Shown here piece after piece: positions 1 to 64,000 of a DNA stretch of 64,000 nt. The stretch covers positions 5,084,001-5,148,000 of the forward strand of contig NZ_JADWYI010000001.1 of the NCBI RefSeq assembly GCF_016904885.1, written 5' to 3'. A program made the position numbers and the translations under genes. The DNA is from Archangium primigenium. GTDB taxonomy: Bacteria; Myxococcota; Myxococcia; Myxococcales; Myxococcaceae. How positions within the stretch are numbered: the first letter of the stretch is position 1; each line of letters begins with the position of its first letter. Under the pieces are notes generated by a model, which worked only from the letters and a program-made list of their open reading frames with translations, was not told the origin of the DNA and did no database searches.

Positions 1-1
1 C

Positions 2-196
2 GCGGCCCTGGTGCACGCGCTGCCCGGCCGCTGGGTGGCCCAGCGCTACTTCGCCGCGGAGGAGAGCCCCTCCGGGGAGACGATCAACCACGGGGTCTAC
101 GTGATCGCCGGACAGGCCGCGGGGCTCTACACGCGCGTGCAGCGCGGTGCCACCGACCCCCTGGCGTTGAGCACACCGGTGCTCATCACGCCGTGA
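2..196 (+). CDS. 3' end of an unrecognised protein (partial)
   Basis: The frame is open from the left edge of the window to a TGA at 194-196, so this is the last 64 residues of a gene that begins outside. The visible tail has no motif I can assign; it contains a short stretch resembling a beta-rich fold. The next gene starts 22 bp downstream in the same direction, and a third follows 12 bp after that, so the three probably share a transcript. Function unknown. Confidence 0.6.
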   Translation, partial: AALVHALPGRWVAQRYFAAEESPSGETINHGVYVIAGQAAGLYTRVQRGATDPLALSTPVLITP

Positions 197-218
197 GGGA
201 CGGGAAGACGAGGAGACG

Positions 219-1781
219 ATGAGCAACGAGCAAGACGCCAATCCCGTCAAGCGCCGCGTGATGACCCAGCAGCCGGGGCTCATTGGCGCGCAGTGGTGGA
301 ACGAGGGCCTCAAGGAGATGAGCGATCCCATCGCCCGGCGTCAGGCCATCCTGGCGCTGCTGACGGTGGGCGGCACGGTGGCCGTGGTGGGCGGGGTCCT
401 GTCGGCCCTGGGCGACGACGAGGAGGATGATCCCTCCAACCGGAGCGTGGAGATGTTCGGCGCGCTGGACGCGCAGCGCCGGCTCGGGTGGAACTTCGGC
501 GCCACGGCGAGCGGGCTGGTCTTTCCCGCCGAGGCCACGACCCCCGTGAGCTCGGCGGTGCGCGGGCTCGCCACGGAGCTGGCGCCCCGGCAGAGCGCGC
601 TCAAGCCCTTCTACCAGGCGACGCTCTTTCAATCCGTGGACGGCAACGCCGTCTCCTTGAGCCAGTCGCTGCGCACGCTCCACACGCCCGCCATGGACAC
701 GGCGTTCAACCAGGGGCTGGCGCTGCTGTCGCTCTTCAAGGAGCGGCCCCCCGCGGCCGCCGCCACGGCGGTGCTCGTGGACCTGCCCGGCCCCGAGGCG
801 GTGGCGTTCTCCACGGCCCTGGCCGAGCGCTTCGAGCCCGTCTTCACCTATGACAACTGGCCGCATCCGCTCGGGGTGGTGCCCGCCCACCTGACGCTGG
901 CCGCGGTGGCGTACTACCAGCCGCTGCTCGCCTGGCTCGCGCCCCGGCGCGACACTCCCGCGCCGCCCGTGTTCGTCCTGGACCGCGAGCGGCTGGCGCC
1001 CTACACGGATCCCCAGAAGCAGTTCGACAACCGCTACACGGCGCGCATGCCGTCCGCCGAGCAGCTGCGCGCGCTGGGCATCCAGCACGTGCTGTACGTC
1101 CTGCCCGGCGCCGTCACCCAGGAGCTGGACGACCTCAACGAGGACCTGGTGGCGTGGCGGGACGCGGGCCTGGACGTGAAGGTCGTGGCCGCGAGCGACT
1201 TCCGGCCCGAGGCCTTGTCGACGGGCCCGGCCGATGCGGGAACGGCGGACGCGGGGACGCCCGATGCGGGAACGGCGGACGCGGGGACGCCCGATGCGGG
1301 GACACCGCGCGTCACGCCGCACGCGGGCATCTTCGCCGCGAGCCCTTTTCCGCTGCCGCTCTCGCACCTGTACTACTTCGGAGGCGCCCGGCCCGTGCAT
1401 GCCTCCTTCTGGCAGCGCTACCCGTGGAATCCGCCGACCGCCCCACCGTTCGCGGCACCCGGGCGCCAGCGTCCCCGTTCGCGGCGGCTCGCGGAGCCCC
1501 CGCCGCCCGCGGGGATGCCCCGTCCGGCCGACGGGATCGTCTCGCTCCAGAATCCGGACCTGGGCACGTCCACGCTCTCGGGGAGCGACAGGTACGTGCC
1601 CGCGCGGCGGCCGACGATGTTCTCCTCCGTGCCGCGCGGCGCGAGCGGCGCCCCCCTCCAACGTCCCGTCAACTTCGGCAAGGTGGCCATGCATGTCCGC
1701 AACCGCCCGTATTCCATCCTCGGGCCCTCGTTCGGCCCTCGCAGCTCGTGGAGTCGCTCCTCGGGCTCCTCGGGCGGCTGA
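219..1781 (+). CDS. hypothetical membrane-anchored protein with DAG repeats
   Basis: A 520-residue protein I do not recognise. A single hydrophobic segment lies at about residues 43-65, preceded by a basic N-terminus and followed by a very acidic stretch, so it is probably anchored in the inner membrane with the large C-terminal part outside. Residues about 338-362 are a T/P-D-A-G low-complexity linker encoded by an exact 30-bp tandem repeat. The last 150 residues are rich in Pro, Arg and Ser and look disordered. An AGGAG lies just before the ATG. It sits between two unknown genes in the same direction, suggesting a small operon. No enzyme motif was found. Confidence 0.7.
   Translation: MSNEQDANPVKRRVMTQQPGLIGAQWWNEGLKEMSDPIARRQAILALLTVGGTVAVVGGVLSALGDDEEDDPSNRSVEMFGALDAQRRLGWNFGATASGLVFPAEATTPVSSAVRGLATELAPRQSALKPFYQATLFQSVDGNAVSLSQSLRTLHTPAMDTAFNQGLALLSLFKERPPAAAATAVLVDLPGPEAVAFSTALAERFEPVFTYDNWPHPLGVVPAHLTLAAVAYYQPLLAWLAPRRDTPAPPVFVLDRERLAPYTDPQKQFDNRYTARMPSAEQLRALGIQHVLYVLPGAVTQELDDLNEDLVAWRDAGLDVKVVAASDFRPEALSTGPADAGTADAGTPDAGTADAGTPDAGTPRVTPHAGIFAASPFPLPLSHLYYFGGARPVHASFWQRYPWNPPTAPPFAAPGRQRPRSRRLAEPPPPAGMPRPADGIVSLQNPDLGTSTLSGSDRYVPARRPTMFSSVPRGASGAPLQRPVNFGKVAMHVRNRPYSILGPSFGPRSSWSRSSGSSGG
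1231..1303 (+). repeat. 30-bp tandem repeat inside a coding sequence
   Basis: Two exact copies of a 30-bp unit (1231-1260 and 1261-1290) and a partial third copy up to 1303. The unit is a multiple of three and encodes the D-A-G-T linker of the surrounding gene, so copy-number change would keep the frame. Confidence 0.85.
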
Positions 1782-1793
1782 GCGGAGACACGG

Positions 1794-2357
1794 ATGAAAT
1801 ACTCCATCTTCTCCTTTCAGGTGGCGCTGCCCATGGAGGGCCGGAGCGACTCCTTGTTCCACGAGCTGAGCCGGCGCCTGCGCTCCGCGCCCGAGGAGGG
1901 CAACTACGCGCGGATGCACGACCACTACAGCTCGCTGTGCAAGATGCTCCGCGCCGAGTCGCGTCGCTTCGAGCGGGGCGTCTGGGACTACTGGGACGAT
2001 CCCTCCCGCGCGACCAATGACTACCAGGACTGGGTGAACGGCCTGGAGGGCCGCGAGGCCCGTCGGGTCTCCGCGCCCGAGGATGGGAGCCCCCGCTACA
2101 TGGTGTTCGCCCTGGCGATGCTCCTCAAGTACCAGAGCGAGAGCGACCAGCGGCTCTTGCGGCACTGCAACATCCCCGAGGCCCGGCTGTGGAAGCGGCA
2201 GACCTTCGCCGAGCTGCTCAAGGGGCCGCCCATGCTCAACTTCCTCCACGTGCAGTCGCACCTGGCCTACCTGCTGCCCGGTACGGACGCGTCGCTCGCG
2301 CTCACCGATGAGGACTTGAGGGGCAAGGACTGGCACTACCTGCGCCCGCTGGACTGA
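1794..2357 (+). CDS. hypothetical protein, 187 aa
   Basis: Unrecognised soluble protein of 187 residues, mostly helical by composition and rich in Arg, Glu, Trp and Tyr, with no signal peptide or membrane segment. It starts 12 bp after the preceding gene with a GGAG at 1784-1787, so it is very likely co-translated with it. Its stop codon forms part of a hairpin shared with the convergent gene. No catalytic motif is evident. It may be a partner or immunity-type protein of the preceding membrane protein, but that is only a guess from order and size. Confidence 0.65.
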   Translation: MKYSIFSFQVALPMEGRSDSLFHELSRRLRSAPEEGNYARMHDHYSSLCKMLRAESRRFERGVWDYWDDPSRATNDYQDWVNGLEGREARRVSAPEDGSPRYMVFALAMLLKYQSESDQRLLRHCNIPEARLWKRQTFAELLKGPPMLNFLHVQSHLAYLLPGTDASLALTDEDLRGKDWHYLRPLD

Positions 2358-2376
2358 CGGGCGCGCGGGCCGTCAG
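2354..2376. terminator. hairpin between convergent genes
   Basis: The arms CTGACGG (2354-2360) and CCGTCAG (2370-2376) pair perfectly around a GC-rich 9-base loop. They contain the TGA of the forward gene and the reverse-strand stop of the next gene. There is no T-run, so it is a compact shared stop/terminator-like hairpin at best. Confidence 0.45.
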
Positions 2377-3134
2377 AACCACACCTCCCAGTCCGTGCCG
2401 GAGTCGAGCCGCACGGCGTGGGCGGTCGCCGAGATGCGATCCCGGCCGCCCCGGAAGGGTTGGATCTGGTGCAGCCGGTAGCTGTCGATCACGAGCAATT
2501 CGCCCACCCGGTAGTCCACGTCATGCCCCCGGGCCTGGAAGGCATCGTCGGGCACCTTCTCGCGTTGGGGAAAGGCCACGTCCCAGAGCCGCAGGGCCCC
2601 CCCGGACTCCGGCGGCTGGAGCATGAGCACGAGCGTGAGGGCCCGGGCACGCTGCTCGTACTGCGTGTCGGTCAGGCCCTCGGTGTCGAAGTGCACGTCG
2701 CCCCCGTTGTTCGACAACCACCCGTCGGCGGGGAAGATGTGCAGGCCGGGGCCACACCAGCCCTCGCGCCGGTGGGCCTGGCCCCGCACCAGCAGGGCGA
2801 TGAGCTCACGCATCCGCGCCTGGAAGCCCGGCAGCAGTCGCTCCACGGTGGCGTCGGAGGTGCGCGCCTGGGCGAAGTACTCGTCCTCGCGGTCCTGCTC
2901 CAGGTGCGTGTACCAGGCCCGGCCGAGCGAGAACTGCACCCCGTCGAAGTCCGGCGTCCAGAAGGGGCTCCCCGCGTACACCCGGCGCACCAGCGCGGCG
3001 CACTCGGTGGGGGAGAGCACACCGGGCACGCGCACCCCCAGGTGGGTGTCGAGCAGGGCGAGGACATCCACGGTGCCCGAGCGCAGGGCGTCCAGCTCGC
3101 ACTCGGCCACCGTGACACGCGGGGAATCGGCCAT
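2373..3134 (-). CDS. 2-oxoglutarate/Fe(II)-dependent oxygenase family protein
   Basis: About 253 residues with the double-stranded beta-helix signature of 2OG-Fe(II) oxygenases. The H-x-D pair lies in GGDVHFDTEG. The distal His is in RLHQIQPF, followed by the Arg in GGRDRIS that would bind the 2OG carboxylate. These families hydroxylate small molecules or side chains using Fe(II) and oxygen; the substrate cannot be read here. I chose the ATG at 3134; a GTG at 3143 would add three residues, and neither has a clear ribosome binding site. It converges on the preceding gene with a shared hairpin. No signal peptide, so cytoplasmic. Confidence 0.8.
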   Translation of the reverse strand: MADSPRVTVAECELDALRSGTVDVLALLDTHLGVRVPGVLSPTECAALVRRVYAGSPFWTPDFDGVQFSLGRAWYTHLEQDREDEYFAQARTSDATVERLLPGFQARMRELIALLVRGQAHRREGWCGPGLHIFPADGWLSNNGGDVHFDTEGLTDTQYEQRARALTLVLMLQPPESGGALRLWDVAFPQREKVPDDAFQARGHDVDYRVGELLVIDSYRLHQIQPFRGGRDRISATAHAVRLDSGTDWEVWF

Positions 3135-3166
3135 GGCGGGCACGATACCCCGGCGCCGCGCGGCGG

Positions 3167-4279
3167 CTAGCGCCGCTCGATGCGGGCGATCATCTCCGCG
3201 TTCATCTGCTGGATGAGGCGGTACTGATCGTTGTACTGCCGCTGGTTGTCGGTGAGCCGCTGGCCGCGCTCGCGGTCCACGATGGCGCGGTACTCGGGCG
3301 TGGGGTTGGAGCGCAGGCGGGCGTCGAACTCCGCGTTGATGGCCTGCTGGCGCGCACGGAACTGATCATTGGCCTGGGCGCGCGCCTGATCCGTGAGCTG
3401 GTGCGCCTGGAACGTGAGCCCGACCCGGTCGTTGCCCGTCAGGCGCTCGGCCTGGGCCGCCATCCGCGCCATCACCTGCTGACCCCCCTCGGCCAGCTGC
3501 CGCAGGGGCACGCTCAGCTCGATGCCCGCGCTCGGCAGGCCACCGCCCCGGCTGGTCGTGGGCATGTCGTGCTCCACAGTGACGGTGCCATCCGTGCCGG
3601 CCTTGACCGTGAAGGGGCCGGACAACCGGGCGTTGATCGACGCATCCCCGTTCATGAGGCGCGGGCCGATGTTGAAGCCGTAGGCCACCGACACCGAGGT
3701 TCCCGCGCGGTTGGGCGTGCTCACGCCCACGGAGGCGGTCCAGGTGTTCGCGTTCTCTCCCGGGAAGACCTGCGCCGACACGCCGGCCGTGAAGAAGGTG
3801 TTGTTGACGTTGAAGCCGAGCTCCACCTTGCCGAGGTTCGCGATCGACGTGCCAATCCGGCGCGCGGCGGTCTCCGCGTTCTCGATGACGGAGGCGCGGA
3901 TGCGCTCGCGGGTCTCGGGGGTGAGGGTGACCGTGCCCGGAAGGGTGTCGAGCGCGCGATCCACCGAGCGGCCCAGGTCCTCACGCACCTGGGCCTCGGT
4001 GCGGGTCGGCGCCACCGCCGCGGCGGGAGCGGCCTCGGCGGCGGGGGTGCCGCCCGTGGGCGCCGAGACGGGCGTGGCGGCGGCCGGAGGCTGGGTGCCC
4101 AGGAAGTGACCGGCGAAGGCCCGGCGCTGACCCGCGAGCGTCGTGCCCTTGAAGGCATCGTCGTCACCGCCCGCGGCCGGGGTCGCGCGCGTGGGGGCGC
4201 GGGCCGACGGGGTGGACGGCGTGGCCGCATCGGTACGCGGCGCGGAGGCGGGGCGGTTGTTGTCGATCCGGTGGCTCAT
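3167..4279 (-). CDS. hypothetical protein, disordered N-terminus and coiled-coil C-terminus
   Basis: About 370 residues, not recognised. The first 100 residues are Ala/Pro/Thr-rich and probably disordered. A middle region (about residues 120-270) has alternating hydrophobic/polar strands with many Gly, Asn and Thr, as in beta-sheet or barrel-like proteins. The last 90 residues are rich in Gln, Arg, Asn and Glu and predict as a long helix or coiled coil. I start at the ATG at 4279; the frame stays open further upstream but that part is not protein-like. The upstream gene (GST) diverges from it, leaving a 73-bp shared promoter region. No signal peptide. Confidence 0.65.
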   Translation of the reverse strand: MSHRIDNNRPASAPRTDAATPSTPSARAPTRATPAAGGDDDAFKGTTLAGQRRAFAGHFLGTQPPAAATPVSAPTGGTPAAEAAPAAAVAPTRTEAQVREDLGRSVDRALDTLPGTVTLTPETRERIRASVIENAETAARRIGTSIANLGKVELGFNVNNTFFTAGVSAQVFPGENANTWTASVGVSTPNRAGTSVSVAYGFNIGPRLMNGDASINARLSGPFTVKAGTDGTVTVEHDMPTTSRGGGLPSAGIELSVPLRQLAEGGQQVMARMAAQAERLTGNDRVGLTFQAHQLTDQARAQANDQFRARQQAINAEFDARLRSNPTPEYRAIVDRERGQRLTDNQRQYNDQYRLIQQMNAEMIARIERR

Positions 4280-4352
4280 GGTGCTCGGCAGTCTACCGTT
4301 GTCACGGCCGGGCCGCACCTGGGGTACGGGAACGTGGTACGCGGAGCGGACC

Positions 4353-4961
4353 ATGAGACTCCACGGCTCGATGACGTCTCCCTACGTGCGCAAGGTGCGC
4401 GTCCTGCTCGACGAGAAGCAGCTGCCCTACACCTTCGTGCGCGAGAACCCTCGCTCGCTGGACAGCCAGACCCAAACCCTGACGCCGCTGGGCAAGGTGC
4501 CGGTGCTGGTGCTCGACAGCGGGCGCACGATGATCGACTCGCCCGTCATCCTCGAGTACCTGGATGGGCTGGGCGGCGAGCCGCTGCTGCCCGCGAGCGG
4601 TGAGGCCCGGTGGGACGTGCTGCACTGGACCTCGCTCGCCGATGGTCTGCTCCAGGCGCTGGTGACCCGGCTCCTGGAGCTGCGCCGCCCCGAGGCCCTG
4701 CGCTCTCCGGAGTCCCTCGCGTGGGAGGAGCGGCGGATCGGCCGGGTGCTGGACGTGCTCGCACAGGCGGACCTGTCGAGCGGCTTCTTCGTGGGCGGTC
4801 GCTACAGCCTGGCGGACGTCGCGGTGGGCGTGGCGCTGGAGTACACGGACCTCCGCTACCCGCACGCGTGGCGGGAGCGGCACCCGGCGCTGGGGGCGTG
4901 GCTCGCGGGCATCGCCGCGCGGCCCGCCTTCCAGCGCACCGTGTTCGACACCGTGCCCTGA
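4353..4961 (+). CDS. glutathione S-transferase family protein
   Basis: A 202-residue protein with the classical GST layout: an N-terminal thioredoxin-fold domain (about 1-78) beginning MRLHGSMTSPYVRKVRV, where the Ser in SPYVRKV is in the catalytic position, a cis-Pro in GKVPVLVLDSG, and the D-S-P-V-I-LEYL glutathione-binding segment. A helical C-terminal domain follows. Family members conjugate glutathione to electrophiles or act as thiol reductases; the substrate is unknown. The ATG at 4353 starts exactly at the fold, so upstream in-frame ATGs are rejected. It is divergent from the preceding gene and convergent with the ABC-F gene 7 bp away. Confidence 0.85.
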   Translation: MRLHGSMTSPYVRKVRVLLDEKQLPYTFVRENPRSLDSQTQTLTPLGKVPVLVLDSGRTMIDSPVILEYLDGLGGEPLLPASGEARWDVLHWTSLADGLLQALVTRLLELRRPEALRSPESLAWEERRIGRVLDVLAQADLSSGFFVGGRYSLADVAVGVALEYTDLRYPHAWRERHPALGAWLAGIAARPAFQRTVFDTVP

Positions 4962-4968
4962 CGCCCCG

Positions 4969-6471
4969 TCACTCGGAGGTGACGTCCACGCGGCCCGCCT
5001 CCACCCGCCAGCGCTCCGTGGTGCAGCGCCGCGCGAAGTGCGTGTCGTGGGACACGAGCACCAGGGCGCCCGGGTAGCCCTGGAGCGCCTCCTCCAATCG
5101 CTCCAGGGAGGGCAGGTCCAGGTGGTTGGAGGGCTCGTCGAGCACGAGCGCCCACGCGTGCTGGCCGAGGCCCCGGGCGATGAGCAGCTTGCGCGCCTCG
5201 CCCGGCGAGGGCTGTGCCGAGGCGAGCAGCGTGTCCGGCTCCACCCCGAGCGCGGCCACGAGCGACAGCACGCGGCCCTTCTCCTCGGGCGGCAGCTCGC
5301 GCACGGCCTCCAGGGCCTCGCGGGCCTCCGCGTCGCCCACGTCCTGGGGCAGGTAGAGCACGCGCTCCAGCGGCACCCGCGCCTGGTCCAACAGGGCCCG
5401 GAGCAGGGTGCTCTTGCCGACGCCGTTGGGACCCTCGATGCGGATGCGCGCCTCGCGGGGGACGTCGAGCCGCAGGGGGCCGAACAGCGCCACCTCGCCC
5501 GCGCGGAGCTCCGGCACGTCCAGGCTGAAGAGCAGCGGGTGGGGTGGGCGCACGTAGTCGACGAAGACGGAGCGGCCCACGCTCTTCTCCACCTCGATGG
5601 ACTCGATGGCGGCGGCGGCCTTCTCCACCTCGCGGCGGGTGTTGGCCACGCGGCGGCCGTGCTGCATGTCCGCCCAGCCGGCCACCACCTTGGCGCCCAT
5701 GCTCCGCGCGTCGTTGTCGTACTTGTCCTTGAGGCGGTTGCCGGCGTTGCGCGCGGCGGAGGCCGAGGCCTGGTCCTGGCGCGTCTTCACCAGCCGCTGC
5801 TGGAGCCGGCGGTGCTCGTCCTGGGCGCCCTGCCGGGATGTGCGGCGCGCGTCCAGCTCCGCCTCCCAGGCCTCGCGCGCGGCGGCATAGGCCCCGGGCC
5901 ACAGCCGCACGCCGCCGCCGTGCACGCGCAGCGTGGTGGTGGTGAGCGACTCGAGCAGCGCGCGGTCATGGGACACGAGCACGCCCACGCCCCGGAAGCG
6001 GCGCAGGGCGGACAGGAGCCAGTCCCGGGCCTCGGCGTCCAGGTGGTTGGTGGGCTCGTCGAGCAGGAGCACGTCGGGCTCCTGGGCGAGCGCGGCGCCC
6101 ACCTGCCAGCGCTTGCGCTCCCCGGGCGAGAGCGTGGGCCAGCGCCCGAGCGCCGTGACGTCCAGGCCGAGCTGGCCCAAGAGCCGCCGGGCGCGCGCGT
6201 CCGAGGCCTCGGCGAAGGCGAGCACGTCCGGGGTGAGGGCCTCCACGCGTTGGGGGCACAGCCGCACGAGCGCCGAGGGCGGCTCGAAGCGCAGGTGGCC
6301 CTCGGTGGGGTTCAGCTCCCGGGACAACAAGCGCAGCAGGGTGGACTTGCCCGCGCCATTAGCGCCGACGAGCCCCGTCCAGCCGGGGGCGAGGTGGAAC
6401 TCCACGTCGGAGAAGAGGGAATGGGCGTCGGAGAACGCGAACGCCACGCGATGGGCGCGAATGAGTGACAC
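4969..6471 (-). CDS. ABC-F family ATP-binding protein
   Basis: About 500 residues with two complete ABC ATPase domains and no membrane segments, as in ABC-F proteins that act on ribosomes or as regulatory ATPases. The first domain has Walker A GANGAGKS, signature LSPGE and Walker B LLLDEPTNHLD. The second has GPNGVGKS, a variant signature PSPGE and LVLDEPSNHLD. A charged linker between them includes the NRLKDKYDNDARSMGAK segment. The GTG at 6471 is chosen because a GGAG lies 6 bases upstream and the family begins near this point; a GTG at 6507 would add 12 residues. Some family members give antibiotic resistance by target protection; nothing here proves that. Confidence 0.88.
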   Translation of the reverse strand: MSLIRAHRVAFAFSDAHSLFSDVEFHLAPGWTGLVGANGAGKSTLLRLLSRELNPTEGHLRFEPPSALVRLCPQRVEALTPDVLAFAEASDARARRLLGQLGLDVTALGRWPTLSPGERKRWQVGAALAQEPDVLLLDEPTNHLDAEARDWLLSALRRFRGVGVLVSHDRALLESLTTTTLRVHGGGVRLWPGAYAAAREAWEAELDARRTSRQGAQDEHRRLQQRLVKTRQDQASASAARNAGNRLKDKYDNDARSMGAKVVAGWADMQHGRRVANTRREVEKAAAAIESIEVEKSVGRSVFVDYVRPPHPLLFSLDVPELRAGEVALFGPLRLDVPREARIRIEGPNGVGKSTLLRALLDQARVPLERVLYLPQDVGDAEAREALEAVRELPPEEKGRVLSLVAALGVEPDTLLASAQPSPGEARKLLIARGLGQHAWALVLDEPSNHLDLPSLERLEEALQGYPGALVLVSHDTHFARRCTTERWRVEAGRVDVTSE

Positions 6472-6783
6472 GAGGGACTCCGGAATCGAAACCGGGCACG
6501 GACACACGCGAGGTGGCCCGGCGGGTGGGCGAAAGAACTGCGCCGACGATTCAGGAGAGGATCTTCAATGGAGTACGCGGCCTCGTGTACGCACGACACC
6601 CCGCGGTGGAGCGGGGCTTCCGGACTATGCAACAGCGAGCGGCGCGCGCGCAATTCCGGCGCAAGCGTCGGACAGGCCACAGCCCGCGCACGAACCCGCA
6701 GGTTCCATTGGCCCTCCATCGTTTGGACGGGTACCCAGGGGGCGCCAGTCGATGCATTCCCTCGCAGAGAAGGAGACACCCCC

Positions 6784-7293
6784 ATGAAGAAGCTCTCTCT
6801 CGTCCCCCTGTTCGCCGCCGCGCTCGCCCTGTCCGCCTGTGGCACCACCAAGTCCGCCAGCGCGGGCCTGGAGAGCCGCAGTGGCAGCGCCACCACGGGT
6901 CAGGCCGAGTTCGAGGAGACCTCCGAGGGCGTGAAGCTCACGCTCAACGTGTCCGGAGCCACGGAGGGCAAGCGCGGCGCCCACATCCACCAGAAGGGCG
7001 ACTGCAGCGCGCCGGACGCCACCAGCGCGGGTGACCACTGGAACCCCGCGTCCAAGGATCACGGCCCGGCGGACATGAACCACCACCTGGGCGACCTGGG
7101 CAACATCCAGATCGGCGCGGACGGCAAGGGCTCGCTGACCGTGACCAAGAAAGAGTGGAAGATCAGCGACGGCTCGGCCGAGGACATCGTGGGCAAGGCC
7201 GTCATCATCCACGGGGGCGAGGACGACCTGGTGAGCAACCCGGCCGGCAACTCCGGAGGCCGCGTGGCCTGCGGCGTCATCACGGCGAAGTAG
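6784..7293 (+). CDS. sodC: superoxide dismutase [Cu-Zn], lipoprotein
   Basis: A 169-residue protein with a lipoprotein signal (lipobox LSAC, Cys19) followed by a Cu/Zn superoxide dismutase domain. It converts superoxide to hydrogen peroxide and oxygen in the periplasm or at the envelope. Copper ligands are likely His67, His69, His85 and His143; zinc ligands His85, His93, His100/101 and Asp104. Cys74 and Cys163 should form the conserved disulfide, and Arg160 lies in the GGRVACGV motif. The ATG at 6784 has an AGAAGGAG upstream. It overlaps the convergent downstream gene tail-to-tail by 14 bp. Confidence 0.93.
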   Translation: MKKLSLVPLFAAALALSACGTTKSASAGLESRSGSATTGQAEFEETSEGVKLTLNVSGATEGKRGAHIHQKGDCSAPDATSAGDHWNPASKDHGPADMNHHLGDLGNIQIGADGKGSLTVTKKEWKISDGSAEDIVGKAVIIHGGEDDLVSNPAGNSGGRVACGVITAK

Positions 7294-7756
7294 GGCGGCG
7301 CGCCTTCCACTCGCGCAGGACGGAGACGACCAGGGCATGGTCCTCCTCCTGCGCGAGCCCCGACACGGCGAGGCTGCCCACGCACCCGAGCCCCTTGAGC
7401 AGCAGGGGAAACGCGCCGCCGTGGTCCACGTACTCGGTGGCGTCGATGTGGGGCTTGTCGGTGAGGCTCTGGCCCTTGGCCGCGTAGTAGCGGCCCATGT
7501 AGAGGGAGCTGTGCCAGAAGCGCTGGACGGTGTTCGTCTTGCGGCGCACCCAGTCCAGGTTGTCCGGACGGCTGCCCGGCAGCGCGCAGCGCAGCACGGT
7601 GAGCCCCGCCAGCGTCACGTCCACCACCACGGGCAGGCGCTCGCGCCGCACGCGCTCGAGCAAGAGCAGGCCCAGCGCGAGGGCGTCCTCGTGGCTCAGG
7701 GTGTCGAACTGCAGTTCGGCTTCTTCCGCCAGCAATGCATCCAGGTGTCCGGGCAC
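7280..7756 (-). CDS. UPF0303/heme-degrading-domain family protein
   Basis: A 158-residue cytoplasmic protein resembling the UPF0303 branch of the GlcG/HbpS (Haem_degrading) fold. Recognisable parts are the basic RRKTNTVQRFWHSSLYMG segment, the DHGGAFPL turn and GLAQEEDHALVV near the C-terminus. Members of the wider family bind heme or small ligands; enzymatic heme breakdown is not shown for most. It is convergent with sodC and overlaps its last 14 bp, which may reflect nothing more than compact packing. An oxidative-stress role is plausible from the neighbour but is inference. Confidence 0.8.
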   Translation of the reverse strand: MPGHLDALLAEEAELQFDTLSHEDALALGLLLLERVRRERLPVVVDVTLAGLTVLRCALPGSRPDNLDWVRRKTNTVQRFWHSSLYMGRYYAAKGQSLTDKPHIDATEYVDHGGAFPLLLKGLGCVGSLAVSGLAQEEDHALVVSVLREWKARRPTSP

Positions 7757-7815
7757 GTCCGCCTCCCCAGGGGCCCTGGAGGATAGGGCAGAACGTGCCG
7801 GACGGGGCGGGGTGA

Positions 7816-8481
7816 CTACTCGGCGCGGCAGACGGCCGGCGCGTTGAGCCCCGGCTGCATCATGCGGAAGGGCTGCAGGAGGTTGGGGACCTGGAGCAGG
7901 GCCTCGCGGCAGCCCTCGTCGTCATTGCCCGAGATCTCCACCTTGAAGCTGCAGTCGCTGGCGCCCTGCGTACAGACGACGCGGGCCAGCTGGGCGTAAC
8001 ACTCCACCGCCCGGGCGCAGTTGCCGTGCAGCGACGCGTTCGCGTTCATGTTCATGGACGAGGCGCCGGCCGGGGCGGGCGCCATGTGCCCCGCGGGGGC
8101 CATGTGTCCCGTGGGGGCCTGGAGCCGCGCCTGGGCACAGGCGTAGATCTCGTCGCCCCGGGCCTTCACGGCGTTGAACTTCTGCTGCATCTCCCCCGGG
8201 GGGACCTTCTTGTCGTCCACGACCACCTGCATGTTGAGGTGATCGCCCTCGTTGTACTGGTAGTAGACCGACGCGTCCGCGTCGTACTCGACCCGGACGG
8301 TCTGGGTGTTGTCGTGCTTCTCGGACTGCAGGCCGAGCTGGGTGGCACAGGCCCCGATGTACGTCTGGGTCTCGCTGATGCGGGAGGGATCGGCGGGCAG
8401 CGTGTAGAACTTGCTCGTGCCACAAGCCATCAGGGAGAGGCCCAGGGAGGCCAGGGCCAGACTCCGGCGGATGCGCGTCAT
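7816..8481 (-). CDS. putative lipoprotein
   Basis: A 221-residue protein with a lipoprotein signal peptide (positively charged start, hydrophobic core, lipobox LMAC near residue 19). The exported part has no domain I recognise. It contains six further Cys residues in the mature part, a Met/Ala/Pro linker with two HMAPA repeats around residues 130-150, and a Cys-rich C-terminal third. The ATG at 8479-8481 has an AAGGA about 9 bases upstream. The next upstream gene lies 87 bp away on the same strand, so it might be expressed with the SPFH/NfeD genes, but the gap is large. Confidence 0.7.
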   Translation of the reverse strand: MTRIRRSLALASLGLSLMACGTSKFYTLPADPSRISETQTYIGACATQLGLQSEKHDNTQTVRVEYDADASVYYQYNEGDHLNMQVVVDDKKVPPGEMQQKFNAVKARGDEIYACAQARLQAPTGHMAPAGHMAPAPAGASSMNMNANASLHGNCARAVECYAQLARVVCTQGASDCSFKVEISGNDDEGCREALLQVPNLLQPFRMMQPGLNAPAVCRAE

Positions 8482-8568
8482 TGTCGTCAGTCCTTGTGTG
8501 GGAAGCCCGCCCCCCTGCCTGGGGAGCGAGCGCCACCACCGACGCACCCGTCTGTCAGCTATTCAAAC

Positions 8569-9633
8569 CTACTCCTCGGGCGGAAAAGCGGGCCGGTTGC
8601 GCACGGGCACGGGCGAGGGCGGCGGGGCCATGGCGCGCGAGAGGGCCTGGGCGCTCAGGGCGGCGGCGGCGGGCTTCTGGGGCGTGGTGGCGGTCTTCTC
8701 CTGGGAGAAGACCTCCTTGAGCGCGGCGACGCTGCCCAGCACGGCCGTGGCCTCGTAGGGGATGAACATCTTGTTGTCGCCCTTGCCCAGCTCCTGGAGC
8801 GTCTCCATGTAGCGCAGCGCGAGCACCTCGGGCGTGGCGCCGCCGGCGTGGATGGCCTCGAAGACGAGCCGGGTGGCCTCGGACTTGGCCTCGGCGTCCA
8901 GCAGGGTGGCGCGCTTGCGGCCCTCGGCGCGGGCGACCTCCGCGTCGCGCTCGGCCTCGGCCCGGAGGATGCGGGAGATCTTCTCGCCCTCGGCGGAGAG
9001 GATGGCGGCGGCCTTGTCACCCTCGGCCTTGGTGACCTCGGCGCGGCGCTCGCGCTCGGCGGTCATCTGCTTGGCCATGGCATCCTTGATGGCGGCGGGG
9101 GGCTCGATCTCGCGCAGCTCCACGCGCGTCACCTTCACGCCCCACTTCTCGGTGGCCTCGTCCAGCACCGCGCGCAGCTTGCTGTTGACCGTCTCGCGGC
9201 TGGTGAGCGTCTGGTCCAGGGTGAGCCCGCCCATGATGTTGCGCAGGTTCGTCATGGTCATCTGCTCGATGGCCATGGCCAGGTTCTCCACGGCGTAGAG
9301 CGCGCGGCCCGGATCCACGATCTGGTAGTAGATGACCGAGCCCACCTCCATGGTGACGTTGTCGTGGGTGATGACCTGCACGGTCTCGAAGCCCATGACC
9401 TGCTCGCGCATGTCCACCAGGTGGCTGCGGTAGAAGCGGTTGCCCACGCGCATCTCCATGGGGCGGGGCGCGTCGAAGAGCGGGATGAGGATGTTCAGGC
9501 CGCTGTTGGCCACGTGGTGGAACTTGCCCAGACGCTCCACGACCATGACCTTGGCCTGGGGCACGATGCGCAGTCCCTTGACCATGGCGAACACCACGGC
9601 GACCGCGAAGACGATGAACAGCGTGGGACCCAT
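8569..9633 (-). CDS. SPFH/Band 7 (stomatin-like, QmcA-type) membrane protein
   Basis: A 354-residue stomatin-like protein: one N-terminal membrane segment (about 1-20), the SPFH/PHB domain (about 20-190, with ERLGKFHHVANSG and the REIEPPAAIKDAM ending typical of the family), then a long Ala/Glu/Arg-rich coiled coil (about 190-260) that drives oligomerisation. The C-terminal tail is Ala/Pro-rich. Such proteins form ring-like assemblies in membrane microdomains and guard membrane proteins or proteases. Its ATG directly follows the stop codon of nfeD, so the pair is translationally coupled; SPFH and NfeD proteins are well-known partners. Confidence 0.92.
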   Translation of the reverse strand: MGPTLFIVFAVAVVFAMVKGLRIVPQAKVMVVERLGKFHHVANSGLNILIPLFDAPRPMEMRVGNRFYRSHLVDMREQVMGFETVQVITHDNVTMEVGSVIYYQIVDPGRALYAVENLAMAIEQMTMTNLRNIMGGLTLDQTLTSRETVNSKLRAVLDEATEKWGVKVTRVELREIEPPAAIKDAMAKQMTAERERRAEVTKAEGDKAAAILSAEGEKISRILRAEAERDAEVARAEGRKRATLLDAEAKSEATRLVFEAIHAGGATPEVLALRYMETLQELGKGDNKMFIPYEATAVLGSVAALKEVFSQEKTATTPQKPAAAALSAQALSRAMAPPPSPVPVRNRPAFPPEE

Positions 9634-10113
9634 CTAGAAACCCTCTTTCTTGTGGCTCGGAGTCAGCTCCCGGGTGACGGCGGCATGCCGCACCCACAAC
9701 TTCAGCCCTTCCACCTGCTCGACGATGACGCGCTCGCCCTCGGCCACGTCGCCGCCCAGGGGCCGGGCCGACCACAGCTCGCCGTTGATGCGCACGGTGC
9801 CGCCCGCGCCCTCGGCGAGGGCCTCGACCACCACCGCCTCCTGGCCCAACATGGCCGGCACGCCCGTCTTCATGGGCGAGGCGTCGCGCATGAAGGCCTT
9901 CTTGAAGATCGTGCGCGAGGAGGCGAACAGCCCCAGGGACACGACCGAGAACAGGGCGAACTGGCCGCTGGTGCCCACGCCCAGCGCCGCGGCCAGGGCC
10001 GCGCCCAGCGCGCCCACGCCGAACCAGAGCACCACGAAGCCCGGCAGCATCATCTCCAGCGTGCCCGCGGCGATGGCGGCGAGCGTCCACAAGTGCCACG
10101 CCTGGATGTCCAT
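9634..10113 (-). CDS. NfeD family protein
   Basis: A short NfeD-type protein of about 159 residues. Hydrophobic segments occupy about residues 5-75 and a soluble OB-fold domain lies at about 85-150 (GQEAVVVEAL ... GTVRINGELWSA ... VAEGERVIVEQVEG). It is the usual partner of the SPFH protein encoded immediately downstream with no intervening base, so both likely act together in membrane quality control. The ATG at 10113 is chosen because GGAGAGG sits 5 bases before it; a GTG at 10119 would overlap that site. Confidence 0.9.
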   Translation of the reverse strand: MDIQAWHLWTLAAIAAGTLEMMLPGFVVLWFGVGALGAALAAALGVGTSGQFALFSVVSLGLFASSRTIFKKAFMRDASPMKTGVPAMLGQEAVVVEALAEGAGGTVRINGELWSARPLGGDVAEGERVIVEQVEGLKLWVRHAAVTRELTPSHKKEGF

Positions 10114-10258
10114 GAGCACCTCTCCCCCGGGTTGAGGCGGAAGTGTGCACCGGGGAGCGCCGGGGCGCCAGCGCTCCGGGCCCCTCCACGCGCCTTCCCG
10201 GACCCGGACACGCTAGGCTGCCCGGCCCACGATTCCCCGCATTCCCGGAGCCCTCGCC

Positions 10259-11077
10259 ATGCCCTTGCTGAACGTTCGCGGCACCCGCCTGTACTACGAG
10301 GACTCCGGAGGCCCGGGCGAGCCGCTCGTGTTCAGTCATGGCCTGCTGTGGAGCGGCCGGATGTTCGACAAGCAGGTGGCGGCGCTCAAGGACCGCTACC
10401 GCTGTATCACCTATGACCACCGGGGCCAGGGCCGCAGCGACGTGTGGCCCGTGGACTGCGTGGACATGGAGACGGTGTACGAGGACGGGGTGGCGCTCAT
10501 CGAGGCGCTGGGCGTGGGCCCGTGCCACTTCGCGGGCCTGTCCATGGGCGGCTTCGTGGGCATGCGCCTCGCGATGCGCCGGCCGGAGCTCCTGCGCTCG
10601 CTCGTGCTGATGGAGACGTCGGCGGACCCCGAGCCCGAGCAGAACGTGCCGCGCTACAAGCTGCTCAACTTCGTGGCGCGCTGGTTCGGGCTGCGCTGGG
10701 TCTCCTCCCAGGTGATGCCCATCATGTTCGGCCGCACCTTCTTGGAGGATCCCGCGCGCGCCGAGGAGCGGGCCGAGTGGGAGCGGCGGCTGAAGGAGAA
10801 CCGGCGGGACATCTGGCGCGCGGTCAACGGCGTCATCCGCCGCCAGGGCGTCCACGCGGAGCTGTCGCGCATCCGCACGCCCACGCTCGTCCTGGTGGGC
10901 GCCGAGGACGTGGCGACGGTGCCCGCCAAGGCCGAGCGCCTCCACGCGGCCATCGCGGGCTCGCGCCTGGTGACGATGCCCCGGGGCGGCCACACCTCCA
11001 GCGTGGAGGAGGCGGCGCTCGTCAACGCCGCGCTCACGGACTTCCTGGCCGCCGTCCCGCGCGCCGCCACAGGGTGA
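10259..11077 (+). CDS. alpha/beta-fold hydrolase
   Basis: A 272-residue alpha/beta hydrolase. The oxyanion region is FSHGLLWSG, the nucleophile elbow is GLSMGG (Ser95), the acid is probably the acidic pair in VGAEDVATVP, and the catalytic His is in RGGHTSS. The DHRGQGRSD motif after strand 4 is typical of the haloperoxidase/lactonase-like branch. Substrate unknown; esterase or lactonase activity is possible. No signal peptide. The last 44 bp overlap the end of the convergent downstream gene. Confidence 0.85.
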   Translation: MPLLNVRGTRLYYEDSGGPGEPLVFSHGLLWSGRMFDKQVAALKDRYRCITYDHRGQGRSDVWPVDCVDMETVYEDGVALIEALGVGPCHFAGLSMGGFVGMRLAMRRPELLRSLVLMETSADPEPEQNVPRYKLLNFVARWFGLRWVSSQVMPIMFGRTFLEDPARAEERAEWERRLKENRRDIWRAVNGVIRRQGVHAELSRIRTPTLVLVGAEDVATVPAKAERLHAAIAGSRLVTMPRGGHTSSVEEAALVNAALTDFLAAVPRAATG

Positions 11078-13040
11078 GGCCCACGCCCAGCACCAACAAG
11101 CCGCCGCCCAGCGCCGCGAGCGTGCGCTTGCGCACGGGGTGGGCGCGCGATTTGTGCAGCCGTCGCTCGAAGTCCGGCGCGGGGCAGGACTGGCCGAACA
11201 CGAAGTCGGTCGCGTCCGGCAGCAGCGCGCCGTGGAGCACGTACGTCTCCCAGAGCCGCTGGGCCCGCTCGGGCTCCACCTTCATGCTGAAGCGCGCGCT
11301 CTGGCACAGCAGCGCGGCGTAGGCCTGGCTCCGGGGCGGCATGAGCTGGGCGGCCTGCTCGGCCAGGTCCGCCGCCGTGAGCCGGTACTGGAAGCGCTTG
11401 AGGTACTTGGGCGCGTGGGCCTCACGGCGGTGCTTCTCCTGCGCGGACATGAGGGGCAGGTGGGCCAGCGCGAGCGGCCGGTCGATGCGCTGGTCGGCGA
11501 ACTCCTCGGCGAGGACGTCCATGTCGAACTCGCCCGCCACCCAGTGCCAGTCGGGCGCCGTCTCCGTGCCCAGCAGCTCCATGCCGTCGAAGCGCGCCAG
11601 CCGGGCCGCGGCGTAGAGCGAGCGCGCCTCGTCGTCGTCCGTCCAGGCGGCGTGCGCCCGGGTGAAGGCGTCCACGTAGTGCCGCGCGGGCACCTCCCAG
11701 GGCGTGCCCCGGAAGAACTCCAGCGCCTCGACGCCGTGGCCGTCGCGCAGCAGGCGCCGACCCACCAGGGGCCGCAGGGAGTCCTCCACCGTGGGCCGGG
11801 GCTCGCCTTCCTCCACGTAGAAGGCGGGATCCGGCTGGCAGCGCAGCCGGGGATCCGCCGCGTGCGCCGCGAGGAAGCGCCGCAGCTCGTCCACCGACAG
11901 CACGCGCTCGGTCACGTAGGCGATGTCCGGCCAGGAGCAGCTGCTCAGCGCGTGCTCGGCCGCCCCGGGGAAGTCGTCGCGCAGGAGCGCCAGCAGGCTG
12001 CGCTCCGCCTCCACGTACATGCGGGGCCGCAGGGGCTTCAGGTACGGATCCGTCTGCCAGTCCTCGGCGGCGGGGTAGCCGTTGCCCGCCTCGGCGAGGC
12101 ACTGGTCCGCCTGCGTCCGGTCCCCCCGGCGCAGGGCCAGCTTCGCGCGGACCCAGGCATCCAGGGGCGTGCGCTCCTGGCCGGCGAAGCGCTCCGCCAG
12201 CTCGAAGCGGCCCTCGCGCCAGGCCGTCACGGCCAGCCGGTCCGCGCCCGCCAGGCCCGGCACCTCGGCCAGCAGGTCCACGAGCCGCGCCAGGGGCAGG
12301 GGCGCCGCGCTGCCATCCTCCGTCCAGGCCTCCTCGTGGCCGCGCGTCCAGGCATAGGTGGCGAGCAGCCGCTGCACCAGGGGGTCCGGGAGCGCGCGCT
12401 TCAGCCGGGCTTCGTCGCGCACGAGCAGGCGGGCCATGAACAGCAACGACGTCGCGCCCGAGGCGCTGCCATGCGCCGCCTGCTGCGCGTAGAGCTGGAC
12501 GGCCTTCACGTCCGCTCCCAGGAGCAGGTGCTCCCGGGCTTCCTCGCCCAGGCTCGCCACCGCGAGGCCCAGCGGGTCCGCGAAGCCCTGCCGCGCCAGC
12601 GCGCGCACCTCGGCGAAGCGCTCGGTCGCCTCCGGCGGGGACGCGGTCCGCCCCAGCATGTAGGCCGCGAGGGTGGAGAAATGCCGACGCTCGGACTCGG
12701 GCAGCGCGAGCACCTCCCGGAAGCGCGCCGCGGCCTCGTCGGGCCGGGTCTCGTGGAACAGGCGCGCGCCCGCCTCGTACAGGGTCCGCTCCCGGGACCC
12801 ACCGCCCTTCCGGACGCCCTCGGGCTCGGGGCCCTCGACGACGAGGAAGGCGTCCGCGGGCTTCGGCACGAGCCGCCGCGCCTCGAACAGGAAGGTGCTG
12901 TCCGGCAGCTCGGAGAGCGTCACCGCCCGGTTGTCGAGCAGTTGAACGGGGAAGTCGGGGCCACACGCGTACGCGGCGCGCACGGGCACGCTCAGCACGC
13001 CGAGCAGGGACAGACACACCAGGGAATCACGGAGCCGCAA
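11034..13040 (-). CDS. hypothetical secreted protein with C-terminal membrane anchor
   Basis: About 668 residues, not recognised. A signal peptide (MRLRDSLVCLSLLGVLSVPVRAA) is followed by a mostly helical body. Its Ala/Leu/Arg-rich helical pairs suggest TPR-like repeats. A hydrophobic segment close to the C-terminus (LAALGGGLLVLGVGLTLW) is followed by basic residues, as in a tail anchor. I choose the TTG at 13040 because it gives a complete signal peptide and has a GAGG 6 bases upstream; it overlaps the end of the preceding gene by 14 bp. A GTG at 13019 would lose the basic N-region. It is probably co-expressed with the DUF3142-like lipoprotein. Confidence 0.7.
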   Translation of the reverse strand: MRLRDSLVCLSLLGVLSVPVRAAYACGPDFPVQLLDNRAVTLSELPDSTFLFEARRLVPKPADAFLVVEGPEPEGVRKGGGSRERTLYEAGARLFHETRPDEAAARFREVLALPESERRHFSTLAAYMLGRTASPPEATERFAEVRALARQGFADPLGLAVASLGEEAREHLLLGADVKAVQLYAQQAAHGSASGATSLLFMARLLVRDEARLKRALPDPLVQRLLATYAWTRGHEEAWTEDGSAAPLPLARLVDLLAEVPGLAGADRLAVTAWREGRFELAERFAGQERTPLDAWVRAKLALRRGDRTQADQCLAEAGNGYPAAEDWQTDPYLKPLRPRMYVEAERSLLALLRDDFPGAAEHALSSCSWPDIAYVTERVLSVDELRRFLAAHAADPRLRCQPDPAFYVEEGEPRPTVEDSLRPLVGRRLLRDGHGVEALEFFRGTPWEVPARHYVDAFTRAHAAWTDDDEARSLYAAARLARFDGMELLGTETAPDWHWVAGEFDMDVLAEEFADQRIDRPLALAHLPLMSAQEKHRREAHAPKYLKRFQYRLTAADLAEQAAQLMPPRSQAYAALLCQSARFSMKVEPERAQRLWETYVLHGALLPDATDFVFGQSCPAPDFERRLHKSRAHPVRKRTLAALGGGLLVLGVGLTLWRRAGRRPGSP

Positions 13041-14142
13041 GCGCCACCTCGGAGCCCCGCACGAAGCCGATGACACGTCGCTCGCCCACGCGCAGGCGGG
13101 GAGGCGTGCGCGCCACGAGGGAGGTGCCACGCGCGGCATAACCCGCCACGCCATCGAGCACCTCGAGTCTTCCAGAAAGGGTGAGGCGCGTGGGGGCCTC
13201 GGCATCCACGCGGCCGGTGTTCTCCAGGACGATGTCCAGCGTGCCGCCGCCCGCGTCCACCAGTCGCGGCTGCAAGTGGGGCGTCAGGGACTCGCCCCGG
13301 AGGACCGCCGTGAGCGTGGGCAGGCTCCACGCGTCCGCGTCCCCCCGGTGGCCGAGCCGGAACCAGACGAGGCCCGACACCTGGGGCACCGGACGCGCGC
13401 GCAGGTCCGCGAGGAAGCGGGCCACCTCGGTCGGCTCGGCCGCGAGGGGCGTGCCGTCGCGCAGCCGCACGCGGTAGGTGGGCAGGGCGACGTGGAAGGG
13501 CCGGGACGAGGCCCGTGTCCACGCCTCCAGGTAGCGCCGCGCCTCCACGGCCGAGAAGAGGGTGGGGGCGCGCACCGCGTGCACCTGGAGCACGAGCGTG
13601 TCCACCTGGGCGGTGAGCGCTTCGAGCCGGGGCGACTCGCTCCACGTGGGCAGCGCGGTGATGGAGAGCGACAGGTCGCCGAGCGCCTTCTGCTCGCGCG
13701 CCAGCCAGTCCGCGTACGCCGCGAGCGACGCGGTGGCGCAGTCATGATCGAGCTCCACGCCCCGGACCCGCACGCCCCGCGCGCGCCAGGCCCGTGCGTG
13801 CGTGACGACTTCCTGGAGGGAGACCCCATCGAGGGGTGCCGTGCCCTCCACGCGCATCACCGCCACCACCTCGCGACCACTCCGGGCCAGGGCCTCCGCG
13901 TCGACCGCGATGTCCACGGGCGCGCGCGCCACCCCCGAGCGCTCCCGCGCCAGGACCCGGAGCACGCCCAGCTCGGTGGGGGCCTGGGTGACGGCCTCCA
14001 CGAGCGCCGGACTCCAGTCGCGCTGCCACACGTACGCTTCATGGCCGAGCGGCCGCGGCTCCGGGCGAGAACAGGCGAGGGTGCAGGTGAGGAGCAGGAG
14101 CGCCGCGGGGACGGGCGGCCACCGTGGAAGGAAGGGCGGCAA
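13027..14142 (-). CDS. DUF3142-like lipoprotein
   Basis: About 371 residues. A lipoprotein signal ends at a lipobox (TLAC) and is followed by a TIM-barrel-like domain with HEAYVWQRDWSPALVEAV near its start and GVELDHDCATA in the middle. This arrangement is typical of DUF3142 proteins, which resemble glycoside hydrolases but have no assigned reaction. The start is uncertain: the TTG at 14142 gives a compact signal peptide; a GTG at 14208 has GGAGG only 3 bases upstream and would give an unusually long n-region. The stop overlaps the next gene, which begins 14 bp inside, so the two are translationally coupled. Confidence 0.72.
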   Translation of the reverse strand: MPPFLPRWPPVPAALLLLTCTLACSRPEPRPLGHEAYVWQRDWSPALVEAVTQAPTELGVLRVLARERSGVARAPVDIAVDAEALARSGREVVAVMRVEGTAPLDGVSLQEVVTHARAWRARGVRVRGVELDHDCATASLAAYADWLAREQKALGDLSLSITALPTWSESPRLEALTAQVDTLVLQVHAVRAPTLFSAVEARRYLEAWTRASSRPFHVALPTYRVRLRDGTPLAAEPTEVARFLADLRARPVPQVSGLVWFRLGHRGDADAWSLPTLTAVLRGESLTPHLQPRLVDAGGGTLDIVLENTGRVDAEAPTRLTLSGRLEVLDGVAGYAARGTSLVARTPPRLRVGERRVIGFVRGSEVALAAP

Positions 14143-14328
14143 GGGGCGGCCATGCTTGGCGGGTGCTACAGGGGTGTCAAGGCTGGGCCTCCGGGAGCGT
14201 CGCCTCACGGACCTCCGCTCGGAACGCCCCTCGGGATCTCGTGGGAGAGGTCGGGCCCGGGTGATCCACTTGGGAAGTGACGAGACACGCCGGGTCGGAT
14301 CCCCAAGCTGACCGGAGCCGACCTTCCG

Positions 14329-14345
14329 CCTGAACGGCTGCTCAG
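14329..14345 (+). promoter_or_regulatory. LexA-box-like operator at the dnaE2 start
   Basis: The 17-mer CCTGAACGGCTGCTCAG agrees at 15 of 17 positions with the reverse complement of the Myxococcus xanthus LexA consensus as I remember it (CTRHAMRYBYGTTCAGS). It lies within 15 bases of the possible dnaE2 start codons, where a bound repressor would block expression. dnaE2 genes are commonly SOS-induced. The consensus is recalled, not looked up. Confidence 0.55.
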
Positions 14346-14358
14346 TAGCTTGGTGGGC

Positions 14359-17300
14359 GTGTACGCCGAGCTCGTGTGCCGCTCGAACTTCTCGTTTCTT
14401 CGCGGCGCCTCGCACCCCGAGGAACTGGTGCTGGCCGCGGCGGAGCGGGGCGTGTCCGCCTTGGCCCTGACGGACGGGGACGGGCTGTATGGCGCGGTGA
14501 AGGCGCACCTGGCGGCCAAGGCCGTGGGCCTCAAGTTCCTCGTCGCCAGCGAGCTGACGCTGCTGGATGGGCCGCCGGTGGTGCTGTACGCCCAGGACGC
14601 GCGGGGCTACGCGAACCTGAGCCGGCTGCTCTCCAAGAGCCGCATGCTGCACCCCAAGGGCGAGGCGGGCCTGCCGTGGCGCGAGCTGGCCGAGGGCAAC
14701 GAGGGGTTGCTCGCGCTGCTGCCCCATCCCGTGGCGGCCTCCCGGGTGGCGCCCCTGGCCGAGGCCTTCGCCGACCGCTTCTACGTGGGGGTCTGCCGCT
14801 CGCTGTCCTCGGGGGACGAGGCCCGGGTGGCCCAGGCCAAGGCCCTGGCGCGGGAGCTGGGCGCGCCCCTGTGCGCGCACAACGACGTGTACACGCACCA
14901 CCGGGGCCGCCAGCCGCTCCAGGACGTGCTCACCGCCATCCGCCACAAGACGACGCTCGCCCAGCTCGGCACGCGGCGCCTGCCCAACGCCGAGCGCACG
15001 CTCAAGGGCCCGGCGGAGATGGCGCGCCTGTTCGCCGACTGCCCCGAGGCCCTGGAGCGCACCCTGGAGCTGGCGGGCCGCTGCCACGCCACGCTGGAGG
15101 GCCTGCGCTACCACTTCTCCGAGGAGGACCTGCCCCCGGGCCACTCCACCTCCACCTGGCTGCGCGAGCTGACGTACCAGGGACTCCAGGTGCGCTACCC
15201 GGGCGGCGTGCCCGCGGACGTGGTGAAGCAGATCGAGCATGAGCTCAAGCTCATCGCGGCGCTGGACTTCGCGGGCTACTTCCTCGCCATCTGGGACATC
15301 GTCCGCTTCGCGCGCTCGCGGGGGATTCTCTGCCAGGGGCGCGGCAGCGCGGCGAACTCGGCGGTCTGCTACGCGCTGGGTGTCACGGCGATCGACCCGG
15401 TTCGCATGGGACTGCTCTTCGAGCGCTTCCTGAGCATGGAGCGCAAGGAGCCGCCGGACATCGACGTGGACTTCGAGCACGAGCGGCGCGAGGAGGTGCT
15501 CCAGTACGTCTACGAGAAGCACGGCCGGCACCGCGCGGGCATGGTGTGCGAGGTCATCTGCTACCGGGGACGGCTGGCGCTGCGCGAGGTGGGCAAGGCG
15601 CTCGGGCTGTCGTTGGACCAGGTGGACCGGCTGGCGAAGGTGGCGGGCTCGCACGGCGGCGAGATGTCGCCGGAGCTGCTCAAGGAAGTGGGCCTCTCCG
15701 AGGAGGACCGGCGGGTGCGGCAGACGCTCGCGCTGGCCCAGGAGATCGAGGGCACGCCCCGGCACCTGTCCATCCACGTGGGCGGCTTCGTCATCACCCG
15801 CGAGCCCCTGGTGGAGATGATCCCCGTGGAGAACGCGGCCATGAAGGGCCGCACCGTGGTGCAGTGGGAAAAGGACGACCTGGAGGCGGTGGGCGTCCTC
15901 AAGGTGGACCTGCTGGGGCTCGGCATGCTGACGGCGCTGGCCAAGTGCCTGGAGCTCATCCGCGTGCACTACGGCAGGGACTTGTCGCTGGCCACGATTC
16001 CAGCGGAGGACCCCAAGGTCTACGAGATGTTGACCAATGCGGACTCGATCGGCGTGTTCCAGATCGAGAGCCGGGCGCAGATGAACATGCTGCCGAGGCT
16101 CAAGCCGCGCTGCTTCTACGACCTGGTGGTGGAGATCGCCCTCATCCGGCCCGGCCCCATCGTGGGCGACATGGTGCACCCGTACCTGCGGCGGCGCGAG
16201 GGCCGTGAGCCGGTGGAGTACCCCTCGGAGGACGTGCGGGCGATCCTCCAGAAGACGCTCGGGGTGCCGCTCTTCCAGGAGCAGGCGATGAAGCTGGCCA
16301 TGGCGGTGGGCGGCTTCTCCCCGGCGGAGGCGGACGGCCTGCGCCGGGCGCTCTCGCACAAGCGGGCCGAGGAGCGGCTGGGCCCCTTCCACCAGCGCTT
16401 CATCGAGGGCGGCGTGGCCCGGGGCTACCCGCCCGAGTACGTGGACACGCTCTTCAAGCAGTTCCGGGGCTTCGCGCACTACGGCTTCCCGGAGAGCCAC
16501 TCGGCGAGCTTCGCGCTGCTGGCCTACGCGTCCTCGTGGCTCAAGTGCCACTACCCGGCGGCGTTCACCGCGGCCCTGCTCAACTCGCAGCCCATGGGCT
16601 TCTACGCCCCGCACACCCTGGTGGCGGACGCCCAGCGGCACGGGGTGCCGGTGCTGGAGGTGGACGTGAACCACTCGGGCTGGGACTGCACGCTGGAGGA
16701 GGGCGGGCTGCGGCTGGGCCTGCGCATGGTGCGGGGCCTCCAGGACGCGGTGGGCCGGCGGGTGGAGACGTTCCGTGACGGCAAGCCCTTCACGAGCATT
16801 GGAGACCTGGCGCGCCGCACGCGGGCACCCCGGCACGAGCTGGCGCGGCTGGCGCTGGCGGGGGCGCTGGGCAGCCTCAACCGCTCGCGGCGCGACGCGC
16901 TGTGGGAGATCCAGGCCCTGGGCCCGCTGGAGGAGACGGACCTGTTCTTCGGCATGGCGATGGACGGAACGCCGGCGGCGCTGCCGCAGATGAACATCGG
17001 AGACCGGGTGAGCACGGACTTCGAGACGGTGGGCGTGTCGCTGGAGAAGCACCCGCTGGAGCTGCTGCGGCCCGCGCTGCGCAAGCGGGGCGCGGTGACG
17101 GCGGCGGGCCTGGAGCGGGTGCCCGCGGGCCGGCGCGTGGCGGTGGGCGGCATGCTCATCTGTCGGCAGATGCCGCCCACGGCCAAGGGCTTCTGCTTCC
17201 TGTCCCTGGAGGACGAGACGGGCATCGCCAACCTCGTGCTGCCCCCGGACGCCTATGCGCGCTTTCGCAAGGACATCCACGGCGCGCTGTTCCTGGTGGG

Positions 17301-17385
17301 CCAGGGCACGCTGGAGAAGACGGGCAAGGTGCTCAACGTGAAGGTGCAGCAGCTCGAGCCCATCATCTCCTCGATGCGGCTGTGA
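14359..17385 (+). CDS. dnaE2: error-prone DNA polymerase DnaE2 (ImuC)
   Basis: About 1008 residues, the normal size for DnaE2, a C-family DNA polymerase used in damage-induced mutagenesis. It begins with the PHP-like domain (YAELVCRSNFSFLRGAS), continues with the alpha-subunit palm and the catalytic aspartates in PPDIDVDFEH near residue 365, the fingers/tau-binding region, HhH segments, and ends with an OB-fold (VAVGGMLICRQ ... LEDETG). The start is one of TTG 14350, GTG 14353 or GTG 14359; family alignment favours the last. A LexA-box-like site precedes it. No imuA or imuB is next to it, although these often form a cassette with dnaE2. The gene ends 3 bp before a convergent gene. Confidence 0.95.
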   Translation: MYAELVCRSNFSFLRGASHPEELVLAAAERGVSALALTDGDGLYGAVKAHLAAKAVGLKFLVASELTLLDGPPVVLYAQDARGYANLSRLLSKSRMLHPKGEAGLPWRELAEGNEGLLALLPHPVAASRVAPLAEAFADRFYVGVCRSLSSGDEARVAQAKALARELGAPLCAHNDVYTHHRGRQPLQDVLTAIRHKTTLAQLGTRRLPNAERTLKGPAEMARLFADCPEALERTLELAGRCHATLEGLRYHFSEEDLPPGHSTSTWLRELTYQGLQVRYPGGVPADVVKQIEHELKLIAALDFAGYFLAIWDIVRFARSRGILCQGRGSAANSAVCYALGVTAIDPVRMGLLFERFLSMERKEPPDIDVDFEHERREEVLQYVYEKHGRHRAGMVCEVICYRGRLALREVGKALGLSLDQVDRLAKVAGSHGGEMSPELLKEVGLSEEDRRVRQTLALAQEIEGTPRHLSIHVGGFVITREPLVEMIPVENAAMKGRTVVQWEKDDLEAVGVLKVDLLGLGMLTALAKCLELIRVHYGRDLSLATIPAEDPKVYEMLTNADSIGVFQIESRAQMNMLPRLKPRCFYDLVVEIALIRPGPIVGDMVHPYLRRREGREPVEYPSEDVRAILQKTLGVPLFQEQAMKLAMAVGGFSPAEADGLRRALSHKRAEERLGPFHQRFIEGGVARGYPPEYVDTLFKQFRGFAHYGFPESHSASFALLAYASSWLKCHYPAAFTAALLNSQPMGFYAPHTLVADAQRHGVPVLEVDVNHSGWDCTLEEGGLRLGLRMVRGLQDAVGRRVETFRDGKPFTSIGDLARRTRAPRHELARLALAGALGSLNRSRRDALWEIQALGPLEETDLFFGMAMDGTPAALPQMNIGDRVSTDFETVGVSLEKHPLELLRPALRKRGAVTAAGLERVPAGRRVAVGGMLICRQMPPTAKGFCFLSLEDETGIANLVLPPDAYARFRKDIHGALFLVGQGTLEKTGKVLNVKVQQLEPIISSMRL

Positions 17386-17388
17386 GCC

Positions 17389-18318
17389 TCACGGCACGAT
17401 GAGCAGGGCCCGGCGCGCCGCCGGGTGCACGCGGGCGGTGGTGCCCGCGTTGAAGGCGAGGAAGTCCTCCTCCACGCCGTCGCTAAAGATGACCCCGCCC
17501 GAGGGCATCCGGGACTCCACCACCAGCTCCGACTCCGCGCGGATGAACCCCGACACCCGGCGCGCCGAGGAGTGTCGGCTGACGAAGGGCTCGCGGACCA
17601 CGAAGGCCAGACGGGGATCTTCCCACTCGAGCGCGAAGTCCTCGCCCGGCGCGCCCCCGGTGTCGCGCGTCAGGCCCCGGGCCTGGTTGAACACCGAGGA
17701 GAGCCAGCCGCTCGCGCCCACGCCCGTGGACACGATGATGCCGCTGGAGGACTGGGTCTCGGTGTCCTCTCCGTGGCGCAGGGTGTAGCGGGCGGACACG
17801 TGCGTGCGGGCCCCGAGGAACAAGTCATTGAACGCGACCAGCCGCTGGCCATCGCTCAGCACCACCTCGGCGAGCGTCACCGAGCGCCAGCGGGCCCGGG
17901 ACTCCAGCGTCTGGCGCACCGCCTGCCGGGACTGCGCGACGGAGAAGGGCAGCAGCACGCCATCGAAACGCGAGGGGTCCGGATTGACGCCCACCAGGGG
18001 CTGATGGCCCACGTACTTGGCCACGTTCGCCACCAGGCCGTCCTGACCCAGGGCCACGACCAGGTCCTTCTCCCCGAAGAGGAAGGTGGGCACCAGCGAG
18101 CGGTCCACCTGCTGCACCGGGAGCCCCAAGGACAACTGCCCGTGCAGGGCATCCAGGGCCCGGCGGTAGGTGTCGTCCTCCCGCACGTAGTCCTCGAAGT
18201 CCTGGTCGGCGTGCTCCAGGTAGAAGCGTGCCTGGGAGCGGGTGTTGAAGCGCCGCACCAATTCGTCGAGCCGCGTCGCGCGGGTGACGAGGACGATCTT
18301 TTCGTAATGCCTAGCCAT
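17389..18318 (-). CDS. NAD(+)/NADH kinase-like protein
   Basis: A 309-residue protein with the NAD-kinase fold. FNDLFLGARTHVSA matches the NAD-kinase N-E/D region and SSSGIIVSTGVGASGW matches the conserved GSGliVSTPtGSTAY loop. The usual GGDGT catalytic motif is replaced by GQDGL, so activity may be altered. True NAD kinases make NADP(H) from NAD(H) and ATP. Its ATG lies 8 bp inside the end of the upstream SPFH gene, so the two are translationally coupled, an association that suggests a specialised rather than housekeeping role. It converges on dnaE2 3 bp away. Confidence 0.75.
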   Translation of the reverse strand: MARHYEKIVLVTRATRLDELVRRFNTRSQARFYLEHADQDFEDYVREDDTYRRALDALHGQLSLGLPVQQVDRSLVPTFLFGEKDLVVALGQDGLVANVAKYVGHQPLVGVNPDPSRFDGVLLPFSVAQSRQAVRQTLESRARWRSVTLAEVVLSDGQRLVAFNDLFLGARTHVSARYTLRHGEDTETQSSSGIIVSTGVGASGWLSSVFNQARGLTRDTGGAPGEDFALEWEDPRLAFVVREPFVSRHSSARRVSGFIRAESELVVESRMPSGGVIFSDGVEEDFLAFNAGTTARVHPAARRALLIVP

Positions 18319-19288
18319 GGCGTTCCGGACTTCCGCCGGGGGCCGCGAGCAGCGCGTTGAGCAGGTCCGGAGACACGTTCACCGAGCCGATCTTCTGCGC
18401 GTTCTCGGCCAGCTCCCGGAAGGCGAGCGCGATGTTGAGCTTGGGATCGCCCCCGCCGCCCGCCGCCGCCATGAGCACCTTCCAGTCCATGTCCCGCACG
18501 GGGCCGAGCGTCTTCTCCAGGGCATAGGCCTTGGCCTCGGCGGCCTTGCGCTCGTTCTCGCTCCAGCGGTCCATGAAGGCGGCGCGCTGATCCTCCACGG
18601 CGATGTCCGCGGCGATGCGCGCCTCGCGGATGCGCCGCTGGCCCGCCTCCACGGAGAGGTCGGTGGCGATCTCGCTCTCCTTGATGAGCCGCTCCTGCTC
18701 CACGGCGGCGTTGCGGCGGGCGTAGATGGCCTCGTCGGCGCGCCGCTGCAGGGCCTCGCGGGACTCGGCCTCCAGCGCCCGGGCCATCTCCGGGGTGGGG
18801 CGGATCGACAGCAGCGAGAAACCCTGCACCTCCACGCCGAGCATCCGCACGGCCTCGGACTCGCGCAGGCCCAGGAGCACCTTGTCCTCGAGGAGGCTCG
18901 CGTTCACGAGCACGTCGCGCAGGGGCAGGGTCTGCACCACGGAGCGGGCCCGCACCTGGGCCGCCTGGACGAGCCGCTCCTCCAGCTTGGACGGGTCATC
19001 CGAGGCGTATCCGCCCGAGGGCTTCACGGAGTAGTCCAGCTGCGCCGCGAGCCGCTGGGGATCCGCCACGCGGTAGGTGAGCTGGCCCTGGAGGGTGACG
19101 GCCTGGAAGTCCTGGGTCACCTCGTTGAAGGCGAACGGGACGTCCGCGCTGGCGAGGGGAATGGCGACCACGGTGGTGGTGGCCGTCCAGTAGAAGAAGG
19201 ACAGGCCGGGCCCCTCGCGCGTCACCCGTCCATCCCTGAACCGCATGACGTACGTCGTCGGTGGCGCCTTCATGTACCGGATGCTCAT
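18311..19288 (-). CDS. SPFH domain-containing protein
   Basis: A 325-residue SPFH/Band 7 protein without an N-terminal membrane segment, unlike the stomatin homologue at 8.6-9.6 kb. The SPFH domain covers roughly residues 15-200 and is followed by a helical Arg/Ala/Glu-rich region (about 200-265) and a Gly/Asn tail. Some such proteins scaffold membrane-proximal complexes. The ATG at 19288 is preceded by GGGGG/GAGG. It overlaps the following NAD-kinase-like gene by 8 bp, so the products are probably made in fixed ratio. The palindrome upstream may be its operator. Confidence 0.82.
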   Translation of the reverse strand: MSIRYMKAPPTTYVMRFRDGRVTREGPGLSFFYWTATTTVVAIPLASADVPFAFNEVTQDFQAVTLQGQLTYRVADPQRLAAQLDYSVKPSGGYASDDPSKLEERLVQAAQVRARSVVQTLPLRDVLVNASLLEDKVLLGLRESEAVRMLGVEVQGFSLLSIRPTPEMARALEAESREALQRRADEAIYARRNAAVEQERLIKESEIATDLSVEAGQRRIREARIAADIAVEDQRAAFMDRWSENERKAAEAKAYALEKTLGPVRDMDWKVLMAAAGGGGDPKLNIALAFRELAENAQKIGSVNVSPDLLNALLAAPGGSPERHG

Positions 19289-19332
19289 GCCTCGACCCCC
19301 TTGCTCCGTGTCGGAAGGACACCAACATAGTG

Positions 19333-19346
19333 TCGTGTGGACACGA
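19333..19346. promoter_or_regulatory. palindrome in a divergent intergenic region
   Basis: TCGTGT and ACACGA are perfect inverted repeats around GG, lying 45 bp before the SPFH gene and 38 bp before the divergent hydrolase gene. This is a typical place for a dimeric repressor site, but I cannot name the regulator. Confidence 0.3.
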
Positions 19347-19383
19347 GTGCAAGCGAAAGGCGGATCCGCTAGGCTGGCCCCCA

Positions 19384-20226
19384 ATGAATCGTGTTCTCGG
19401 TCTGGCGAGGCGGGTGGTGCTCCGGATTCTGGTGTCCCTGGTCTTTGTCTACGTGAGCCTGTGTGTGCTGGTGTTCCTCAACCAGCGGCACCTGGTGTTC
19501 CCCGTGCCTCCGGGCGCGCGGGAGCCGAAGCTGTTCCAGTCCGCGCTGCTGCGCCTCCCCGGCCCCGAGGGCTCGACGGTGTACGCGTTCCACATGCCCG
19601 GACCTCCAGGCGCGCCCACGGTGGTGCACTTCCACGGCAACGGCGAGCAGTTGTCGGACGAGATCTGGCTGGGGCAGCGCTACCAGGAGGCCGGGCTCGG
19701 GTTCTACGCGGTGGAGTACCCAGGCTATGGGCTCGCGAAGGGCGGAGAGGGGCCCTCGGAGAAGGGCATCTACGCCGCGGCGCAGGTGGCGCTGGACTAC
19801 CTGCACACCCAGATGGGCGTGAAGCCCGAGGACACAGTGCTGGAGGGCCAGTCGCTGGGCTCGGGCGTGGCGGTGGAGATGGCGACGCGAGGGCAGGGCG
19901 CGCGGTTGATCCTCATCACGCCCTACACCTCCATCGTGGACATTGGCGCGCGGCTGTTCCCGTGGCTGCCCGCGCGGTGGCTGGTGCGGGATCCGTTCGA
20001 CACGGCCTCCAAGGCGGCGGGCGTGAGCCTGCCCGTGCTCATCATCCATGGGACGAAGGACGAGGTGGTCCCAGTGGACATGGGCGAGCGCCTGGGCACG
20101 ATCTTCCCGAACGCCACCACGCTCATCCTCCCGGGCAAGCACCACAACAACGTGACCGACCCGGCGGACGTGCGCGAGCGGATGTTCCAGTTCGCGAGAG
20201 GAGACGGCACCCGTCAGGCCAATTGA
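19384..20226 (+). CDS. membrane-anchored alpha/beta hydrolase (Bem46/ABHD13-like)
   Basis: A 280-residue protein with one N-terminal transmembrane segment (about residues 12-33) followed by an alpha/beta hydrolase domain. The HFHGNGEQ oxyanion motif, the nucleophile elbow EGQSLGSG, the acid in HGTKDEVVP and the His in GKHHNN are all present, as in the Bem46/ABHD13 group of uncharacterised serine hydrolases. The catalytic domain would face the periplasm or cytoplasm depending on topology. The ATG at 19384 starts immediately before the basic n-region. It is divergent from the SPFH gene. Confidence 0.82.
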   Translation: MNRVLGLARRVVLRILVSLVFVYVSLCVLVFLNQRHLVFPVPPGAREPKLFQSALLRLPGPEGSTVYAFHMPGPPGAPTVVHFHGNGEQLSDEIWLGQRYQEAGLGFYAVEYPGYGLAKGGEGPSEKGIYAAAQVALDYLHTQMGVKPEDTVLEGQSLGSGVAVEMATRGQGARLILITPYTSIVDIGARLFPWLPARWLVRDPFDTASKAAGVSLPVLIIHGTKDEVVPVDMGERLGTIFPNATTLILPGKHHNNVTDPADVRERMFQFARGDGTRQAN

Positions 20227-20386
20227 CTTTTCTAGTGGCGTAGCTTGGTGGAAGCCGACTCCAATGATGCTGCGTTACAACAACTCGACACCTTATGACC
20301 ACCAATGGAGTGCCGGAGGTCTACGAGTAATTGGACCATCAGCTGGGAAAAGGTTTACGCGCTGTAACGTAGCCCTGTAAAAATAA

Positions 20387-20414
20387 TTGATTTGCAATAG
20401 CCTTTTTGTACAAT
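20387..20414 (+). promoter_or_regulatory. sigma-70-like promoter of the island ATPase gene
   Basis: A -35-like TTGATT (20387-20392) and a -10-like TACAAT (20409-20414) are separated by 16 bp in AT-rich DNA. Transcription would start near 20421, leaving a short leader that contains the GGAG at 20427-20430. Such a consensus-like promoter is rare elsewhere in this GC-rich window. Confidence 0.55.
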
Positions 20415-20435
20415 CAAAGAAGAACAGGAGCAAGC

Positions 20436-21737
20436 ATGACCGTCGGTGTCGAGCGCAAGCTTTCCGAGGTATTTGGCGTAGCTCGTGGCATTCCGCTAAA
20501 TTATGTGCGTCGCGCATATGTTGACGACTTGTTTATCAATAGCCTCTCCAGAGACAAGCACATTGTTGTCTTTGGGGGATCCAAGCAGGGAAAAACCAGC
20601 CTTCGAAAACAGACACTGAATGAGGACGATTACGTTGTCGTTCAGTGCGGCAACACGACAACGCGGGCACAAATATACGAAATGTTGCTCAAGTGTGCGG
20701 GAGCGCACGTTACAGCCACTGACAAAAGGACCACGACGGGTACAGCCAAATTCGATGTAACCGTATCAGCCAAGGGGAAAGTGCCACTTGTTGCGGAAGC
20801 AAGTGGTAGCGGCGGCGGTGGGTATCAAAAAACAACGACGACAGAGGTTTCTGGGAGCCGGTTTGAAATTGATCCATCAGATCCCAATGACGTCATCCGA
20901 GTGCTTAAGGCAGCAGAGTTTAGCAAGTACGTAATTCTGGAGGACTTTCACTATTTATCAGAGGAGGTCCAAAGAGAGATTGCGTTCGACCTGAAGGCCT
21001 TTCATGAGAAGTCAAATTTGGTCTTTGTCGTTGTAGGGGTCTGGCTGGAATCAAACAAACTTGTCCTATACAATGGAGACTTGGCGGGACGTCTTGTGCC
21101 AGTGGACGCAGATCGATGGGATCCCTCTGATCTAAGTCAAGTCATTGAGGAAGGCGAAAAACTTCTCAATGTCGAGTTTCCTGAGTCCGTCAAGAAAGAG
21201 GTGCTTGATCGTTGTCAAAACAACGTGGGTGTTTTGCAGGAGACCTGTTATCGTCTTTGCGAGAGAGCTAATGTCTGGCGCACACAGCCGCAGTTATTGA
21301 GCGTTGGCTCTGTGAGCGAAGTTGATGTGATAATTCATGACATTGGAACAGAGCAGGCAGGTAGATATCAAAAATTTCTTGAGGATTTTTCGGAGGGCCT
21401 GAACAAGACCGAACTGGAGATGTACAAGTGGATAGCATATGTCGCCATCACGTCGGATCCGGCAGACCTCAAGCGCGGATTGAAGATGTCGTACATATTC
21501 AGAACTCTGAATGAGGTCCACCCAACGAGGAAAGGTCAGTTACAGCAAAACAATGTCACGCAAGCACTTGCCAAGATTGGAAAGCTTCAGCACAAGAACC
21601 ATGTGAAGCCGACGATTCTTGATTTTGATACGAGCGAAAACCGACTGCGTGTGACCGATAGTGGATTCATCCTTTACTTGATTACCCAAGAGCGAAAGGC
21701 TTTGCTCGAAACCATTGGTGTAGAGATGCCTCCCTAA
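20436..21737 (+). CDS. orphan P-loop ATPase in an AT-rich island
   Basis: A 433-residue protein with Walker A GGSKQGKTS (about 47-55) and Walker B YVILEDFH (about 165-172), then helical regions and a C-terminal winged-helix-like part. The closest general class is AAA/STAND-type ATPases carried on genomic islands; I do not recognise a named family. A Gly/Ser-rich insert (about 120-132) lies between the Walker motifs. The ATG at 20436 has GGAG 5 bases upstream. Base composition is far lower in GC than surrounding genes (28 of 60 bases G or C at 20881-20940), and transposase relics follow, so recent transfer is likely. A defence or stress role is only a hypothesis. Confidence 0.75.
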   Translation: MTVGVERKLSEVFGVARGIPLNYVRRAYVDDLFINSLSRDKHIVVFGGSKQGKTSLRKQTLNEDDYVVVQCGNTTTRAQIYEMLLKCAGAHVTATDKRTTTGTAKFDVTVSAKGKVPLVAEASGSGGGGYQKTTTTEVSGSRFEIDPSDPNDVIRVLKAAEFSKYVILEDFHYLSEEVQREIAFDLKAFHEKSNLVFVVVGVWLESNKLVLYNGDLAGRLVPVDADRWDPSDLSQVIEEGEKLLNVEFPESVKKEVLDRCQNNVGVLQETCYRLCERANVWRTQPQLLSVGSVSEVDVIIHDIGTEQAGRYQKFLEDFSEGLNKTELEMYKWIAYVAITSDPADLKRGLKMSYIFRTLNEVHPTRKGQLQQNNVTQALAKIGKLQHKNHVKPTILDFDTSENRLRVTDSGFILYLITQERKALLETIGVEMPP

Positions 21738-21793
21738 CGCAGGACCCGATTGAAATGACTTCTTAAGTCGCATTGTTCCAAGTGGGGCTGATC

Positions 21794-22053
21794 TGGGACT
21801 GGCCCGCTTTTGTGGCTCTCCCGCACTTTATGTGCACGAGGCTCATCCAGCGAGGAGCATGCGACGGCGCAGCAATTCAAAACTGGCTCGACCGTACATC
21901 TGTCGTTTGACTCGCTCATCGTCGGTTGTACGCGTCAGGCTCGTTGCCCGCTGTTCCCCCCTGGTCGCCCACTTGCGAAACACCCCAGCGACAAGCCACG
22001 TCCAGCGGCACGTGCACATAAAGTGCGGGAGAGCCAAAAGCGGGCCAGTCCCA
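21794..22053 (-). mobile_element. ISL3-like mini-element with 43-45 bp inverted ends
   Basis: The ends 21794-21838 and 22011-22053 are inverted repeats that match throughout apart from a 2-base indel. Between them the reverse strand encodes KRQMYGRASFELLRRRM, which resembles the C-terminus of ISL3-family transposases; the preceding residues are degenerate. Only about 170 bp remain between the ends, so most of the transposase is deleted and the element is at best mobilised in trans. Its right end touches the IS5-like relic directly. Confidence 0.65.
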
Positions 22054-22221
22054 AAAGCGCGGCGTTGGGCCGTAGAGCGAACCCATGCCTGGCTCCCGCG
22101 TTTCCGTCGGCTGTTGGTGCGTTGGGAGAAGCGCGAAGACACCTACCTCGGGATGCTGCACTTCGCCCTGGGCATCATCACCTGGTTCCACGCCTTCCTC
22201 CGAAATAGGCTCTTATTGGCT
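22054..22221 (+). pseudogene. IS5-family transposase C-terminal relic
   Basis: The frame encodes RRWAVERTHAWLPRFRRLLV and then RWEKREDTYLGMLH, the C-terminal end of IS5/IS1182-type transposases including the Glu in VERTHAW that serves as the third catalytic residue. Everything upstream is missing and replaced by the inverted-repeat mini-element, so this is a non-functional fragment. Confidence 0.75.
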
Positions 22222-22272
22222 TCAGCTCCGCCAACTGGCATGATGTGTGCCGACCAAAGCTAGGAGCATTTT

Positions 22273-23022
22273 ATGAAGATCCCGTGTTTTGCTATACCAT
22301 TTGGTATTCTGATAACTCTCCTGGCGAGTCAGCCCGCCCACTCAGGTTCCGCGCAACAGGAAGAAAAGCAGCAGCCGATTACCCGAACAAAGCCGCTGAG
22401 TGAAGTCGGTCTTGCCCTTGCCGTACCCGACCTTGTCGTCTCTGTCGAGAACGGTGTCTGTGCGAGCAACATGGCATGGGCAGACATTGGTCAAGAAAAA
22501 ATTCTCGATGCCTATGCTCAAGAGTGCGCTCACATCTTCGTCGAGCCCAAAGCCATTGTCAGTACGCCCGGGCTGCTTTTCATCGGTGGCGCCTTCGGCT
22601 CCACCTCAAGCCAGTTCCTGTTGGGTCCCAGCGCTGCGATTGGCGCAGGGGCGTCCATTCCCATCATCAGGCCTACCCTGACCTACCGGGAGAGTAAAAG
22701 TAACAAGGTCGAGTTTATTCTCCCTCGACGGACGTCGTTCACAATGAACTTTTTGGTATCTGGAAACGTCGGCGTGGCAGGCATGCTGTTCCCGAATGCA
22801 GGTGGTTCCGACCAACCCGCTCCCGCTGAGATCGGCTTTACGGTCGGACTTTACGGGGCTCCAGAGTTCGCGTGGATCTCGTATGACCCAGCCGCACAGC
22901 AGCGGTACAGGATTGGGTTCTCGCTCGGAGTCATTGCTGGGTACTTGGGAGGTTCATCGACGGTGGGGCCAGCTTTTATCGTTGGCGTGCAGCCTGGTCT
23001 CGTCATTAACTTTGCACCCTGA
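22273..23022 (+). CDS. hypothetical secreted protein
   Basis: A 249-residue protein with a signal peptide (cleavage probably after the Ala/His/Ser near residue 25). The mature part is rich in Gly, Pro and aromatic residues in alternating hydrophobic stretches, and the C-terminus ends in a Phe, as some outer-membrane beta-barrel proteins do, though not convincingly. The ATG at 22273 follows a GGAG. The next gene starts 17 bp downstream, so the two form an operon. AT-richer than the flanking chromosome. Function unknown. Confidence 0.65.
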   Translation: MKIPCFAIPFGILITLLASQPAHSGSAQQEEKQQPITRTKPLSEVGLALAVPDLVVSVENGVCASNMAWADIGQEKILDAYAQECAHIFVEPKAIVSTPGLLFIGGAFGSTSSQFLLGPSAAIGAGASIPIIRPTLTYRESKSNKVEFILPRRTSFTMNFLVSGNVGVAGMLFPNAGGSDQPAPAEIGFTVGLYGAPEFAWISYDPAAQQRYRIGFSLGVIAGYLGGSSTVGPAFIVGVQPGLVINFAP

Positions 23023-23039
23023 TAGTCGAAAGGCAAGCT

Positions 23040-24401
23040 ATGATACGGCGCTTTGCCGTGTTGTTACTCGTTCCGCTGCTATCTTCTTGCGCGATGTTCC
23101 GCAATCTCTTCGAGCCCACGCCCACGCTGATTGGGTGTGCCTTCAGTGGCGTTTCGGAGGTGGCCAAGCTGAATCGATACCCAGCAGATGGACGTACCGC
23201 CAAGGTCTTGGTCGATCTATTGGACCAAGCCTACCTCAGCAACTGGGTCCGGCTTGAAGCTAGTGCGGAGGTGTCAAATGCTGTGTCACTTATTACTCCC
23301 TCTGGTGAGCGCGTCATCGTCTACCGGCCGGACTTTCTCGACAGAGAAGTGCCAGAGGCCTTTGTTGCTTTGGTGATTGCCCATGAACTCGGCCATCATA
23401 TCGAGGGAGATACGGCTGGCTTAGCCGTGACGCAGGCACGCCCGCCGAAAGAAGCTGAACTCCGGGCAGATGCATTCGCTGCCAAGATGTTGAAGGTCCG
23501 AGGATACCGCGAAGAGCAGATCGTCGAAGCTCTCGACCTGCTGGTAGGGAAACTGCCTGCGTCAACGCCCACCCCAGAGGAGCGGCGGAGGTTGATTCTG
23601 AAGAATTACAAGAGGACGCGAGACCTGCAGACGGAACTGGGGGACTCGCGGGCAGCTTACGCTCTACTTGAGACGAAAAATTCAGCGCTTGCTACAACCA
23701 AGGCTGAGGTAGAAGCGGAATTAAAGAAGAAGAGCGACGATTTGGATGACCATACCTCCTGGGCCGAGCGTGCCGGGAAAAAGGACAAAAAAAAGACTGT
23801 GCTAGAGAGTGTGGTGATGAGCGTAAGGCTGAATGATGGTGACATCACCGACTTTACCCAGCCCGGGAAGTATACGGCGGATGTGGAAATCACCTACCAT
23901 GTGCTCGCATTGGAGGACACCGTGGAAGGTGACCTTGAAGAGGTGTTCCACGTATCGCCCGAGAGCAGCACCACTGTGTCGTGGGTTCCGAGTACCGAGA
24001 AGTACTCTCTCCACCACAAAGATCCAGTACGGGTGGCGGCGTTCTTTCGCTTCAGCCTTAAGGCCAGAGAGCGCCGGACTATCCAGACGTCAGCTCGGTA
24101 TGAGTATACACTTCCGCTATCTCCCAGCAGGAAAACTCATGGCGTCGAACCAAGTCAGGCGGATGATGCGTTTTTCTACATCAACCAGTATGACTACATT
24201 AATGAGTTGGTCCTGGTAATTAGGTCATCCAAGCCACTGCGGGAGCCCATGAAGGGGGATGCCCTACTGGAGAGGGAAGTCGACAACTTCAAGATTGGCT
24301 CCACCCCCCTCCTCCAATCCGAGTCTGGCTATTCGGTTGCCACCTTCCGGTGGCGCAATCTGGAGCCGCGACAAATTGCTGGGCTGCTAATCCGTCGCTG
24401 A
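23040..24401 (+). CDS. lipoprotein with M48-like metallopeptidase motif
   Basis: A 453-residue protein with a lipoprotein signal (Cys17) and a zinc-peptidase motif HELGHH at about residues 115-120; EAELRADAF (138-146) supplies the likely third zinc ligand. This pattern matches M48-type metallopeptidases. A charged helical segment (about 200-245) precedes a C-terminal domain of unknown type (about 260-450). It would act in the periplasm or at the outer membrane. It lies 17 bp after a secreted-protein gene, so the two may act together. The ATG at 23040 is preceded by AAAGG. Base composition is lower in GC than the chromosome. Confidence 0.75.
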   Translation: MIRRFAVLLLVPLLSSCAMFRNLFEPTPTLIGCAFSGVSEVAKLNRYPADGRTAKVLVDLLDQAYLSNWVRLEASAEVSNAVSLITPSGERVIVYRPDFLDREVPEAFVALVIAHELGHHIEGDTAGLAVTQARPPKEAELRADAFAAKMLKVRGYREEQIVEALDLLVGKLPASTPTPEERRRLILKNYKRTRDLQTELGDSRAAYALLETKNSALATTKAEVEAELKKKSDDLDDHTSWAERAGKKDKKKTVLESVVMSVRLNDGDITDFTQPGKYTADVEITYHVLALEDTVEGDLEEVFHVSPESSTTVSWVPSTEKYSLHHKDPVRVAAFFRFSLKARERRTIQTSARYEYTLPLSPSRKTHGVEPSQADDAFFYINQYDYINELVLVIRSSKPLREPMKGDALLEREVDNFKIGSTPLLQSESGYSVATFRWRNLEPRQIAGLLIRR

Positions 24402-24539
24402 TCTATTTACTATCTGCTCTGATCCGCGACGGGTTGCATAGTGGAGCGGCTGGTGCCAACGCGTCGCACATATAGAGGACGGTGGTACATGCGACGCAGC
24501 AGAAGGTAAACGCGGCGACGAACCTCATTCACGGCTCGT

Positions 24540-25479
24540 GTGAATCAGTCGGAGAGGAAGAAGAGCCAAGGAGTTGGAGCACGGCCTGGGGTCGCGAGCG
24601 GAAGTAACCCAAGCCCGAGCACTGGTCGTCTGCGGTGCCAGGGCGCGTTGTCGATGCCGAGGAGAACTTCGGGGTAGGTCTCGGTGGGATATGCCGGGGA
24701 GACATCCAGCAGGTGGTGGCAGAACGCCACCTGCAGTTGCTTCGTCTTGGACAGTCCGTCGTGGCGGCGAGTCCGGGTGAGACTGCCGTACAGGCGACTC
24801 GTGACCTTGCCCGTGAGGACATTGGCCGAGGCGAACGTGTGCACCACGTCCTTGCAATTCCGCGTCCCAATGACAGGGCGCTCGCCCTTGAGCCCCAGGG
24901 TCACCGTGAGCGTGGGCACTATGGGAAAGCGCGCCTCGTCTTGGCTCAGCAGGACAAGTTCGCCTCGCTCGGCTTGGTGTTTTTCCCACCCAGTTCCCGC
25001 CGCGACTATCGCTGGCTCTCGGGGCCGGCGCGTAAGAAGCGGCAGGTGGGTCGATACAGGTGCACGCCGTGGCGGCAGAAGTCGCCCATGGCCGTTTCCT
25101 GGACGCGGATATCGCTCTGGCGATAGAGGAAGTCAGCCAGTGCCATGTGCGTCCAACTAGCGCGTGCGATGTCACACGCCTCGGGGCCGTGGCGTATCCA
25201 GGAGAGAATCGTCTCGGTCGGTTCCTTTGGAATCAGCGGCGTCCTGCCGGGGGCCCAGCGAATCCGTAGTCCTTTCCAGGCCTCCCGCCCGGTAACGAGC
25301 CAAGAAGCGCTGGACGTTGCGGGTCTTCGTCCCCGAGTCCTCTGCAATTTACGACTGGAGTCGGCCTCTCGCTGTCCTCAGCACCGCTTGGCACCGCTCG
25401 CGCAGGCGTCGGTCCTCCGTGTCGCGGAAGCATGTCTCCAACCGCTTGTCTGCTCCGGACTCAATTCCAGCAGGCTCAT
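24540..25479 (-). pseudogene. IS630-family transposase relic
   Basis: Fragments on the reverse strand in different frames add up to an IS630-type transposase. The N-terminal helix-turn-helix part starts at about 25479 (MSLLELSPEQ) and includes RNVQRFLARYRAGGLER. The middle is ALADFLYRQSDIRVQETAMG. The DDE part includes LLSQDEARFP and IDNAPWHR. An in-frame stop interrupts it at about 25350 and at least two frameshifts follow; the segment with the third catalytic residue is absent near 24540. It is not functional. The rest of the 24402-25535 interval holds nothing else I can support. Confidence 0.75.
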
Positions 25480-25535
25480 GCTCTTTCAATACATGAACCC
25501 CGACGATTTCTTCCGAGCCGTGAATGAGCCCGCCG

Positions 25536-25952
25536 TCAGTGCTTTAAGACAATCCGGCCTTGCGAATCGATGCCGTAGGTGGCCCCCGCATCGAAGACGA
25601 TGTCATCGATGTTGCATCGGTCGAGATTGGCGGCGATGGTCACGAAGAAGACGCCTTCAGCGCTCTTGAGGACAGAGACGTCGTAGTTCTCCCGCGACGA
25701 GAGACAGCGCGCCAGCTTCTCGTCGTGGGAACTCGCCTTGGCTCCAGGCGGCAGGAACTCGTCCATCGCGATTTCGATGGCCTTCAAGCTTTGACCATCG
25801 AGGGAAATGCTGCCCTCGGCCGAACTCGGAGGTTTGACCTTTTCCATTTCCTCGGGCGCAGCCCATTCCGCTTTCTTTTGAAGGTGAAGGCGGTAGTTGC
25901 ATCCCGTCAGAATGAACGCGCAAAGCAACGGAGTGAGAAGAGAGAGCTTCAT
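25536..25952 (-). CDS. small lipoprotein
   Basis: A 138-residue protein with a lipoprotein signal (lipobox LTGC near residue 18). The mature part is short and contains no domain I recognise. The ATG at 25952 has AAAGGA about 9 bases upstream. It begins 14 bp after the stop of the upstream acyl-CoA dehydrogenase gene on the same strand, so it may be transcribed from there. It marks the edge between the island and ordinary chromosome. Confidence 0.7.
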   Translation of the reverse strand: MKLSLLTPLLCAFILTGCNYRLHLQKKAEWAAPEEMEKVKPPSSAEGSISLDGQSLKAIEIAMDEFLPPGAKASSHDEKLARCLSSRENYDVSVLKSAEGVFFVTIAANLDRCNIDDIVFDAGATYGIDSQGRIVLKH

Positions 25953-25966
25953 GGGTCTTCGTCCTT

Positions 25967-27628
25967 TCACACCACCAGCAGGCGGGACTCGTCCAGGTCC
26001 ATGTCGGCGATCAGGTCCACTCCGTTGCGCGTGAGGCGCCGCGCCGCCGCCATGCTCCTCGGGCCGTGGCCATGCTCCAGACACCACTGGGCGTGCTCCA
26101 CGAGCAACGCCAACTCGTAGGTGCGGCCCAGCGTCAGCGCGAACCGCCGCGCCCCGGCCTCCACCTCCGCCGGATTCGCCATCGCCTTCGTCACCCAGAC
26201 CCGCGCCTTCTCCAGCGCGTCCTGCGCCGCCACCACGCTCGGCCGCAGGCCCGTGTCCTTCGCCGTCGCCAGCCGCCGCTCGGCGTCCAGGTACAGCGCC
26301 TCCAGCGCCCCGTCCTTCGCCATCGCCCGCAGCGTGTCCAGCGAGAGCACGTTCGTCGTCCCCTCCCAGATGGACAGCACCTGCGCGTCCGCCATCAGCC
26401 GCGGAATGCCCGTGTCCTCCACGTAGCCCGCGCCGCCGAAGCTCTCCACCACCTCGGACGTGACGTGCACCGTCTGCCGGCCCGTCGTCAGCTTCGCCAA
26501 GGGCGTCACCAGCCGCTGGAGCAACAGCTCCTCCTCCGTCGCCGTGCCCGCCTCCATCTTGCCCAGGAGCTCCGCCGCCCGGAACGCCAGGAGGAAGCCG
26601 CCGTGGAACTCGGCCTCCAGGCCCGCCAGCGTGTCCACGTGCAGCGGCTTCTCCGACAGGGGCGCGCCGAACTGCACCCGCCGCTTCGCGAAGTCGCGCG
26701 CCAGCGCCAGCGCCCGCCGCATCATCCACGTGCTCGCCACCGCGTTCCACGTGCGCGTCACGTTCAGCATGGACGCCATGTTTCGGATGCCGTCCGTCAG
26801 CCCCGCCACCGGCACCGCCTGCGCTCCGTCCAGCGTCAGCTCCGCCGTGGGCACCTTGCGCGTGCCCAGCTTGTCCTTGAGGCGGTTGATTTGAATCCCA
26901 TTCATCCGCCCGTCCGCGCCCCGCGTCTCCACGAAGAACAGCGCCAGGCCCTTGCCGCCCGCGCCGTTGCCCTCGGGGCGCGCCAGCGTCAGCGCCATCT
27001 GCGCCGTCGTCGCCGAGGTGAACCACTTGGTGCCATACAGCCGCCAGCCCTCGGGCGTCTGCCGCGCCACCGTCTGCGTCAGGCCCACGTCCGAGCCGCC
27101 CGTGCGCTCCGTCATCCACTGGCCCGACGTCCAGAACGTCTTGGGGTCGCGCGACGTCAGGTGGGGCAGGGCGCGCGCCACCAGCTCCTGGTTGCCCAGA
27201 CTCAGCAGCGTGCGCGCCGCCCCGTCCGTCATCGCCAGCGGGCAGGAGTAGATGTCCAGGGAGGGCTGGACGAGGTAGTTCAGCGCGAACTGGTGCAGGC
27301 GCGAGCGGTCCCCGTGCTTGCGCTCGTAGGCCACCGCCACGAGGCCCCGCTTCGCCGTCAGGACCTCGGCCTCCTTCCAGAGCGGGGACACCTCGATGTG
27401 GTCCACCCGCTGGCCCCAGGCGTTCCACTGGGTCAGCTCGGGCTCGTTGAGCCGGTCCCTGAGCTGGAACGCGTAGAAGTACCCGCCCGACAGCTCGCCC
27501 AGCTCCCGGAACTCCTCTTCCAGTCCGGCCTTCATGTCCCGGGGCAGGACGCGGTCGAGGTAGCCGCGCAGGAGCGCGTCGTCGTCGTACTGGTTGCCCA
27601 GCCGAGGGGGATCCTGGAAGAAGCTCAT
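25967..27628 (-). CDS. acyl-CoA dehydrogenase family protein (AidB-like)
   Basis: A 553-residue protein with the full acyl-CoA dehydrogenase fold: an N-terminal helical region, the flavin/substrate segment SGQWMTERTGGSDVG, the beta-domain (GTKWFTSATTAQMALTLARP) and the C-terminal four-helix bundle. The length and the extra C-terminal segment match the AidB group, which protects DNA from alkylation or acts on branched acyl-CoA; the substrate is unknown. The ATG at 27628 is the first in-frame start. It is divergent from the AAA ATPase gene, with an 84-bp gap. Confidence 0.88.
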   Translation of the reverse strand: MSFFQDPPRLGNQYDDDALLRGYLDRVLPRDMKAGLEEEFRELGELSGGYFYAFQLRDRLNEPELTQWNAWGQRVDHIEVSPLWKEAEVLTAKRGLVAVAYERKHGDRSRLHQFALNYLVQPSLDIYSCPLAMTDGAARTLLSLGNQELVARALPHLTSRDPKTFWTSGQWMTERTGGSDVGLTQTVARQTPEGWRLYGTKWFTSATTAQMALTLARPEGNGAGGKGLALFFVETRGADGRMNGIQINRLKDKLGTRKVPTAELTLDGAQAVPVAGLTDGIRNMASMLNVTRTWNAVASTWMMRRALALARDFAKRRVQFGAPLSEKPLHVDTLAGLEAEFHGGFLLAFRAAELLGKMEAGTATEEELLLQRLVTPLAKLTTGRQTVHVTSEVVESFGGAGYVEDTGIPRLMADAQVLSIWEGTTNVLSLDTLRAMAKDGALEALYLDAERRLATAKDTGLRPSVVAAQDALEKARVWVTKAMANPAEVEAGARRFALTLGRTYELALLVEHAQWCLEHGHGPRSMAAARRLTRNGVDLIADMDLDESRLLVV

Positions 27629-27712
27629 GGCCGGGGAGGCTAGCACCGCCGAGAGGGTGGGAAAGGGGTGTCGACTTCCTGCTAGAGTCGGCGGCCTCAA
27701 CCCGGAGCATGC

Positions 27713-29503
27713 ATGCCCGAGCAGCGGAGGCCGGGGGCGAGTCCCCCCGGATTCGATCCCCCCGATTTCGAGACCGACAGCAGCCGAAGCGTCACGCCCC
27801 GGGAGACTCCCGCGGCCTCGGCGGGCAACACCGGGGCGACGCCTCGGCTCCGGCCCACCCTGGGCACCGGAGCCCCGGCCGCTGTCCGGCCGCCCCAGCC
27901 CCCCGTGGGCACCGAGCCGCGTCGGCCCGCCGGGCCCAGTGCCTTCCTGGATCGCCGTCCCGGGCCGCCCGCGGACGCCCGCCCCGTGGACAAGCGGCCC
28001 CCCGCGCCCCCGCCGGTGGCCACCGACACGGACATGCCCTCGGTGATCGTGGAGCCGCAGGGGACCCGCCGCGCGGCGGCGCCACCTCCGCCCCCCGAGC
28101 TGCCTCCCGCGCCCCCGGCCGGGGTCGAGCGCCGGACGTCGGCGTATGGCGTGTCCTACTCGGGGCCCGAGCGGCGCAGCAACACGGGCGCCATGCGCCG
28201 GGTGGAGGCGGACGCGATCGGCAACGCGCCGCGCTTCGTGCCGCCCCAGCCGCGCAACCTCGAGGAGCTGGGCCTCAACGCCACCATGGTGGAGGAGCTG
28301 GTCCTCAAGGCCATCTTCTTCGCCGGCGAGATGCGCGGCATGGACATCGCCAACCGGCTCAAGCTGCCCACCACCGTGGTGGACGAGGTGCTCGAGGCCC
28401 TGCGGCGCCAGAAGTACATCGACATCCGCGGCGGTGGCGGCTCGGGTCTGGGCAAGTCCACGATGATCTACCAGCTCACCACGTTCGCCACGGACGTGCT
28501 CAGGCAGATCCTCGACCGCAACCGCTACAACGGTCCGGCGCCGGTGCCCCTGCAGGAGTGGATCCAGTCGGTGAAGAAGCAGAGCATCCGCGGCAACCGC
28601 ATCACCCGCCAGCGGATGGAGGACAAGTTCGGCGACCTCATCATCCGCGACTACATCTTCGATGGCATCGGTCCGGCGATGAACTCGGGCCGCGCCATCT
28701 TCTTCTACGGGCCCCCGGGCAACGGCAAGACGGCCATCTGCCAGGGCATGGTGAACTGCTTCGAGGGGGACATCTTCATCCCCCACGCCATCCTCATCGA
28801 CGACTTCATCGTCCGCATCTACGACAGCATCCTGCACCGCCCGGTGGAGGAAGAGCCCGGGGCGCCCGCGTATGACCGGCGCTGGGTGCGCTGCCGTCGG
28901 CCGCTCGTGGTCGTGGGCGGCGAGCTCACGCTGGACATGCTGGATCTCGTGTACTCGCCCGAGGTGAAGTACTACGAGGCGCCCTTCCAGATGAAGGCCA
29001 CCAACGGGATGCTCCTCGTGGACGACTTCGGCCGCCAGAAGGTGTCCCCGAAGGATCTGCTCAACCGGTGGATCGTCCCGCTGGAGAGCGACGTGGACAT
29101 GCTCACGCTGCACACGGGCAAGAAGGTCCAGGTGCCCTTCGACGTGTTCTCCGCCTTCTCCACCAACCTGGACCCGAGCGACCTGGTGGACGACGCCTTC
29201 CTGCGGCGCGTGCGCTACAAGCTCGAGGTGCAGCGGCCCGACGAGGATCTGTTCCATCAGATCTTCCAGGTCATGTGTGACAAGCGCGGCGTGGACTACG
29301 ACCCGGACGTGGTGCAGTACCTCATCAACTCGCACTACACGCCGCACCAGCGCCTGTTCGCCGCGTGCCAGCCGCGCGACCTGCTGGATCAGATGATCGA
29401 CATGGCGCACTACCGCGGCGAGCCGCCCCGGCTCACGCGGGACCTGGTGGACAGCGCGGTGCGCAGCTACTTCGTGCGCTTCGACAAGGAGAAGGGCGCC
29501 TGA
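27713..29503 (+). CDS. AAA-type ATPase with disordered N-terminus
   Basis: A 596-residue protein. About the first 160 residues are Pro/Ala/Arg-rich and disordered. A winged-helix-like segment (about 185-245, VLKAIFFAGEMRGMDIANRL) precedes a P-loop ATPase domain with Walker A GPPGNGKTA and Walker B GMLLVDDFG, and a C-terminal helical region. Such ATPases with a DNA-binding-like module are common in myxobacteria and related bacteria, but I know of no assigned role. The ATG at 27713 follows the frame. The gene converges on WbqC with a 16-bp gap. Confidence 0.8.
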   Translation: MPEQRRPGASPPGFDPPDFETDSSRSVTPRETPAASAGNTGATPRLRPTLGTGAPAAVRPPQPPVGTEPRRPAGPSAFLDRRPGPPADARPVDKRPPAPPPVATDTDMPSVIVEPQGTRRAAAPPPPPELPPAPPAGVERRTSAYGVSYSGPERRSNTGAMRRVEADAIGNAPRFVPPQPRNLEELGLNATMVEELVLKAIFFAGEMRGMDIANRLKLPTTVVDEVLEALRRQKYIDIRGGGGSGLGKSTMIYQLTTFATDVLRQILDRNRYNGPAPVPLQEWIQSVKKQSIRGNRITRQRMEDKFGDLIIRDYIFDGIGPAMNSGRAIFFYGPPGNGKTAICQGMVNCFEGDIFIPHAILIDDFIVRIYDSILHRPVEEEPGAPAYDRRWVRCRRPLVVVGGELTLDMLDLVYSPEVKYYEAPFQMKATNGMLLVDDFGRQKVSPKDLLNRWIVPLESDVDMLTLHTGKKVQVPFDVFSAFSTNLDPSDLVDDAFLRRVRYKLEVQRPDEDLFHQIFQVMCDKRGVDYDPDVVQYLINSHYTPHQRLFAACQPRDLLDQMIDMAHYRGEPPRLTRDLVDSAVRSYFVRFDKEKGA

Positions 29504-29519
29504 GCCAAGGGCGCCTGAG

Positions 29520-30314
29520 CTAGGACGCGGCGCCGGGCGCGCGCGGGGCGAAGGGCCCCCAGGGTTTGGGGGCGAGCCACGCGCGCACCTCGTCCACGGG
29601 CACGTTGGACAGCACGTCCACGATGGACAGGCCCATCACGAAGCGCTCGCCGGGGCGGCCCTGGTCGTACGGGGGGTAGCGGAAGTTCTGCCAGAGCAGC
29701 CGCGCCCCCACGTCCCGGAAGGGACCGGGCTTCAGGTACACCGAGCCCACGGCGGAGTAGTACGTGTCGTGCCCGAGCCGGGTGCAGTACGCCGCCAGGC
29801 GCTCCGTCTTCTCCTCCACCGGGCGCCCCAGCGTCGAGGCGAGCACCACGCGGGGCGACAGGCCCAGGGGCTCGTGGAAGAGGGCCTGGCTCGCCAGGAG
29901 GGTGCGCAGGAGCGAGCCCGGACCGCGCTCGCGGGCGGCCTCGGCGTAGAAGGCCTCCAGCCGGGGCAGCACCTGGGCGCGGAAGTAGGGGCGCCGGCCG
30001 TAGAGCGTCGTCAGGGTGGCCAGGTGCTTGCGGGGCCAGGGCTGGTTCGGCTCCACCGCCAGGTCGCCGAGGCGCGTGTCGCGGTGGGCGCCCTCCAGGG
30101 GGATGGTGAGCCACTGGAAGGCGGACTCGGTGGGCGGGGGCAGGGGCGTGCCCACGGGCAGGGCCACGCGCGTGCGGCGCTGCCAGCCCCGCCGCAGCCA
30201 CTGCACGTTGTCCAGCACCAGCAGGGTGTCCGAGCGCGCCACCTGCTCGTAGAAGTCCAGCCAGGGCAGGTAGTGGGGTTGCTCGGCGACGAGGACTCCG
30301 GACGGCTCGCTCAC
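29520..30314 (-). CDS. WbqC family protein
   Basis: A 264-residue protein of the WbqC family, recognised by VLVAEQPHYLPWLDFYEQV at the start and SDTLLVLDNVQW in the first 45 residues. Members occur in polysaccharide or O-antigen gene sets and are thought to act on activated sugars or peptides, but the activity is not defined. The GTG at 30314 is chosen because it starts right at the family N-terminus; upstream in-frame sequence is Arg/Gly-rich and not conserved. Cytoplasmic. Confidence 0.82.
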   Translation of the reverse strand: MSEPSGVLVAEQPHYLPWLDFYEQVARSDTLLVLDNVQWLRRGWQRRTRVALPVGTPLPPPTESAFQWLTIPLEGAHRDTRLGDLAVEPNQPWPRKHLATLTTLYGRRPYFRAQVLPRLEAFYAEAARERGPGSLLRTLLASQALFHEPLGLSPRVVLASTLGRPVEEKTERLAAYCTRLGHDTYYSAVGSVYLKPGPFRDVGARLLWQNFRYPPYDQGRPGERFVMGLSIVDVLSNVPVDEVRAWLAPKPWGPFAPRAPGAAS

Positions 30315-30351
30315 GGCGCGCGAGTGTAGCCGCCCCCCGCGCACGCGGGCA

Positions 30352-31437
30352 TCAGTTCCTCGGAGGCGGCAGCCGCAGGTGGGCCACCACGCCGCCCAGG
30401 TTCGAGCGCCAGGGCGCGAGGCGGCGCTCTGGCCGGGCATCGCCCACGCCGTAGGCCAGCACGGGCCCCACCCGGGGTGGGCCGGACGCCGCCGAGCCGC
30501 GCACCAGCACCAGGTTGCGCCGGGTCTCCAGGGGGCTGAAGGCCAGGGCGCCCCCCGGACGGCGCGTCCAGACGTCCACGTAGCCGGCCAGCAAGAGCTC
30601 GCGGTACGTGGGCGCGCCCACCAGGCCCAGGTTCGCCGGGCTGTTGAAGTCGCCCACCAGCACCACGGGCAAGGGCTCGCCGCGCAGCGTGTGGATGAGC
30701 TCCGCGGCCTGGGCCAGCTGCACCCGCAGGCCCTCCTCGCCCGGCGCGGCCTCCAGGTGGGTGCTCACGAAGCGGTAGCGCTGGCCGCCCACCTCGGCCA
30801 CCAGCGACAGCCACCCGCGCGGCAGCGCCAGGCGCCCCAGCCCCGGCACCTCCACGTCCCGGCGGGCCACGTAGTTGCCCGTGCGCACGCCGCTCACCGC
30901 CACGTCCTCGCGCGCGAGGATGACGTCGAAGTCCGTCAGCCGCGCGTCGTCGAAGCTCGGCGCGGCGCCGGTGAGCAGGGGCACCTCCACGTCCAGGTCG
31001 CGCACCCGCGCCACCTCCCGGTAGCGCAGCCCCCGCGCGTCCAGCTCCGCGAGCAGCGCCGGCAGGAGGTCCAGCTGGAGCGCCTGGGCGGGCTCGCCGC
31101 CCCCGAAGATGGCGTCCCCCGGGGACTGCAGCCGCACCTGGGCCACCTGCTGCAGCCCGAGCAGGTGGGGGCGGGCGTACTGGATTTCATCCGCCAGCGC
31201 GCGGGAGCGGGCCACGAGGTCCTCCTGACGCAGCGCGCCCCACCACTCCGCGACCCGGGGCGCCACCTCGGCCGCGCCGGTGGCGCTCCACACCCGCTCC
31301 AGGCTCGTGGCCGGTGCCAGGCTCCGGGTCATCACCGTGAGGGTGCCGGGCCGCTCGTCCGGGGCCGGGGGCCGCGTGGCCAGGTGGCAGGCGCCGAGCA
31401 CACCCAGGCAGAGCCCAATCGCGAGCATGTACCTCAT
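30352..31437 (-). CDS. endonuclease/exonuclease/phosphatase-fold lipoprotein
   Basis: A 361-residue lipoprotein (lipobox LGAC, Cys near residue 17) with an endonuclease/exonuclease/phosphatase fold. The GDFNSPAN and VSTHLEA motifs match the active-site elements of the family. The C-terminal SDH-type motif is altered to SNLGG, so the catalytic His normally found there is missing and activity is uncertain. Family members cleave phosphodiester bonds in nucleic acids or phospholipids; an exported one could act on extracellular DNA or lipids. The ATG at 31437 is preceded by GGAAGG. It diverges from the long intergenic region upstream of the histidine kinase gene. Confidence 0.75.
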   Translation of the reverse strand: MRYMLAIGLCLGVLGACHLATRPPAPDERPGTLTVMTRSLAPATSLERVWSATGAAEVAPRVAEWWGALRQEDLVARSRALADEIQYARPHLLGLQQVAQVRLQSPGDAIFGGGEPAQALQLDLLPALLAELDARGLRYREVARVRDLDVEVPLLTGAAPSFDDARLTDFDVILAREDVAVSGVRTGNYVARRDVEVPGLGRLALPRGWLSLVAEVGGQRYRFVSTHLEAAPGEEGLRVQLAQAAELIHTLRGEPLPVVLVGDFNSPANLGLVGAPTYRELLLAGYVDVWTRRPGGALAFSPLETRRNLVLVRGSAASGPPRVGPVLAYGVGDARPERRLAPWRSNLGGVVAHLRLPPPRN

Positions 31438-31830
31438 CGCATCACCTTCCCCCCGGGAACCCCGAGCCGCCCACCCATGCCCACCCCTCCACGCCCCGCC
31501 TCGATGCCCGCCCGTGTACGACTCGGGAGGAGATAGGTCCCCCCCCGCCCGCGCGGCAGTCCGCTACCCTTCTTTTCCGGTAAGTCCCGCCTTCCAGTGC
31601 GCGGCGCGCGACGTTCCGAACGTTGACCGGGAAGCATTCGTGGGAGCGGGCCATCGCTTCGCGGGAGCGGGTCGCCCGGGGCGCCTTTCCCGTGGGGGTG
31701 GGAACGGGGTTAGGCTTGGGGTCCTCCCGCGGAAATCCAGAGGGCTGTTCCGCCAGGAGCCTTTCTGGGTGGACCCGGGTGGTGTCGATCCTCCAAGCTC
31801 CCGATTCCCTCGACACCCTGTCGCTCCTTC
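31438..31830. other. long intergenic region before the histidine kinase gene
   Basis: About 390 bp between divergent genes, without a convincing coding frame. It contains Pro/Gly-type GC-rich sequence and one 13-bp palindrome, but no sigma-70-like promoter that I can defend. It most likely carries both promoters. Confidence 0.5.
31611..31623. promoter_or_regulatory. 13-bp palindrome upstream of the histidine kinase gene
   Basis: ACGTTC-C-GAACGT is a perfect inverted repeat around one base, about 210 bp upstream of the kinase start. It could be an operator; no known regulator matches. Confidence 0.25.
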
Positions 31831-34230
31831 ATGCGCTTTCTTCTTCTCAGCCGCGACGGTGACCACCCCATTGGGGCGGAACTCGCCCAGATGGGACACG
31901 AAGTGGTGGTGGCCGCGGGGCCGGAGGTCACCGCCGCCACCATCTCCCTGGTGGACGTGCTCGTGGTGGGGGCCGAACAGGTCCGCGAGAAGTCCGAGTG
32001 GTTCAACCGTCTGCGCGCGCAGATCCGCGTGGCCGAGGTGTCGGTGCTCGGCATGGTGAACCGCCTGGTCGAGGACGAGCTCGCCCCGCTGATGGAGATC
32101 GGCGTGGACGACTACCTCGTGGCGCCCTTCCACGCCGCGGACATCCGCGCGCGCATCGCCCTGTTCGAGCGGCGCTGCTACGCCTTCATGCGCCGGCAGT
32201 CCCACGAGGAGTCCGCGCGCGGGGAGATCGAGCGGCTGGCCGCCATCATCCAGACCCAGAACGACATCGCCCTGGCGGGCCTGGACCTGGACGTGGTGAT
32301 GCGGCTCATCGCCGAGCGGGCGATGATCCTCTGCGGCGCCGGCGGCGCGGCGGTGGGCATCATCGAGGGTGAGGAGATGTACTACCGGGTGTGCACGGGC
32401 TACTCGAAGCAGTTCGAGGGGGCGCGGCTGCCGGTGAGCAGCACCATGGCGGGCTCCAGCGTGCTCCGGGGCCAGGTGGTGCGCACGGACGACACCGAGC
32501 GCGACTCGCGGGTGAACCTGGACACGGCGCGCCGGCTCAAGGTGCGCTCCATGCTCAACGTGCCGCTCAAGCGCGACAACCAGACGGTGGGCCTGTTGAG
32601 CATCGCCTCGCAGGTGCCCTACGCCTTCGTGGACTCGGACGAGCGCACGCTGGAGCTGATGGCGGGCCTGCTCGGCGCGGCCATGGGCAACGCGGCCGAG
32701 CACGCGGCGAAGCAGGCGCTGATGACGGAGGTGGCCTCCATCGTCACCGCGCTCCAGGAGAGCCAGCACCTCTTCGACTCCTTCCTCAACAACAACCCGG
32801 CGCTCGCCTACATGAAGGACGAGGGCGGCCGGCGCGTGTACGCCAACGAGCCCTTCCGGCGCTTCTTCGGGCTGTCGCCCGGCATGGACGTGAGCACCAT
32901 CCCGGACGAGCAGCTCATGCCCCCGCAGACGGTGGCCCACCTGCGGGACCAGGACGATCAGGCCTTCAAGTCCGGCCAGCCCTCGGTCTCCGAGAGCATG
33001 ATCCCCACGCCCGAGGGCGAGCCGCGCGAGTTCCTCACCTACCGCTTCATCGCGCGCGACAGCTCCGGGCGGCGCTTCCTCGGAGGCGTGTCCTTCGACA
33101 TCACCGAGCGCAAGGCGGCCGAGGAGGCCCTGCGCCGCTCCGAGGAGAGCTTCCGCGCCCTCATCGAGGGCTCGCCCGAGGCCATCTTCGTGCACCGGGG
33201 CGGGCCGTTGCTCTACGTCAACCCGTCCGCGTGCACCTTCCTGCGGCTCAAGGGCAGCGAGCTCGTGGGCCGCTCGCTCATGGACTACGTGCACCCGGAT
33301 GACCGGGCGGCCGCCGCCAGCATGCTGGATGGGGTCGCGGGCCGGGGCGCGCACCGGGTGCGCGAGGTGCGCTTCCTGCCGCCGGACGGCGGGGTGGTGA
33401 CGGGGGAGATCAGCAGTCTGCGGCTGCTGTTCGCCGGTCAGACGGCCACGGTGGTGAGCGCGCGCGACCTCACCGAGCGCAAGCAGATTCAGGCGCGGCT
33501 GGTGGTGGCCGACCGGCTCGCGTCGGTGGGCACGCTCGCGGCGGGCGTGGCGCACGAGATCAACAACCCGCTCGCCTTCGTCATCTCCAACCTGTCCTTC
33601 CTCACCGAGGAGCTGCACGCCATCACGGCGCTCCTGCCCCCGGGCCGCCTGGACGAATTGGAGGAGGTGCTGGAGGAGACCAACGAGGGCGTCAACCGGG
33701 TGCGCCTCATCGTGCAGGACCTCAAGACGTTCTCGCGCGGCGACGAGGAGCTGCCCACGGCGGTGGACCTGCGGCGCGTCATCGACTCGGCGCTGGCGCT
33801 CGCGCGCGGCGAACTGCGCCACCGCGCCACGGTCATCAAGGACGTGTCCGACGTGCCGCTCGTGGAGGGCAGCGAGGCGCGCTTTGGCCAGGTGGTGCTC
33901 AACCTGCTCATCAACGCCGCGCACGCCATCAGCGCGGGTCAGCCGGACAAGAACGAGATCCGCGTGGTGCTGCGCGCGGAGACCGACCACGCCATCCTGG
34001 AAGTGAAGGACACGGGGTGCGGCATGGCCCCCGAGGTGCTCAGCCGCATCTTCGATCCGTTCTTCACGACGAAGCCCGTGGGCGTGGGCACGGGCCTGGG
34101 CCTGTCCATCTGCCACGGCATCATCACCGGCTTTGGCGGGGAGATCACCGCGCACAGCGAGGTGGGCAAGGGCAGCACCTTCCGCATCAGCCTGCCGGCC
34201 CTGCGCAAGAGCAGCCTCAAGGCGGGGTAG
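31831..34230 (+). CDS. sensor histidine kinase: pseudo-receiver, GAF, two PAS, HisKA, HATPase
   Basis: A 799-residue cytoplasmic kinase. Domains in order: a receiver-like N-terminal domain (1-120), a GAF domain (about 145-290), two PAS domains (about 310-425 and 435-550), a HisKA dimerisation domain with phosphoacceptor His575 in GVAHEINNP, and a HATPase domain with LINAAHA (N box), DTGCGM (G1) and GTGLGLS (G2). In the receiver-like domain the strand-3 phosphoacceptor Asp is absent (VLVVGAE), so it is a pseudo-receiver that may sense rather than accept phosphate. No response regulator is adjacent, so it is an orphan kinase. No transmembrane segments. Confidence 0.9.
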   Translation: MRFLLLSRDGDHPIGAELAQMGHEVVVAAGPEVTAATISLVDVLVVGAEQVREKSEWFNRLRAQIRVAEVSVLGMVNRLVEDELAPLMEIGVDDYLVAPFHAADIRARIALFERRCYAFMRRQSHEESARGEIERLAAIIQTQNDIALAGLDLDVVMRLIAERAMILCGAGGAAVGIIEGEEMYYRVCTGYSKQFEGARLPVSSTMAGSSVLRGQVVRTDDTERDSRVNLDTARRLKVRSMLNVPLKRDNQTVGLLSIASQVPYAFVDSDERTLELMAGLLGAAMGNAAEHAAKQALMTEVASIVTALQESQHLFDSFLNNNPALAYMKDEGGRRVYANEPFRRFFGLSPGMDVSTIPDEQLMPPQTVAHLRDQDDQAFKSGQPSVSESMIPTPEGEPREFLTYRFIARDSSGRRFLGGVSFDITERKAAEEALRRSEESFRALIEGSPEAIFVHRGGPLLYVNPSACTFLRLKGSELVGRSLMDYVHPDDRAAAASMLDGVAGRGAHRVREVRFLPPDGGVVTGEISSLRLLFAGQTATVVSARDLTERKQIQARLVVADRLASVGTLAAGVAHEINNPLAFVISNLSFLTEELHAITALLPPGRLDELEEVLEETNEGVNRVRLIVQDLKTFSRGDEELPTAVDLRRVIDSALALARGELRHRATVIKDVSDVPLVEGSEARFGQVVLNLLINAAHAISAGQPDKNEIRVVLRAETDHAILEVKDTGCGMAPEVLSRIFDPFFTTKPVGVGTGLGLSICHGIITGFGGEITAHSEVGKGSTFRISLPALRKSSLKAG

Positions 34231-34281
34231 GGCGGAGAACGGACCCCGAGGCGACCCTCGCCCGGCGAAGGTTCCGACCCG

Positions 34282-34315
34282 TGTCCGAATTCGAGGGATC
34301 CCTCGGATTCGGACA
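34282..34315. terminator. 34-bp bidirectional terminator-like hairpin
   Basis: The arms TGTCCGAAT (34282-34290) and ATTCGGACA (34307-34315) pair perfectly. Inside, GAGGGATCCCTC continues the stem after one 2-base mismatch. The hairpin sits between the stop of the kinase gene and the convergent gene, so it may act as a shared terminator, although there is no T-run. Confidence 0.5.
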
Positions 34316-34361
34316 TGGCCCGAGGGATTCGGCCCCGGGCGGTGTCCCGCGAGGCGTCCCG

Positions 34362-34937
34362 CTACACGTCGAGGAAGTCGCCGTCGAAGCCGCCGCCCAC
34401 GTCGTCATAGCCGCCGCCGTCGTCCTCGAGCCCCGAGGCGTCCGCCTGCGCGTCGTCCATGCCCCCCTCGTCACTCCAGGACGAGTCCCCGAAGCCATCC
34501 ATGAACTGGTGCGCGATGGCCGTGCCGATGAAGGAGCCGGCGATGGTGCCCAGGAGACTGCCCGCGAGGATGCTCCCCATGCCCACGCCCGCGCCGCCGC
34601 CGAAGGCGCGCTCCAGCGTGCCCGGCTGACGCAGCTCCGCGCGGGTCGCCATGCGCGCCAGCGTCTGCGGCCGGTCATCCGCCCGTGCGCGCTCCGACTC
34701 GGGCAGCGTCTGGCTCAGCCCGCGCAGGGCCTGGGCCCGCTGCTCGGGCGTGAGTTGCGCGAAGGCCTCGGCATGGGCCTGCTCGATGGCCTCGGGCGGC
34801 GCCGTGCGCAGCAGGTAGCGGTAGCGCTCCAGGGCCTGCTCATCCGCCGAGCCCCCCACCGTCGCGGGACGTGACGTCGCGGGCGTCGCCAGCTCGCCCG
34901 CCTTCTTCTGTCCGAACAGCCGATCCATCCATCCCAT
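34362..34937 (-). CDS. hypothetical protein with Gly-rich segment
   Basis: A 191-residue protein, not recognised. The N-terminal half is helical and charged. Residues about 130-155 form a glycine-rich hydrophobic stretch (AGVGMGSILAGSLLGTIAGS) resembling a glycine-zipper or membrane-inserting segment. The last 30 residues are Asp/Gly-rich. The ATG at 34937 has GAGAGG upstream. It may associate with the membrane. Convergent with the kinase gene. Confidence 0.6.
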   Translation of the reverse strand: MGWMDRLFGQKKAGELATPATSRPATVGGSADEQALERYRYLLRTAPPEAIEQAHAEAFAQLTPEQRAQALRGLSQTLPESERARADDRPQTLARMATRAELRQPGTLERAFGGGAGVGMGSILAGSLLGTIAGSFIGTAIAHQFMDGFGDSSWSDEGGMDDAQADASGLEDDGGGYDDVGGGFDGDFLDV

Positions 34938-35107
34938 GTTGCCTCTCCCGTGACGCATGACGATGCGCTGCCGCTGGAAAAATGGAATCACCTTGAAGTC
35001 CGGAGACTCTGTGGTGAGACGTGGGATTCCATATGGCGATGGGGGATTCCCCCCGCTCGGACGTCCGGTTGCCCTACCCGCTGGGGTCGCAGGCAGGGCG
35101 GCCAGGC

Positions 35108-35911
35108 TCAGCGGGGTCCGTCTGGCGGCCCATTCCGGAAGAGGGGGAAGAAGGCGCGGGGGGTCTTCTTCTTGCGCACGCAGCGGCTGTCCTCGCCCAG
35201 GTAGCAGGCGGAGAAGCCCCTGCGCCGCTGGCCGGTGAGGCTGCGCCCGGAGCGGTGCCAGACGTAGTTGTGCAGCAGGACGGCCTCGCCGGCCACCACG
35301 GGCAGGGCCACGCCGAGGCCCTCGGCGCCCCGGGCCGCGACCTGATCCGGTGGCACCACGCCGCCCAACTCCGTGGCCAGCCCCCAGCGGTGGCTGCCGG
35401 GGACGACCTCCAGACAGCCGCCGTCCAGAGGGGCGTCATCCAGGGCGGTCCAGATCTGCAACTCGGGGTCGCGGCTGAGGCCCCACAGCTTGCCGCCGTC
35501 CTGGTGCCAGGGCACCTCGCTGCCGCCGCGCTCGCCCTTGTGGAAGAGGATGGCCCGGTAGAGCGAGACGTCCCCGGGGATGCGCGCGCGCACGAGGCGC
35601 TCGAAGAGCGGGTTCTGCATCCACGCGAGGAAGCGCGCGTCCTTCTCCAGCTTCTCCAGCTTGCGGTAGTCGAGCGACGGCCCCTGCCAGCCGAGCCCCA
35701 GCGGCGCGTCCGCGTAGAGCCCCGAGGGTGCGTCCATCTGCCAGAAGAAGCCCGGGTAGCTCACCCGGCCCAGCATCAGGTCGTCCGCGCGCTCGCGCAG
35801 GGCCTCCAGGGCCTCGGGCGCGAGCACCCGGCCCAGGCGCGCGTACCCGTGCGCGGCGTAGTGCGCGAGCGGGCCCTCGATGTCGAATGTCCCTGGGTTC
35901 ACGGCCAGCAT
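35108..35911 (-). CDS. phytanoyl-CoA dioxygenase (PhyH) family protein
   Basis: A 267-residue PhyH-type 2OG/Fe(II) oxygenase. The H-x-D iron-binding motif is in PWHQDGGK and the distal His is in NYVWHRSG, followed by the Arg that binds 2-oxoglutarate. Family members hydroxylate lipids or secondary-metabolite intermediates; the substrate here is unknown. The ATG is 4 bp after the stop of the upstream aldo/keto reductase gene, so the two are translationally coupled and probably act in one pathway. Confidence 0.85.
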   Translation of the reverse strand: MLAVNPGTFDIEGPLAHYAAHGYARLGRVLAPEALEALRERADDLMLGRVSYPGFFWQMDAPSGLYADAPLGLGWQGPSLDYRKLEKLEKDARFLAWMQNPLFERLVRARIPGDVSLYRAILFHKGERGGSEVPWHQDGGKLWGLSRDPELQIWTALDDAPLDGGCLEVVPGSHRWGLATELGGVVPPDQVAARGAEGLGVALPVVAGEAVLLHNYVWHRSGRSLTGQRRRGFSACYLGEDSRCVRKKKTPRAFFPLFRNGPPDGPR

Positions 35912-35915
35912 GCGC

Positions 35916-36917
35916 TCACCTCACGTAACTGGCGTCCGTGCCCCGCCACTCCCGCCATACGGCATCCACCCGGGCGGCGACGTCCGCCGGCAGGGGCTGG
36001 GCGCACCCGTCCAGGGCCGCGTCCAGGTGCTCCACGGCGCCCGGGCCCGCGAGCACCGAGTCCACCCCGGGCCGTCCCGCCAGCCAGCCATAGGCGAGCC
36101 CCACCAGCGTCAGGCCCGCCGCGTCCGCCACCGTGCGCAGCCGCCCCGCCAGGTCGAGCAGCCGCTCGGACCAGTAGCGGTTCTGGTACAGGCGGTTGCC
36201 GTCGAAGCGCGAGCCCGGGGCGATGGCGGCCCCCGGCGCGTAGCGGCCCGACAGGAGGCCCCCGGCCAGGGGGTTGAAGACGGTGGTGTGCAGGGGGTAG
36301 CGGCGCGTGAAGGGCAGGTACTCGTGCTCCACCTCGCGCACCAGCGGGTTGTAGAGCACCTGGGACAGGGCGGGCGGCGGCAGGCCGTGGCCCTCGCCCC
36401 AGGCCCGCATCTCGAGAATCCGCCAGGCGGCGTGGTTGGACACGCCCCAGTGGCGCGCCTTGCCCGCCTGGAGGAGCCCGCGCACGGCCTCGAGCGTCTC
36501 CTCCACCGGGGTGGCCGCGTCCGGGGCGTGCAGGTAGAGGACGTCCACGCGCTCCGTGCCCAGCCGCCGCAGGCTCTCGTCCACGGCCTTCACCAGGTGC
36601 GCGGGCGCCAGCCCCTCGGGTCGGCCGCGGGTCCGCGCCAGGCCCACCTTGGTGGCCAGGCCCACCCGGTCCCACTGGCCCTTGAGCGCCCGCCCGAGGA
36701 TGCGCTCGGACTCGCCGTTGCCATAGGAGTTGGCCGTGTCGAAGAAGAGCGCCCCGCGCTCCAGGGCGCGCGCCACGATGCGCCGGGCCTCGGGCTCCGG
36801 GGTGCGGGTGCCGAAGTTCATCGTGCCCACGGCCACCCGGGGCGGGGGCGCGTCGGCGGACGGCGCGCGGGGGGTCAGCCAGGGCGCGAGCGGGGAGGCG
36901 GGGGAGGGGGAGGTCAT
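35916..36917 (-). CDS. aldo/keto reductase
   Basis: A 333-residue NADPH-dependent aldo/keto reductase. The catalytic tetrad is visible as Asp60, Tyr65 (FDTANSYGNG), Lys90 (ATKVG) and His130 (LYLHAPD). The C-terminal region has the usual cofactor-binding segments. It reduces aldehydes or ketones; the substrate is unknown. I use the ATG at 36917; an ATG at 36941 would add eight residues, and neither start has a clear Shine-Dalgarno. The stop is 4 bp before the PhyH gene. Divergent from the hydrolase gene that begins at 36987. Confidence 0.88.
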   Translation of the reverse strand: MTSPSPASPLAPWLTPRAPSADAPPPRVAVGTMNFGTRTPEPEARRIVARALERGALFFDTANSYGNGESERILGRALKGQWDRVGLATKVGLARTRGRPEGLAPAHLVKAVDESLRRLGTERVDVLYLHAPDAATPVEETLEAVRGLLQAGKARHWGVSNHAAWRILEMRAWGEGHGLPPPALSQVLYNPLVREVEHEYLPFTRRYPLHTTVFNPLAGGLLSGRYAPGAAIAPGSRFDGNRLYQNRYWSERLLDLAGRLRTVADAAGLTLVGLAYGWLAGRPGVDSVLAGPGAVEHLDAALDGCAQPLPADVAARVDAVWREWRGTDASYVR

Positions 36918-36986
36918 GGGTGGCAGGGAACGATCAGGCATCGAGGGACTTGCACCGCCGGTCAAACGTCCGAATGGTGGGGGCGT

Positions 36987-37904
36987 ATGCCCTACCGCCG
37001 CCACACCCACTACCTGTCCGCGCCCGATGGCACCCGCATCGCCTACCACACGCACACGGGCGACGCCTCCGGGAACGACACGGAGCGGGCGCTCGCCACC
37101 CGGTCGCCCGTGCTGCTCACCAACGGCATCTCCACGACGGAGAACTTCTGGCGCTTCCTCGTGGCGGACCTGGAGCGGGACCATCGGCTGGTGCACTGGG
37201 ACTACCGGGGGCATGGGCTGAGCAGCACGTCCCCCACGGAGGACTACGCGCTGCGGGCCCAGGTGGAGGACCTGGAGCGGGTGACCGAGGCGATGATGGC
37301 GCTGGGCGACGGGCGTCCCCCGCACCACGTGGCCTTCTCCATGGGCGTGCGGGTGGTGTTGGAGCTCTACCGGCGCCGACCGGAGCTGGTGCCCGCGGTG
37401 ACGCTCATCGCCGGCAGTCCGGCGACGCCCAACCCGAGCCTCGGGGTCCCCCGGGGACGCCTGCGGCTGTCCCAGGTGCTCGAGGGCCTGACGCCGCTGG
37501 TGCCCCGCACGGCGCCGCTGGTGCATGCCTTCATGGGCTCGGCCCTGGCCTACCCCTTCGGCCGGGCCACGGGCCTGCTCCGGGCGCGGGCGCCCCGCGC
37601 GGACATCCTCGAGTTCATGGCGGGCGTGCGCCGCATGGATCCGCGGGCCTTCTGGCTGATGTTCCGGGGCCTCCTGGAGGCGCCGCCGAGCTGGGACGTG
37701 CTCCAGGAGCTGCGGGTGCCCACGCAGATCATCGCCGCCACCCACGATCTGTTCGTCCCCCTGCGTGAGATGGAGCGCATGCACGCGCTGCTGCCCGGCG
37801 CGGACTGGCTGGTGGTGGAGGACGCGGGGCACGCGGGCCTGCTAGAGGCGGGCGACGAGATCGCCGCCCGCGTGCGCGCCTTCCGCCGGGCGCGGGGCGT
37901 GTAG
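36987..37904 (+). CDS. alpha/beta-fold hydrolase
   Basis: A 305-residue alpha/beta hydrolase. The nucleophile elbow is AFSMGVRV, the acid is in AATHDLFVP and the catalytic His in DAGHAGL. DYRGHGLSS follows strand 4, as in the epoxide-hydrolase/lipase-like class. No signal peptide. Its last 63 bp overlap the reverse-strand end of another hydrolase gene, which limits the sequence freedom of both. Substrate unknown. Confidence 0.82.
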   Translation: MPYRRHTHYLSAPDGTRIAYHTHTGDASGNDTERALATRSPVLLTNGISTTENFWRFLVADLERDHRLVHWDYRGHGLSSTSPTEDYALRAQVEDLERVTEAMMALGDGRPPHHVAFSMGVRVVLELYRRRPELVPAVTLIAGSPATPNPSLGVPRGRLRLSQVLEGLTPLVPRTAPLVHAFMGSALAYPFGRATGLLRARAPRADILEFMAGVRRMDPRAFWLMFRGLLEAPPSWDVLQELRVPTQIIAATHDLFVPLREMERMHALLPGADWLVVEDAGHAGLLEAGDEIAARVRAFRRARGV

Positions 37905-38687
37905 CGCGCGCGCGCCGTGCCGCTGGAAGAAGTCCAGGGCGAGCGCGTTGAACCGGGGCGCGTCCTCGATGTTGCAGACATGCCCGCGCGCGGGGAGCAC
38001 GACGAGCTCCGCCCGGGCCTCGTCGCGCACGAAGTCGCGCAAGCGGGGCAGGAACATGTGGTCCTGGGCGCCCGAGACGTAGAGCTTGGGGATGGTGTTC
38101 GTGCGCCGGGCGAGCGGGGTGTAGGTCGTCTCCGCCCCGTAGGCCACGGCGGCCCAGGCCCGGTAGTCCGAGGGCCGCAACCCCCGCGACACGCGCAGGA
38201 AGATGTCCCGCGAGGCGCGGTGGTTGGCGCGCGGCAGGAGGATGTGCGCGAACAGGACATAACCCGCGCGCGCGGGCAGCACGTGCACCAGGGGGAAGGT
38301 GAGCGAGCGCTTCACCAGCCATTCCCCCCAGGGCTGGAAGCGGCGCACGGCACCGGCGAGCACCATGCTCTGAACCCGCTCGGGCCGCAGCAGCGCCACG
38401 TGCTGCATCACGATCGTCCCCAGGGAGACGCCCATGAAATGGGCGGGGGGCAGGCCCAGGTGCTCGAGCAGCGCGATCACCTTCCGGGCGGCGAACGCCA
38501 CGGGCTCCTCGCCCTCGAGGCTGGCGGACTGGCCGTGGCCGGGCAGATCGATGAGCAACAGGTTGTAGTGCCCCTGGAAGGCGGGCAGTTGTTTATAGAA
38601 GATGGAGCAATCCCCGCCCATGCCGTGGAAGAAGACAATCCACTCCGCGGAGGGCGACGCCGTGATGCATTGATGATGCAGGTGCAT
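37842..38687 (-). CDS. alpha/beta-fold hydrolase
   Basis: A 281-residue alpha/beta hydrolase with the elbow GVSLGT, the acid in GAQDHMFLP and the His in ARGHVCNIE; FFHGMGGDCS provides the oxyanion hole. The final 35 residues are Ala/Arg/Pro-rich and extend beyond the usual fold, which produces the 63-bp tail-to-tail overlap with the neighbouring hydrolase. The ATG at 38687 begins at the fold. Substrate unknown. Confidence 0.82.
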   Translation of the reverse strand: MHLHHQCITASPSAEWIVFFHGMGGDCSIFYKQLPAFQGHYNLLLIDLPGHGQSASLEGEEPVAFAARKVIALLEHLGLPPAHFMGVSLGTIVMQHVALLRPERVQSMVLAGAVRRFQPWGEWLVKRSLTFPLVHVLPARAGYVLFAHILLPRANHRASRDIFLRVSRGLRPSDYRAWAAVAYGAETTYTPLARRTNTIPKLYVSGAQDHMFLPRLRDFVRDEARAELVVLPARGHVCNIEDAPRFNALALDFFQRHGARALHAPRPAEGAHAGGDLVARL

Positions 38688-38825
38688 GGGCGGGGCTATA
38701 GCAAGACGCGCTCCACGCCCGGACCCGTCCGGCGAGCGGAGGCGGGCGTGGCGGGTCCAACACCGGCCCCACACCGCGAGGTGATGCCGCGTGAGAGGGA
38801 TTCAGGGTAGTGCCTTGCCTCATCG

Positions 38826-39956
38826 ATGAAGACGATCCTGATCACGGGTGCGACGGGTTTCCTGGGCAGTGCCTTGACGGCGCGGTCGCTGGCGGAGGGC
38901 CACCGGGTGAAGGCCCTGTCGCGCAACGATCCAGCGGGGCAGCGGGTCCGCGCGGCGGTGGACACGGCCGCCCGGGGCTTTGGCTTCTCCCTGGGCGCCG
39001 AGCCCCTGTCCCGGCTGTCCGTCTTCCAGGTGGACTTCCAGGATCTCCCGGGCACGCTCGCGCCGGAGGTGCTCGAGGACGTGACGCACGTGTGGAACGT
39101 GGCCGCGGAGATGAGCTACTCGCTCAAGAAGATCCTCCCGGCGGTGGAGCAGAACGTGCGGGCCACGTCCATGCTCTACGCGCTCGCCGCGCGGCGGGCC
39201 CGGCGCTGCGAGCGCTTCTACCATGTCTCCACCGCCTACACGGCGGGCTTCGGAGTCGAACAGGTGCGCGAGCGGCCCCATGTCGCGCCCCGGGTCATCA
39301 ATGCCTACCAGCTGAGCAAGTGGATGGCCGAGTCCAACCTGCTCCTGCACCACCCGGAGCTGGGCCTGCCGGTGACGCTCTTCCGGCCGAGCGTCATCAT
39401 CGGCCATCACGACACGGGCTGGTCCTCCGGGGCGAGCTTCGGCCTGTTCTTCCTCGCCGAGGCGCTGCTGCTCGGCAAGCGTCGGCACGCCGAGCACGTC
39501 CAGCTCGACCTCAAGGCGGACAGCCTGCTCAACCTCGTGTGCGTGGACACGGTGGTGCGCCGCGCCCTGGCGCTCCTGGAGACCCGGGCGTCGCGCGAGG
39601 ACCGGGAGATCTTCCATTGCATCGGGGACGAGCTCATCCCGCTGGCCGGGGCCCTGGAGCCCGCGTGGTCCGCGCTGGGCCTTCAAGCGGGCTTCGGGCC
39701 GCCCCGGCACGCGGTGGACGCGGAGCTGCAGCGCTTCCTCGAGAAGAACAAGCCCTTCGCGGACACGACGTGGCACTTCCACGCGGATCGGCTCCAGGCG
39801 GTGCTCGGGGAGGCCTACGGGCCTCAACCCATGACACCGGAGATCGCCGGCCGCAGCCTGACGCACTTCCTGGCGCACCGGCTGCGGGAGCTCGCCCGCG
39901 CGCCGGTGGACCCGGCGCCAGAGGCCGCCCGGGAGGCGGCGCCCGGCGCGCCGTGA
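38826..39956 (+). CDS. SDR family NAD-dependent epimerase/fatty-acyl reductase-like protein
   Basis: A 376-residue extended short-chain dehydrogenase: Rossmann motif TGATGFLGSA at the start, the Ser in HVSTAYT, and the Tyr-Lys pair in NAYQLSKWMAE. Size and the AEMSYSL segment resemble the male-sterility/fatty-acyl-CoA reductase-like subgroup. It probably reduces or modifies an activated or lipid substrate using NAD(P)H, but the product is unknown. The last 35 residues are Ala/Pro-rich and probably disordered. Convergent with osmC, 3 bp away. Confidence 0.8.
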   Translation: MKTILITGATGFLGSALTARSLAEGHRVKALSRNDPAGQRVRAAVDTAARGFGFSLGAEPLSRLSVFQVDFQDLPGTLAPEVLEDVTHVWNVAAEMSYSLKKILPAVEQNVRATSMLYALAARRARRCERFYHVSTAYTAGFGVEQVRERPHVAPRVINAYQLSKWMAESNLLLHHPELGLPVTLFRPSVIIGHHDTGWSSGASFGLFFLAEALLLGKRRHAEHVQLDLKADSLLNLVCVDTVVRRALALLETRASREDREIFHCIGDELIPLAGALEPAWSALGLQAGFGPPRHAVDAELQRFLEKNKPFADTTWHFHADRLQAVLGEAYGPQPMTPEIAGRSLTHFLAHRLRELARAPVDPAPEAAREAAPGAP

Positions 39957-39959
39957 GGC

Positions 39960-40385
39960 TCAGCCCGCCAGCTTCGCGTGGAGCGTGATCTTCACGCCCC
40001 CGAGCGCCTTGGACACCGGGCAGTTCTTCTTCGTCTCCTCGGCGATCTTCTGGAACTGCTCGTCGTTCGTCCCCGGTACGCGCGTCTCGTTGGTGAGCGT
40101 GATGGTGGTGATGGCGAAGCCCTCGCCCTGCTTGTCGAGCTGCACGTCCGCGGCCGTCTGGATGCTCTGGGGCTTGAGGCCCGCCTTCTCCAGGCCCAGC
40201 GACAGGGCCATGGAGAAGCACCCGGAGAGCGCCGCGCCGATGAGCTCCTCGGGGTTGGTGCCCTGCTGGCCCTCGAACCGGGTGCCGAGCGAGAAGGGGG
40301 CCTCGGGGGCGTGGGCGGGCTTCATCACGCCCTTGCCGTCCTTGATGCCACCGGTCCACTGCGCGCTGCCCTTGCTGATTCCCAT
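39960..40385 (-). CDS. osmC: OsmC family peroxiredoxin
   Basis: A 141-residue OsmC protein with the two redox Cys residues at Cys56 (SGCFSM) and Cys122 (NCPVSK), plus Arg36 and Glu47 in the usual positions. OsmC reduces organic hydroperoxides. The ATG at 40385 has a strong AAGGAGGT upstream. It lies between two forward genes and is transcribed alone. Confidence 0.93.
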   Translation of the reverse strand: MGISKGSAQWTGGIKDGKGVMKPAHAPEAPFSLGTRFEGQQGTNPEELIGAALSGCFSMALSLGLEKAGLKPQSIQTAADVQLDKQGEGFAITTITLTNETRVPGTNDEQFQKIAEETKKNCPVSKALGGVKITLHAKLAG

Positions 40386-40527
40386 CGCCGCGACCTCCTT
40401 CGAGTGGAAGGGGCGGAGCGCCCGCTTCCGTGCGCGTGCAGCCTAGGGGCCAAGCTGGCACTGTCACGTGGACTCGGGCCCGGTCCCCGGCCGAAGGTTC
40501 ACCCCCGCACACAGAGGAGCCGTCCCC

Positions 40528-40992
40528 ATGTCCTTCATCCCTCCGCACGCGCCTCGGACACTCATCGCCGGGGCCCTGGCCCTGCTGCTCACCGGGTGTG
40601 GCGAGGACCCCGTCCCCACGCCGGAGCCGGCGCGGCCCACCTTCACCCAGGACGTGGTGCCGCTGCTCCAGGGCTCGTGTGGCTTCGGCTCGGGCTGCCA
40701 CGGCACGGCCTATCCGGCGGGCTACGTGCCCCTGTCCCCGAGCGTGGCCGAGCCCGCCGTGCTGCTCGCGCGCCTCAAGGAGGCAAGCGTGCGCGAGCCC
40801 TCGCTGCCCCGGGTGCGGCCGGGAGACCCGGCGGGCAGCTTCTTGCTGCACAAGGTGACGGGCGACTACACGGGGCTGCCGTGCGCGCTGGACGCGTGTG
40901 GCGAGCGGATGCCCCAGCGCAGCGCGCCGCTGCCCGCGGCGGACGTGGCGATGCTGGAGCGGTGGATTGAGCAGGGCGCGGTCCTGGAATAG
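40528..40992 (+). CDS. lipoprotein with C-x5-CH motif (cytochrome-like)
   Basis: A 154-residue lipoprotein (lipobox LTGC near residue 21). The mature part has the motif CGFGSGCHG and ends with ML..WIEQGAVLE, the layout of c-type-cytochrome-like domains of the planctomycete PSCyt group, but the usual C-x2-CH is expanded to C-x5-CH, so heme attachment is doubtful. The ATG has GAGGAG upstream. The downstream BNR-repeat gene begins 10 bp later, suggesting an operon. Confidence 0.7.
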   Translation: MSFIPPHAPRTLIAGALALLLTGCGEDPVPTPEPARPTFTQDVVPLLQGSCGFGSGCHGTAYPAGYVPLSPSVAEPAVLLARLKEASVREPSLPRVRPGDPAGSFLLHKVTGDYTGLPCALDACGERMPQRSAPLPAADVAMLERWIEQGAVLE

Positions 40993-41002
40993 GGGGCGGA
41001 CG

Positions 41003-42289
41003 ATGCGGCGCATGATCCGATACGGGCTCGCCTGCCTGGCGGCCCTGGGCGCCGGGGACACCTGGGCGCATGGCGGGTTCGCCGAGACGCACAGCTTCAC
41101 CCCGCGTCGCGGCCACCCCGAGCAGCAGTGGATGGGCTTCACCCAAGGAGCGCTCGTGTCGCGCGACAGCGGCGCGAGCTGGCGCTGGGTGTGCGCGGAG
41201 GCCATGGGGTATGGCGGCTGGATGCCCGAGCGCTTCGTGTGGCGCGCGGACGGCATGCTCCTCGCCGCCACGGGCACGGCGCTCATCTCTTCCCGGGACG
41301 AGGGGTGCACCTGGAGCACCGCGTCCGACTTCGGCGAGGCCTGGGTCACCGGGCTCGCGGCGCACCCCACGGACGACGCGGTGCTCTACCTGAGCACCGG
41401 GCGGCCCGGGACGACGAACGCGCTCCACCGTTCGGAGGATGGGGGGCGGACCTGGCGCCCCACCGCGCTGCGGCGCGAGGCGGTGTTCTCCGACGTGCGC
41501 GTGGCGCCCTCGGCGCCCCGGCGCCTCTACGTGAGTGGGGCCGTGGGCTATGCGCCGTATGTCTTTCGCAGCGACGACGCGGGCGAGACGTGGCGGGAGT
41601 GGCCCCTGGCGCTGGAGGGCGCGTACGACGCGAAGCTGCTCGCGGTGAGCCCCGTGCGCCCGGACGTGCTGTGGGTGCGCGTGTCCCTGCTCGGGCCCGC
41701 GGGCATGCCCCGCCACGTGGTGCTGCGCAGCGACGACGGCGGCCAGACGTTCGGCTCCGTGCTCGATCCGGACGATCTCCTCGTCAACATGGAGGTCTCG
41801 GAGGACGGGCGCACGGCGTGGGTGGCCACGTACAACCACGTGTACCGGGGAGGGGAGGGCGGTGCATTCACCCGGCTGGCGCTGCCCGCGGGCAATGCCT
41901 GCGTGGCCCACGTGGCGGGGGCGCTGTATGCCTGCGGCTCCACCTGGGCGAATGACTGGGAATTGGCGCGCAGCGCGGACGAGGGCACCACGTGGACTCC
42001 CCTGCTCAGCCTCCGGGAGCTGCGCGGCGTGCACGAGTGCCCGGCGGGCACGCCCGTGCGCGACCTGTGCTCGGCCCGGTGGCCGCAGCTCGCCGAGCAG
42101 TTGGGGGTGACCTCGCCGACGCCAGGCCCCGGGGACGCGGGCCCACCGCCCGACGCGGGAGCCCCTCCGCCCGCGAAGTCCGGGGGCTGCGGGAGCACGC
42201 CTGGGAGTGAAAGTCAGACACCCTGGGGACTGCTCGGGTGCGTGTCTTGTCTGGCTTTGTCGGGACGCCGCCGACGCGCTCCCACCTGA
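41003..42289 (+). CDS. BNR/sortilin-like repeat protein with MYXO-CTERM-like tail
   Basis: A 428-residue protein with a signal peptide followed by repeated S-x-D-x-G-x-T-W motifs (for example SEDGGRTW and SDDAGETW), as in BNR/sortilin-type beta-propellers. The C-terminus has a Pro/Asp-Ala-Gly linker, a GGCGST cysteine motif, a hydrophobic stretch and a run of Arg, typical of the MYXO-CTERM sorting signal that directs proteins to the cell surface of myxobacteria. The ATG at 41003 is preceded by GGGG. It follows the cytochrome-like lipoprotein gene by 10 bp. Confidence 0.75.
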   Translation: MRRMIRYGLACLAALGAGDTWAHGGFAETHSFTPRRGHPEQQWMGFTQGALVSRDSGASWRWVCAEAMGYGGWMPERFVWRADGMLLAATGTALISSRDEGCTWSTASDFGEAWVTGLAAHPTDDAVLYLSTGRPGTTNALHRSEDGGRTWRPTALRREAVFSDVRVAPSAPRRLYVSGAVGYAPYVFRSDDAGETWREWPLALEGAYDAKLLAVSPVRPDVLWVRVSLLGPAGMPRHVVLRSDDGGQTFGSVLDPDDLLVNMEVSEDGRTAWVATYNHVYRGGEGGAFTRLALPAGNACVAHVAGALYACGSTWANDWELARSADEGTTWTPLLSLRELRGVHECPAGTPVRDLCSARWPQLAEQLGVTSPTPGPGDAGPPPDAGAPPPAKSGGCGSTPGSESQTPWGLLGCVSCLALSGRRRRAPT

Positions 42290-42460
42290 GGCAATCTTCA
42301 CCCAGCTTTTCTGGATTTTTGCATCTTCCGAGAAATTCTGGACTAGCTTGCCAGAGCAGGAAAAGCCGGATATTGTTGGTTTCAGGATGACGCCGCGACG
42401 CGAGCGGGATTCCCCACCGCCCGCGTTCCCCCAACGGCCTCTCTCCCTCACGGAGCCACC

Positions 42461-43105
42461 ATGATCAGCAAACTCCTGAAGCGTTTCCTCGCGGGTGCTG
42501 CCGTCGCCACCGTTGCCCTTCCCGGGCTCGCCCTGGCGGATGGTGCGAATGGTCTGTGCGTGTATGTGCTTGGCAACGTGGAAGGCCAGACGGTCACCAC
42601 GCCGGCCATCCCCATCGTGCTGCCCGCCAGCTCGCTGCTGACCCAGCCGGTGCGCGTGCACCTGGACGAGACGACGCAGAACATCCTCGGCTACTCGCTG
42701 CGCCTGCCGGGGCTGGACCTGGGCGCCCTCGGCTTGCCGCTGTTCTCCATCCCGGCGATCAACGAGACGATTCCCTCGTTCACCGTCAACCTGCCGGACC
42801 TGAACTACCAGCGCCACTACTGCGTGGACGTGTCGGGCGCGACGGTGCCCGCCATCCCCTACCACATCCCCGCCTCGGCCATCCTGCTGCCCGGCGGCTT
42901 CGCGGACGTGGGCGGCCTGGTGTTCAACATCGCCGGTCAGGAGTGGGAGGTCCCCGGCAAGGTGCTGCGCTTCGATGGCAAGCAGATCATCTTCCCGGAG
43001 CAGACGGGCACCACGCCGGCCATCCCGCTGAACCTGCCCGACATGAGCGTGACCTTCACGCTCAACGCCTCCACCAAGGTGCTGCGCTACCTGATGCCTC
43101 ACTGA
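42461..43105 (+). CDS. hypothetical secreted protein
   Basis: A 214-residue protein with a signal peptide (hydrophobic core about residues 9-24, cleavage after Ala-Leu-Ala). The mature part is made of repeated hydrophobic/Pro segments such as TTPAIPIVLPAS and TTPAIPLNLPDM, which may be short beta repeats. Cys34 and Cys95-region Cys residues could form a disulfide. Function unknown. The upstream 170 bp are AT-richer than average. A strong terminator lies 84 bp downstream. Confidence 0.7.
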   Translation: MISKLLKRFLAGAAVATVALPGLALADGANGLCVYVLGNVEGQTVTTPAIPIVLPASSLLTQPVRVHLDETTQNILGYSLRLPGLDLGALGLPLFSIPAINETIPSFTVNLPDLNYQRHYCVDVSGATVPAIPYHIPASAILLPGGFADVGGLVFNIAGQEWEVPGKVLRFDGKQIIFPEQTGTTPAIPLNLPDMSVTFTLNASTKVLRYLMPH

Positions 43106-43142
43106 GGCCCTGAAGCGAGGCCCTGACGCGAGGCCCTGAATC
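43104..43142. repeat. three tandem copies of a 13-bp unit
   Basis: GAGGCCCTGA plus three variable bases is repeated three times directly after the stop of the secreted-protein gene. No function is evident; it lies just before the terminator. Confidence 0.65.
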
Positions 43143-43188
43143 ACTCCCACGCGGGTCGTTCCCCCGGATGATCCGCCCGGAGAACGCC

Positions 43189-43225
43189 AACGCCTCGGTC
43201 CCCTTGGGCCGGGGCGTTCGCTTTT
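43189..43225 (+). terminator. rho-independent terminator
   Basis: AACGCC (43189-43194) pairs with GGCGTT (43213-43218). The inner stem CGG/CCG and CCC/GGG continues around a CTT loop with one bulged T. A TTTT follows at 43222-43225. It closes the secreted-protein transcript. Confidence 0.8.
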
Positions 43226-43341
43226 CGGGGCCGTCACGTCCCCGGGCCCCCGGATGCCGCGCCGCTGGTCGGGCGGGCCGGGCGGCCCGCGCGCATTCGG
43301 AGTGGATCCGCGCGGGCCGCTCGGGCAAGGAAGACGGCACC

Positions 43342-44130
43342 GTGCGCATCGTCTCGTGGAACGTGAATGGACTGAGGGCGGCCCACAAGAAGGGCTTCCT
43401 GGACTGGTTGGCGGCCGAGAAGGCCGACGTGGTGGGCGTGCAGGAGGTCCGGGCCCAGGCGGACCAACTCCCCGACGCGGTGCGCAAGCCCGAGGGCTGG
43501 CGCGGGGCCCACTTCGTCTCCGCGCTCCGCCCCGGCTACAGCGGCGTGGGGCTGTTCTCCCGCCGCGAGCCGGACGACGTGGTGAGCGTGCTGGGCGTGG
43601 CGGAGATGGACGTGGAGGGCCGCCTCCAGGTGGCACGATTCGGCAAGCTCACGGTGGTGAACTGCTACTTCCCCAACGGCAATGGGAAGGAGCGGGACAA
43701 CAGCCGGGTGCCCTTCAAGTTGGCCTTCTACCGCCGCCTCTACGCATTGCTGGAGCGGGGGCTCCGCGACGGGGAGCGGCTGGTGGTCATGGGGGACTTC
43801 AACACGGCGCATCAGGAGATCGACTTGGCGCGGCCCCGGGACAACCGGGAGACGAGCGGCTTTCTCCTCGAGGAGCGCCAGGAGTTCTGCCGGTGGCTGC
43901 GCGCGGGGTGGGTGGACACCTTCCGCCACTTCGAGAAGGGCACCGGGCACTACAGCTGGTGGAGCCAGCGCTTCGGGGTGCGCGAGCGCAACGTGGGCTG
44001 GCGGATCGATTACGTGCTCGCCTCTCCGGCGGCCATGCCCTATGTGAAGCGGGCCGCCCTCCACCCCCACGTCCTCGGGTCCGACCACTGCCCGGTGAGT
44101 GTGGATCTAGACCCCAAGGTCCGCCGCTGA
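43342..44130 (+). CDS. xthA: exodeoxyribonuclease III
   Basis: A 262-residue exonuclease III, an abasic-site endonuclease and 3'-5' exonuclease for base-excision repair. Motifs: MRIVSWNVNGLRAA at the start, GVQEVR with the metal-binding Glu, NCYFPNGN, GDFNTAHQEIDL with catalytic Asp and Asn, RIDYVLAS, and GSDHCPVSVDL with the catalytic His. The GTG at 43342 is chosen because the conserved protein begins there and an AAGGA precedes it. plsC starts 18 bp downstream, so both may be co-transcribed. Confidence 0.93.
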   Translation: MRIVSWNVNGLRAAHKKGFLDWLAAEKADVVGVQEVRAQADQLPDAVRKPEGWRGAHFVSALRPGYSGVGLFSRREPDDVVSVLGVAEMDVEGRLQVARFGKLTVVNCYFPNGNGKERDNSRVPFKLAFYRRLYALLERGLRDGERLVVMGDFNTAHQEIDLARPRDNRETSGFLLEERQEFCRWLRAGWVDTFRHFEKGTGHYSWWSQRFGVRERNVGWRIDYVLASPAAMPYVKRAALHPHVLGSDHCPVSVDLDPKVRR

Positions 44131-44148
44131 TAGGCCAGGAGCCCATCC

Positions 44149-44922
44149 ATGAACAACGTGAACAACGCGCTGCTCTCCATGTACGCCTGGACGGAAACCG
44201 GTCTCGTGGCGGTGGCGGGCTTCTGCATCCAGGCGCCGCTCGTCCTCACCTGGCCCTTCGACCGGCGCAAGGTGGTGACCGGTCGGCTCTTCCGGCTCAT
44301 CGGCGCCACGGCCGCCCGGCTCAACCCCTTCTGGAAGTTCTCCGTGCACGGCAACCCCGTGGCGCCCGGGCCGCGCACCGTGGTGGTGAGCAACCACGAG
44401 TCCAACGCGGACTGCTTCCTCATCTCCTACCTGCCGTGGGAGATGAAGTGGCTGGGCAAGGACTCGCTCTTCAAGATTCCCGTGGTGGGCTGGAGCATGT
44501 GGCTCGCCGGGGACATCCCCGTGCGCCGGGGCGAGAAGGACTCCGCCCAGCAGGCCATGGCCCAGTGTGCCCGGTGGCTCGACAAGGGCATGCCCATCAT
44601 GATCTTCCCCGAGGGCACGCGCTCCAAGACGGACGAGCTCTTGCCCTTCAAGGACGGCGCCTTCCGCCTGGCCATCGAGACGGGCGCGGACGTGCTGCCC
44701 ATGGCGGTGAGCGGCACGCGCCGGGCCCTGCCCAAGCACTCGTGGCGCTTCGCCACCTCGCGCGGCATGGTGACGGTGGGCACGCCCATCTCCACGAAGG
44801 GCATGACGCTCGACGACGTGGGGCGGCTCAAGGACCTGGCGCGCGAGCAGATCCTCGCCCTGCGCGCCACCCTCAAGCCCCTCACCGGCGTGGAGGACGC
44901 GCCCACCGACGTGCCGACCTAG
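44149..44922 (+). CDS. plsC: 1-acyl-sn-glycerol-3-phosphate acyltransferase (PlsC)
   Basis: A 257-residue PlsC-type acyltransferase. It transfers an acyl group to lysophosphatidic acid in phospholipid synthesis. The catalytic NHESNAD (H-x4-D) and the substrate motif FPEGTRS are both present, with GDIPVRRGEKDS between them; the N-terminal 30 residues include a membrane segment. It starts 18 bp after xthA. Convergent with the universal stress gene, 4 bp away. Confidence 0.9.
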   Translation: MNNVNNALLSMYAWTETGLVAVAGFCIQAPLVLTWPFDRRKVVTGRLFRLIGATAARLNPFWKFSVHGNPVAPGPRTVVVSNHESNADCFLISYLPWEMKWLGKDSLFKIPVVGWSMWLAGDIPVRRGEKDSAQQAMAQCARWLDKGMPIMIFPEGTRSKTDELLPFKDGAFRLAIETGADVLPMAVSGTRRALPKHSWRFATSRGMVTVGTPISTKGMTLDDVGRLKDLAREQILALRATLKPLTGVEDAPTDVPT

Positions 44923-44926
44923 CCGC

Positions 44927-45391
44927 CTAGGCGTCCTTCGCCTCGGGCACCCGCAGGGTGAGCACCGGGCAGTGCGCCCGGGAGATGACCTTGTGGGCCA
45001 CGCTGCCCATGAGCAGGCGCGGCAGCCCGCGGCGGCCGTGCGTGCCCATGACGATGAGGTTGAAGCCCCCCGACTCCGCCACGCGGAGGACCGCCGAGGC
45101 GGGCTCGCCCACCTCCATGCGCTGGGTGACGGCGCCCGCGCCATGGATGCCGCCCACGAACTTGCGCAGGGACTCGCGCGCCGTCTCCAGCGCCATCTTC
45201 TCCAGCGGCTGGGGGTTCCAGCCCGGCGCGGCCACGAGGAGATCCGGCGCCACGTACTGGGGCGGCTCCCACGCGTGCATCACCTCGATGGCGGCGTTGA
45301 AGGGCCGGGCGAGCGTGACCGCGTAGTCGACGATGGCCTGGGAGCCCTCCATCAGGTCCACGGGGACGAGGATGCGGGATGGCGCGGTCAT
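44927..45391 (-). CDS. universal stress protein
   Basis: A 154-residue UspA-type protein. The fold ends with the ATP-binding motif G-x2-G-x9-G-S in GTHGRRGLPRLLMGSVA, so it is in the ATP-binding subgroup. Such proteins help cells survive stress. The ATG at 45391 has GGAGGG upstream. Confidence 0.9.
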   Translation of the reverse strand: MTAPSRILVPVDLMEGSQAIVDYAVTLARPFNAAIEVMHAWEPPQYVAPDLLVAAPGWNPQPLEKMALETARESLRKFVGGIHGAGAVTQRMEVGEPASAVLRVAESGGFNLIVMGTHGRRGLPRLLMGSVAHKVISRAHCPVLTLRVPEAKDA

Positions 45392-45576
45392 GGGACCCTC
45401 CAGGTGGGCCCGGACTCCAGGAGCGGAGGGGGCACTCCTTGTGGTTTCGGGATGACGCCCAGTCCCGGCAAGGCCGCCGCCCGCTCCTCGTCTGGAGGGC
45501 GAGGGGCCGGGCGAGCCATGCGCCTGGGCCGGGGGTGACTACTTTTTCGGTTCACGCTCCACAGTGGAGGAGTTCC

Positions 45577-46461
45577 ATGCGTCCGCCCATCGATTCCGGC
45601 ACCGTGCTCATCACGGGGGCCTCCTCGGGCGTTGGCCGGGAGATCGCCCGCCAACTCGCCTACCGGGCCCGGACGTTGGTGCTGGTGGCCCGGAGCGCGG
45701 AGCGTCTGGAGACACTGCGCGACGAGCTCTTCGCGCGCAACCCCACGCTCGGCGTGGTGGTGGAGCAGTGTGACCTGGCCCAGCCCGAGGACGTGGACGC
45801 GCTGCTCGACTCCCTGCGCCGCAACCTCATCCACGTGGACGTGCTGGTGAACTGCGCGGGCCTGGGGGACTACGGCTTGTACGAGCGCGAGAGCTGGTCG
45901 CGCATCCACCAGATGATGCGGGTGAACCTGACGGCGCCCCTGCTGCTCGCCCATCGGCTCGTGCGGGGCATGGTGGAGCGCAAGCGCGGCGGCATCCTCA
46001 CGGTGGGCGCCGCGGGCAGCAACTCGTTCGCGCCAGGCATGGCCGTCTATTGCGCCACCCGCCGCTTCCTGGACGGCTTCACCGAGTCCTTGCGGCTGGA
46101 GCTCTTGGGCACCGGGGTGGTGGTGACGCAGGTGTCGCCCGGCGCGGTGGACACCCGCGTGGACGAGCAGGCGGGCGCGGAGGACCAGGTGGCGCCGCCG
46201 CCCGCGTGGATGCGCATCTCCGCGGCGCGCTGTGCCTTCGAGGCCATCGCGGCCTTCGAGCGGGGGCTGCCCCGGGTGCATCCGGGCTTGATGCACCGGT
46301 GGATGACGCGACTGAGCGCCATTCTGCCCCGGCGGGTGCGGCGGGCGTCGGGACTGGGAGCGGCGCGGCGGCTGCGGCACGGCGCGCCGGAGCTGGAGCC
46401 CTCCCTCCACCCCCAGCCGACCCTGGACCTGGCGTTCGCCCCCGTGCCCGAGGCGCGCTGA
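45577..46461 (+). CDS. short-chain dehydrogenase with altered catalytic residues
   Basis: A 294-residue SDR. The cofactor motif TGASSGVG and VNCAG are intact, and Tyr158 is present. However, the lysine of the YxxxK motif is Arg162 (YCATR), and the catalytic Ser 13 residues before the Tyr is Ala145. The enzyme may therefore be inactive or use a different mechanism. The last 65 residues are an Arg/Pro-rich extension. The ATG at 45577 has GGAGGAG upstream. Confidence 0.82.
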   Translation: MRPPIDSGTVLITGASSGVGREIARQLAYRARTLVLVARSAERLETLRDELFARNPTLGVVVEQCDLAQPEDVDALLDSLRRNLIHVDVLVNCAGLGDYGLYERESWSRIHQMMRVNLTAPLLLAHRLVRGMVERKRGGILTVGAAGSNSFAPGMAVYCATRRFLDGFTESLRLELLGTGVVVTQVSPGAVDTRVDEQAGAEDQVAPPPAWMRISAARCAFEAIAAFERGLPRVHPGLMHRWMTRLSAILPRRVRRASGLGAARRLRHGAPELEPSLHPQPTLDLAFAPVPEAR

Positions 46462-46468
46462 GCGGGCG

Positions 46469-47239
46469 TCAGCCGGGGAGGGGCTCGAAGGACACCACGC
46501 TCGGGGAGAGCGCGGGGATCTCCAGCTCCCGGGACAGCCGCTCCATGCGCTTGCGGAACACGGGTTCGGCGGGAAGCCGCCGCCGGGCGCCCACGAGGAT
46601 GCGGTTGCCCGTCTCCGGCGTGCCGCGCAAGAGCACCCCTCCAGGGAAGACCCGCGCGAAGGCCGCGATGCGCGCCTCCAGTGAGCGGGGCCGCTCCAAG
46701 GCGATGTTGAGCACCACGACCCCGTCGGTGTGGAGCCGGGCACGCACCAGTTCCAGGAACGTCTCCTCCTTGAGGTGCGCGGGGGTGCCCTCGTCCAGGA
46801 AGGCGTCGAGGAAGATGAGATCGTAGGGCGGCTCGCGGCGCTGGATGTAGCGCCCGCCATCCTCCACGTGGATGCGCAGCCGGGAGTCCGGACGCACCCC
46901 GAAGAAGCGCCGGGCCACCTCCACCACCACGGGGTTGAGCTCCACCACGTCCACCCGGATGCGCGGCAGCCGGCGGTGCAGCATCAGCGGAAAGGCCCCG
47001 CCGCCCAGTCCCACCACGAGTGCGCGCTCTCGACGCCGGGTGAAGGCGAGGCCCGAGGCCGCCACGCGCACGTAGTTCGTGGAGACCGCCAGGGGATCGC
47101 TTTTGAGGAAGGCGCTCTGCAGCGTGCCCTCGACGCTGTCGAAGCGCAGCGAGCGCTGGTCGCCTTCGTCCACCACGTAGATGGTCCCAAACGGGGAGGG
47201 CGCCTCGTGCACCACGCGGGGCTTCCTGGACTCGGCCAT
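46469..47239 (-). CDS. spermidine-synthase-like methyltransferase-fold protein
   Basis: A 256-residue protein with the spermidine synthase/Rossmann methyltransferase fold: GLGGGAFPL (nucleotide loop), VVELNP (the acidic residue that binds the ribose), the HVEDGGRY segment and FLDAFLDEGTPAHL. Many such stand-alone proteins lack proven polyamine activity. The ATG at 47239 is separated from the divergent giant operon by 89 bp containing a run of A. Confidence 0.8.
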   Translation of the reverse strand: MAESRKPRVVHEAPSPFGTIYVVDEGDQRSLRFDSVEGTLQSAFLKSDPLAVSTNYVRVAASGLAFTRRRERALVVGLGGGAFPLMLHRRLPRIRVDVVELNPVVVEVARRFFGVRPDSRLRIHVEDGGRYIQRREPPYDLIFLDAFLDEGTPAHLKEETFLELVRARLHTDGVVVLNIALERPRSLEARIAAFARVFPGGVLLRGTPETGNRILVGARRRLPAEPVFRKRMERLSRELEIPALSPSVVSFEPLPG

Positions 47240-47328
47240 CGAGATGCGGCCCTAGCGTAAAAAAAGGTTCACGGCAAGTCAGTGAATTGCTGATTGGGGC
47301 TTCAAGCGAGTGACGCCTAGATGCCACC

Positions 47329-50300
47329 ATGGCAACCACTCCGAGGCGAGGCTTCCTCCAGGTCCCCCTGCGGCTGCAAGCGCTGTGTCTGGACACGGAA
47401 CAGACCGTGGTCCGGGCGCTGGCGGACTACCGCAGGCTGCCGTCGCGACACGACAAGGGCGACGTCGACGATCAACCCAACCTCAGCGGCGCCATCCTCA
47501 CCCCGCCCTTCACGCGCGACCTGCCCCTGCCCGCGGGCATCCACCTGCACTGGATGCTGCCCCAGGCGCTCACGCGCGGCGAGAGCGACGCCTCCGGCAT
47601 CCGCTTTCCCCAGGTGCCCAACCGCTGGCTCATCCTGCGCTCCGGGGGCGACCAGCCCGAGCGCCAGTGGGTGGTGGAGAGCGACTACCTCTACCCGGAG
47701 GGCCATGGCGACGAATGGGAGGAGCAGGGCAAGGGCGAGGGCGACATCCCCGTCAACGTCATGGTGGTGCCGGACCCCGCGCCGGGCCCCGGCCTGCGCT
47801 ACCGCTTCCTTGGCCGGGCCCTGCCCCTGGCGGACTGGCGCGCCGCCCGGAGCCAGCCGGGCGCCGAGTACCTCGCGGACCTCACCGCCGCGGGCCCCGA
47901 GCCCCGGCTCAACGCGTTGGATCCGGTGCGCGCCACCTTCGCGTCCTTCTACCCCAACTGCCGCACCGTCTTCGGCTTGCACGACGCGGACTTCGCCACC
48001 GCCTCGCCTCCGCCCGGCCTGCGCTATGACGTGCTCGGGTGGTACACCGATGCCTCGCGTGACTGCCTGGTGCCGTTCCTGGACGGGGACCCGGACGCCG
48101 AGACGCTGCGGCTGAAGCTGGACGAAGAGCTCCAGTGGACGCTGCCCGAGGGCGACGCGGTGCCCGCGGCGAGCCTCTTCCACGCACGGCTCACCTTCGC
48201 GGCCGGGACACGCTCGGCGGTCAACCGGGTGGCGGCGCTGGACAAACCGCTGCTCGCGGTGGGCCAGACGGAGTCGGAGGCCCTGGCGGCGCTGATGGCG
48301 CACCGCCGCGCGCCCGAGACGAACGAGCAGGCACGCGCCGTGCGCCGTCAGGTGGAGGAGCAGCTCGAGGCGCTGCAGCTCACCGAGCGCCTGGAGGGGC
48401 TCACCCTGGATCTGGACGCGCGGCTGCTCGAGTCGCGGCATGAGCGGGGCTTCGTCTCGCACACGGCCGGCCCGCGCTGGGCGCTCAAGCCCCAGTCGGA
48501 CGAGTCCCAGGACGTCTTCGCCTCGATGCGCCGCCGCGCCCCGCGCAAGGCGCGCGCCACGGGCCTGCCCCCGGCGTGGATGGGCCAGCTCCAGACGCTC
48601 AACACGTGCCAGGAGGCCTACCAGCGGGCGGGCGACGAGCTCGAGGCGCTGCGCCAGCGCATGTACACCGCCTGGTACGACGCGATGGAGCGGCACGAGA
48701 ACGTCAACTCGTCCTTCTTCGAGGAGTACGTCGTCCCGGTGCGCCAGCGGCTCACGAGCCGGGGCGTGCTCGACCTGGGCGAGGGCGACGTCACGCTCGC
48801 GCCGGTGTCCTTCACGGTCGTCACGCGCGAGAGCGACTTCTTCTCCACCTACGTGGAGGTCATCGACGCGGGAGCGCCCTTCGAGCTGTCGGACGTGGAC
48901 GCCGACTCGTACTGGACGTGGGCGGTGGAGTTCCCCAACTGCCTGGGCCGTGAGCTGTCCGCCCAGCACACCGTCAAGGTGCTGAAGAAGGGCGAGGCCT
49001 GGGAGATCCACGACGGGGGGGGGGTCTACCCCGTGCGCGCGAGCGCCGAGGGCCTGGTGCTGGAGATTCCCGTGCTGGCCACGAGCCTCGCCTCGCGGCT
49101 GGCCGAGGCGCTGCGGGCCCTGCGCGACTCGGTGGCGGCCTACAACGCCACCGCCGAGGGAGCCGCCGCGCCCTACCAGCTCCACGGCCTGCCCGCGGCG
49201 CCCTACTGGGAGCCCTCCGAGCCCGTGCTGCTCTTGTCCGGCCCCGCCGCGCGGAGCGACCTGTGGGGGGACCTCGCGTCGGCCACCTCCGCGCCGCGCC
49301 AGCTCGTGGGCCAGCATGTGGACCTGTCCCTGGACCTCGCGGCCCTGCCCGACGCCACGCTCTCCGCGGTGCGCACCCACCTGTCGGGCCTCACGTCCGA
49401 GGGAGACGTCTGGAGCCAGGCGCCGTGGAGCCCGTTCCTGATGAACTGGTACTTCATCGTGTCGCCCGCCGGCCGGAAAGACAACGGCGACTACGACCCG
49501 GGGCTGCTCCAGCGCCATTACCAGTTGGACACCCGGGCGGTGGACCAGCGGCTCCAGGGCGGACACGAACAGGACTTCGCCCAGGAGGGCAGCGTCTACA
49601 GCGGCGTGAGCCTGCTCACCCCGGGCGTGACGCTCGAGGTGCGCGGTCGGCTCCAGCGCTACCTCGCCCAGGAGGTGCTCGAGGACTACTACGCCGAGAA
49701 GAACGTCCCGGGCGAGGCCCAGCACGAGGGCTACCTCGCCGAGCACTTCGACGCCCTGCTCACCTGGTACCAGGAGCGCCAGGGCGGAGCGCCGGACACG
49801 AGCGACCCCGTGTTCACCGCGCTCTGGACCTACGGCGAGCTGCGCTCCACGCCGTGCCTCGCGCAGTCGCTCGGCAACTTCAACCAGGTGCTGATGCTGC
49901 GCGAGCCCACGCTCCAGCTCAAGATCAGCGACCCCCTGGCCGCCCGCGACACCGAGCAGTTCTTCTACACGGAGGCGGTGCGCGACGCGATGGGCCCCGC
50001 CGTGCAGCAGCGCCCCCTCACGCTCGACATCTTCAACCCCCTGCGCACCGGGGCTCTCTCGCTCACCGGCCTGTGGCTCGTGGACACCTTCGGGCAGGTG
50101 AAGGAGGTCGTCGACCTGGAGACGCCGGAGGACACGCGCGTCATCACCACCGAGGACCTGGTGCCGCCGGACAACACCCCGCAGTACCACATGCTCCTGC
50201 CGCCCCGGCTCGCCCAGCCCGCGCGCCTGCGCTTCGACTTCCTGCCCGCCAAGGATGTGCAGTTCATGCTCGCCACCGAGCACCCGGACACCAACCCCGT

Positions 50301-51273
50301 GTGCGGCTGGCTGCTCGTGAACAACCAGGACCGCGCGCTCGCCGTGTACGACCAGACGGGACGAGCACTGGGCTCCATCGACCAGGGCGGCACCTGGCGC
50401 ACGGCGCCGGGGACCCGCGCCGCGGTGCGCACGAGCGCCCAGGGCCTGCCCGAGTTCGCCAACCCCCACCTGCAACAGGTGGTGCGGCACGTGCTCGCCC
50501 AGGGGGAGACGTTCCTGAGCGCCTTCCTGTCCACCCAGCGCACCGCCCTGGAGACCATCGACCCGGCCTCCTACGCGGAGCATCCGAGCCGCGCGTTGCT
50601 CATGACCCGCCCGGTGGCCGTGGTGCGCGCCGCGATCACCCTGGAGCTCCAGGGCCCGCCCGCGTTGGATCCCAATGCCATCGCCCGGGGCCAGGACACC
50701 ACGCGCGGCGTGGAGAAGGTAAAGGTCCCCATCCGCCTGGGAGAGTTCGGCCAACTGGACGACGGGCTCGTGGGCTACTGGCGCGAGAGCCCGGACAGCG
50801 CCGGGGGCTACACCTACGCGAACGAGGGCACGTTCTTCTCGCCGCAGATGCGCTTGGGCGTCCACCCGCGCATCAAGACCTACAGTGACGAGTCCCTGCT
50901 CATGCTCCGCACCGCCGCGGATCCGGCCCAGCACGTGACGATGCTGCTCGACCCGCGCGGCCAGGTGCACGCCACCACGGGCGTGCTGCCGAGCGAGCAA
51001 CTGCGCGTGCTGCCCGAGTTCTACGCCCAGGCGCTCGCGGACCTGGAGGTGAGCTTCCTCACCGCGCCCCTGCTCACGGACCGCAAGACGCTGCGGCTGC
51101 CGGTGCCCGAGGAGCCCGGCCTCACCTGGTCCTGGACGACGCGCCAGCCCGACGGGGCCTGGGCCGAGACGGACAAGCTCGATCCCGTGAACCCGCGCGC
51201 CGCCTTCTCCGCGACCCAAGAGGTGCGCGAGGGCTGGCTGATGCTGCGCCGCTCGGAAGAGTCCGGCTCCTGA
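47329..51273 (+). CDS. giant hypothetical protein A (1314 aa), first gene of a four-gene operon
   Basis: A 1314-residue protein I cannot assign to a named family. The N-terminal 230 residues contain PAGIHLHWMLPQAL, VPNRWLILR and WVVESDYLYPEG, motifs I recall in large uncharacterised proteins of actinobacteria, myxobacteria and fungi. It has no signal peptide, membrane segment or enzyme motif. The middle (about 320-380 and 540-600) is helical; other parts are mixed alpha/beta. The ATG follows an 89-bp divergent region. The next gene starts 25 bp after its stop. Probably a structural component of a complex made by the operon. Confidence 0.75.
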   Translation: MATTPRRGFLQVPLRLQALCLDTEQTVVRALADYRRLPSRHDKGDVDDQPNLSGAILTPPFTRDLPLPAGIHLHWMLPQALTRGESDASGIRFPQVPNRWLILRSGGDQPERQWVVESDYLYPEGHGDEWEEQGKGEGDIPVNVMVVPDPAPGPGLRYRFLGRALPLADWRAARSQPGAEYLADLTAAGPEPRLNALDPVRATFASFYPNCRTVFGLHDADFATASPPPGLRYDVLGWYTDASRDCLVPFLDGDPDAETLRLKLDEELQWTLPEGDAVPAASLFHARLTFAAGTRSAVNRVAALDKPLLAVGQTESEALAALMAHRRAPETNEQARAVRRQVEEQLEALQLTERLEGLTLDLDARLLESRHERGFVSHTAGPRWALKPQSDESQDVFASMRRRAPRKARATGLPPAWMGQLQTLNTCQEAYQRAGDELEALRQRMYTAWYDAMERHENVNSSFFEEYVVPVRQRLTSRGVLDLGEGDVTLAPVSFTVVTRESDFFSTYVEVIDAGAPFELSDVDADSYWTWAVEFPNCLGRELSAQHTVKVLKKGEAWEIHDGGGVYPVRASAEGLVLEIPVLATSLASRLAEALRALRDSVAAYNATAEGAAAPYQLHGLPAAPYWEPSEPVLLLSGPAARSDLWGDLASATSAPRQLVGQHVDLSLDLAALPDATLSAVRTHLSGLTSEGDVWSQAPWSPFLMNWYFIVSPAGRKDNGDYDPGLLQRHYQLDTRAVDQRLQGGHEQDFAQEGSVYSGVSLLTPGVTLEVRGRLQRYLAQEVLEDYYAEKNVPGEAQHEGYLAEHFDALLTWYQERQGGAPDTSDPVFTALWTYGELRSTPCLAQSLGNFNQVLMLREPTLQLKISDPLAARDTEQFFYTEAVRDAMGPAVQQRPLTLDIFNPLRTGALSLTGLWLVDTFGQVKEVVDLETPEDTRVITTEDLVPPDNTPQYHMLLPPRLAQPARLRFDFLPAKDVQFMLATEHPDTNPVCGWLLVNNQDRALAVYDQTGRALGSIDQGGTWRTAPGTRAAVRTSAQGLPEFANPHLQQVVRHVLAQGETFLSAFLSTQRTALETIDPASYAEHPSRALLMTRPVAVVRAAITLELQGPPALDPNAIARGQDTTRGVEKVKVPIRLGEFGQLDDGLVGYWRESPDSAGGYTYANEGTFFSPQMRLGVHPRIKTYSDESLLMLRTAADPAQHVTMLLDPRGQVHATTGVLPSEQLRVLPEFYAQALADLEVSFLTAPLLTDRKTLRLPVPEEPGLTWSWTTRQPDGAWAETDKLDPVNPRAAFSATQEVREGWLMLRRSEESGS

Positions 51274-51298
51274 ACAGACACGACTGGAGATAACGCCC

Positions 51299-53332
51299 AT
51301 GGCCGACACCACCGCCGACAAGAAGAAGCCGTTTGGTTTTGAAGTCAATTACGAGCTGTTCAACACGCGCGGGGAGCGGCTGCGCGAGCGGTTGCTCATC
51401 GAGAACCCGGGCGCGGCGCAGGTGCTGATGCTGGGCATCGTCAACGCCCTGGTGAAGGAGAACGAGCGCATCACCTTGAATCCGCGCGAGCAGGCGGATT
51501 CCACCAACCACCACTTCCGCCTGCGCTTCGCCGCGAACACCCTGGCGCGGCGCTCGGTGGGCGTGGAGGGCGAGGATTGGGTCTCGTCCCGCGTGGACAA
51601 CTCGGACGGGTCCACGGAGATCTTCCTGTCCTGGCGCAGCCCGGCGGTGACCCTCCAACCCGGGGAGTGGCTCTCCGTGGGGCTCAAGGGCGTGTCGGCC
51701 CAGCCCGAGGCGGGCGCCCAGGTGGTGATGGAGCTCAAGTGGCCCAAGCCCACGATCGAGAAGGACCCGACCGCGGCCCTCACCATCGAGCTGAACGGCC
51801 CGGGACAGGGAGGGGAGTACGAGCTGGAAGCCCAGAGGCCGCTCGGGACGCTCAACCGCCAGGGCCGGCCGGACAACCCCCTGCGCGTGGGCTTCGTGGG
51901 GAACAATCAGGTGCTCAACGTGGACAACGCGCAGGGCACGCTGCGCCTGCGGTTGAGCAACGAGGCGCCCGTCGGCAGCCAGGAGGGCACGCTGCGCTTC
52001 ATGTACGACACGAATTCGCTCACGCGCACCTCGCGCCTGGTGGTGGCGCTGCCAGTGGGCACGGTGGCGGATGCGCCATGGGCCCTGGGCACCGAGCAGC
52101 AGGTCAAGGACATCACCTTCTCCACGCTCCCGGACTGGAGCCGCTCGGCCGCCACGCTCAGCGCGGACAAGACCCGGTTGGAGTGGACCTTCACCCCCAC
52201 CAAGGAGGTGACACTGGCGCCCCGGGCGGCGTGGGAGCTTCAATTGGGCAAGCTGGTGACCCAACACCCCGATGGTCCGACGGAACTCGTGGTGCGCTGC
52301 GAGAACGTGCCCGGGTATTGGGATGGCGAGCGGGTGTGTGTCATTGAAAAGGCGCCGCTGGTGTTTGGCCAGAAAGTGGACGCGAGCCACGACTACTCGG
52401 GCCATGTGGGTGTTGGAAATCCCAACCCCACGGTTCGCTTCTACCTGCAGGGCGGACACCTGCGGGCGAACAACGCGGACATCCAACACGAAAAGTCTTT
52501 TGTCTTCCGCTCGGACATGGCCAAGACCGGTGACTTCGATGCTGCCAGGTTCCTCAAGCACGACGAAACCACGCCGTTGATGGCGTTGCGCAGCAATGGG
52601 CGGCTCGAACTCAGCACGACTGAAAATGGGGATGGGTTCATTCACTCGTCGAGGGCCTCGTCAGTGCGTCTGGGCACGCGAATCGACGGAAGTGGGGCAT
52701 GGTTTGGAGCTTTATCGAACGACTCCCTTAAATTCTTCACCAACGGCGGCATCGTCCTGATGACGCTGGCTAAAGATGGGCTCGTGTCTATCCGTGAGCG
52801 CATCAAGGACAAGACGGGCTGGCTCGTCCCCGTGGGCACCATTGTCTGCTTCGGAGGTGACACGGCCCCCGAGGGCTGGCTGAAGTGCGATGGACGCATC
52901 TACAAGCGTGCCGATTACGCGGACCTCTACGCGGTGGTCAAAGACCATTACAAGACCGACGGAGACAATCCACTGCCTGGCGCGACGGAGTTCCGGGTCC
53001 CCACACTCCAGGGACGAGTGCCAGTAGGGTTTCAACCGACTGCATTTCCCCTGGGCGCCATGGCTGGTGCAATGATGCATAAGTTGGAAGTTTCGGAAAT
53101 GCCACATCACACTCATGGCGTGTTGGACGACGGGCATTTCCATCAGTTCACCGCCACAAACGCCGAGGGCCGTGGTGGAAGTGTGGTGCCCAACCGAGAT
53201 GCGGATAATGGGATTGTTTGGCACTCTACGGATAGTGTGAAGACGGGAGTCAGAGTGGAGGGAGCGGGCGGTAACGTTGCTCACAACAACATGCAGCCCT
53301 ATACGGTCGTCAATTTCATCATCAAGTACTGA
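51299..53332 (+). CDS. large protein B with C-terminal phage-tail-collar (Mdp-like) domain
   Basis: A 677-residue protein. The C-terminal 180 residues match the phage tail collar/microcystin-dependent-protein type: VGTIVCFGGDTAPEGWLKCD, then VPTLQGRVPVGF, His-rich PHHTHG and DGHFH motifs, and an ending NMQPYTVVNFIIKY. The N-terminal 500 residues are beta-rich. Base composition falls in the 3' third (28 of 60 bases G or C at 52681-52740), so the collar module may be a separate acquisition. The gene starts 25 bp after protein A and the next begins 11 bp after it. GGAG precedes the ATG. Tail-collar domains occur in fibre-tip proteins and in adhesins. Confidence 0.85.
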   Translation: MADTTADKKKPFGFEVNYELFNTRGERLRERLLIENPGAAQVLMLGIVNALVKENERITLNPREQADSTNHHFRLRFAANTLARRSVGVEGEDWVSSRVDNSDGSTEIFLSWRSPAVTLQPGEWLSVGLKGVSAQPEAGAQVVMELKWPKPTIEKDPTAALTIELNGPGQGGEYELEAQRPLGTLNRQGRPDNPLRVGFVGNNQVLNVDNAQGTLRLRLSNEAPVGSQEGTLRFMYDTNSLTRTSRLVVALPVGTVADAPWALGTEQQVKDITFSTLPDWSRSAATLSADKTRLEWTFTPTKEVTLAPRAAWELQLGKLVTQHPDGPTELVVRCENVPGYWDGERVCVIEKAPLVFGQKVDASHDYSGHVGVGNPNPTVRFYLQGGHLRANNADIQHEKSFVFRSDMAKTGDFDAARFLKHDETTPLMALRSNGRLELSTTENGDGFIHSSRASSVRLGTRIDGSGAWFGALSNDSLKFFTNGGIVLMTLAKDGLVSIRERIKDKTGWLVPVGTIVCFGGDTAPEGWLKCDGRIYKRADYADLYAVVKDHYKTDGDNPLPGATEFRVPTLQGRVPVGFQPTAFPLGAMAGAMMHKLEVSEMPHHTHGVLDDGHFHQFTATNAEGRGGSVVPNRDADNGIVWHSTDSVKTGVRVEGAGGNVAHNNMQPYTVVNFIIKY

Positions 53333-53343
53333 CCAGGGACGTC

Positions 53344-56300
53344 ATGGCCAATCTCGATATCGACATCGATCCGAACACGATCCAGAGTGTCCGGGACGTC
53401 ATTTTCACGCTCGAGCGCACCTTCCAGGCGGATTTCATTCCCGGGTTCCTGAGAACCCTGGATGAATCCTTGCGTGTGGATGGGGTTGCTTTCAGCGCGA
53501 ATACGGAGAAGCAGCAGTATGAATTCTCCTTGAACATAGGCATCAAATTGGAGGGCGAGGGAGAAGACGAGGGCGAGGGCGAAGGCGAGGGAGAAGACGA
53601 GGGCGAGGGCGAAGGCGAGGGAGAAGACGAGGGCGAGGGAGAAGACGAGGGCGAGGGAGAAGACGAGGGCGAGGGGGAAGACGAGGAAGACAGTTCCCGG
53701 TACCTCGTGCTTGGTCTCGCCATGTCCCTCAAGCCCGACAGCGCCACGGGGAAGTTTCCTCACGTCGCCGATTTCGCGGCCCGGGTGGAGATGCCCCTCA
53801 CGGGCAGTGACTTCACGCAGCTCGTCTTCGAGGGCGTGTTCACCCGGAAGTTCGGCAGCGCACTCGTGGTGCAGTGCAACATCGTGGAGGAGAAGGGAAT
53901 CCCGCTGCACGCCCTCTTTGGCGGTGTGGCTCCGGCGCTCGGGCTGACCATCCCCGAGGAGCTGTCCATCCCCATCCGGCGGAACTTCGTCCTGGTGCTC
54001 GCGGGTGAGCGGAACGCCCAAGGGCGGACGCGACCCCGGTTGCTGCTCGGGGGCGGGCTGAGCGCCGAGGTGGACCTGGGGCAGTTGCCCCTGGTGGGGC
54101 TGTACTTCAGCTCCGCCCAGACGGGCGCGAGCGTCTCGGTGGATCTGCTGGTGGCCACCGCCCGCTTTTCCAAGGAGGAGGTCCAGGCGCTCAACGGCGT
54201 GCTGGAGGAGATGACGTCGCCCTGCCGCATCCGCGCCTCGAGCGCGGCCGCGCAGGAGTTGGAGCGGGGCGCCTGGTTCGTCGCGTACGCGGCCCTCGGG
54301 GAGCTGGTGCGCTCCTGGTACATGCCGCTCAAGCGGCGGCGTCAGCCGGGTGCGGGCGGTGTGTTCTCCGCGCGCGGGCTCGTGCCGAGGCAGCTCACAC
54401 GCGCCGCGCTGGATGACCTCCCCATCACGCTCGCGGACAACGGCGCCTGGCTCACCGTGCAGCGCTCCGTGGGGCCCGTGCACTTCGAGAAGCTGGGGCT
54501 CATCTACCGGGACGGCGCCGTGCAGTTCGTACCGGAGATCGTCCTGACCGTGGGCGACCTCCGGCTGTCACTCTCCGGGGTGTCCGTGCGGCTGCCCATG
54601 CCGAGCGGCGCCGCGCAACTGCTCGTGGAGGGCTTCGGGCTCGAGTACGAGAACGCCACGCTGCGCATCGCGGGCGCCTTCCTGCGCAAGAAGCGGGAGA
54701 ACTACGAGGAGTACGCCGGCATGGCGGCGCTGCAGATGGGCGTGAAGGGCCAGTCGCTCGGCCTCGCGGCCATTGGCGCCTACGCCGTGCCCAACGGGGG
54801 CCAGCCGTCGCTGTTCCTCTACGCCACGCTCGACTACCCGCTCGGCGGCCCGCCCTTCTTCTTCGTCACCGGCCTGGCCGCGGGCTTCGGCTACAACCGC
54901 GCCTTCACCGCGCCCAAGCTGGAGGACGTGCAGGAGTTCCCCCTGGTCAAACAGGCCGTGGAGGGCACGGGGGATTGGAATTCGGACAACGCCACCGAGG
55001 CCGTCGCCACGCAGCTCGAGGCGCTCACCCAGTATCTGAAGATCCAACCCGACACGGGCTTCCTGACGATCGGGGTGAAGTTCACCTCGTTCAAGATGCT
55101 GGAGGGCTTCGCGCTGCTGTACGCGGCCATCGGCAAGGGGTTCGAGCTGGGGATGCTCGGGATCGCGCGCCTGACGGTGCCCTTCTCCAAGCCCGGCGCG
55201 GCGGCGAAGGATCCGCTCGTGTACGTGGAGCTGGCGCTGCAGGCGCGCTTCGCCCCGGAAGAGGGCGTGGTGATGGTGCGCGGGCAGCTCACGCCCAACT
55301 CCTATCTCCTGGGCAAGGCGTGCAAGCTCACGGGTGGCTTCGCGTTCGCCACGTGGTTCGCCGGTCCCCACGCGGGGGATTTCGTGCTGACCCAGGGCGG
55401 CTACCACCCGTCCTTCAAGAAGCCCGAGCACTACCCGGACGTGCCCCGGGTGGGCTTCGACTGGCGGGTGGACAGCAAGATCTCCATCCGGGGCGAGTCC
55501 TACTTCGCGCTGTGCGCCCACGCGGTCATGGCGGGCGGCTACCTCGAGGCGCGCTACGATAGCGGATCGGCCTGGGCGTCCTTCACGATGGGCGCCGACT
55601 TCCTCATCAGCTGGCGGCCGTATGCCTATGACATCCGCCTGTATGTGCGCTTCCGCGCGGGCCTGGGCTGTCTCAAGGGCAGCGTGGGCGCGGACCTGCA
55701 CATCTGGGGGCCGTCGTTCGGTGGCAAGGCGCAGTTGGACTTCTGGCTGTTCAGCGTGACGGTGAAGTTCGGCAACCAGGGGAGCGTGGCGCCCGTGCCC
55801 ATCGCCTGGGACGAGTTCCGCTCGTCCTTCCTGCCCGAGGACAAGGAGATCGTCAGCGCCGCCGTGGCCGAGGGTCTGTTGCGTCAGTACCGCTCGACCC
55901 AGGGGGACGAGGTGTGGATCGTCAACCCCAAGGAGTTCGCGCTGGTGACGGACTCGGTCATTCCGAGCAAGACGGCCGTCTTCGTGCCCTCCGACGCGTC
56001 GTTCCAGGGCAACCAGTCCCTGGGCGTGGCGCCCATGGCGGTGGAGACGGACCAGATGGAGAGCGAACACCGCGTGTCCATCCAGTACGGGGACACGGAG
56101 GTGGTGAGCGACAAGTTCGTCGTGCGCGAGGAGAAGCGCAAGGTGCCCGAGGCGCTGTGGGGGGCACCCAAGACGCAGATGGTGGGTGGGAAGAAGCGGC
56201 TGCGCTTTCCCGGCGTCAACGACCGCTCCTTCGTGAACGACACGCTCGCCGGGCTGCGCATCGAGCCCGCGGCCGTGCCCAACCCCGCGGAGACGAAGTC

Positions 56301-56553
56301 CCTGCCCGTGGAGCTGCTGCGCTACGAGACCTCGACGATGCCGGACGCCTATGCCTGGCAGACGCTGTCGGCCTTTCGCGCCCGGGACCTCGAGGACGAC
56401 GCACGACGCACGGCCATCCGCGAGTCCATCGCCCACAATTCCGCGCGAGACGCATTGCTCTCGTCCCTGGGCTTCGTGCCCGCCGAACACGTCGCGCTGC
56501 GCGCCGATGTCGCCAACCTCTTCGTTTTCGCTCCCCAGGTGAAGGAAGCGTGA
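53344..56553 (+). CDS. large protein C resembling DUF6603 family, with acidic repeat
   Basis: A 1069-residue protein. From about residue 540 it resembles DUF6603 proteins, recognised by FALCAHAVMAGGYLEARYDSG-like and GADLHIWGPSFGGKAQLDF-like segments; this attribution is from memory. Residues about 70-116 are an E/G/D-only low-complexity segment. No signal peptide. The rest alternates beta-rich stretches with Gly and aromatic residues, as in large repetitive or barrel-like folds. It starts 11 bp after gene B and its stop overlaps the possible GTG start of gene D. Function unknown. Confidence 0.8.
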   Translation: MANLDIDIDPNTIQSVRDVIFTLERTFQADFIPGFLRTLDESLRVDGVAFSANTEKQQYEFSLNIGIKLEGEGEDEGEGEGEGEDEGEGEGEGEDEGEGEDEGEGEDEGEGEDEEDSSRYLVLGLAMSLKPDSATGKFPHVADFAARVEMPLTGSDFTQLVFEGVFTRKFGSALVVQCNIVEEKGIPLHALFGGVAPALGLTIPEELSIPIRRNFVLVLAGERNAQGRTRPRLLLGGGLSAEVDLGQLPLVGLYFSSAQTGASVSVDLLVATARFSKEEVQALNGVLEEMTSPCRIRASSAAAQELERGAWFVAYAALGELVRSWYMPLKRRRQPGAGGVFSARGLVPRQLTRAALDDLPITLADNGAWLTVQRSVGPVHFEKLGLIYRDGAVQFVPEIVLTVGDLRLSLSGVSVRLPMPSGAAQLLVEGFGLEYENATLRIAGAFLRKKRENYEEYAGMAALQMGVKGQSLGLAAIGAYAVPNGGQPSLFLYATLDYPLGGPPFFFVTGLAAGFGYNRAFTAPKLEDVQEFPLVKQAVEGTGDWNSDNATEAVATQLEALTQYLKIQPDTGFLTIGVKFTSFKMLEGFALLYAAIGKGFELGMLGIARLTVPFSKPGAAAKDPLVYVELALQARFAPEEGVVMVRGQLTPNSYLLGKACKLTGGFAFATWFAGPHAGDFVLTQGGYHPSFKKPEHYPDVPRVGFDWRVDSKISIRGESYFALCAHAVMAGGYLEARYDSGSAWASFTMGADFLISWRPYAYDIRLYVRFRAGLGCLKGSVGADLHIWGPSFGGKAQLDFWLFSVTVKFGNQGSVAPVPIAWDEFRSSFLPEDKEIVSAAVAEGLLRQYRSTQGDEVWIVNPKEFALVTDSVIPSKTAVFVPSDASFQGNQSLGVAPMAVETDQMESEHRVSIQYGDTEVVSDKFVVREEKRKVPEALWGAPKTQMVGGKKRLRFPGVNDRSFVNDTLAGLRIEPAAVPNPAETKSLPVELLRYETSTMPDAYAWQTLSAFRARDLEDDARRTAIRESIAHNSARDALLSSLGFVPAEHVALRADVANLFVFAPQVKEA
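53551..53690 (+). repeat. GA-rich tandem repeats encoding an acidic linker
   Basis: A purine-only tract built of 30-bp units (53581-53610 and 53611-53640, nearly identical) and 18-bp units (53641-53658, 53659-53676 and a partial one). All units are multiples of three, so expansion or contraction keeps the frame of gene C. Confidence 0.85.
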
Positions 56554-56558
56554 AGCCC

Positions 56559-58532
56559 ATGAAGACCTCTCTCGTGGATCTCCGGTCGAACCTGCGCGCG
56601 CCGAGCACCGACGCGAGAATCGAATTCCTCCAGTACGAGCAGCCGCCGCTCGAGAGCGGGGTGTACACCGTCACGGTGTCGCAAACGGTGAAGGTGGAGG
56701 GGCAGGAGCGCTCCGTGCCGGCGCGCACGCTCACCTTCGCGGTGCAGGGAGAGCGCTTCGGTCCGCTCGCTCCCGAGGACATCGCCGCGGTGTTCCCGCC
56801 CGATGGCAGCGTGGGCGAGCACTCCAACGTGCTGCCCCACATCTCCCTGCGCCGCAGCACGCTGCCCTGGGAGCGTCTGCCGGGCACGGAGGACGAGAAC
56901 CTGTCCTGGCTCGCGTTGTTGCTCTTCCGCGACTCGGATTTCGCGGGCGATCCGGACCGCTCGAGGAAGTTCAAGGCGCAGAGCGTGACGCTGGGACAGC
57001 TCTCGTCGTCTCCGGGGGCGGGGCGCTTTCCCACGGTCCAATTGGAGCCGGGCCAGAGCGCCGAGGACATGGTCACGGTCATCGACGTGCGGCGCGACCT
57101 GCTCCAGTCCTTGCTGCCCACGTCCGCGGAGCTGGCGCTGCTGGCCCATGCGCGTCAGCGCAAGACGGCCGGGGGCGAGCCCGAGGGGGATGCGCAATCC
57201 ACGGTGCTGTGCAACCGCCTGCCCGAGCCAGGCGCCGACAGCATCGTGCACATGGTGTCGCTGGAGGGGCGCTACAAGGACGGCGCCTTCGACTTCCAGG
57301 GCGCGGGGGACTCGGACTTCATCCGCCTGGTGAGTCTGACGAGTTGGAGATTCCACAGCGTGGATCCCGCCCAGGGCTTCACCGCGCTGCTCAAGCGGCT
57401 CAACCGGGAGCCGGGCTCCCTGCGCGCGCCCGCCGCGGGCACGAGCGCGGCCCAGGCGTGGCTCGCCCAGGGTCACGTGCCCGTCCCCCATGCCCTGCGC
57501 GAGGGGGACAAGACGGTGTCCTTCTACCGGGGCCCGCTCATCCCGGGCTCACCTCCGGACGCGCCCACGCTGCCAGCGCGCAGCGCGGACGAGCTGTTGC
57601 GCTACGACCCCACCACGGGGCTGTTGGATGTGTCCTATGCCTCGGCGTGGGAGTTGGGGCGCCTGCTCACCCTGGCCAACACCCGCGTGGCGCTGGAGCT
57701 GTACAACTGGAAGCGCAAGGTGGCCCAGGAGGGCAATGCCCAGTCGCAGCGCGCGGTGCGGGGACTGCCGGCGAAGAGGCGGCGGCTGGCGATGCGCGCG
57801 ATGGACGCGGGGATGCCCGAGGCGGCGGCGGCCTGGTTCCAGGATCTGTCGGTGCTGCGCGGCCTGCCCTTCAACTACGTCATTCCGGACGAGAAGCTCC
57901 TGCCCGCCGAGTCCCTGCGCTTCTTCTGGTTGGACCCCGTCTGGGTGGAGTGCCTGCAAGATGGGGCGTTGAGCGTGGGCCGGGTGACGGAGACGGACTT
58001 CCTGGGCGACCAGGGGCTGCGCTCGCGCGTGGCGACCCGGAGCGGGGGGCGGGTGGTGACGGGCTTCGTGATGCGCTCGAGCGTGGTGTCGGGCTGGCCG
58101 GACCTGCTCGTGGAGGCCTACAACGAGCGCGTGGAGAACGCGGACTTCCTTCCCACCGATCAGCAGACGCTCACGCCCGTGCGCATCGAGAAGCTGTCCA
58201 AGGATGTGCTCATTGGCCTCTTCGAGGGCGAGCTCAAGACGCTGGACGTGCACCAGAAACCCGAGGCGATGCATTTTGGACTGGATGTCCAGGAGGGCAG
58301 CGACTCGGCGAACTACAGCAAGAACCTGCGAGACCTGGACTCCGGCGCGGGCAGCGAGGAGCTGATCATCGACGCGGTGCCCTGGCGCGAAGCGGACAAG
58401 GGATTGGTGGACGTGGTGGGGCTGGCCGAGGCGATGCGCGGCAAGCTCGGCCAGCAGTCCTTCACCGCCGCGCCGTTCGCCTTGCAGATGATCGAGGGCG
58501 TACAGAAGGTGCGTTTCGTGTCCAAAGGATAG
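56559..58532 (+). CDS. large hypothetical protein D, last gene of the operon
   Basis: A protein of about 657 residues that I cannot name. The N-terminal third contains FGPLAPEDIAAVFPPDGSVG, SNVLPHISLRRSTLPWERLP and WLALLLFRD, a pattern I have seen in uncharacterised proteins of actinobacteria and myxobacteria. The middle is helical, rich in Arg and Ala; the end is mixed. No signal peptide or membrane segment. The ATG at 56559 is preceded by AAGGA; a GTG at 56550 would overlap the stop of gene C and give a coupled start. A hairpin follows the stop. Confidence 0.72.
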   Translation: MKTSLVDLRSNLRAPSTDARIEFLQYEQPPLESGVYTVTVSQTVKVEGQERSVPARTLTFAVQGERFGPLAPEDIAAVFPPDGSVGEHSNVLPHISLRRSTLPWERLPGTEDENLSWLALLLFRDSDFAGDPDRSRKFKAQSVTLGQLSSSPGAGRFPTVQLEPGQSAEDMVTVIDVRRDLLQSLLPTSAELALLAHARQRKTAGGEPEGDAQSTVLCNRLPEPGADSIVHMVSLEGRYKDGAFDFQGAGDSDFIRLVSLTSWRFHSVDPAQGFTALLKRLNREPGSLRAPAAGTSAAQAWLAQGHVPVPHALREGDKTVSFYRGPLIPGSPPDAPTLPARSADELLRYDPTTGLLDVSYASAWELGRLLTLANTRVALELYNWKRKVAQEGNAQSQRAVRGLPAKRRRLAMRAMDAGMPEAAAAWFQDLSVLRGLPFNYVIPDEKLLPAESLRFFWLDPVWVECLQDGALSVGRVTETDFLGDQGLRSRVATRSGGRVVTGFVMRSSVVSGWPDLLVEAYNERVENADFLPTDQQTLTPVRIEKLSKDVLIGLFEGELKTLDVHQKPEAMHFGLDVQEGSDSANYSKNLRDLDSGAGSEELIIDAVPWREADKGLVDVVGLAEAMRGKLGQQSFTAAPFALQMIEGVQKVRFVSKG

Positions 58533-58560
58533 GCGCGGGGGGCGCGGGACCCCCCGGGCC
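58532..58560 (+). terminator. hairpin closing the four-gene operon
   Basis: A GC-only stem starts at the last base of the TAG of gene D: GG-C-x-C-GGGGGG pairs with CCCCCC-G-x-G-CC across one mismatch, around a 7-base loop. Only TTCT follows, so termination would be weak or factor-assisted. Confidence 0.5.
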
Positions 58561-58596
58561 TTCTGGAATCGGCCATACTGCGCTCCGGACGGACGC

Positions 58597-59067
58597 ATGA
58601 GCCCCGCGGCAGCCATCACCTTCGACGATTCCCTCTGGCCCCTGCTCATCTCCCGCTTCCGGGGGACGGCGTCGGACGCGTGCTTCGAGGCGTACCTGGA
58701 GCAGGGGGCCGCCTACCTGCGGCGGGGGGAGCTGTACGTCAGCATCCTGGACATGGGGAAGCTCAACCTGCCCTCGGCCTCGCAGCGCCAGCGCCAGCAG
58801 GAGTGGTTGAGCGTCCAGAAGCAGGCCATGCGGGAGCGCGTCATCGGGTGCGCCTTCCTCATCGACTCCCCGATCATCCGCCTGGGGCTGAGCACCATCT
58901 TCCACCTGGTGCCCATGCCCTCGCCCTACGTGGCCGTGTCCTCCATGTCCGCCGGGGCGCTCTGGGCGAGCCAGCGGCTGGCGGAGCACGGCCTGCTCGA
59001 GGGCGCACAGCGGGTGCGGCGCCACTTCGGGCTCGAGCTGCCCGGCGAGGACGCCCGGAGCGGCTGA
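58597..59067 (+). CDS. hypothetical protein, 156 aa
   Basis: A 156-residue cytoplasmic protein of alpha/beta character. The layout (FDDSLWPLLISRFRG start, SILDMGKLNLPSAS strand and helix, RVIGCAFLI strand, then PYVAVSSMSAGALWASQRL) resembles small STAS/SpoIIAA-like folds, but I cannot confirm membership. It lies 64 bp after the hairpin that ends the giant operon, so it may be a separate transcript. Function unknown. Confidence 0.6.
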   Translation: MSPAAAITFDDSLWPLLISRFRGTASDACFEAYLEQGAAYLRRGELYVSILDMGKLNLPSASQRQRQQEWLSVQKQAMRERVIGCAFLIDSPIIRLGLSTIFHLVPMPSPYVAVSSMSAGALWASQRLAEHGLLEGAQRVRRHFGLELPGEDARSG

Positions 59068-59164
59068 GCGCCTCGCGGACGCCGTGGATCCATGGCTCTG
59101 CGCTGTGCCGCACTTCATCTGGACGCCGCGACTTGGGCATGAGCCGCTGACGTGGACAGTAGGG

Positions 59165-59737
59165 CTATGCTGCCAACTTCTGCGGTAAGGCGGCAAGCTC
59201 AAACTGCACTGGGCTGACATAGCCCAGGGTCGAGTGCCGCCGCTGCCGGTTGTAGAAGGCCTCGATGTACTCGAAGAGGGCCAGTCGGGCCTGAGCGCGC
59301 GTGCTGAAGTCCGTGGTGTAGACGAGCTCTTGCTTCAGCGTACTGAAGAAGCTCTCCACCACGGCGTTGTCCCAGCAATTGCCCTTGCGCGACATGCTGC
59401 ACTCAATCCCACGTGCTTCCAGAGCGCTTCTGTAGTCCTCACTGGCGTACTGGCGGCCGCGGTCCGAGTGGTGCACCAGCCCGCGTGGGGGATGACGGCC
59501 CTCGAGCGCCATGTCCAGGGCACTGAGCACCAGGTGCCGGTCGATGCTGTCGCTCATGGACCAGCCCACCACCCCGCGCGAGAAGAGGTCGAGCACCACC
59601 GCCAGATACAGCCACCCCTCGCGCGTGCCCACGTAGGTGATGTCTGTCACCCAGGTGGTGTTGGGTTGCACGGGAGAGAAGTCCCGCGCGAGGACATTGG
59701 GCGCCACGGGCTGGAGGGGATGCCTCAGGGCCCCCAT
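59165..59737 (-). pseudogene. truncated IS3-family transposase (OrfB C-terminal part)
   Basis: The frame encodes 190 residues with the rve/DDE core: Asp32 in TDITYV, Asp92 in HHSDRG and Glu128 in [10 protein letters not shown], with 35 residues between the second and third acid, as in IS3 elements. The N-terminal helix-turn-helix part (roughly 80-100 residues) and OrfA are missing upstream of 59737, where the sequence changes abruptly. The gene keeps its catalytic core but is probably not functional alone. Confidence 0.85.
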
Positions 59738-59899
59738 TCCTCCTATACTTTCACTTTCAAACGTCTCTTGGTTTCTCCTATGCTCCTCCGGTCAGTGCCG
59801 AGGTGCTTCAGAAAGGTGAACACCTGGGCATTGCCAGCCAAGCAAGAGGAAACGTCGAAAAGCAGTGAACCGCGCTGCACTTACATCGGAGCATCCATC

Positions 59900-62188
59900 A
59901 TGACAAAAGCACCTGCCCACTTGCTGCTCGTGCTTGCTTGTGTCTTGTCTGCAAGCTGCGGTTCTCCCGACACGGGTTCGGCTCAGTTTGCCGTGTCCGT
60001 GCGCCAGGAATTGGCTACCGCCATCTCGCGGGTCTCCATCACGTCAAGCGCCGCCGACTTTCCCTCCATTACTCAGGACCTTGCTCTTACCGCTGGCAGT
60101 TGGAGCGGAACCATCGGCAACATCCCTGCGGGCTACAATCGCTCGTTCCTCGCGCAAGCGTTCGACTCTTCGGGAACCAAGCTCTTCGAGGGGTCCGTTT
60201 CTGATATCACCATTTACGCCAGCAAGATGACTGCGGTTGCCATCATTCTCCAGCAATTCGGCCCACCACCTCCATTCCAGAATGAGGCGCCGGTGATCGA
60301 CTCATTGGTGGCTTCATCCACCACCACGGTGGCGGGTGGATCCATCTCTCTAGTGGCCACTGCGCATGATCCAAATACAGGCGATACGTCTTCCTATGCG
60401 TGGACCGCCACGGCTGGAACGTTCTCTATGCCGACCGCGCTCTCTAGTTCGTGGACGGCTCCTAAGACCACGGGCCTTCAAAGGCTCACTTTCACCGTGA
60501 CGGACTCAGGTGGTTTGTCCTCCAAGGTCACCCTGGTTGTCAACGTCACCTATGCCGATGGAGAAGGTGAGGCGAAGCTCGACCTGTCCTTCAACAGTTC
60601 TCCCAGCATATCCGCTATGAGTGCTACCCCCACGCAACTGCCGGTGGGTCAGCGGTCTATTGTTTCAGCCTCGGTCTCTGACCCAGATGGAGACAGCCTT
60701 TCCTACGCATGGAGCGCGAGCTGTGCCGGGTCGTGGGACAACGCCTCTTCGCCCACTGCTCAGTTTACCCCTTCGGAACTTCCGGCCGGCACCTGCAACA
60801 ACTGCCGTTTGACTGTGAAGATTTCGGACGGACGCGGAGGGAGCAACTCGGGCACCGTGGCCCTATGTGTCAGCAACACCTCTCAAATTAACCACCTCAA
60901 CCCCGTTATTGTTCGCTCCTATCGCTCCTCGGATACGGCCACTGCTGCTCAAGTGCTGACGTATGAGGTGGACGCTAATGATCCGGAAGGCTCGGCGCTC
61001 ACCTTTTCATGGACCGCTAATACAGGCACGATCGGCACGCCGAGCAACAGCAGCTCCAGTAGCCGCGTGACCTGGACCGCTCCTTCTTGTGTCAGCCCTA
61101 GCACCTCTCCCACCATTGTTGCCACCGTCACCAATGGTTTCAACTTGACGGCCACTAGGAGTTTCTCCGTGACGGGACTGACATCCTGCTCGGGCTGGAG
61201 TTCCACGGGGTCCATGGCCGAGCCTCGCCAATGGTACACGGCGACACGGTTGTCTGATGGCAAGGTGCTCGTCACAGGAGGAACTAACTCGACGACCCAA
61301 CAGATGGCGACGGCAGAGGTGTACGACCCAGTCTCTGGCACGTGGAGCGCCGCTGGCTCGATGGCTTTCTCTCGTCTCAATCAAGCGGCGGTGTTGCTAC
61401 CTGATGGCAAGGTACTCGTCTCCGGAGGGAACAGATTTGGCAATGCCATCGAAAATGTGGAGGTATTCGTTCCCGTCTCGGGCATCTGGAAGAGCACCCA
61501 ATCCACGGCTGCCCGTCGTCGGTACCATACTGCAACGCTGCTGCTCAATGGCAAAGCGCTCATCGCTGGCGGAGATGTGGGAGGGACGGCTGAGGTGTAT
61601 GATCCATCCTCGGAAACTTGGAGCACTGCAGGTGTCATGACGGAGCGTCGTTGGGAACATACGGCGACGCTGCTGCCTGGCGGCAAGGTGCTTGTCACGG
61701 GTGGGTATAACTTCAGTAGTAGCTCGATGCTCGTGACGGCGGAGGAATACGATCCGTCTCTTGGCACGTGGAGCGCTACCGGCGCCATGACCGATCCTCG
61801 TCGGTATTTCACGGCGACACTGTTGCCCAACGGCAAGGTGCTCGTCGTGGGTGGATACAACGTCAACACCGCTCTGCGGACAGCGGAGGTGTATGATCCA
61901 GCCTCGCGCAAGTGGAGCGCCACCAGTTCCATGGCCGTGACTCGCGCTGGACATACGGCGACGCTGTTGCCCAACGGCAAGGTGCTCGTCGCAGGGGGAA
62001 ACTACGGTAACTCCGTCTCAGCTGAAATTTATGACCCGGCGACGGGCACCTGGATCGCGGCTGGTACTATGAGTGCCGTGCAGCGAAACGGACACACGGC
62101 GGAGCTGTTGCTCAACGGCAAGGTACTCGTCATGGGCGGCTCAGGAGCCACTAGCCGCCTTGCGACAGCGGAATTGTATACCCCTTGA
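59900..62188 (+). CDS. kelch-repeat lipoprotein with Ig/PKD-like N-terminal domains
   Basis: A 762-residue lipoprotein (lipobox SASC, Cys20). After the anchor there is a region with Ig-like or PKD-like folds (YAWTATAG, YAWSASCAG and FSWTANTG mark three copies), then about six kelch-type repeats of roughly 50 residues with the core TATLLPNGKVLVxGG and AEVYDPxxxTWSA. Such proteins are exported and displayed at the myxobacterial surface. The ATG at 59900 has GGAG about 8 bases upstream; the frame is open far upstream but antisense to the IS3 relic. Base composition is lower in GC than nearby genes. A strong terminator follows. Confidence 0.85.
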   Translation: MTKAPAHLLLVLACVLSASCGSPDTGSAQFAVSVRQELATAISRVSITSSAADFPSITQDLALTAGSWSGTIGNIPAGYNRSFLAQAFDSSGTKLFEGSVSDITIYASKMTAVAIILQQFGPPPPFQNEAPVIDSLVASSTTTVAGGSISLVATAHDPNTGDTSSYAWTATAGTFSMPTALSSSWTAPKTTGLQRLTFTVTDSGGLSSKVTLVVNVTYADGEGEAKLDLSFNSSPSISAMSATPTQLPVGQRSIVSASVSDPDGDSLSYAWSASCAGSWDNASSPTAQFTPSELPAGTCNNCRLTVKISDGRGGSNSGTVALCVSNTSQINHLNPVIVRSYRSSDTATAAQVLTYEVDANDPEGSALTFSWTANTGTIGTPSNSSSSSRVTWTAPSCVSPSTSPTIVATVTNGFNLTATRSFSVTGLTSCSGWSSTGSMAEPRQWYTATRLSDGKVLVTGGTNSTTQQMATAEVYDPVSGTWSAAGSMAFSRLNQAAVLLPDGKVLVSGGNRFGNAIENVEVFVPVSGIWKSTQSTAARRRYHTATLLLNGKALIAGGDVGGTAEVYDPSSETWSTAGVMTERRWEHTATLLPGGKVLVTGGYNFSSSSMLVTAEEYDPSLGTWSATGAMTDPRRYFTATLLPNGKVLVVGGYNVNTALRTAEVYDPASRKWSATSSMAVTRAGHTATLLPNGKVLVAGGNYGNSVSAEIYDPATGTWIAAGTMSAVQRNGHTAELLLNGKVLVMGGSGATSRLATAELYTP

Positions 62189-62216
62189 AGCCTGGTCACC
62201 GGGTGCGCAGTCAAAG

Positions 62217-62247
62217 AAAGCCCTGCCTCTTTGAAGGCAGGGCTTTT
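62217..62247 (+). terminator. rho-independent terminator after the kelch gene
   Basis: A 12-bp perfect stem (AAAGCCCTGCCT at 62217-62228 with AGGCAGGGCTTT at 62235-62246) surrounds a 6-base loop and ends in TTTT. It is the clearest intrinsic terminator in the window. Confidence 0.9.
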
Positions 62248-62329
62248 GTCCCAACGCAAGGGTGCGGACAACACCGTCGAGTTCTACGTAAGTGCCCGCC
62301 GGACCGCGTCGTGACGAGAGGGATGCGGC

Positions 62330-62650
62330 CGTGAGACCTCCAGGCATCCCTCATGCGGGGATGGAGGCGGGCCCACAGAAGGAGAGCCTCTGCTTGGCCG
62401 CAACGGTGGAGGCGCCGAGGAAACAGAGGACAGCGCGGGTGGATTGGGCCGGGCTGCTGCGCAGGACCTTCGCACTGGACGTGTTCGCTTGTCCCCGGTG
62501 TGGAGGCAGGCGAAAGGTGCTGGCGTATGTGACGGCCCCCCGCTGGGTTGCGCTCGATATTGGAGCACCTGGGACTTGCCACGCAGGCGCTGAAGCGGGC
62601 CCCGGCCCGGGGATCACCAGCGGGCGTGGTGCTGAACTTGGCGCAGCCGC
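62330..62650 (+). pseudogene. IS91-like transposase C-terminal relic
   Basis: The frame encodes RVDWAGLLRRTFALDVFACP followed by CGGRRKVLAYV, the C-terminal part of IS91/IS801-type transposases with a CPRCGG zinc-ribbon-like motif. The continuation (SILEHLGLATQALKRAPARG) is in another frame, showing a frameshift near 62548. No N-terminal part is present. Not functional. Confidence 0.7.
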
Positions 62651-62852
62651 TGTCAACACGCCCCAACTGCCTGCCTCTGTCCTCAAGCGAGGGCGGCCAG
62701 GGCGGGGGGGGCCCCAAGGGGTTGCACCCTCCCGTATACCGGCGCGGCGCGCGGCCTTGCTGGCCCCGGCAGCGGCCCTTCTCAGCCCCTCCGCTCCAAC
62801 CCTCACCCTCCACATGGCTTCTATCCCGCCTATACGCCCTATACGCACACGG

Positions 62853-62892
62853 ATTTGGTCCAAATTTGGTCCGACAAGAACCGATTTGGTCC
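62853..62892. repeat. three copies of ATTTGGTCC
   Basis: Exact 9-bp copies at 62853-62861, 62864-62872 and 62884-62892, spaced 11 and 20 bp apart in an AT-richer stretch. They resemble the iterated binding sites next to integration or replication sites, but no protein can be named. Confidence 0.6.
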
Positions 62893-62956
62893 CCCAGGGC
62901 GATCCGCACCTCCTCGGTAGGAGTGAGTTCGACTCAAGGCGGCGGGCAACCTCTAT

Positions 62957-62982
62957 TGGTTGCGGCGGGAATCGAACCCATC
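62957..62982 (-). other. tRNA 3'-end-like fragment
   Basis: Read on the reverse strand, GATGGGTTCGATTCCCGCCG resembles a tRNA T-arm and the start of an acceptor strand, but no 5' half lies nearby and one T-stem pair is mismatched. It may be a leftover attachment sequence of an integrated element. Not a functional tRNA. Confidence 0.35.
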
Positions 62983-63016
62983 GTTTGCCCCATTCACACG
63001 GATGAGGCAGACGAGC

Positions 63017-64000
63017 TCAGGGCGAGCACGTGGTGCGCAGCTGCGTGGCCCACACCTGGCCGCCATCGTAGATGTCGGCGGTGCTCATGAAGACCCGCGA
63101 GCCCACCCGCAGGAATCCGTAGGGGTAGGACGAGTCACCGCCCGGCACCAGGTCCTTGAGCAGCCGCGAGCCCGCGGGGGTGCCATCCGTCACCCAGGGC
63201 TCGATGCCCGTGGTGCTCTCCGCATCGGCGCTGAAGAAGACGAGGTCGTCCGCCGCGGCGTAGATCGGAGAGGTGTACTCGTCCGAGCGGCTCAGCGGCC
63301 GGTGCAGCATCGTCGTCCCCGAGGCCGTCCCATCGGTCACCCACAGCTGGGCGTCCCGGGGCGCTTGTCGCTCGCCGCCGATGGTGAGCGCGAAGTACAA
63401 CTTCGTGCCGCCCTCCACCGCGCTGATCCCGGTCACGTACGGGTACGCGGCGCCCTGGTCCGCGTACGCGTTCGGGAGCGTGACGACGGACGTCTCGGAG
63501 CCACCCTCCAGGGGAATGCGCCTCACGGAGATGCGCTGCGAGGACGCGGACGTGGTCGTCATGTACAGCGAGGAGCCCAGCACGCCGAGCAGGAGCGGCG
63601 CGCGCGTGGAGCCGTACGTGTACAGCTTCTGCGTGCCCGCCTTCGTGCCGTCGCTCTTCCACACCGCCACCGCCCCGTTGGCGCTCACCACGTAGAAGAA
63701 GGCCCATCCGCCCGTCACACGCGTGGAGGACACGCCCGTGCCCGAGGTGCTGACGTCCTTCACTCGGAACGTGCCCGCCTGGGTTCCATCGGTCCTCCAC
63801 AGGGCCAGGCCGCTCGCGTCCCGGGTGAAGAACAGGACCGCGCCCCCGAGCTTCAGGACGTCGGCGGGGACCGGGCCCCCGAAGTTCGTCCCCGACGAGG
63901 GAACCACCTCGGGCAGGGTCCGCACGCGCACGGTGCCCGCGCTCGTGCCATCCGACGTCCACAGCTCGGAGCTCGGCGTCGCGCCGTTCACCTGGCGGAA
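63017..64000 (-). CDS. ELWxxDGT-repeat protein (partial)
   Basis: The frame is open through the right edge, so the start lies outside. The visible part has repeated ELW/ALW-x-x-DGT-x-x-GT units (for example SSELWTSDGTSAGT, LALWRTDGTQAGT and AQLWVTDGTASGT) spaced by about 50 residues, a pattern typical of ELWxxDGT beta-repeat surface proteins in myxobacteria. A Cys lies close to the C-terminus. Probably exported; the signal peptide is not visible. Confidence 0.85.
   Translation of the reverse strand, partial: FRQVNGATPSSELWTSDGTSAGTVRVRTLPEVVPSSGTNFGGPVPADVLKLGGAVLFFTRDASGLALWRTDGTQAGTFRVKDVSTSGTGVSSTRVTGGWAFFYVVSANGAVAVWKSDGTKAGTQKLYTYGSTRAPLLLGVLGSSLYMTTTSASSQRISVRRIPLEGGSETSVVTLPNAYADQGAAYPYVTGISAVEGGTKLYFALTIGGERQAPRDAQLWVTDGTASGTTMLHRPLSRSDEYTSPIYAAADDLVFFSADAESTTGIEPWVTDGTPAGSRLLKDLVPGGDSSYPYGFLRVGSRVFMSTADIYDGGQVWATQLRTTCSP

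Follow-up and report, generated by a model that had tools for sequence, protein, structure and literature searches.

An AT-rich island of Archangium primigenium with a new member of the phage-defence candidate family PDC-S59

Background

P2-like prophages carry accessory defence genes, among them old and tin, both of which have been shown to act against phages. In P2-like phages the site next to the portal gene is a known defence hotspot (PMC9122126, PMC9519451). Most of the phage-defence candidate (PDC) families are without validation (PMC12988326). This includes PDC-S59 (PADLOC-DB 2.0, profile PDLC05049), which was proposed from genome context alone; our literature search retrieved no study of this family and no report of its testing. 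PDC-S01 is another single-gene defence candidate built on an ATPase, which in this case is fused to a PD-(D/E)XK nuclease (PMC12988326). In Myxococcus, systems of interbacterial or outer-membrane-exchange type are represented by the SitA lipoproteins, toxins whose C-terminal nuclease domains vary and which are followed by an immunity gene (PMC5562445). Here we compare with these systems an island of the myxobacterium Archangium primigenium, whose genome comprises 9.49 Mb. The window, i.e., the whole stretch of DNA analyzed, is 64 kb long; its relevant features are listed in Table 1.

Table 1. Features of the island and its flanks (positions in the window)
Feature	Position	Strand	Basis or remarks
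Left flank: conserved alpha/beta hydrolase, 280 aa	19384..20226	+	Pfam Hydrolase_4 3e-11
Island, whole variable interval	20227..25966	n/a	flank-gene tblastn, contents, composition
Sigma-70-like promoter TTGATT-N16-TACAAT	20387..20414	+	consensus scan; position from sequence
ATPase, 433 aa, PDC-S59 phage-defence candidate	20436..21737	+	PADLOC PDLC05049 5.1e-80
MITE, 260 bp, terminal inverted repeats of ~42-45 bp	21794..22053	n/a	repeats I1 and I3, like ISL3
IS5-family transposase, C-terminal remnant	~22054..22215	+	NCBIfam NF033580 1.2e-14, last 52 model residues
Secreted protein, 249 aa, signal peptide	22273..23022	+	sequence; first gene of two-gene operon
Zinc-peptidase lipoprotein, 453 aa	23040..24401	+	lipobox; Pfam M48 3e-4
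Decayed IS630-family element, ~1005 bp, full extent	24523..25528	-	NF033545 7e-4; repeats I2
Lipoprotein, 138 aa, multi-copy myxobacterial family	25536..25952	-	13 matches in host genome
Right flank: conserved acyl-CoA dehydrogenase	25967..27710	-	assigned by sequence

The island and its site

The GC content of the island (~5.74 kb) lies between 48 and 63%, that of its flanks near 70%. In 1.3-kb segments the mean GC content is 70.5% (standard deviation 3.8, minimum 57.5) for the remainder of the window and 48.1% for the island. The ATPase gene has a GC content of 48.3% and a GC3 of 52, the gene of the secreted protein 56.0% and 60, and the peptidase gene 55.2% and 63, all far below the GC3 of 91 of the flanking hydrolase gene. 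An earlier note on this DNA, made from the sequence alone, had described an AT-rich island that interrupts a GC-rich chromosome, which agrees with these values; its count of 28 GC in the 60 bases at 20881-20940 was exact. The note placed the end of the island at 25535, but the right end lies at about 25966, so that the interval takes in the gene of the 138-aa lipoprotein.

The flanking genes were used in tblastn searches to compare the site in relatives (loci L033-L040). The hydrolase gene found a match in 21 of 21 genomes searched, with 65-69% identity in congeners and the sister genus, in which the acyl-CoA dehydrogenase is 81-89% identical. In the sister genus the hydrolase and dehydrogenase genes are immediate neighbours, about 0.09 kb apart. 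The same interval is occupied in two congeners by about 7.1 kb of different, unrelated genes and in another relative by 2.7 kb of other AT-rich DNA. Since unrelated genes are found there in two congeners and a further relative, the interval between the hydrolase and acyl-CoA dehydrogenase genes is an insertion hotspot. The contents of the hotspot in the two congeners include tandem lipoprotein-plus-partner cassettes, and the site in Archangium-type myxobacteria is a place to mine for further accessory cassettes.

None of the ATPase, secreted-protein and peptidase genes was found in 58 relatives searched, three congeners included, and the 138-aa lipoprotein gene did not adjoin the flanking genes in L033-L040. 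Among the genomes compared the island occurs in only one. Its atypical composition, its absence from close relatives and a site that is empty or differently filled identify it as a horizontally acquired island of foreign origin, as the earlier note had supposed; the same genes in syntenic position and with native composition across the genus, which the note had named as the finding that would refute it, were looked for in the relatives and not encountered. It is not a defence island in the sense of several clustered systems: among the three island proteins scanned with PADLOC, the ATPase alone gave a strong match.

The ATPase and its predicted fold

The match to PDLC05049 extends from residue 7 to 414 of the ATPase and from position 3 to 399 of the 428-position profile. 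By this match the ATPase joins PDC-S59, a known, unvalidated candidate family, as a new member and is not an orphan in the sense of a protein without a family, as had been assumed. A PADLOC scan of the aligned relatives assigned 32 of 32 to PDC-S59 and none to another PADLOC family. The island ATPase and the family have in common that the gene stands alone, dispersed over mobile or AT-rich surroundings; nothing structural sets this myxobacterial member apart. Among full-length relatives the nearest are 41-43% identical to it, and a truncated Hydrocarboniphaga copy is 52% identical. The tree pairs it with a copy from Hydrocarboniphaga (support 99/97), within a clade of mostly Pseudomonadota and prophages (96/91). 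The Walker A motif (GGSKQGKT, residues 47-54) is intact, in agreement with the earlier reading, and G47, S49, K50, G52-T54, FHY 171-173, R219 and W228 are invariant in the 32 aligned sequences. In AAA+ enzymes Walker B usually reads D-E; in this family it is E-D or E-N, and hydrolysis may be weak. To PDC-S01 there is a weak match around Walker A (E 0.004); the PD-(D/E)XK nuclease domain of that family is absent from the island ATPase. Pfam matches to McrBC and ETX_MTX2 were weak, far under the cut-off, and were dismissed.

The earlier note had also pointed out a sigma-70-like promoter. The site exists and its placement is good, with a Shine-Dalgarno-like AGGAG between it and the ATG at 20436, but such sites occur at chance level (3 versus 2.6 in shuffled sequence) and the match means little on its own.

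The AlphaFold model of the ATPase (pLDDT 84.3) predicts a STAND/initiator-type AAA+ fold with a winged helix and without an effector domain. In a fold search, full-length matches were obtained with the archaeal STAND-type ATPases PABY2304 (2qen, Z 18.6) and SSO1545 (2fna, Z 17.3), followed by Cdc6/Orc1, TnsC, MuB and CED-4. The two archaeal proteins share with the ATPase, over 321 aligned residues, an AAA+ core, a helical domain and a winged helix along the whole length, although the identity amounts to only 13-16%. What sets the ATPase family apart from them is an inserted hairpin between Walker A and Walker B, the loop of which is disordered, and the signature E-D/N-F-H-Y. The model has the basic architecture of a STAND NTPase, in which the AAA+ core precedes a helical and a winged-helix domain as in 2qen, 2fna and CED-4; sensor repeats and an effector domain were found neither in the model of the 433 residues nor with Pfam. 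The ATPase may work like a STAND switch, though it is not classed as a complete STAND NTPase.

Relatives on prophages and plasmids

PDC-S59 is found in Pseudomonadota, where predicted prophages and plasmids carry it: relatives of the ATPase are encoded on 43 viral contigs and eight plasmids. In one contig the gene lies between Mu-like tail-completion and head-protease genes, in two others (L109, L117) it has the major tail gene on one side and the tape-measure gene on the other, in four it comes directly after a phage repressor (L096-L099) and in a filamentous phage beside Zot. In two P2-like contigs, whose replication-gene side falls beyond the contig ends, it adjoins the portal gene; PDC-S59 is likened to old and tin by this gene position alone. 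On a Shewanella plasmid an AbiTii-family gene (2e-43) lies immediately downstream of a relative; in the annotation of a Methylobacterium plasmid another relative has an abortive-infection family gene and BrnT/BrnA in its vicinity. Some other plasmid relatives are near transfer, recombinase or partition genes.

Among 90 neighbouring proteins of the relatives no PHROG family occurs more than twice, and the plasmid neighbours differ as well, which speaks for a stand-alone gene. When the closer queries were searched against 50,697 GenBank phage records, no full-length relative and one partial match (1e-7) were obtained; prophage carriage is therefore deduced from predicted viral contigs and local phage genes. 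Two members from viral contigs, searched as DNA, had no match in E. coli genomes.

The envelope operon

The secreted protein and the zinc-peptidase lipoprotein form an independent two-gene envelope operon. The secreted protein had no match in Pfam, PADLOC, NCBIfam, PHROG or PDB, and no relative of its gene turned up in the remaining 194 Myxococcota genomes searched, the plasmids or the viral contigs. The peptidase consists of an M48-like HELGH domain (residues ~76-170), a coiled coil (~180-232) and a C-terminal domain (~237-452). Its HELGH zinc motif is intact, as had been noted, and together with KEAELRAD assigns it marginally to M48 (21.1 bits versus a cut-off of 20.3, 39 residues aligned). 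In two Myxococcaceae the C-terminal domain also forms a membrane-anchored protein by itself. Beyond the phylum there was one weak match on a plasmid, confined to the peptidase part, and none on viral contigs. A single-sequence structure prediction of the peptidase (pLDDT 37) was discarded. CapP is a cytosolic regulator; the match of the peptidase to it (PADLOC 0.001) was short and weak and was dismissed, also in view of the lipobox, as was a similarly short, weak match to SspE (0.03).

Function and alternative explanations

Our preferred account, to which we assign a probability of roughly 0.6, is that of a mosaic island at a hotspot, consisting of a PDC-S59 ATPase that protects its carrier against other phages and an independent envelope operon. 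The island would have arisen by at least two separate acquisitions. The lone PDC-S59 gene travels with prophages and plasmids and would most likely protect the carrier from other phages. Loaded with ATP, the STAND/initiator-type AAA+ switch would assemble via R219, a conserved candidate arginine finger. As there is neither an effector domain nor a partner gene, the winged-helix domain would itself act, the probable target being the incoming DNA of a phage or its replication complex. The positions in prophages give a reason to expect an anti-phage function that is independent of the context from which the family was proposed, and the prophage members are ready-made genes for laboratory tests. 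Tentatively, and with considerable doubt, PDC-S59 might be viewed more broadly as a widespread effector-less STAND/initiator-type ATPase that works as a stand-alone gene for superinfection exclusion in plasmids and in numerous temperate phages unrelated to one another (P2-like, Mu-like, lambda-like, filamentous) through DNA coating or replication blocking, unlike nuclease- or NADase-based defences, and that has been domesticated here in a myxobacterium.

The fold resembles Orc1/Cdc6, TnsC and MuB, and the transfer, recombinase or partition genes near some plasmid relatives would suit a housekeeping factor for replication, partition or transposition, left behind by a lost element. This is unlikely, since the phages differ in the point of insertion and no replication or transposase gene is a constant partner, some copies reside within blocks of virion genes, nearly every copy is AT-rich relative to its carrier, and the protein matches a listed defence-candidate family over its full length. 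For the envelope pair, an interbacterial or outer-membrane-exchange system like SitA of Myxococcus comes to mind: both proteins are exported, the peptidase has a lipobox and an intact zinc motif, and the congeners' tandem cassettes occupy the same hotspot. However, the separate existence of the C-terminal domain as a membrane-anchored protein and the lack of an immunity-like gene downstream of the peptidase make such a role improbable. Of the defence or interbacterial function that the earlier note had considered for the island, defence stands for the ATPase as a candidate, and no evidence in favour of an interbacterial role of the peptidase pair was found.

The note had combined the ATPase, the secreted protein and the peptidase into one functional cargo, delivered at once and then stranded by the decay of mobile elements. 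The genes are indeed adjacent, on the same strand, AT-rich and absent from relatives. Yet no fetched locus of an ATPase relative encodes the secreted protein or the peptidase, the GC3 of the ATPase gene differs from that of the pair, and the MITE and the IS5 tail lie between them, which renders a single delivery very improbable. Stranding by decay need not be invoked, as the family is carried along by phages and plasmids and no IS relic brackets the ATPase gene; the IS630 element follows the peptidase.

Insertion-element relics

The three kinds of transposase relic that the earlier note had listed are all present, as an ISL3-type MITE, an IS5 tail and a decayed IS630 element. The terminal repeats of the MITE, of which many copies exist in the host and related genomes, agree with the repeats of an ISL3 element, 1.8 kb in size, that relatives carry; at one locus an ISL3 transposase (DDE_Tnp_ISL3 2e-17) is located between MITE-like repeats. 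The IS5 remnant breaks off where the MITE begins and has copies elsewhere with 81-89% identity. The IS630 element is bounded by 29-bp imperfect inverted repeats and its reading frame is broken; a second copy in two pieces, 88-93% identical, is found at G000:C1:4649441-4650607.

Island boundaries and insertion hotspot

The flanking genes of the island are common to relatives in the searched set, and the 5.74-kb interval between them has a GC content of 48-63%, compared with 70.5% in the rest of the window (sd 3.8; 1.3-kb steps). The host genome comprises 9.49 Mb. The GC count of 28 in 60 bases in the earlier note was exact on recount; the island described there is real, although its end was placed ~430 bases too early because the small lipoprotein gene also belongs to the variable interval. 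This lipoprotein belongs to a family without a Pfam entry, which has 13 matches in the same genome and numerous others in relatives, partly as tandem copies.

Features of the island and its flanks (window positions)
Feature	Position	Remarks
Alpha/beta hydrolase gene	19384-20226	left flank
ATPase gene	20436-21737	+ strand, 433 aa
MITE	21794-22053	near-perfect inverted repeats, ~42-45 bp
Secreted-protein gene	22273-23022	
Peptidase gene	23040-24401	
IS630 element	24523-25528	complete extent, frame broken
Small lipoprotein gene	25536-25952	138 aa, inside variable interval
Acyl-CoA dehydrogenase gene	end at 25967	right flank, complement

In a sister genus (G010) only ~90 bp separates the hydrolase and dehydrogenase genes. 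Two congeners (G002, G003) have an interval of ~7.1 kb that contains a lipoprotein/partner cassette twice in tandem, a Uma2-type gene and others, and another relative (G030) contains 2.7 kb of different AT-rich DNA. The site is therefore an insertion hotspot. The foreign origin proposed earlier was examined by looking for the same genes in syntenic position across the genus: the secreted protein and the peptidase had no match in 58 relatives, including three congeners, the ATPase had none in the genus and only distant paralogues (20-26% identity) in three genomes of this set outside it, and the content of the site differs, such that the proposal stands.

In the tandemly duplicated cassettes of the congeners (L033:7839-10695 in G002; L034:7472-10409 in G003) a gene for a ~500-aa lipoprotein is followed by an overlapping gene for a ~473-aa partner. 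Searches of Pfam and PADLOC yielded no match for either; they are possibly a pair of the toxin-immunity type.

The MITE abuts a 52-codon remnant of the 3' end of an IS5 transposase gene. Its repeats are present at many sites in the same and related genomes and in relatives bound a 1.8-kb ISL3 element. The MITE family, with its ISL3-like terminal repeats, is scattered across Archangium-type genomes, including a 135-bp version near G000:C1:7942547-7942682. Another copy of the IS630 element (88-93% identity) is located elsewhere in the genome. None of the three elements brackets the ATPase; the relics therefore account for later damage, not for its arrival.

Family and carriers of the ATPase

The ATPase extends a known but unvalidated family of defence candidates by one member, and the island that holds it is a mosaic. 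It matches PDC-S59 of PADLOC over nearly its full length (5e-80), and all aligned members match this family only. PDC families were gathered by a guilt-by-embedding approach and are mostly unvalidated (PMC12988326; PMC10855318). Matches to the ATPase occurred in 8 of 195 genomes across the phylum and in none of 14 control genomes. In the tree, the ATPase pairs with a Hydrocarboniphaga copy (99/97) inside a clade of mostly Pseudomonadota and prophage sequences (96/91), a position suggesting that the donor was not a myxobacterium. At nearly all loci the GC content of the gene is below that of its carrier.

Relatives reside on plasmids of Shinella, Leisingera, Shewanella, Methylobacterium, Burkholderia, Comamonadaceae, Niallia and Paenibacillus. 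On the Shewanella plasmid an AbiTii-family gene (2e-43) starts 76 bases after the relative, and the Methylobacterium plasmid has an abortive-infection family gene and BrnT/BrnA nearby.

Predicted viral contigs contained 43 loci with relatives. In L104 the gene is flanked by a Mu-like tail-completion gene and the head-maturation protease, in L109 and L117 by the major-tail block and the tape-measure gene; in L098, and judging by position also in L096, L097 and L099, it directly follows the repressor. In L088 and L091 it adjoins a P2-like portal gene, the second border gene of the hotspot falling outside the contigs; the portal-side locus of P2 is an established defence hotspot (PMC9122126; PMC9519451). 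Among 90 neighbouring proteins scanned, no family was seen more than twice. Counting against prophage carriage, no close full-length relative was present in GenBank phage records, and a more distant one occurred just once. In L087 a 427-aa PDC-S59 gene (L087:1352-2635) adjoins the Zot gene of a filamentous prophage, a large cargo for so small a phage.

Predicted structure and mode of action

The AlphaFold model, built from 32 sequences, has a pLDDT of 84.3, loop 112-138 excepted. It aligns end to end with the archaeal ATPases PABY2304 (Z 18.6, rmsd 5.2, 321 residues) and SSO1545 (Z 17.3), followed by Cdc6/Orc1, TnsC, MuB and CED-4. Invariant in all 32 sequences are G47, S49, K50 and G52-T54 of Walker A, F171-H172-Y173, R219 and W228; Walker B consists of E/D followed by D/N. 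RuvB profiles match residues 219-279, which suggests R219 as a candidate arginine finger.

The protein contains neither a nuclease nor any other effector domain. Together with the fold and the conserved residues, this favours an ATP-switched oligomer whose own winged helix would act on phage DNA or phage replication, a tentative reading to which we assign a probability of about 0.3. In the main alternative, the ATPase would act as a sensor and trigger a host factor.

The envelope pair

The secreted-protein and peptidase genes, 17 bases apart, probably form one operon. They were not found beside ATPase relatives at any locus examined. The earlier interpretation is partly supported: transfer from elsewhere and a candidate defence role for the ATPase are upheld, but the single cargo set is not; the island is a mosaic. 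No known relative of the secreted protein was found. The peptidase, a lipoprotein, combines an M48-like zinc motif (marginal score) with a coiled coil and a C-terminal domain; that the pair acts in envelope protein turnover is a plain guess. In two Myxococcaceae the C-terminal domain also makes up a membrane-anchored protein of its own. At one Myxococcaceae locus (L076:9185-11117) the stand-alone protein adjoins a glutathione-synthetase-like ATP-grasp gene, and both genes are AT-rich.
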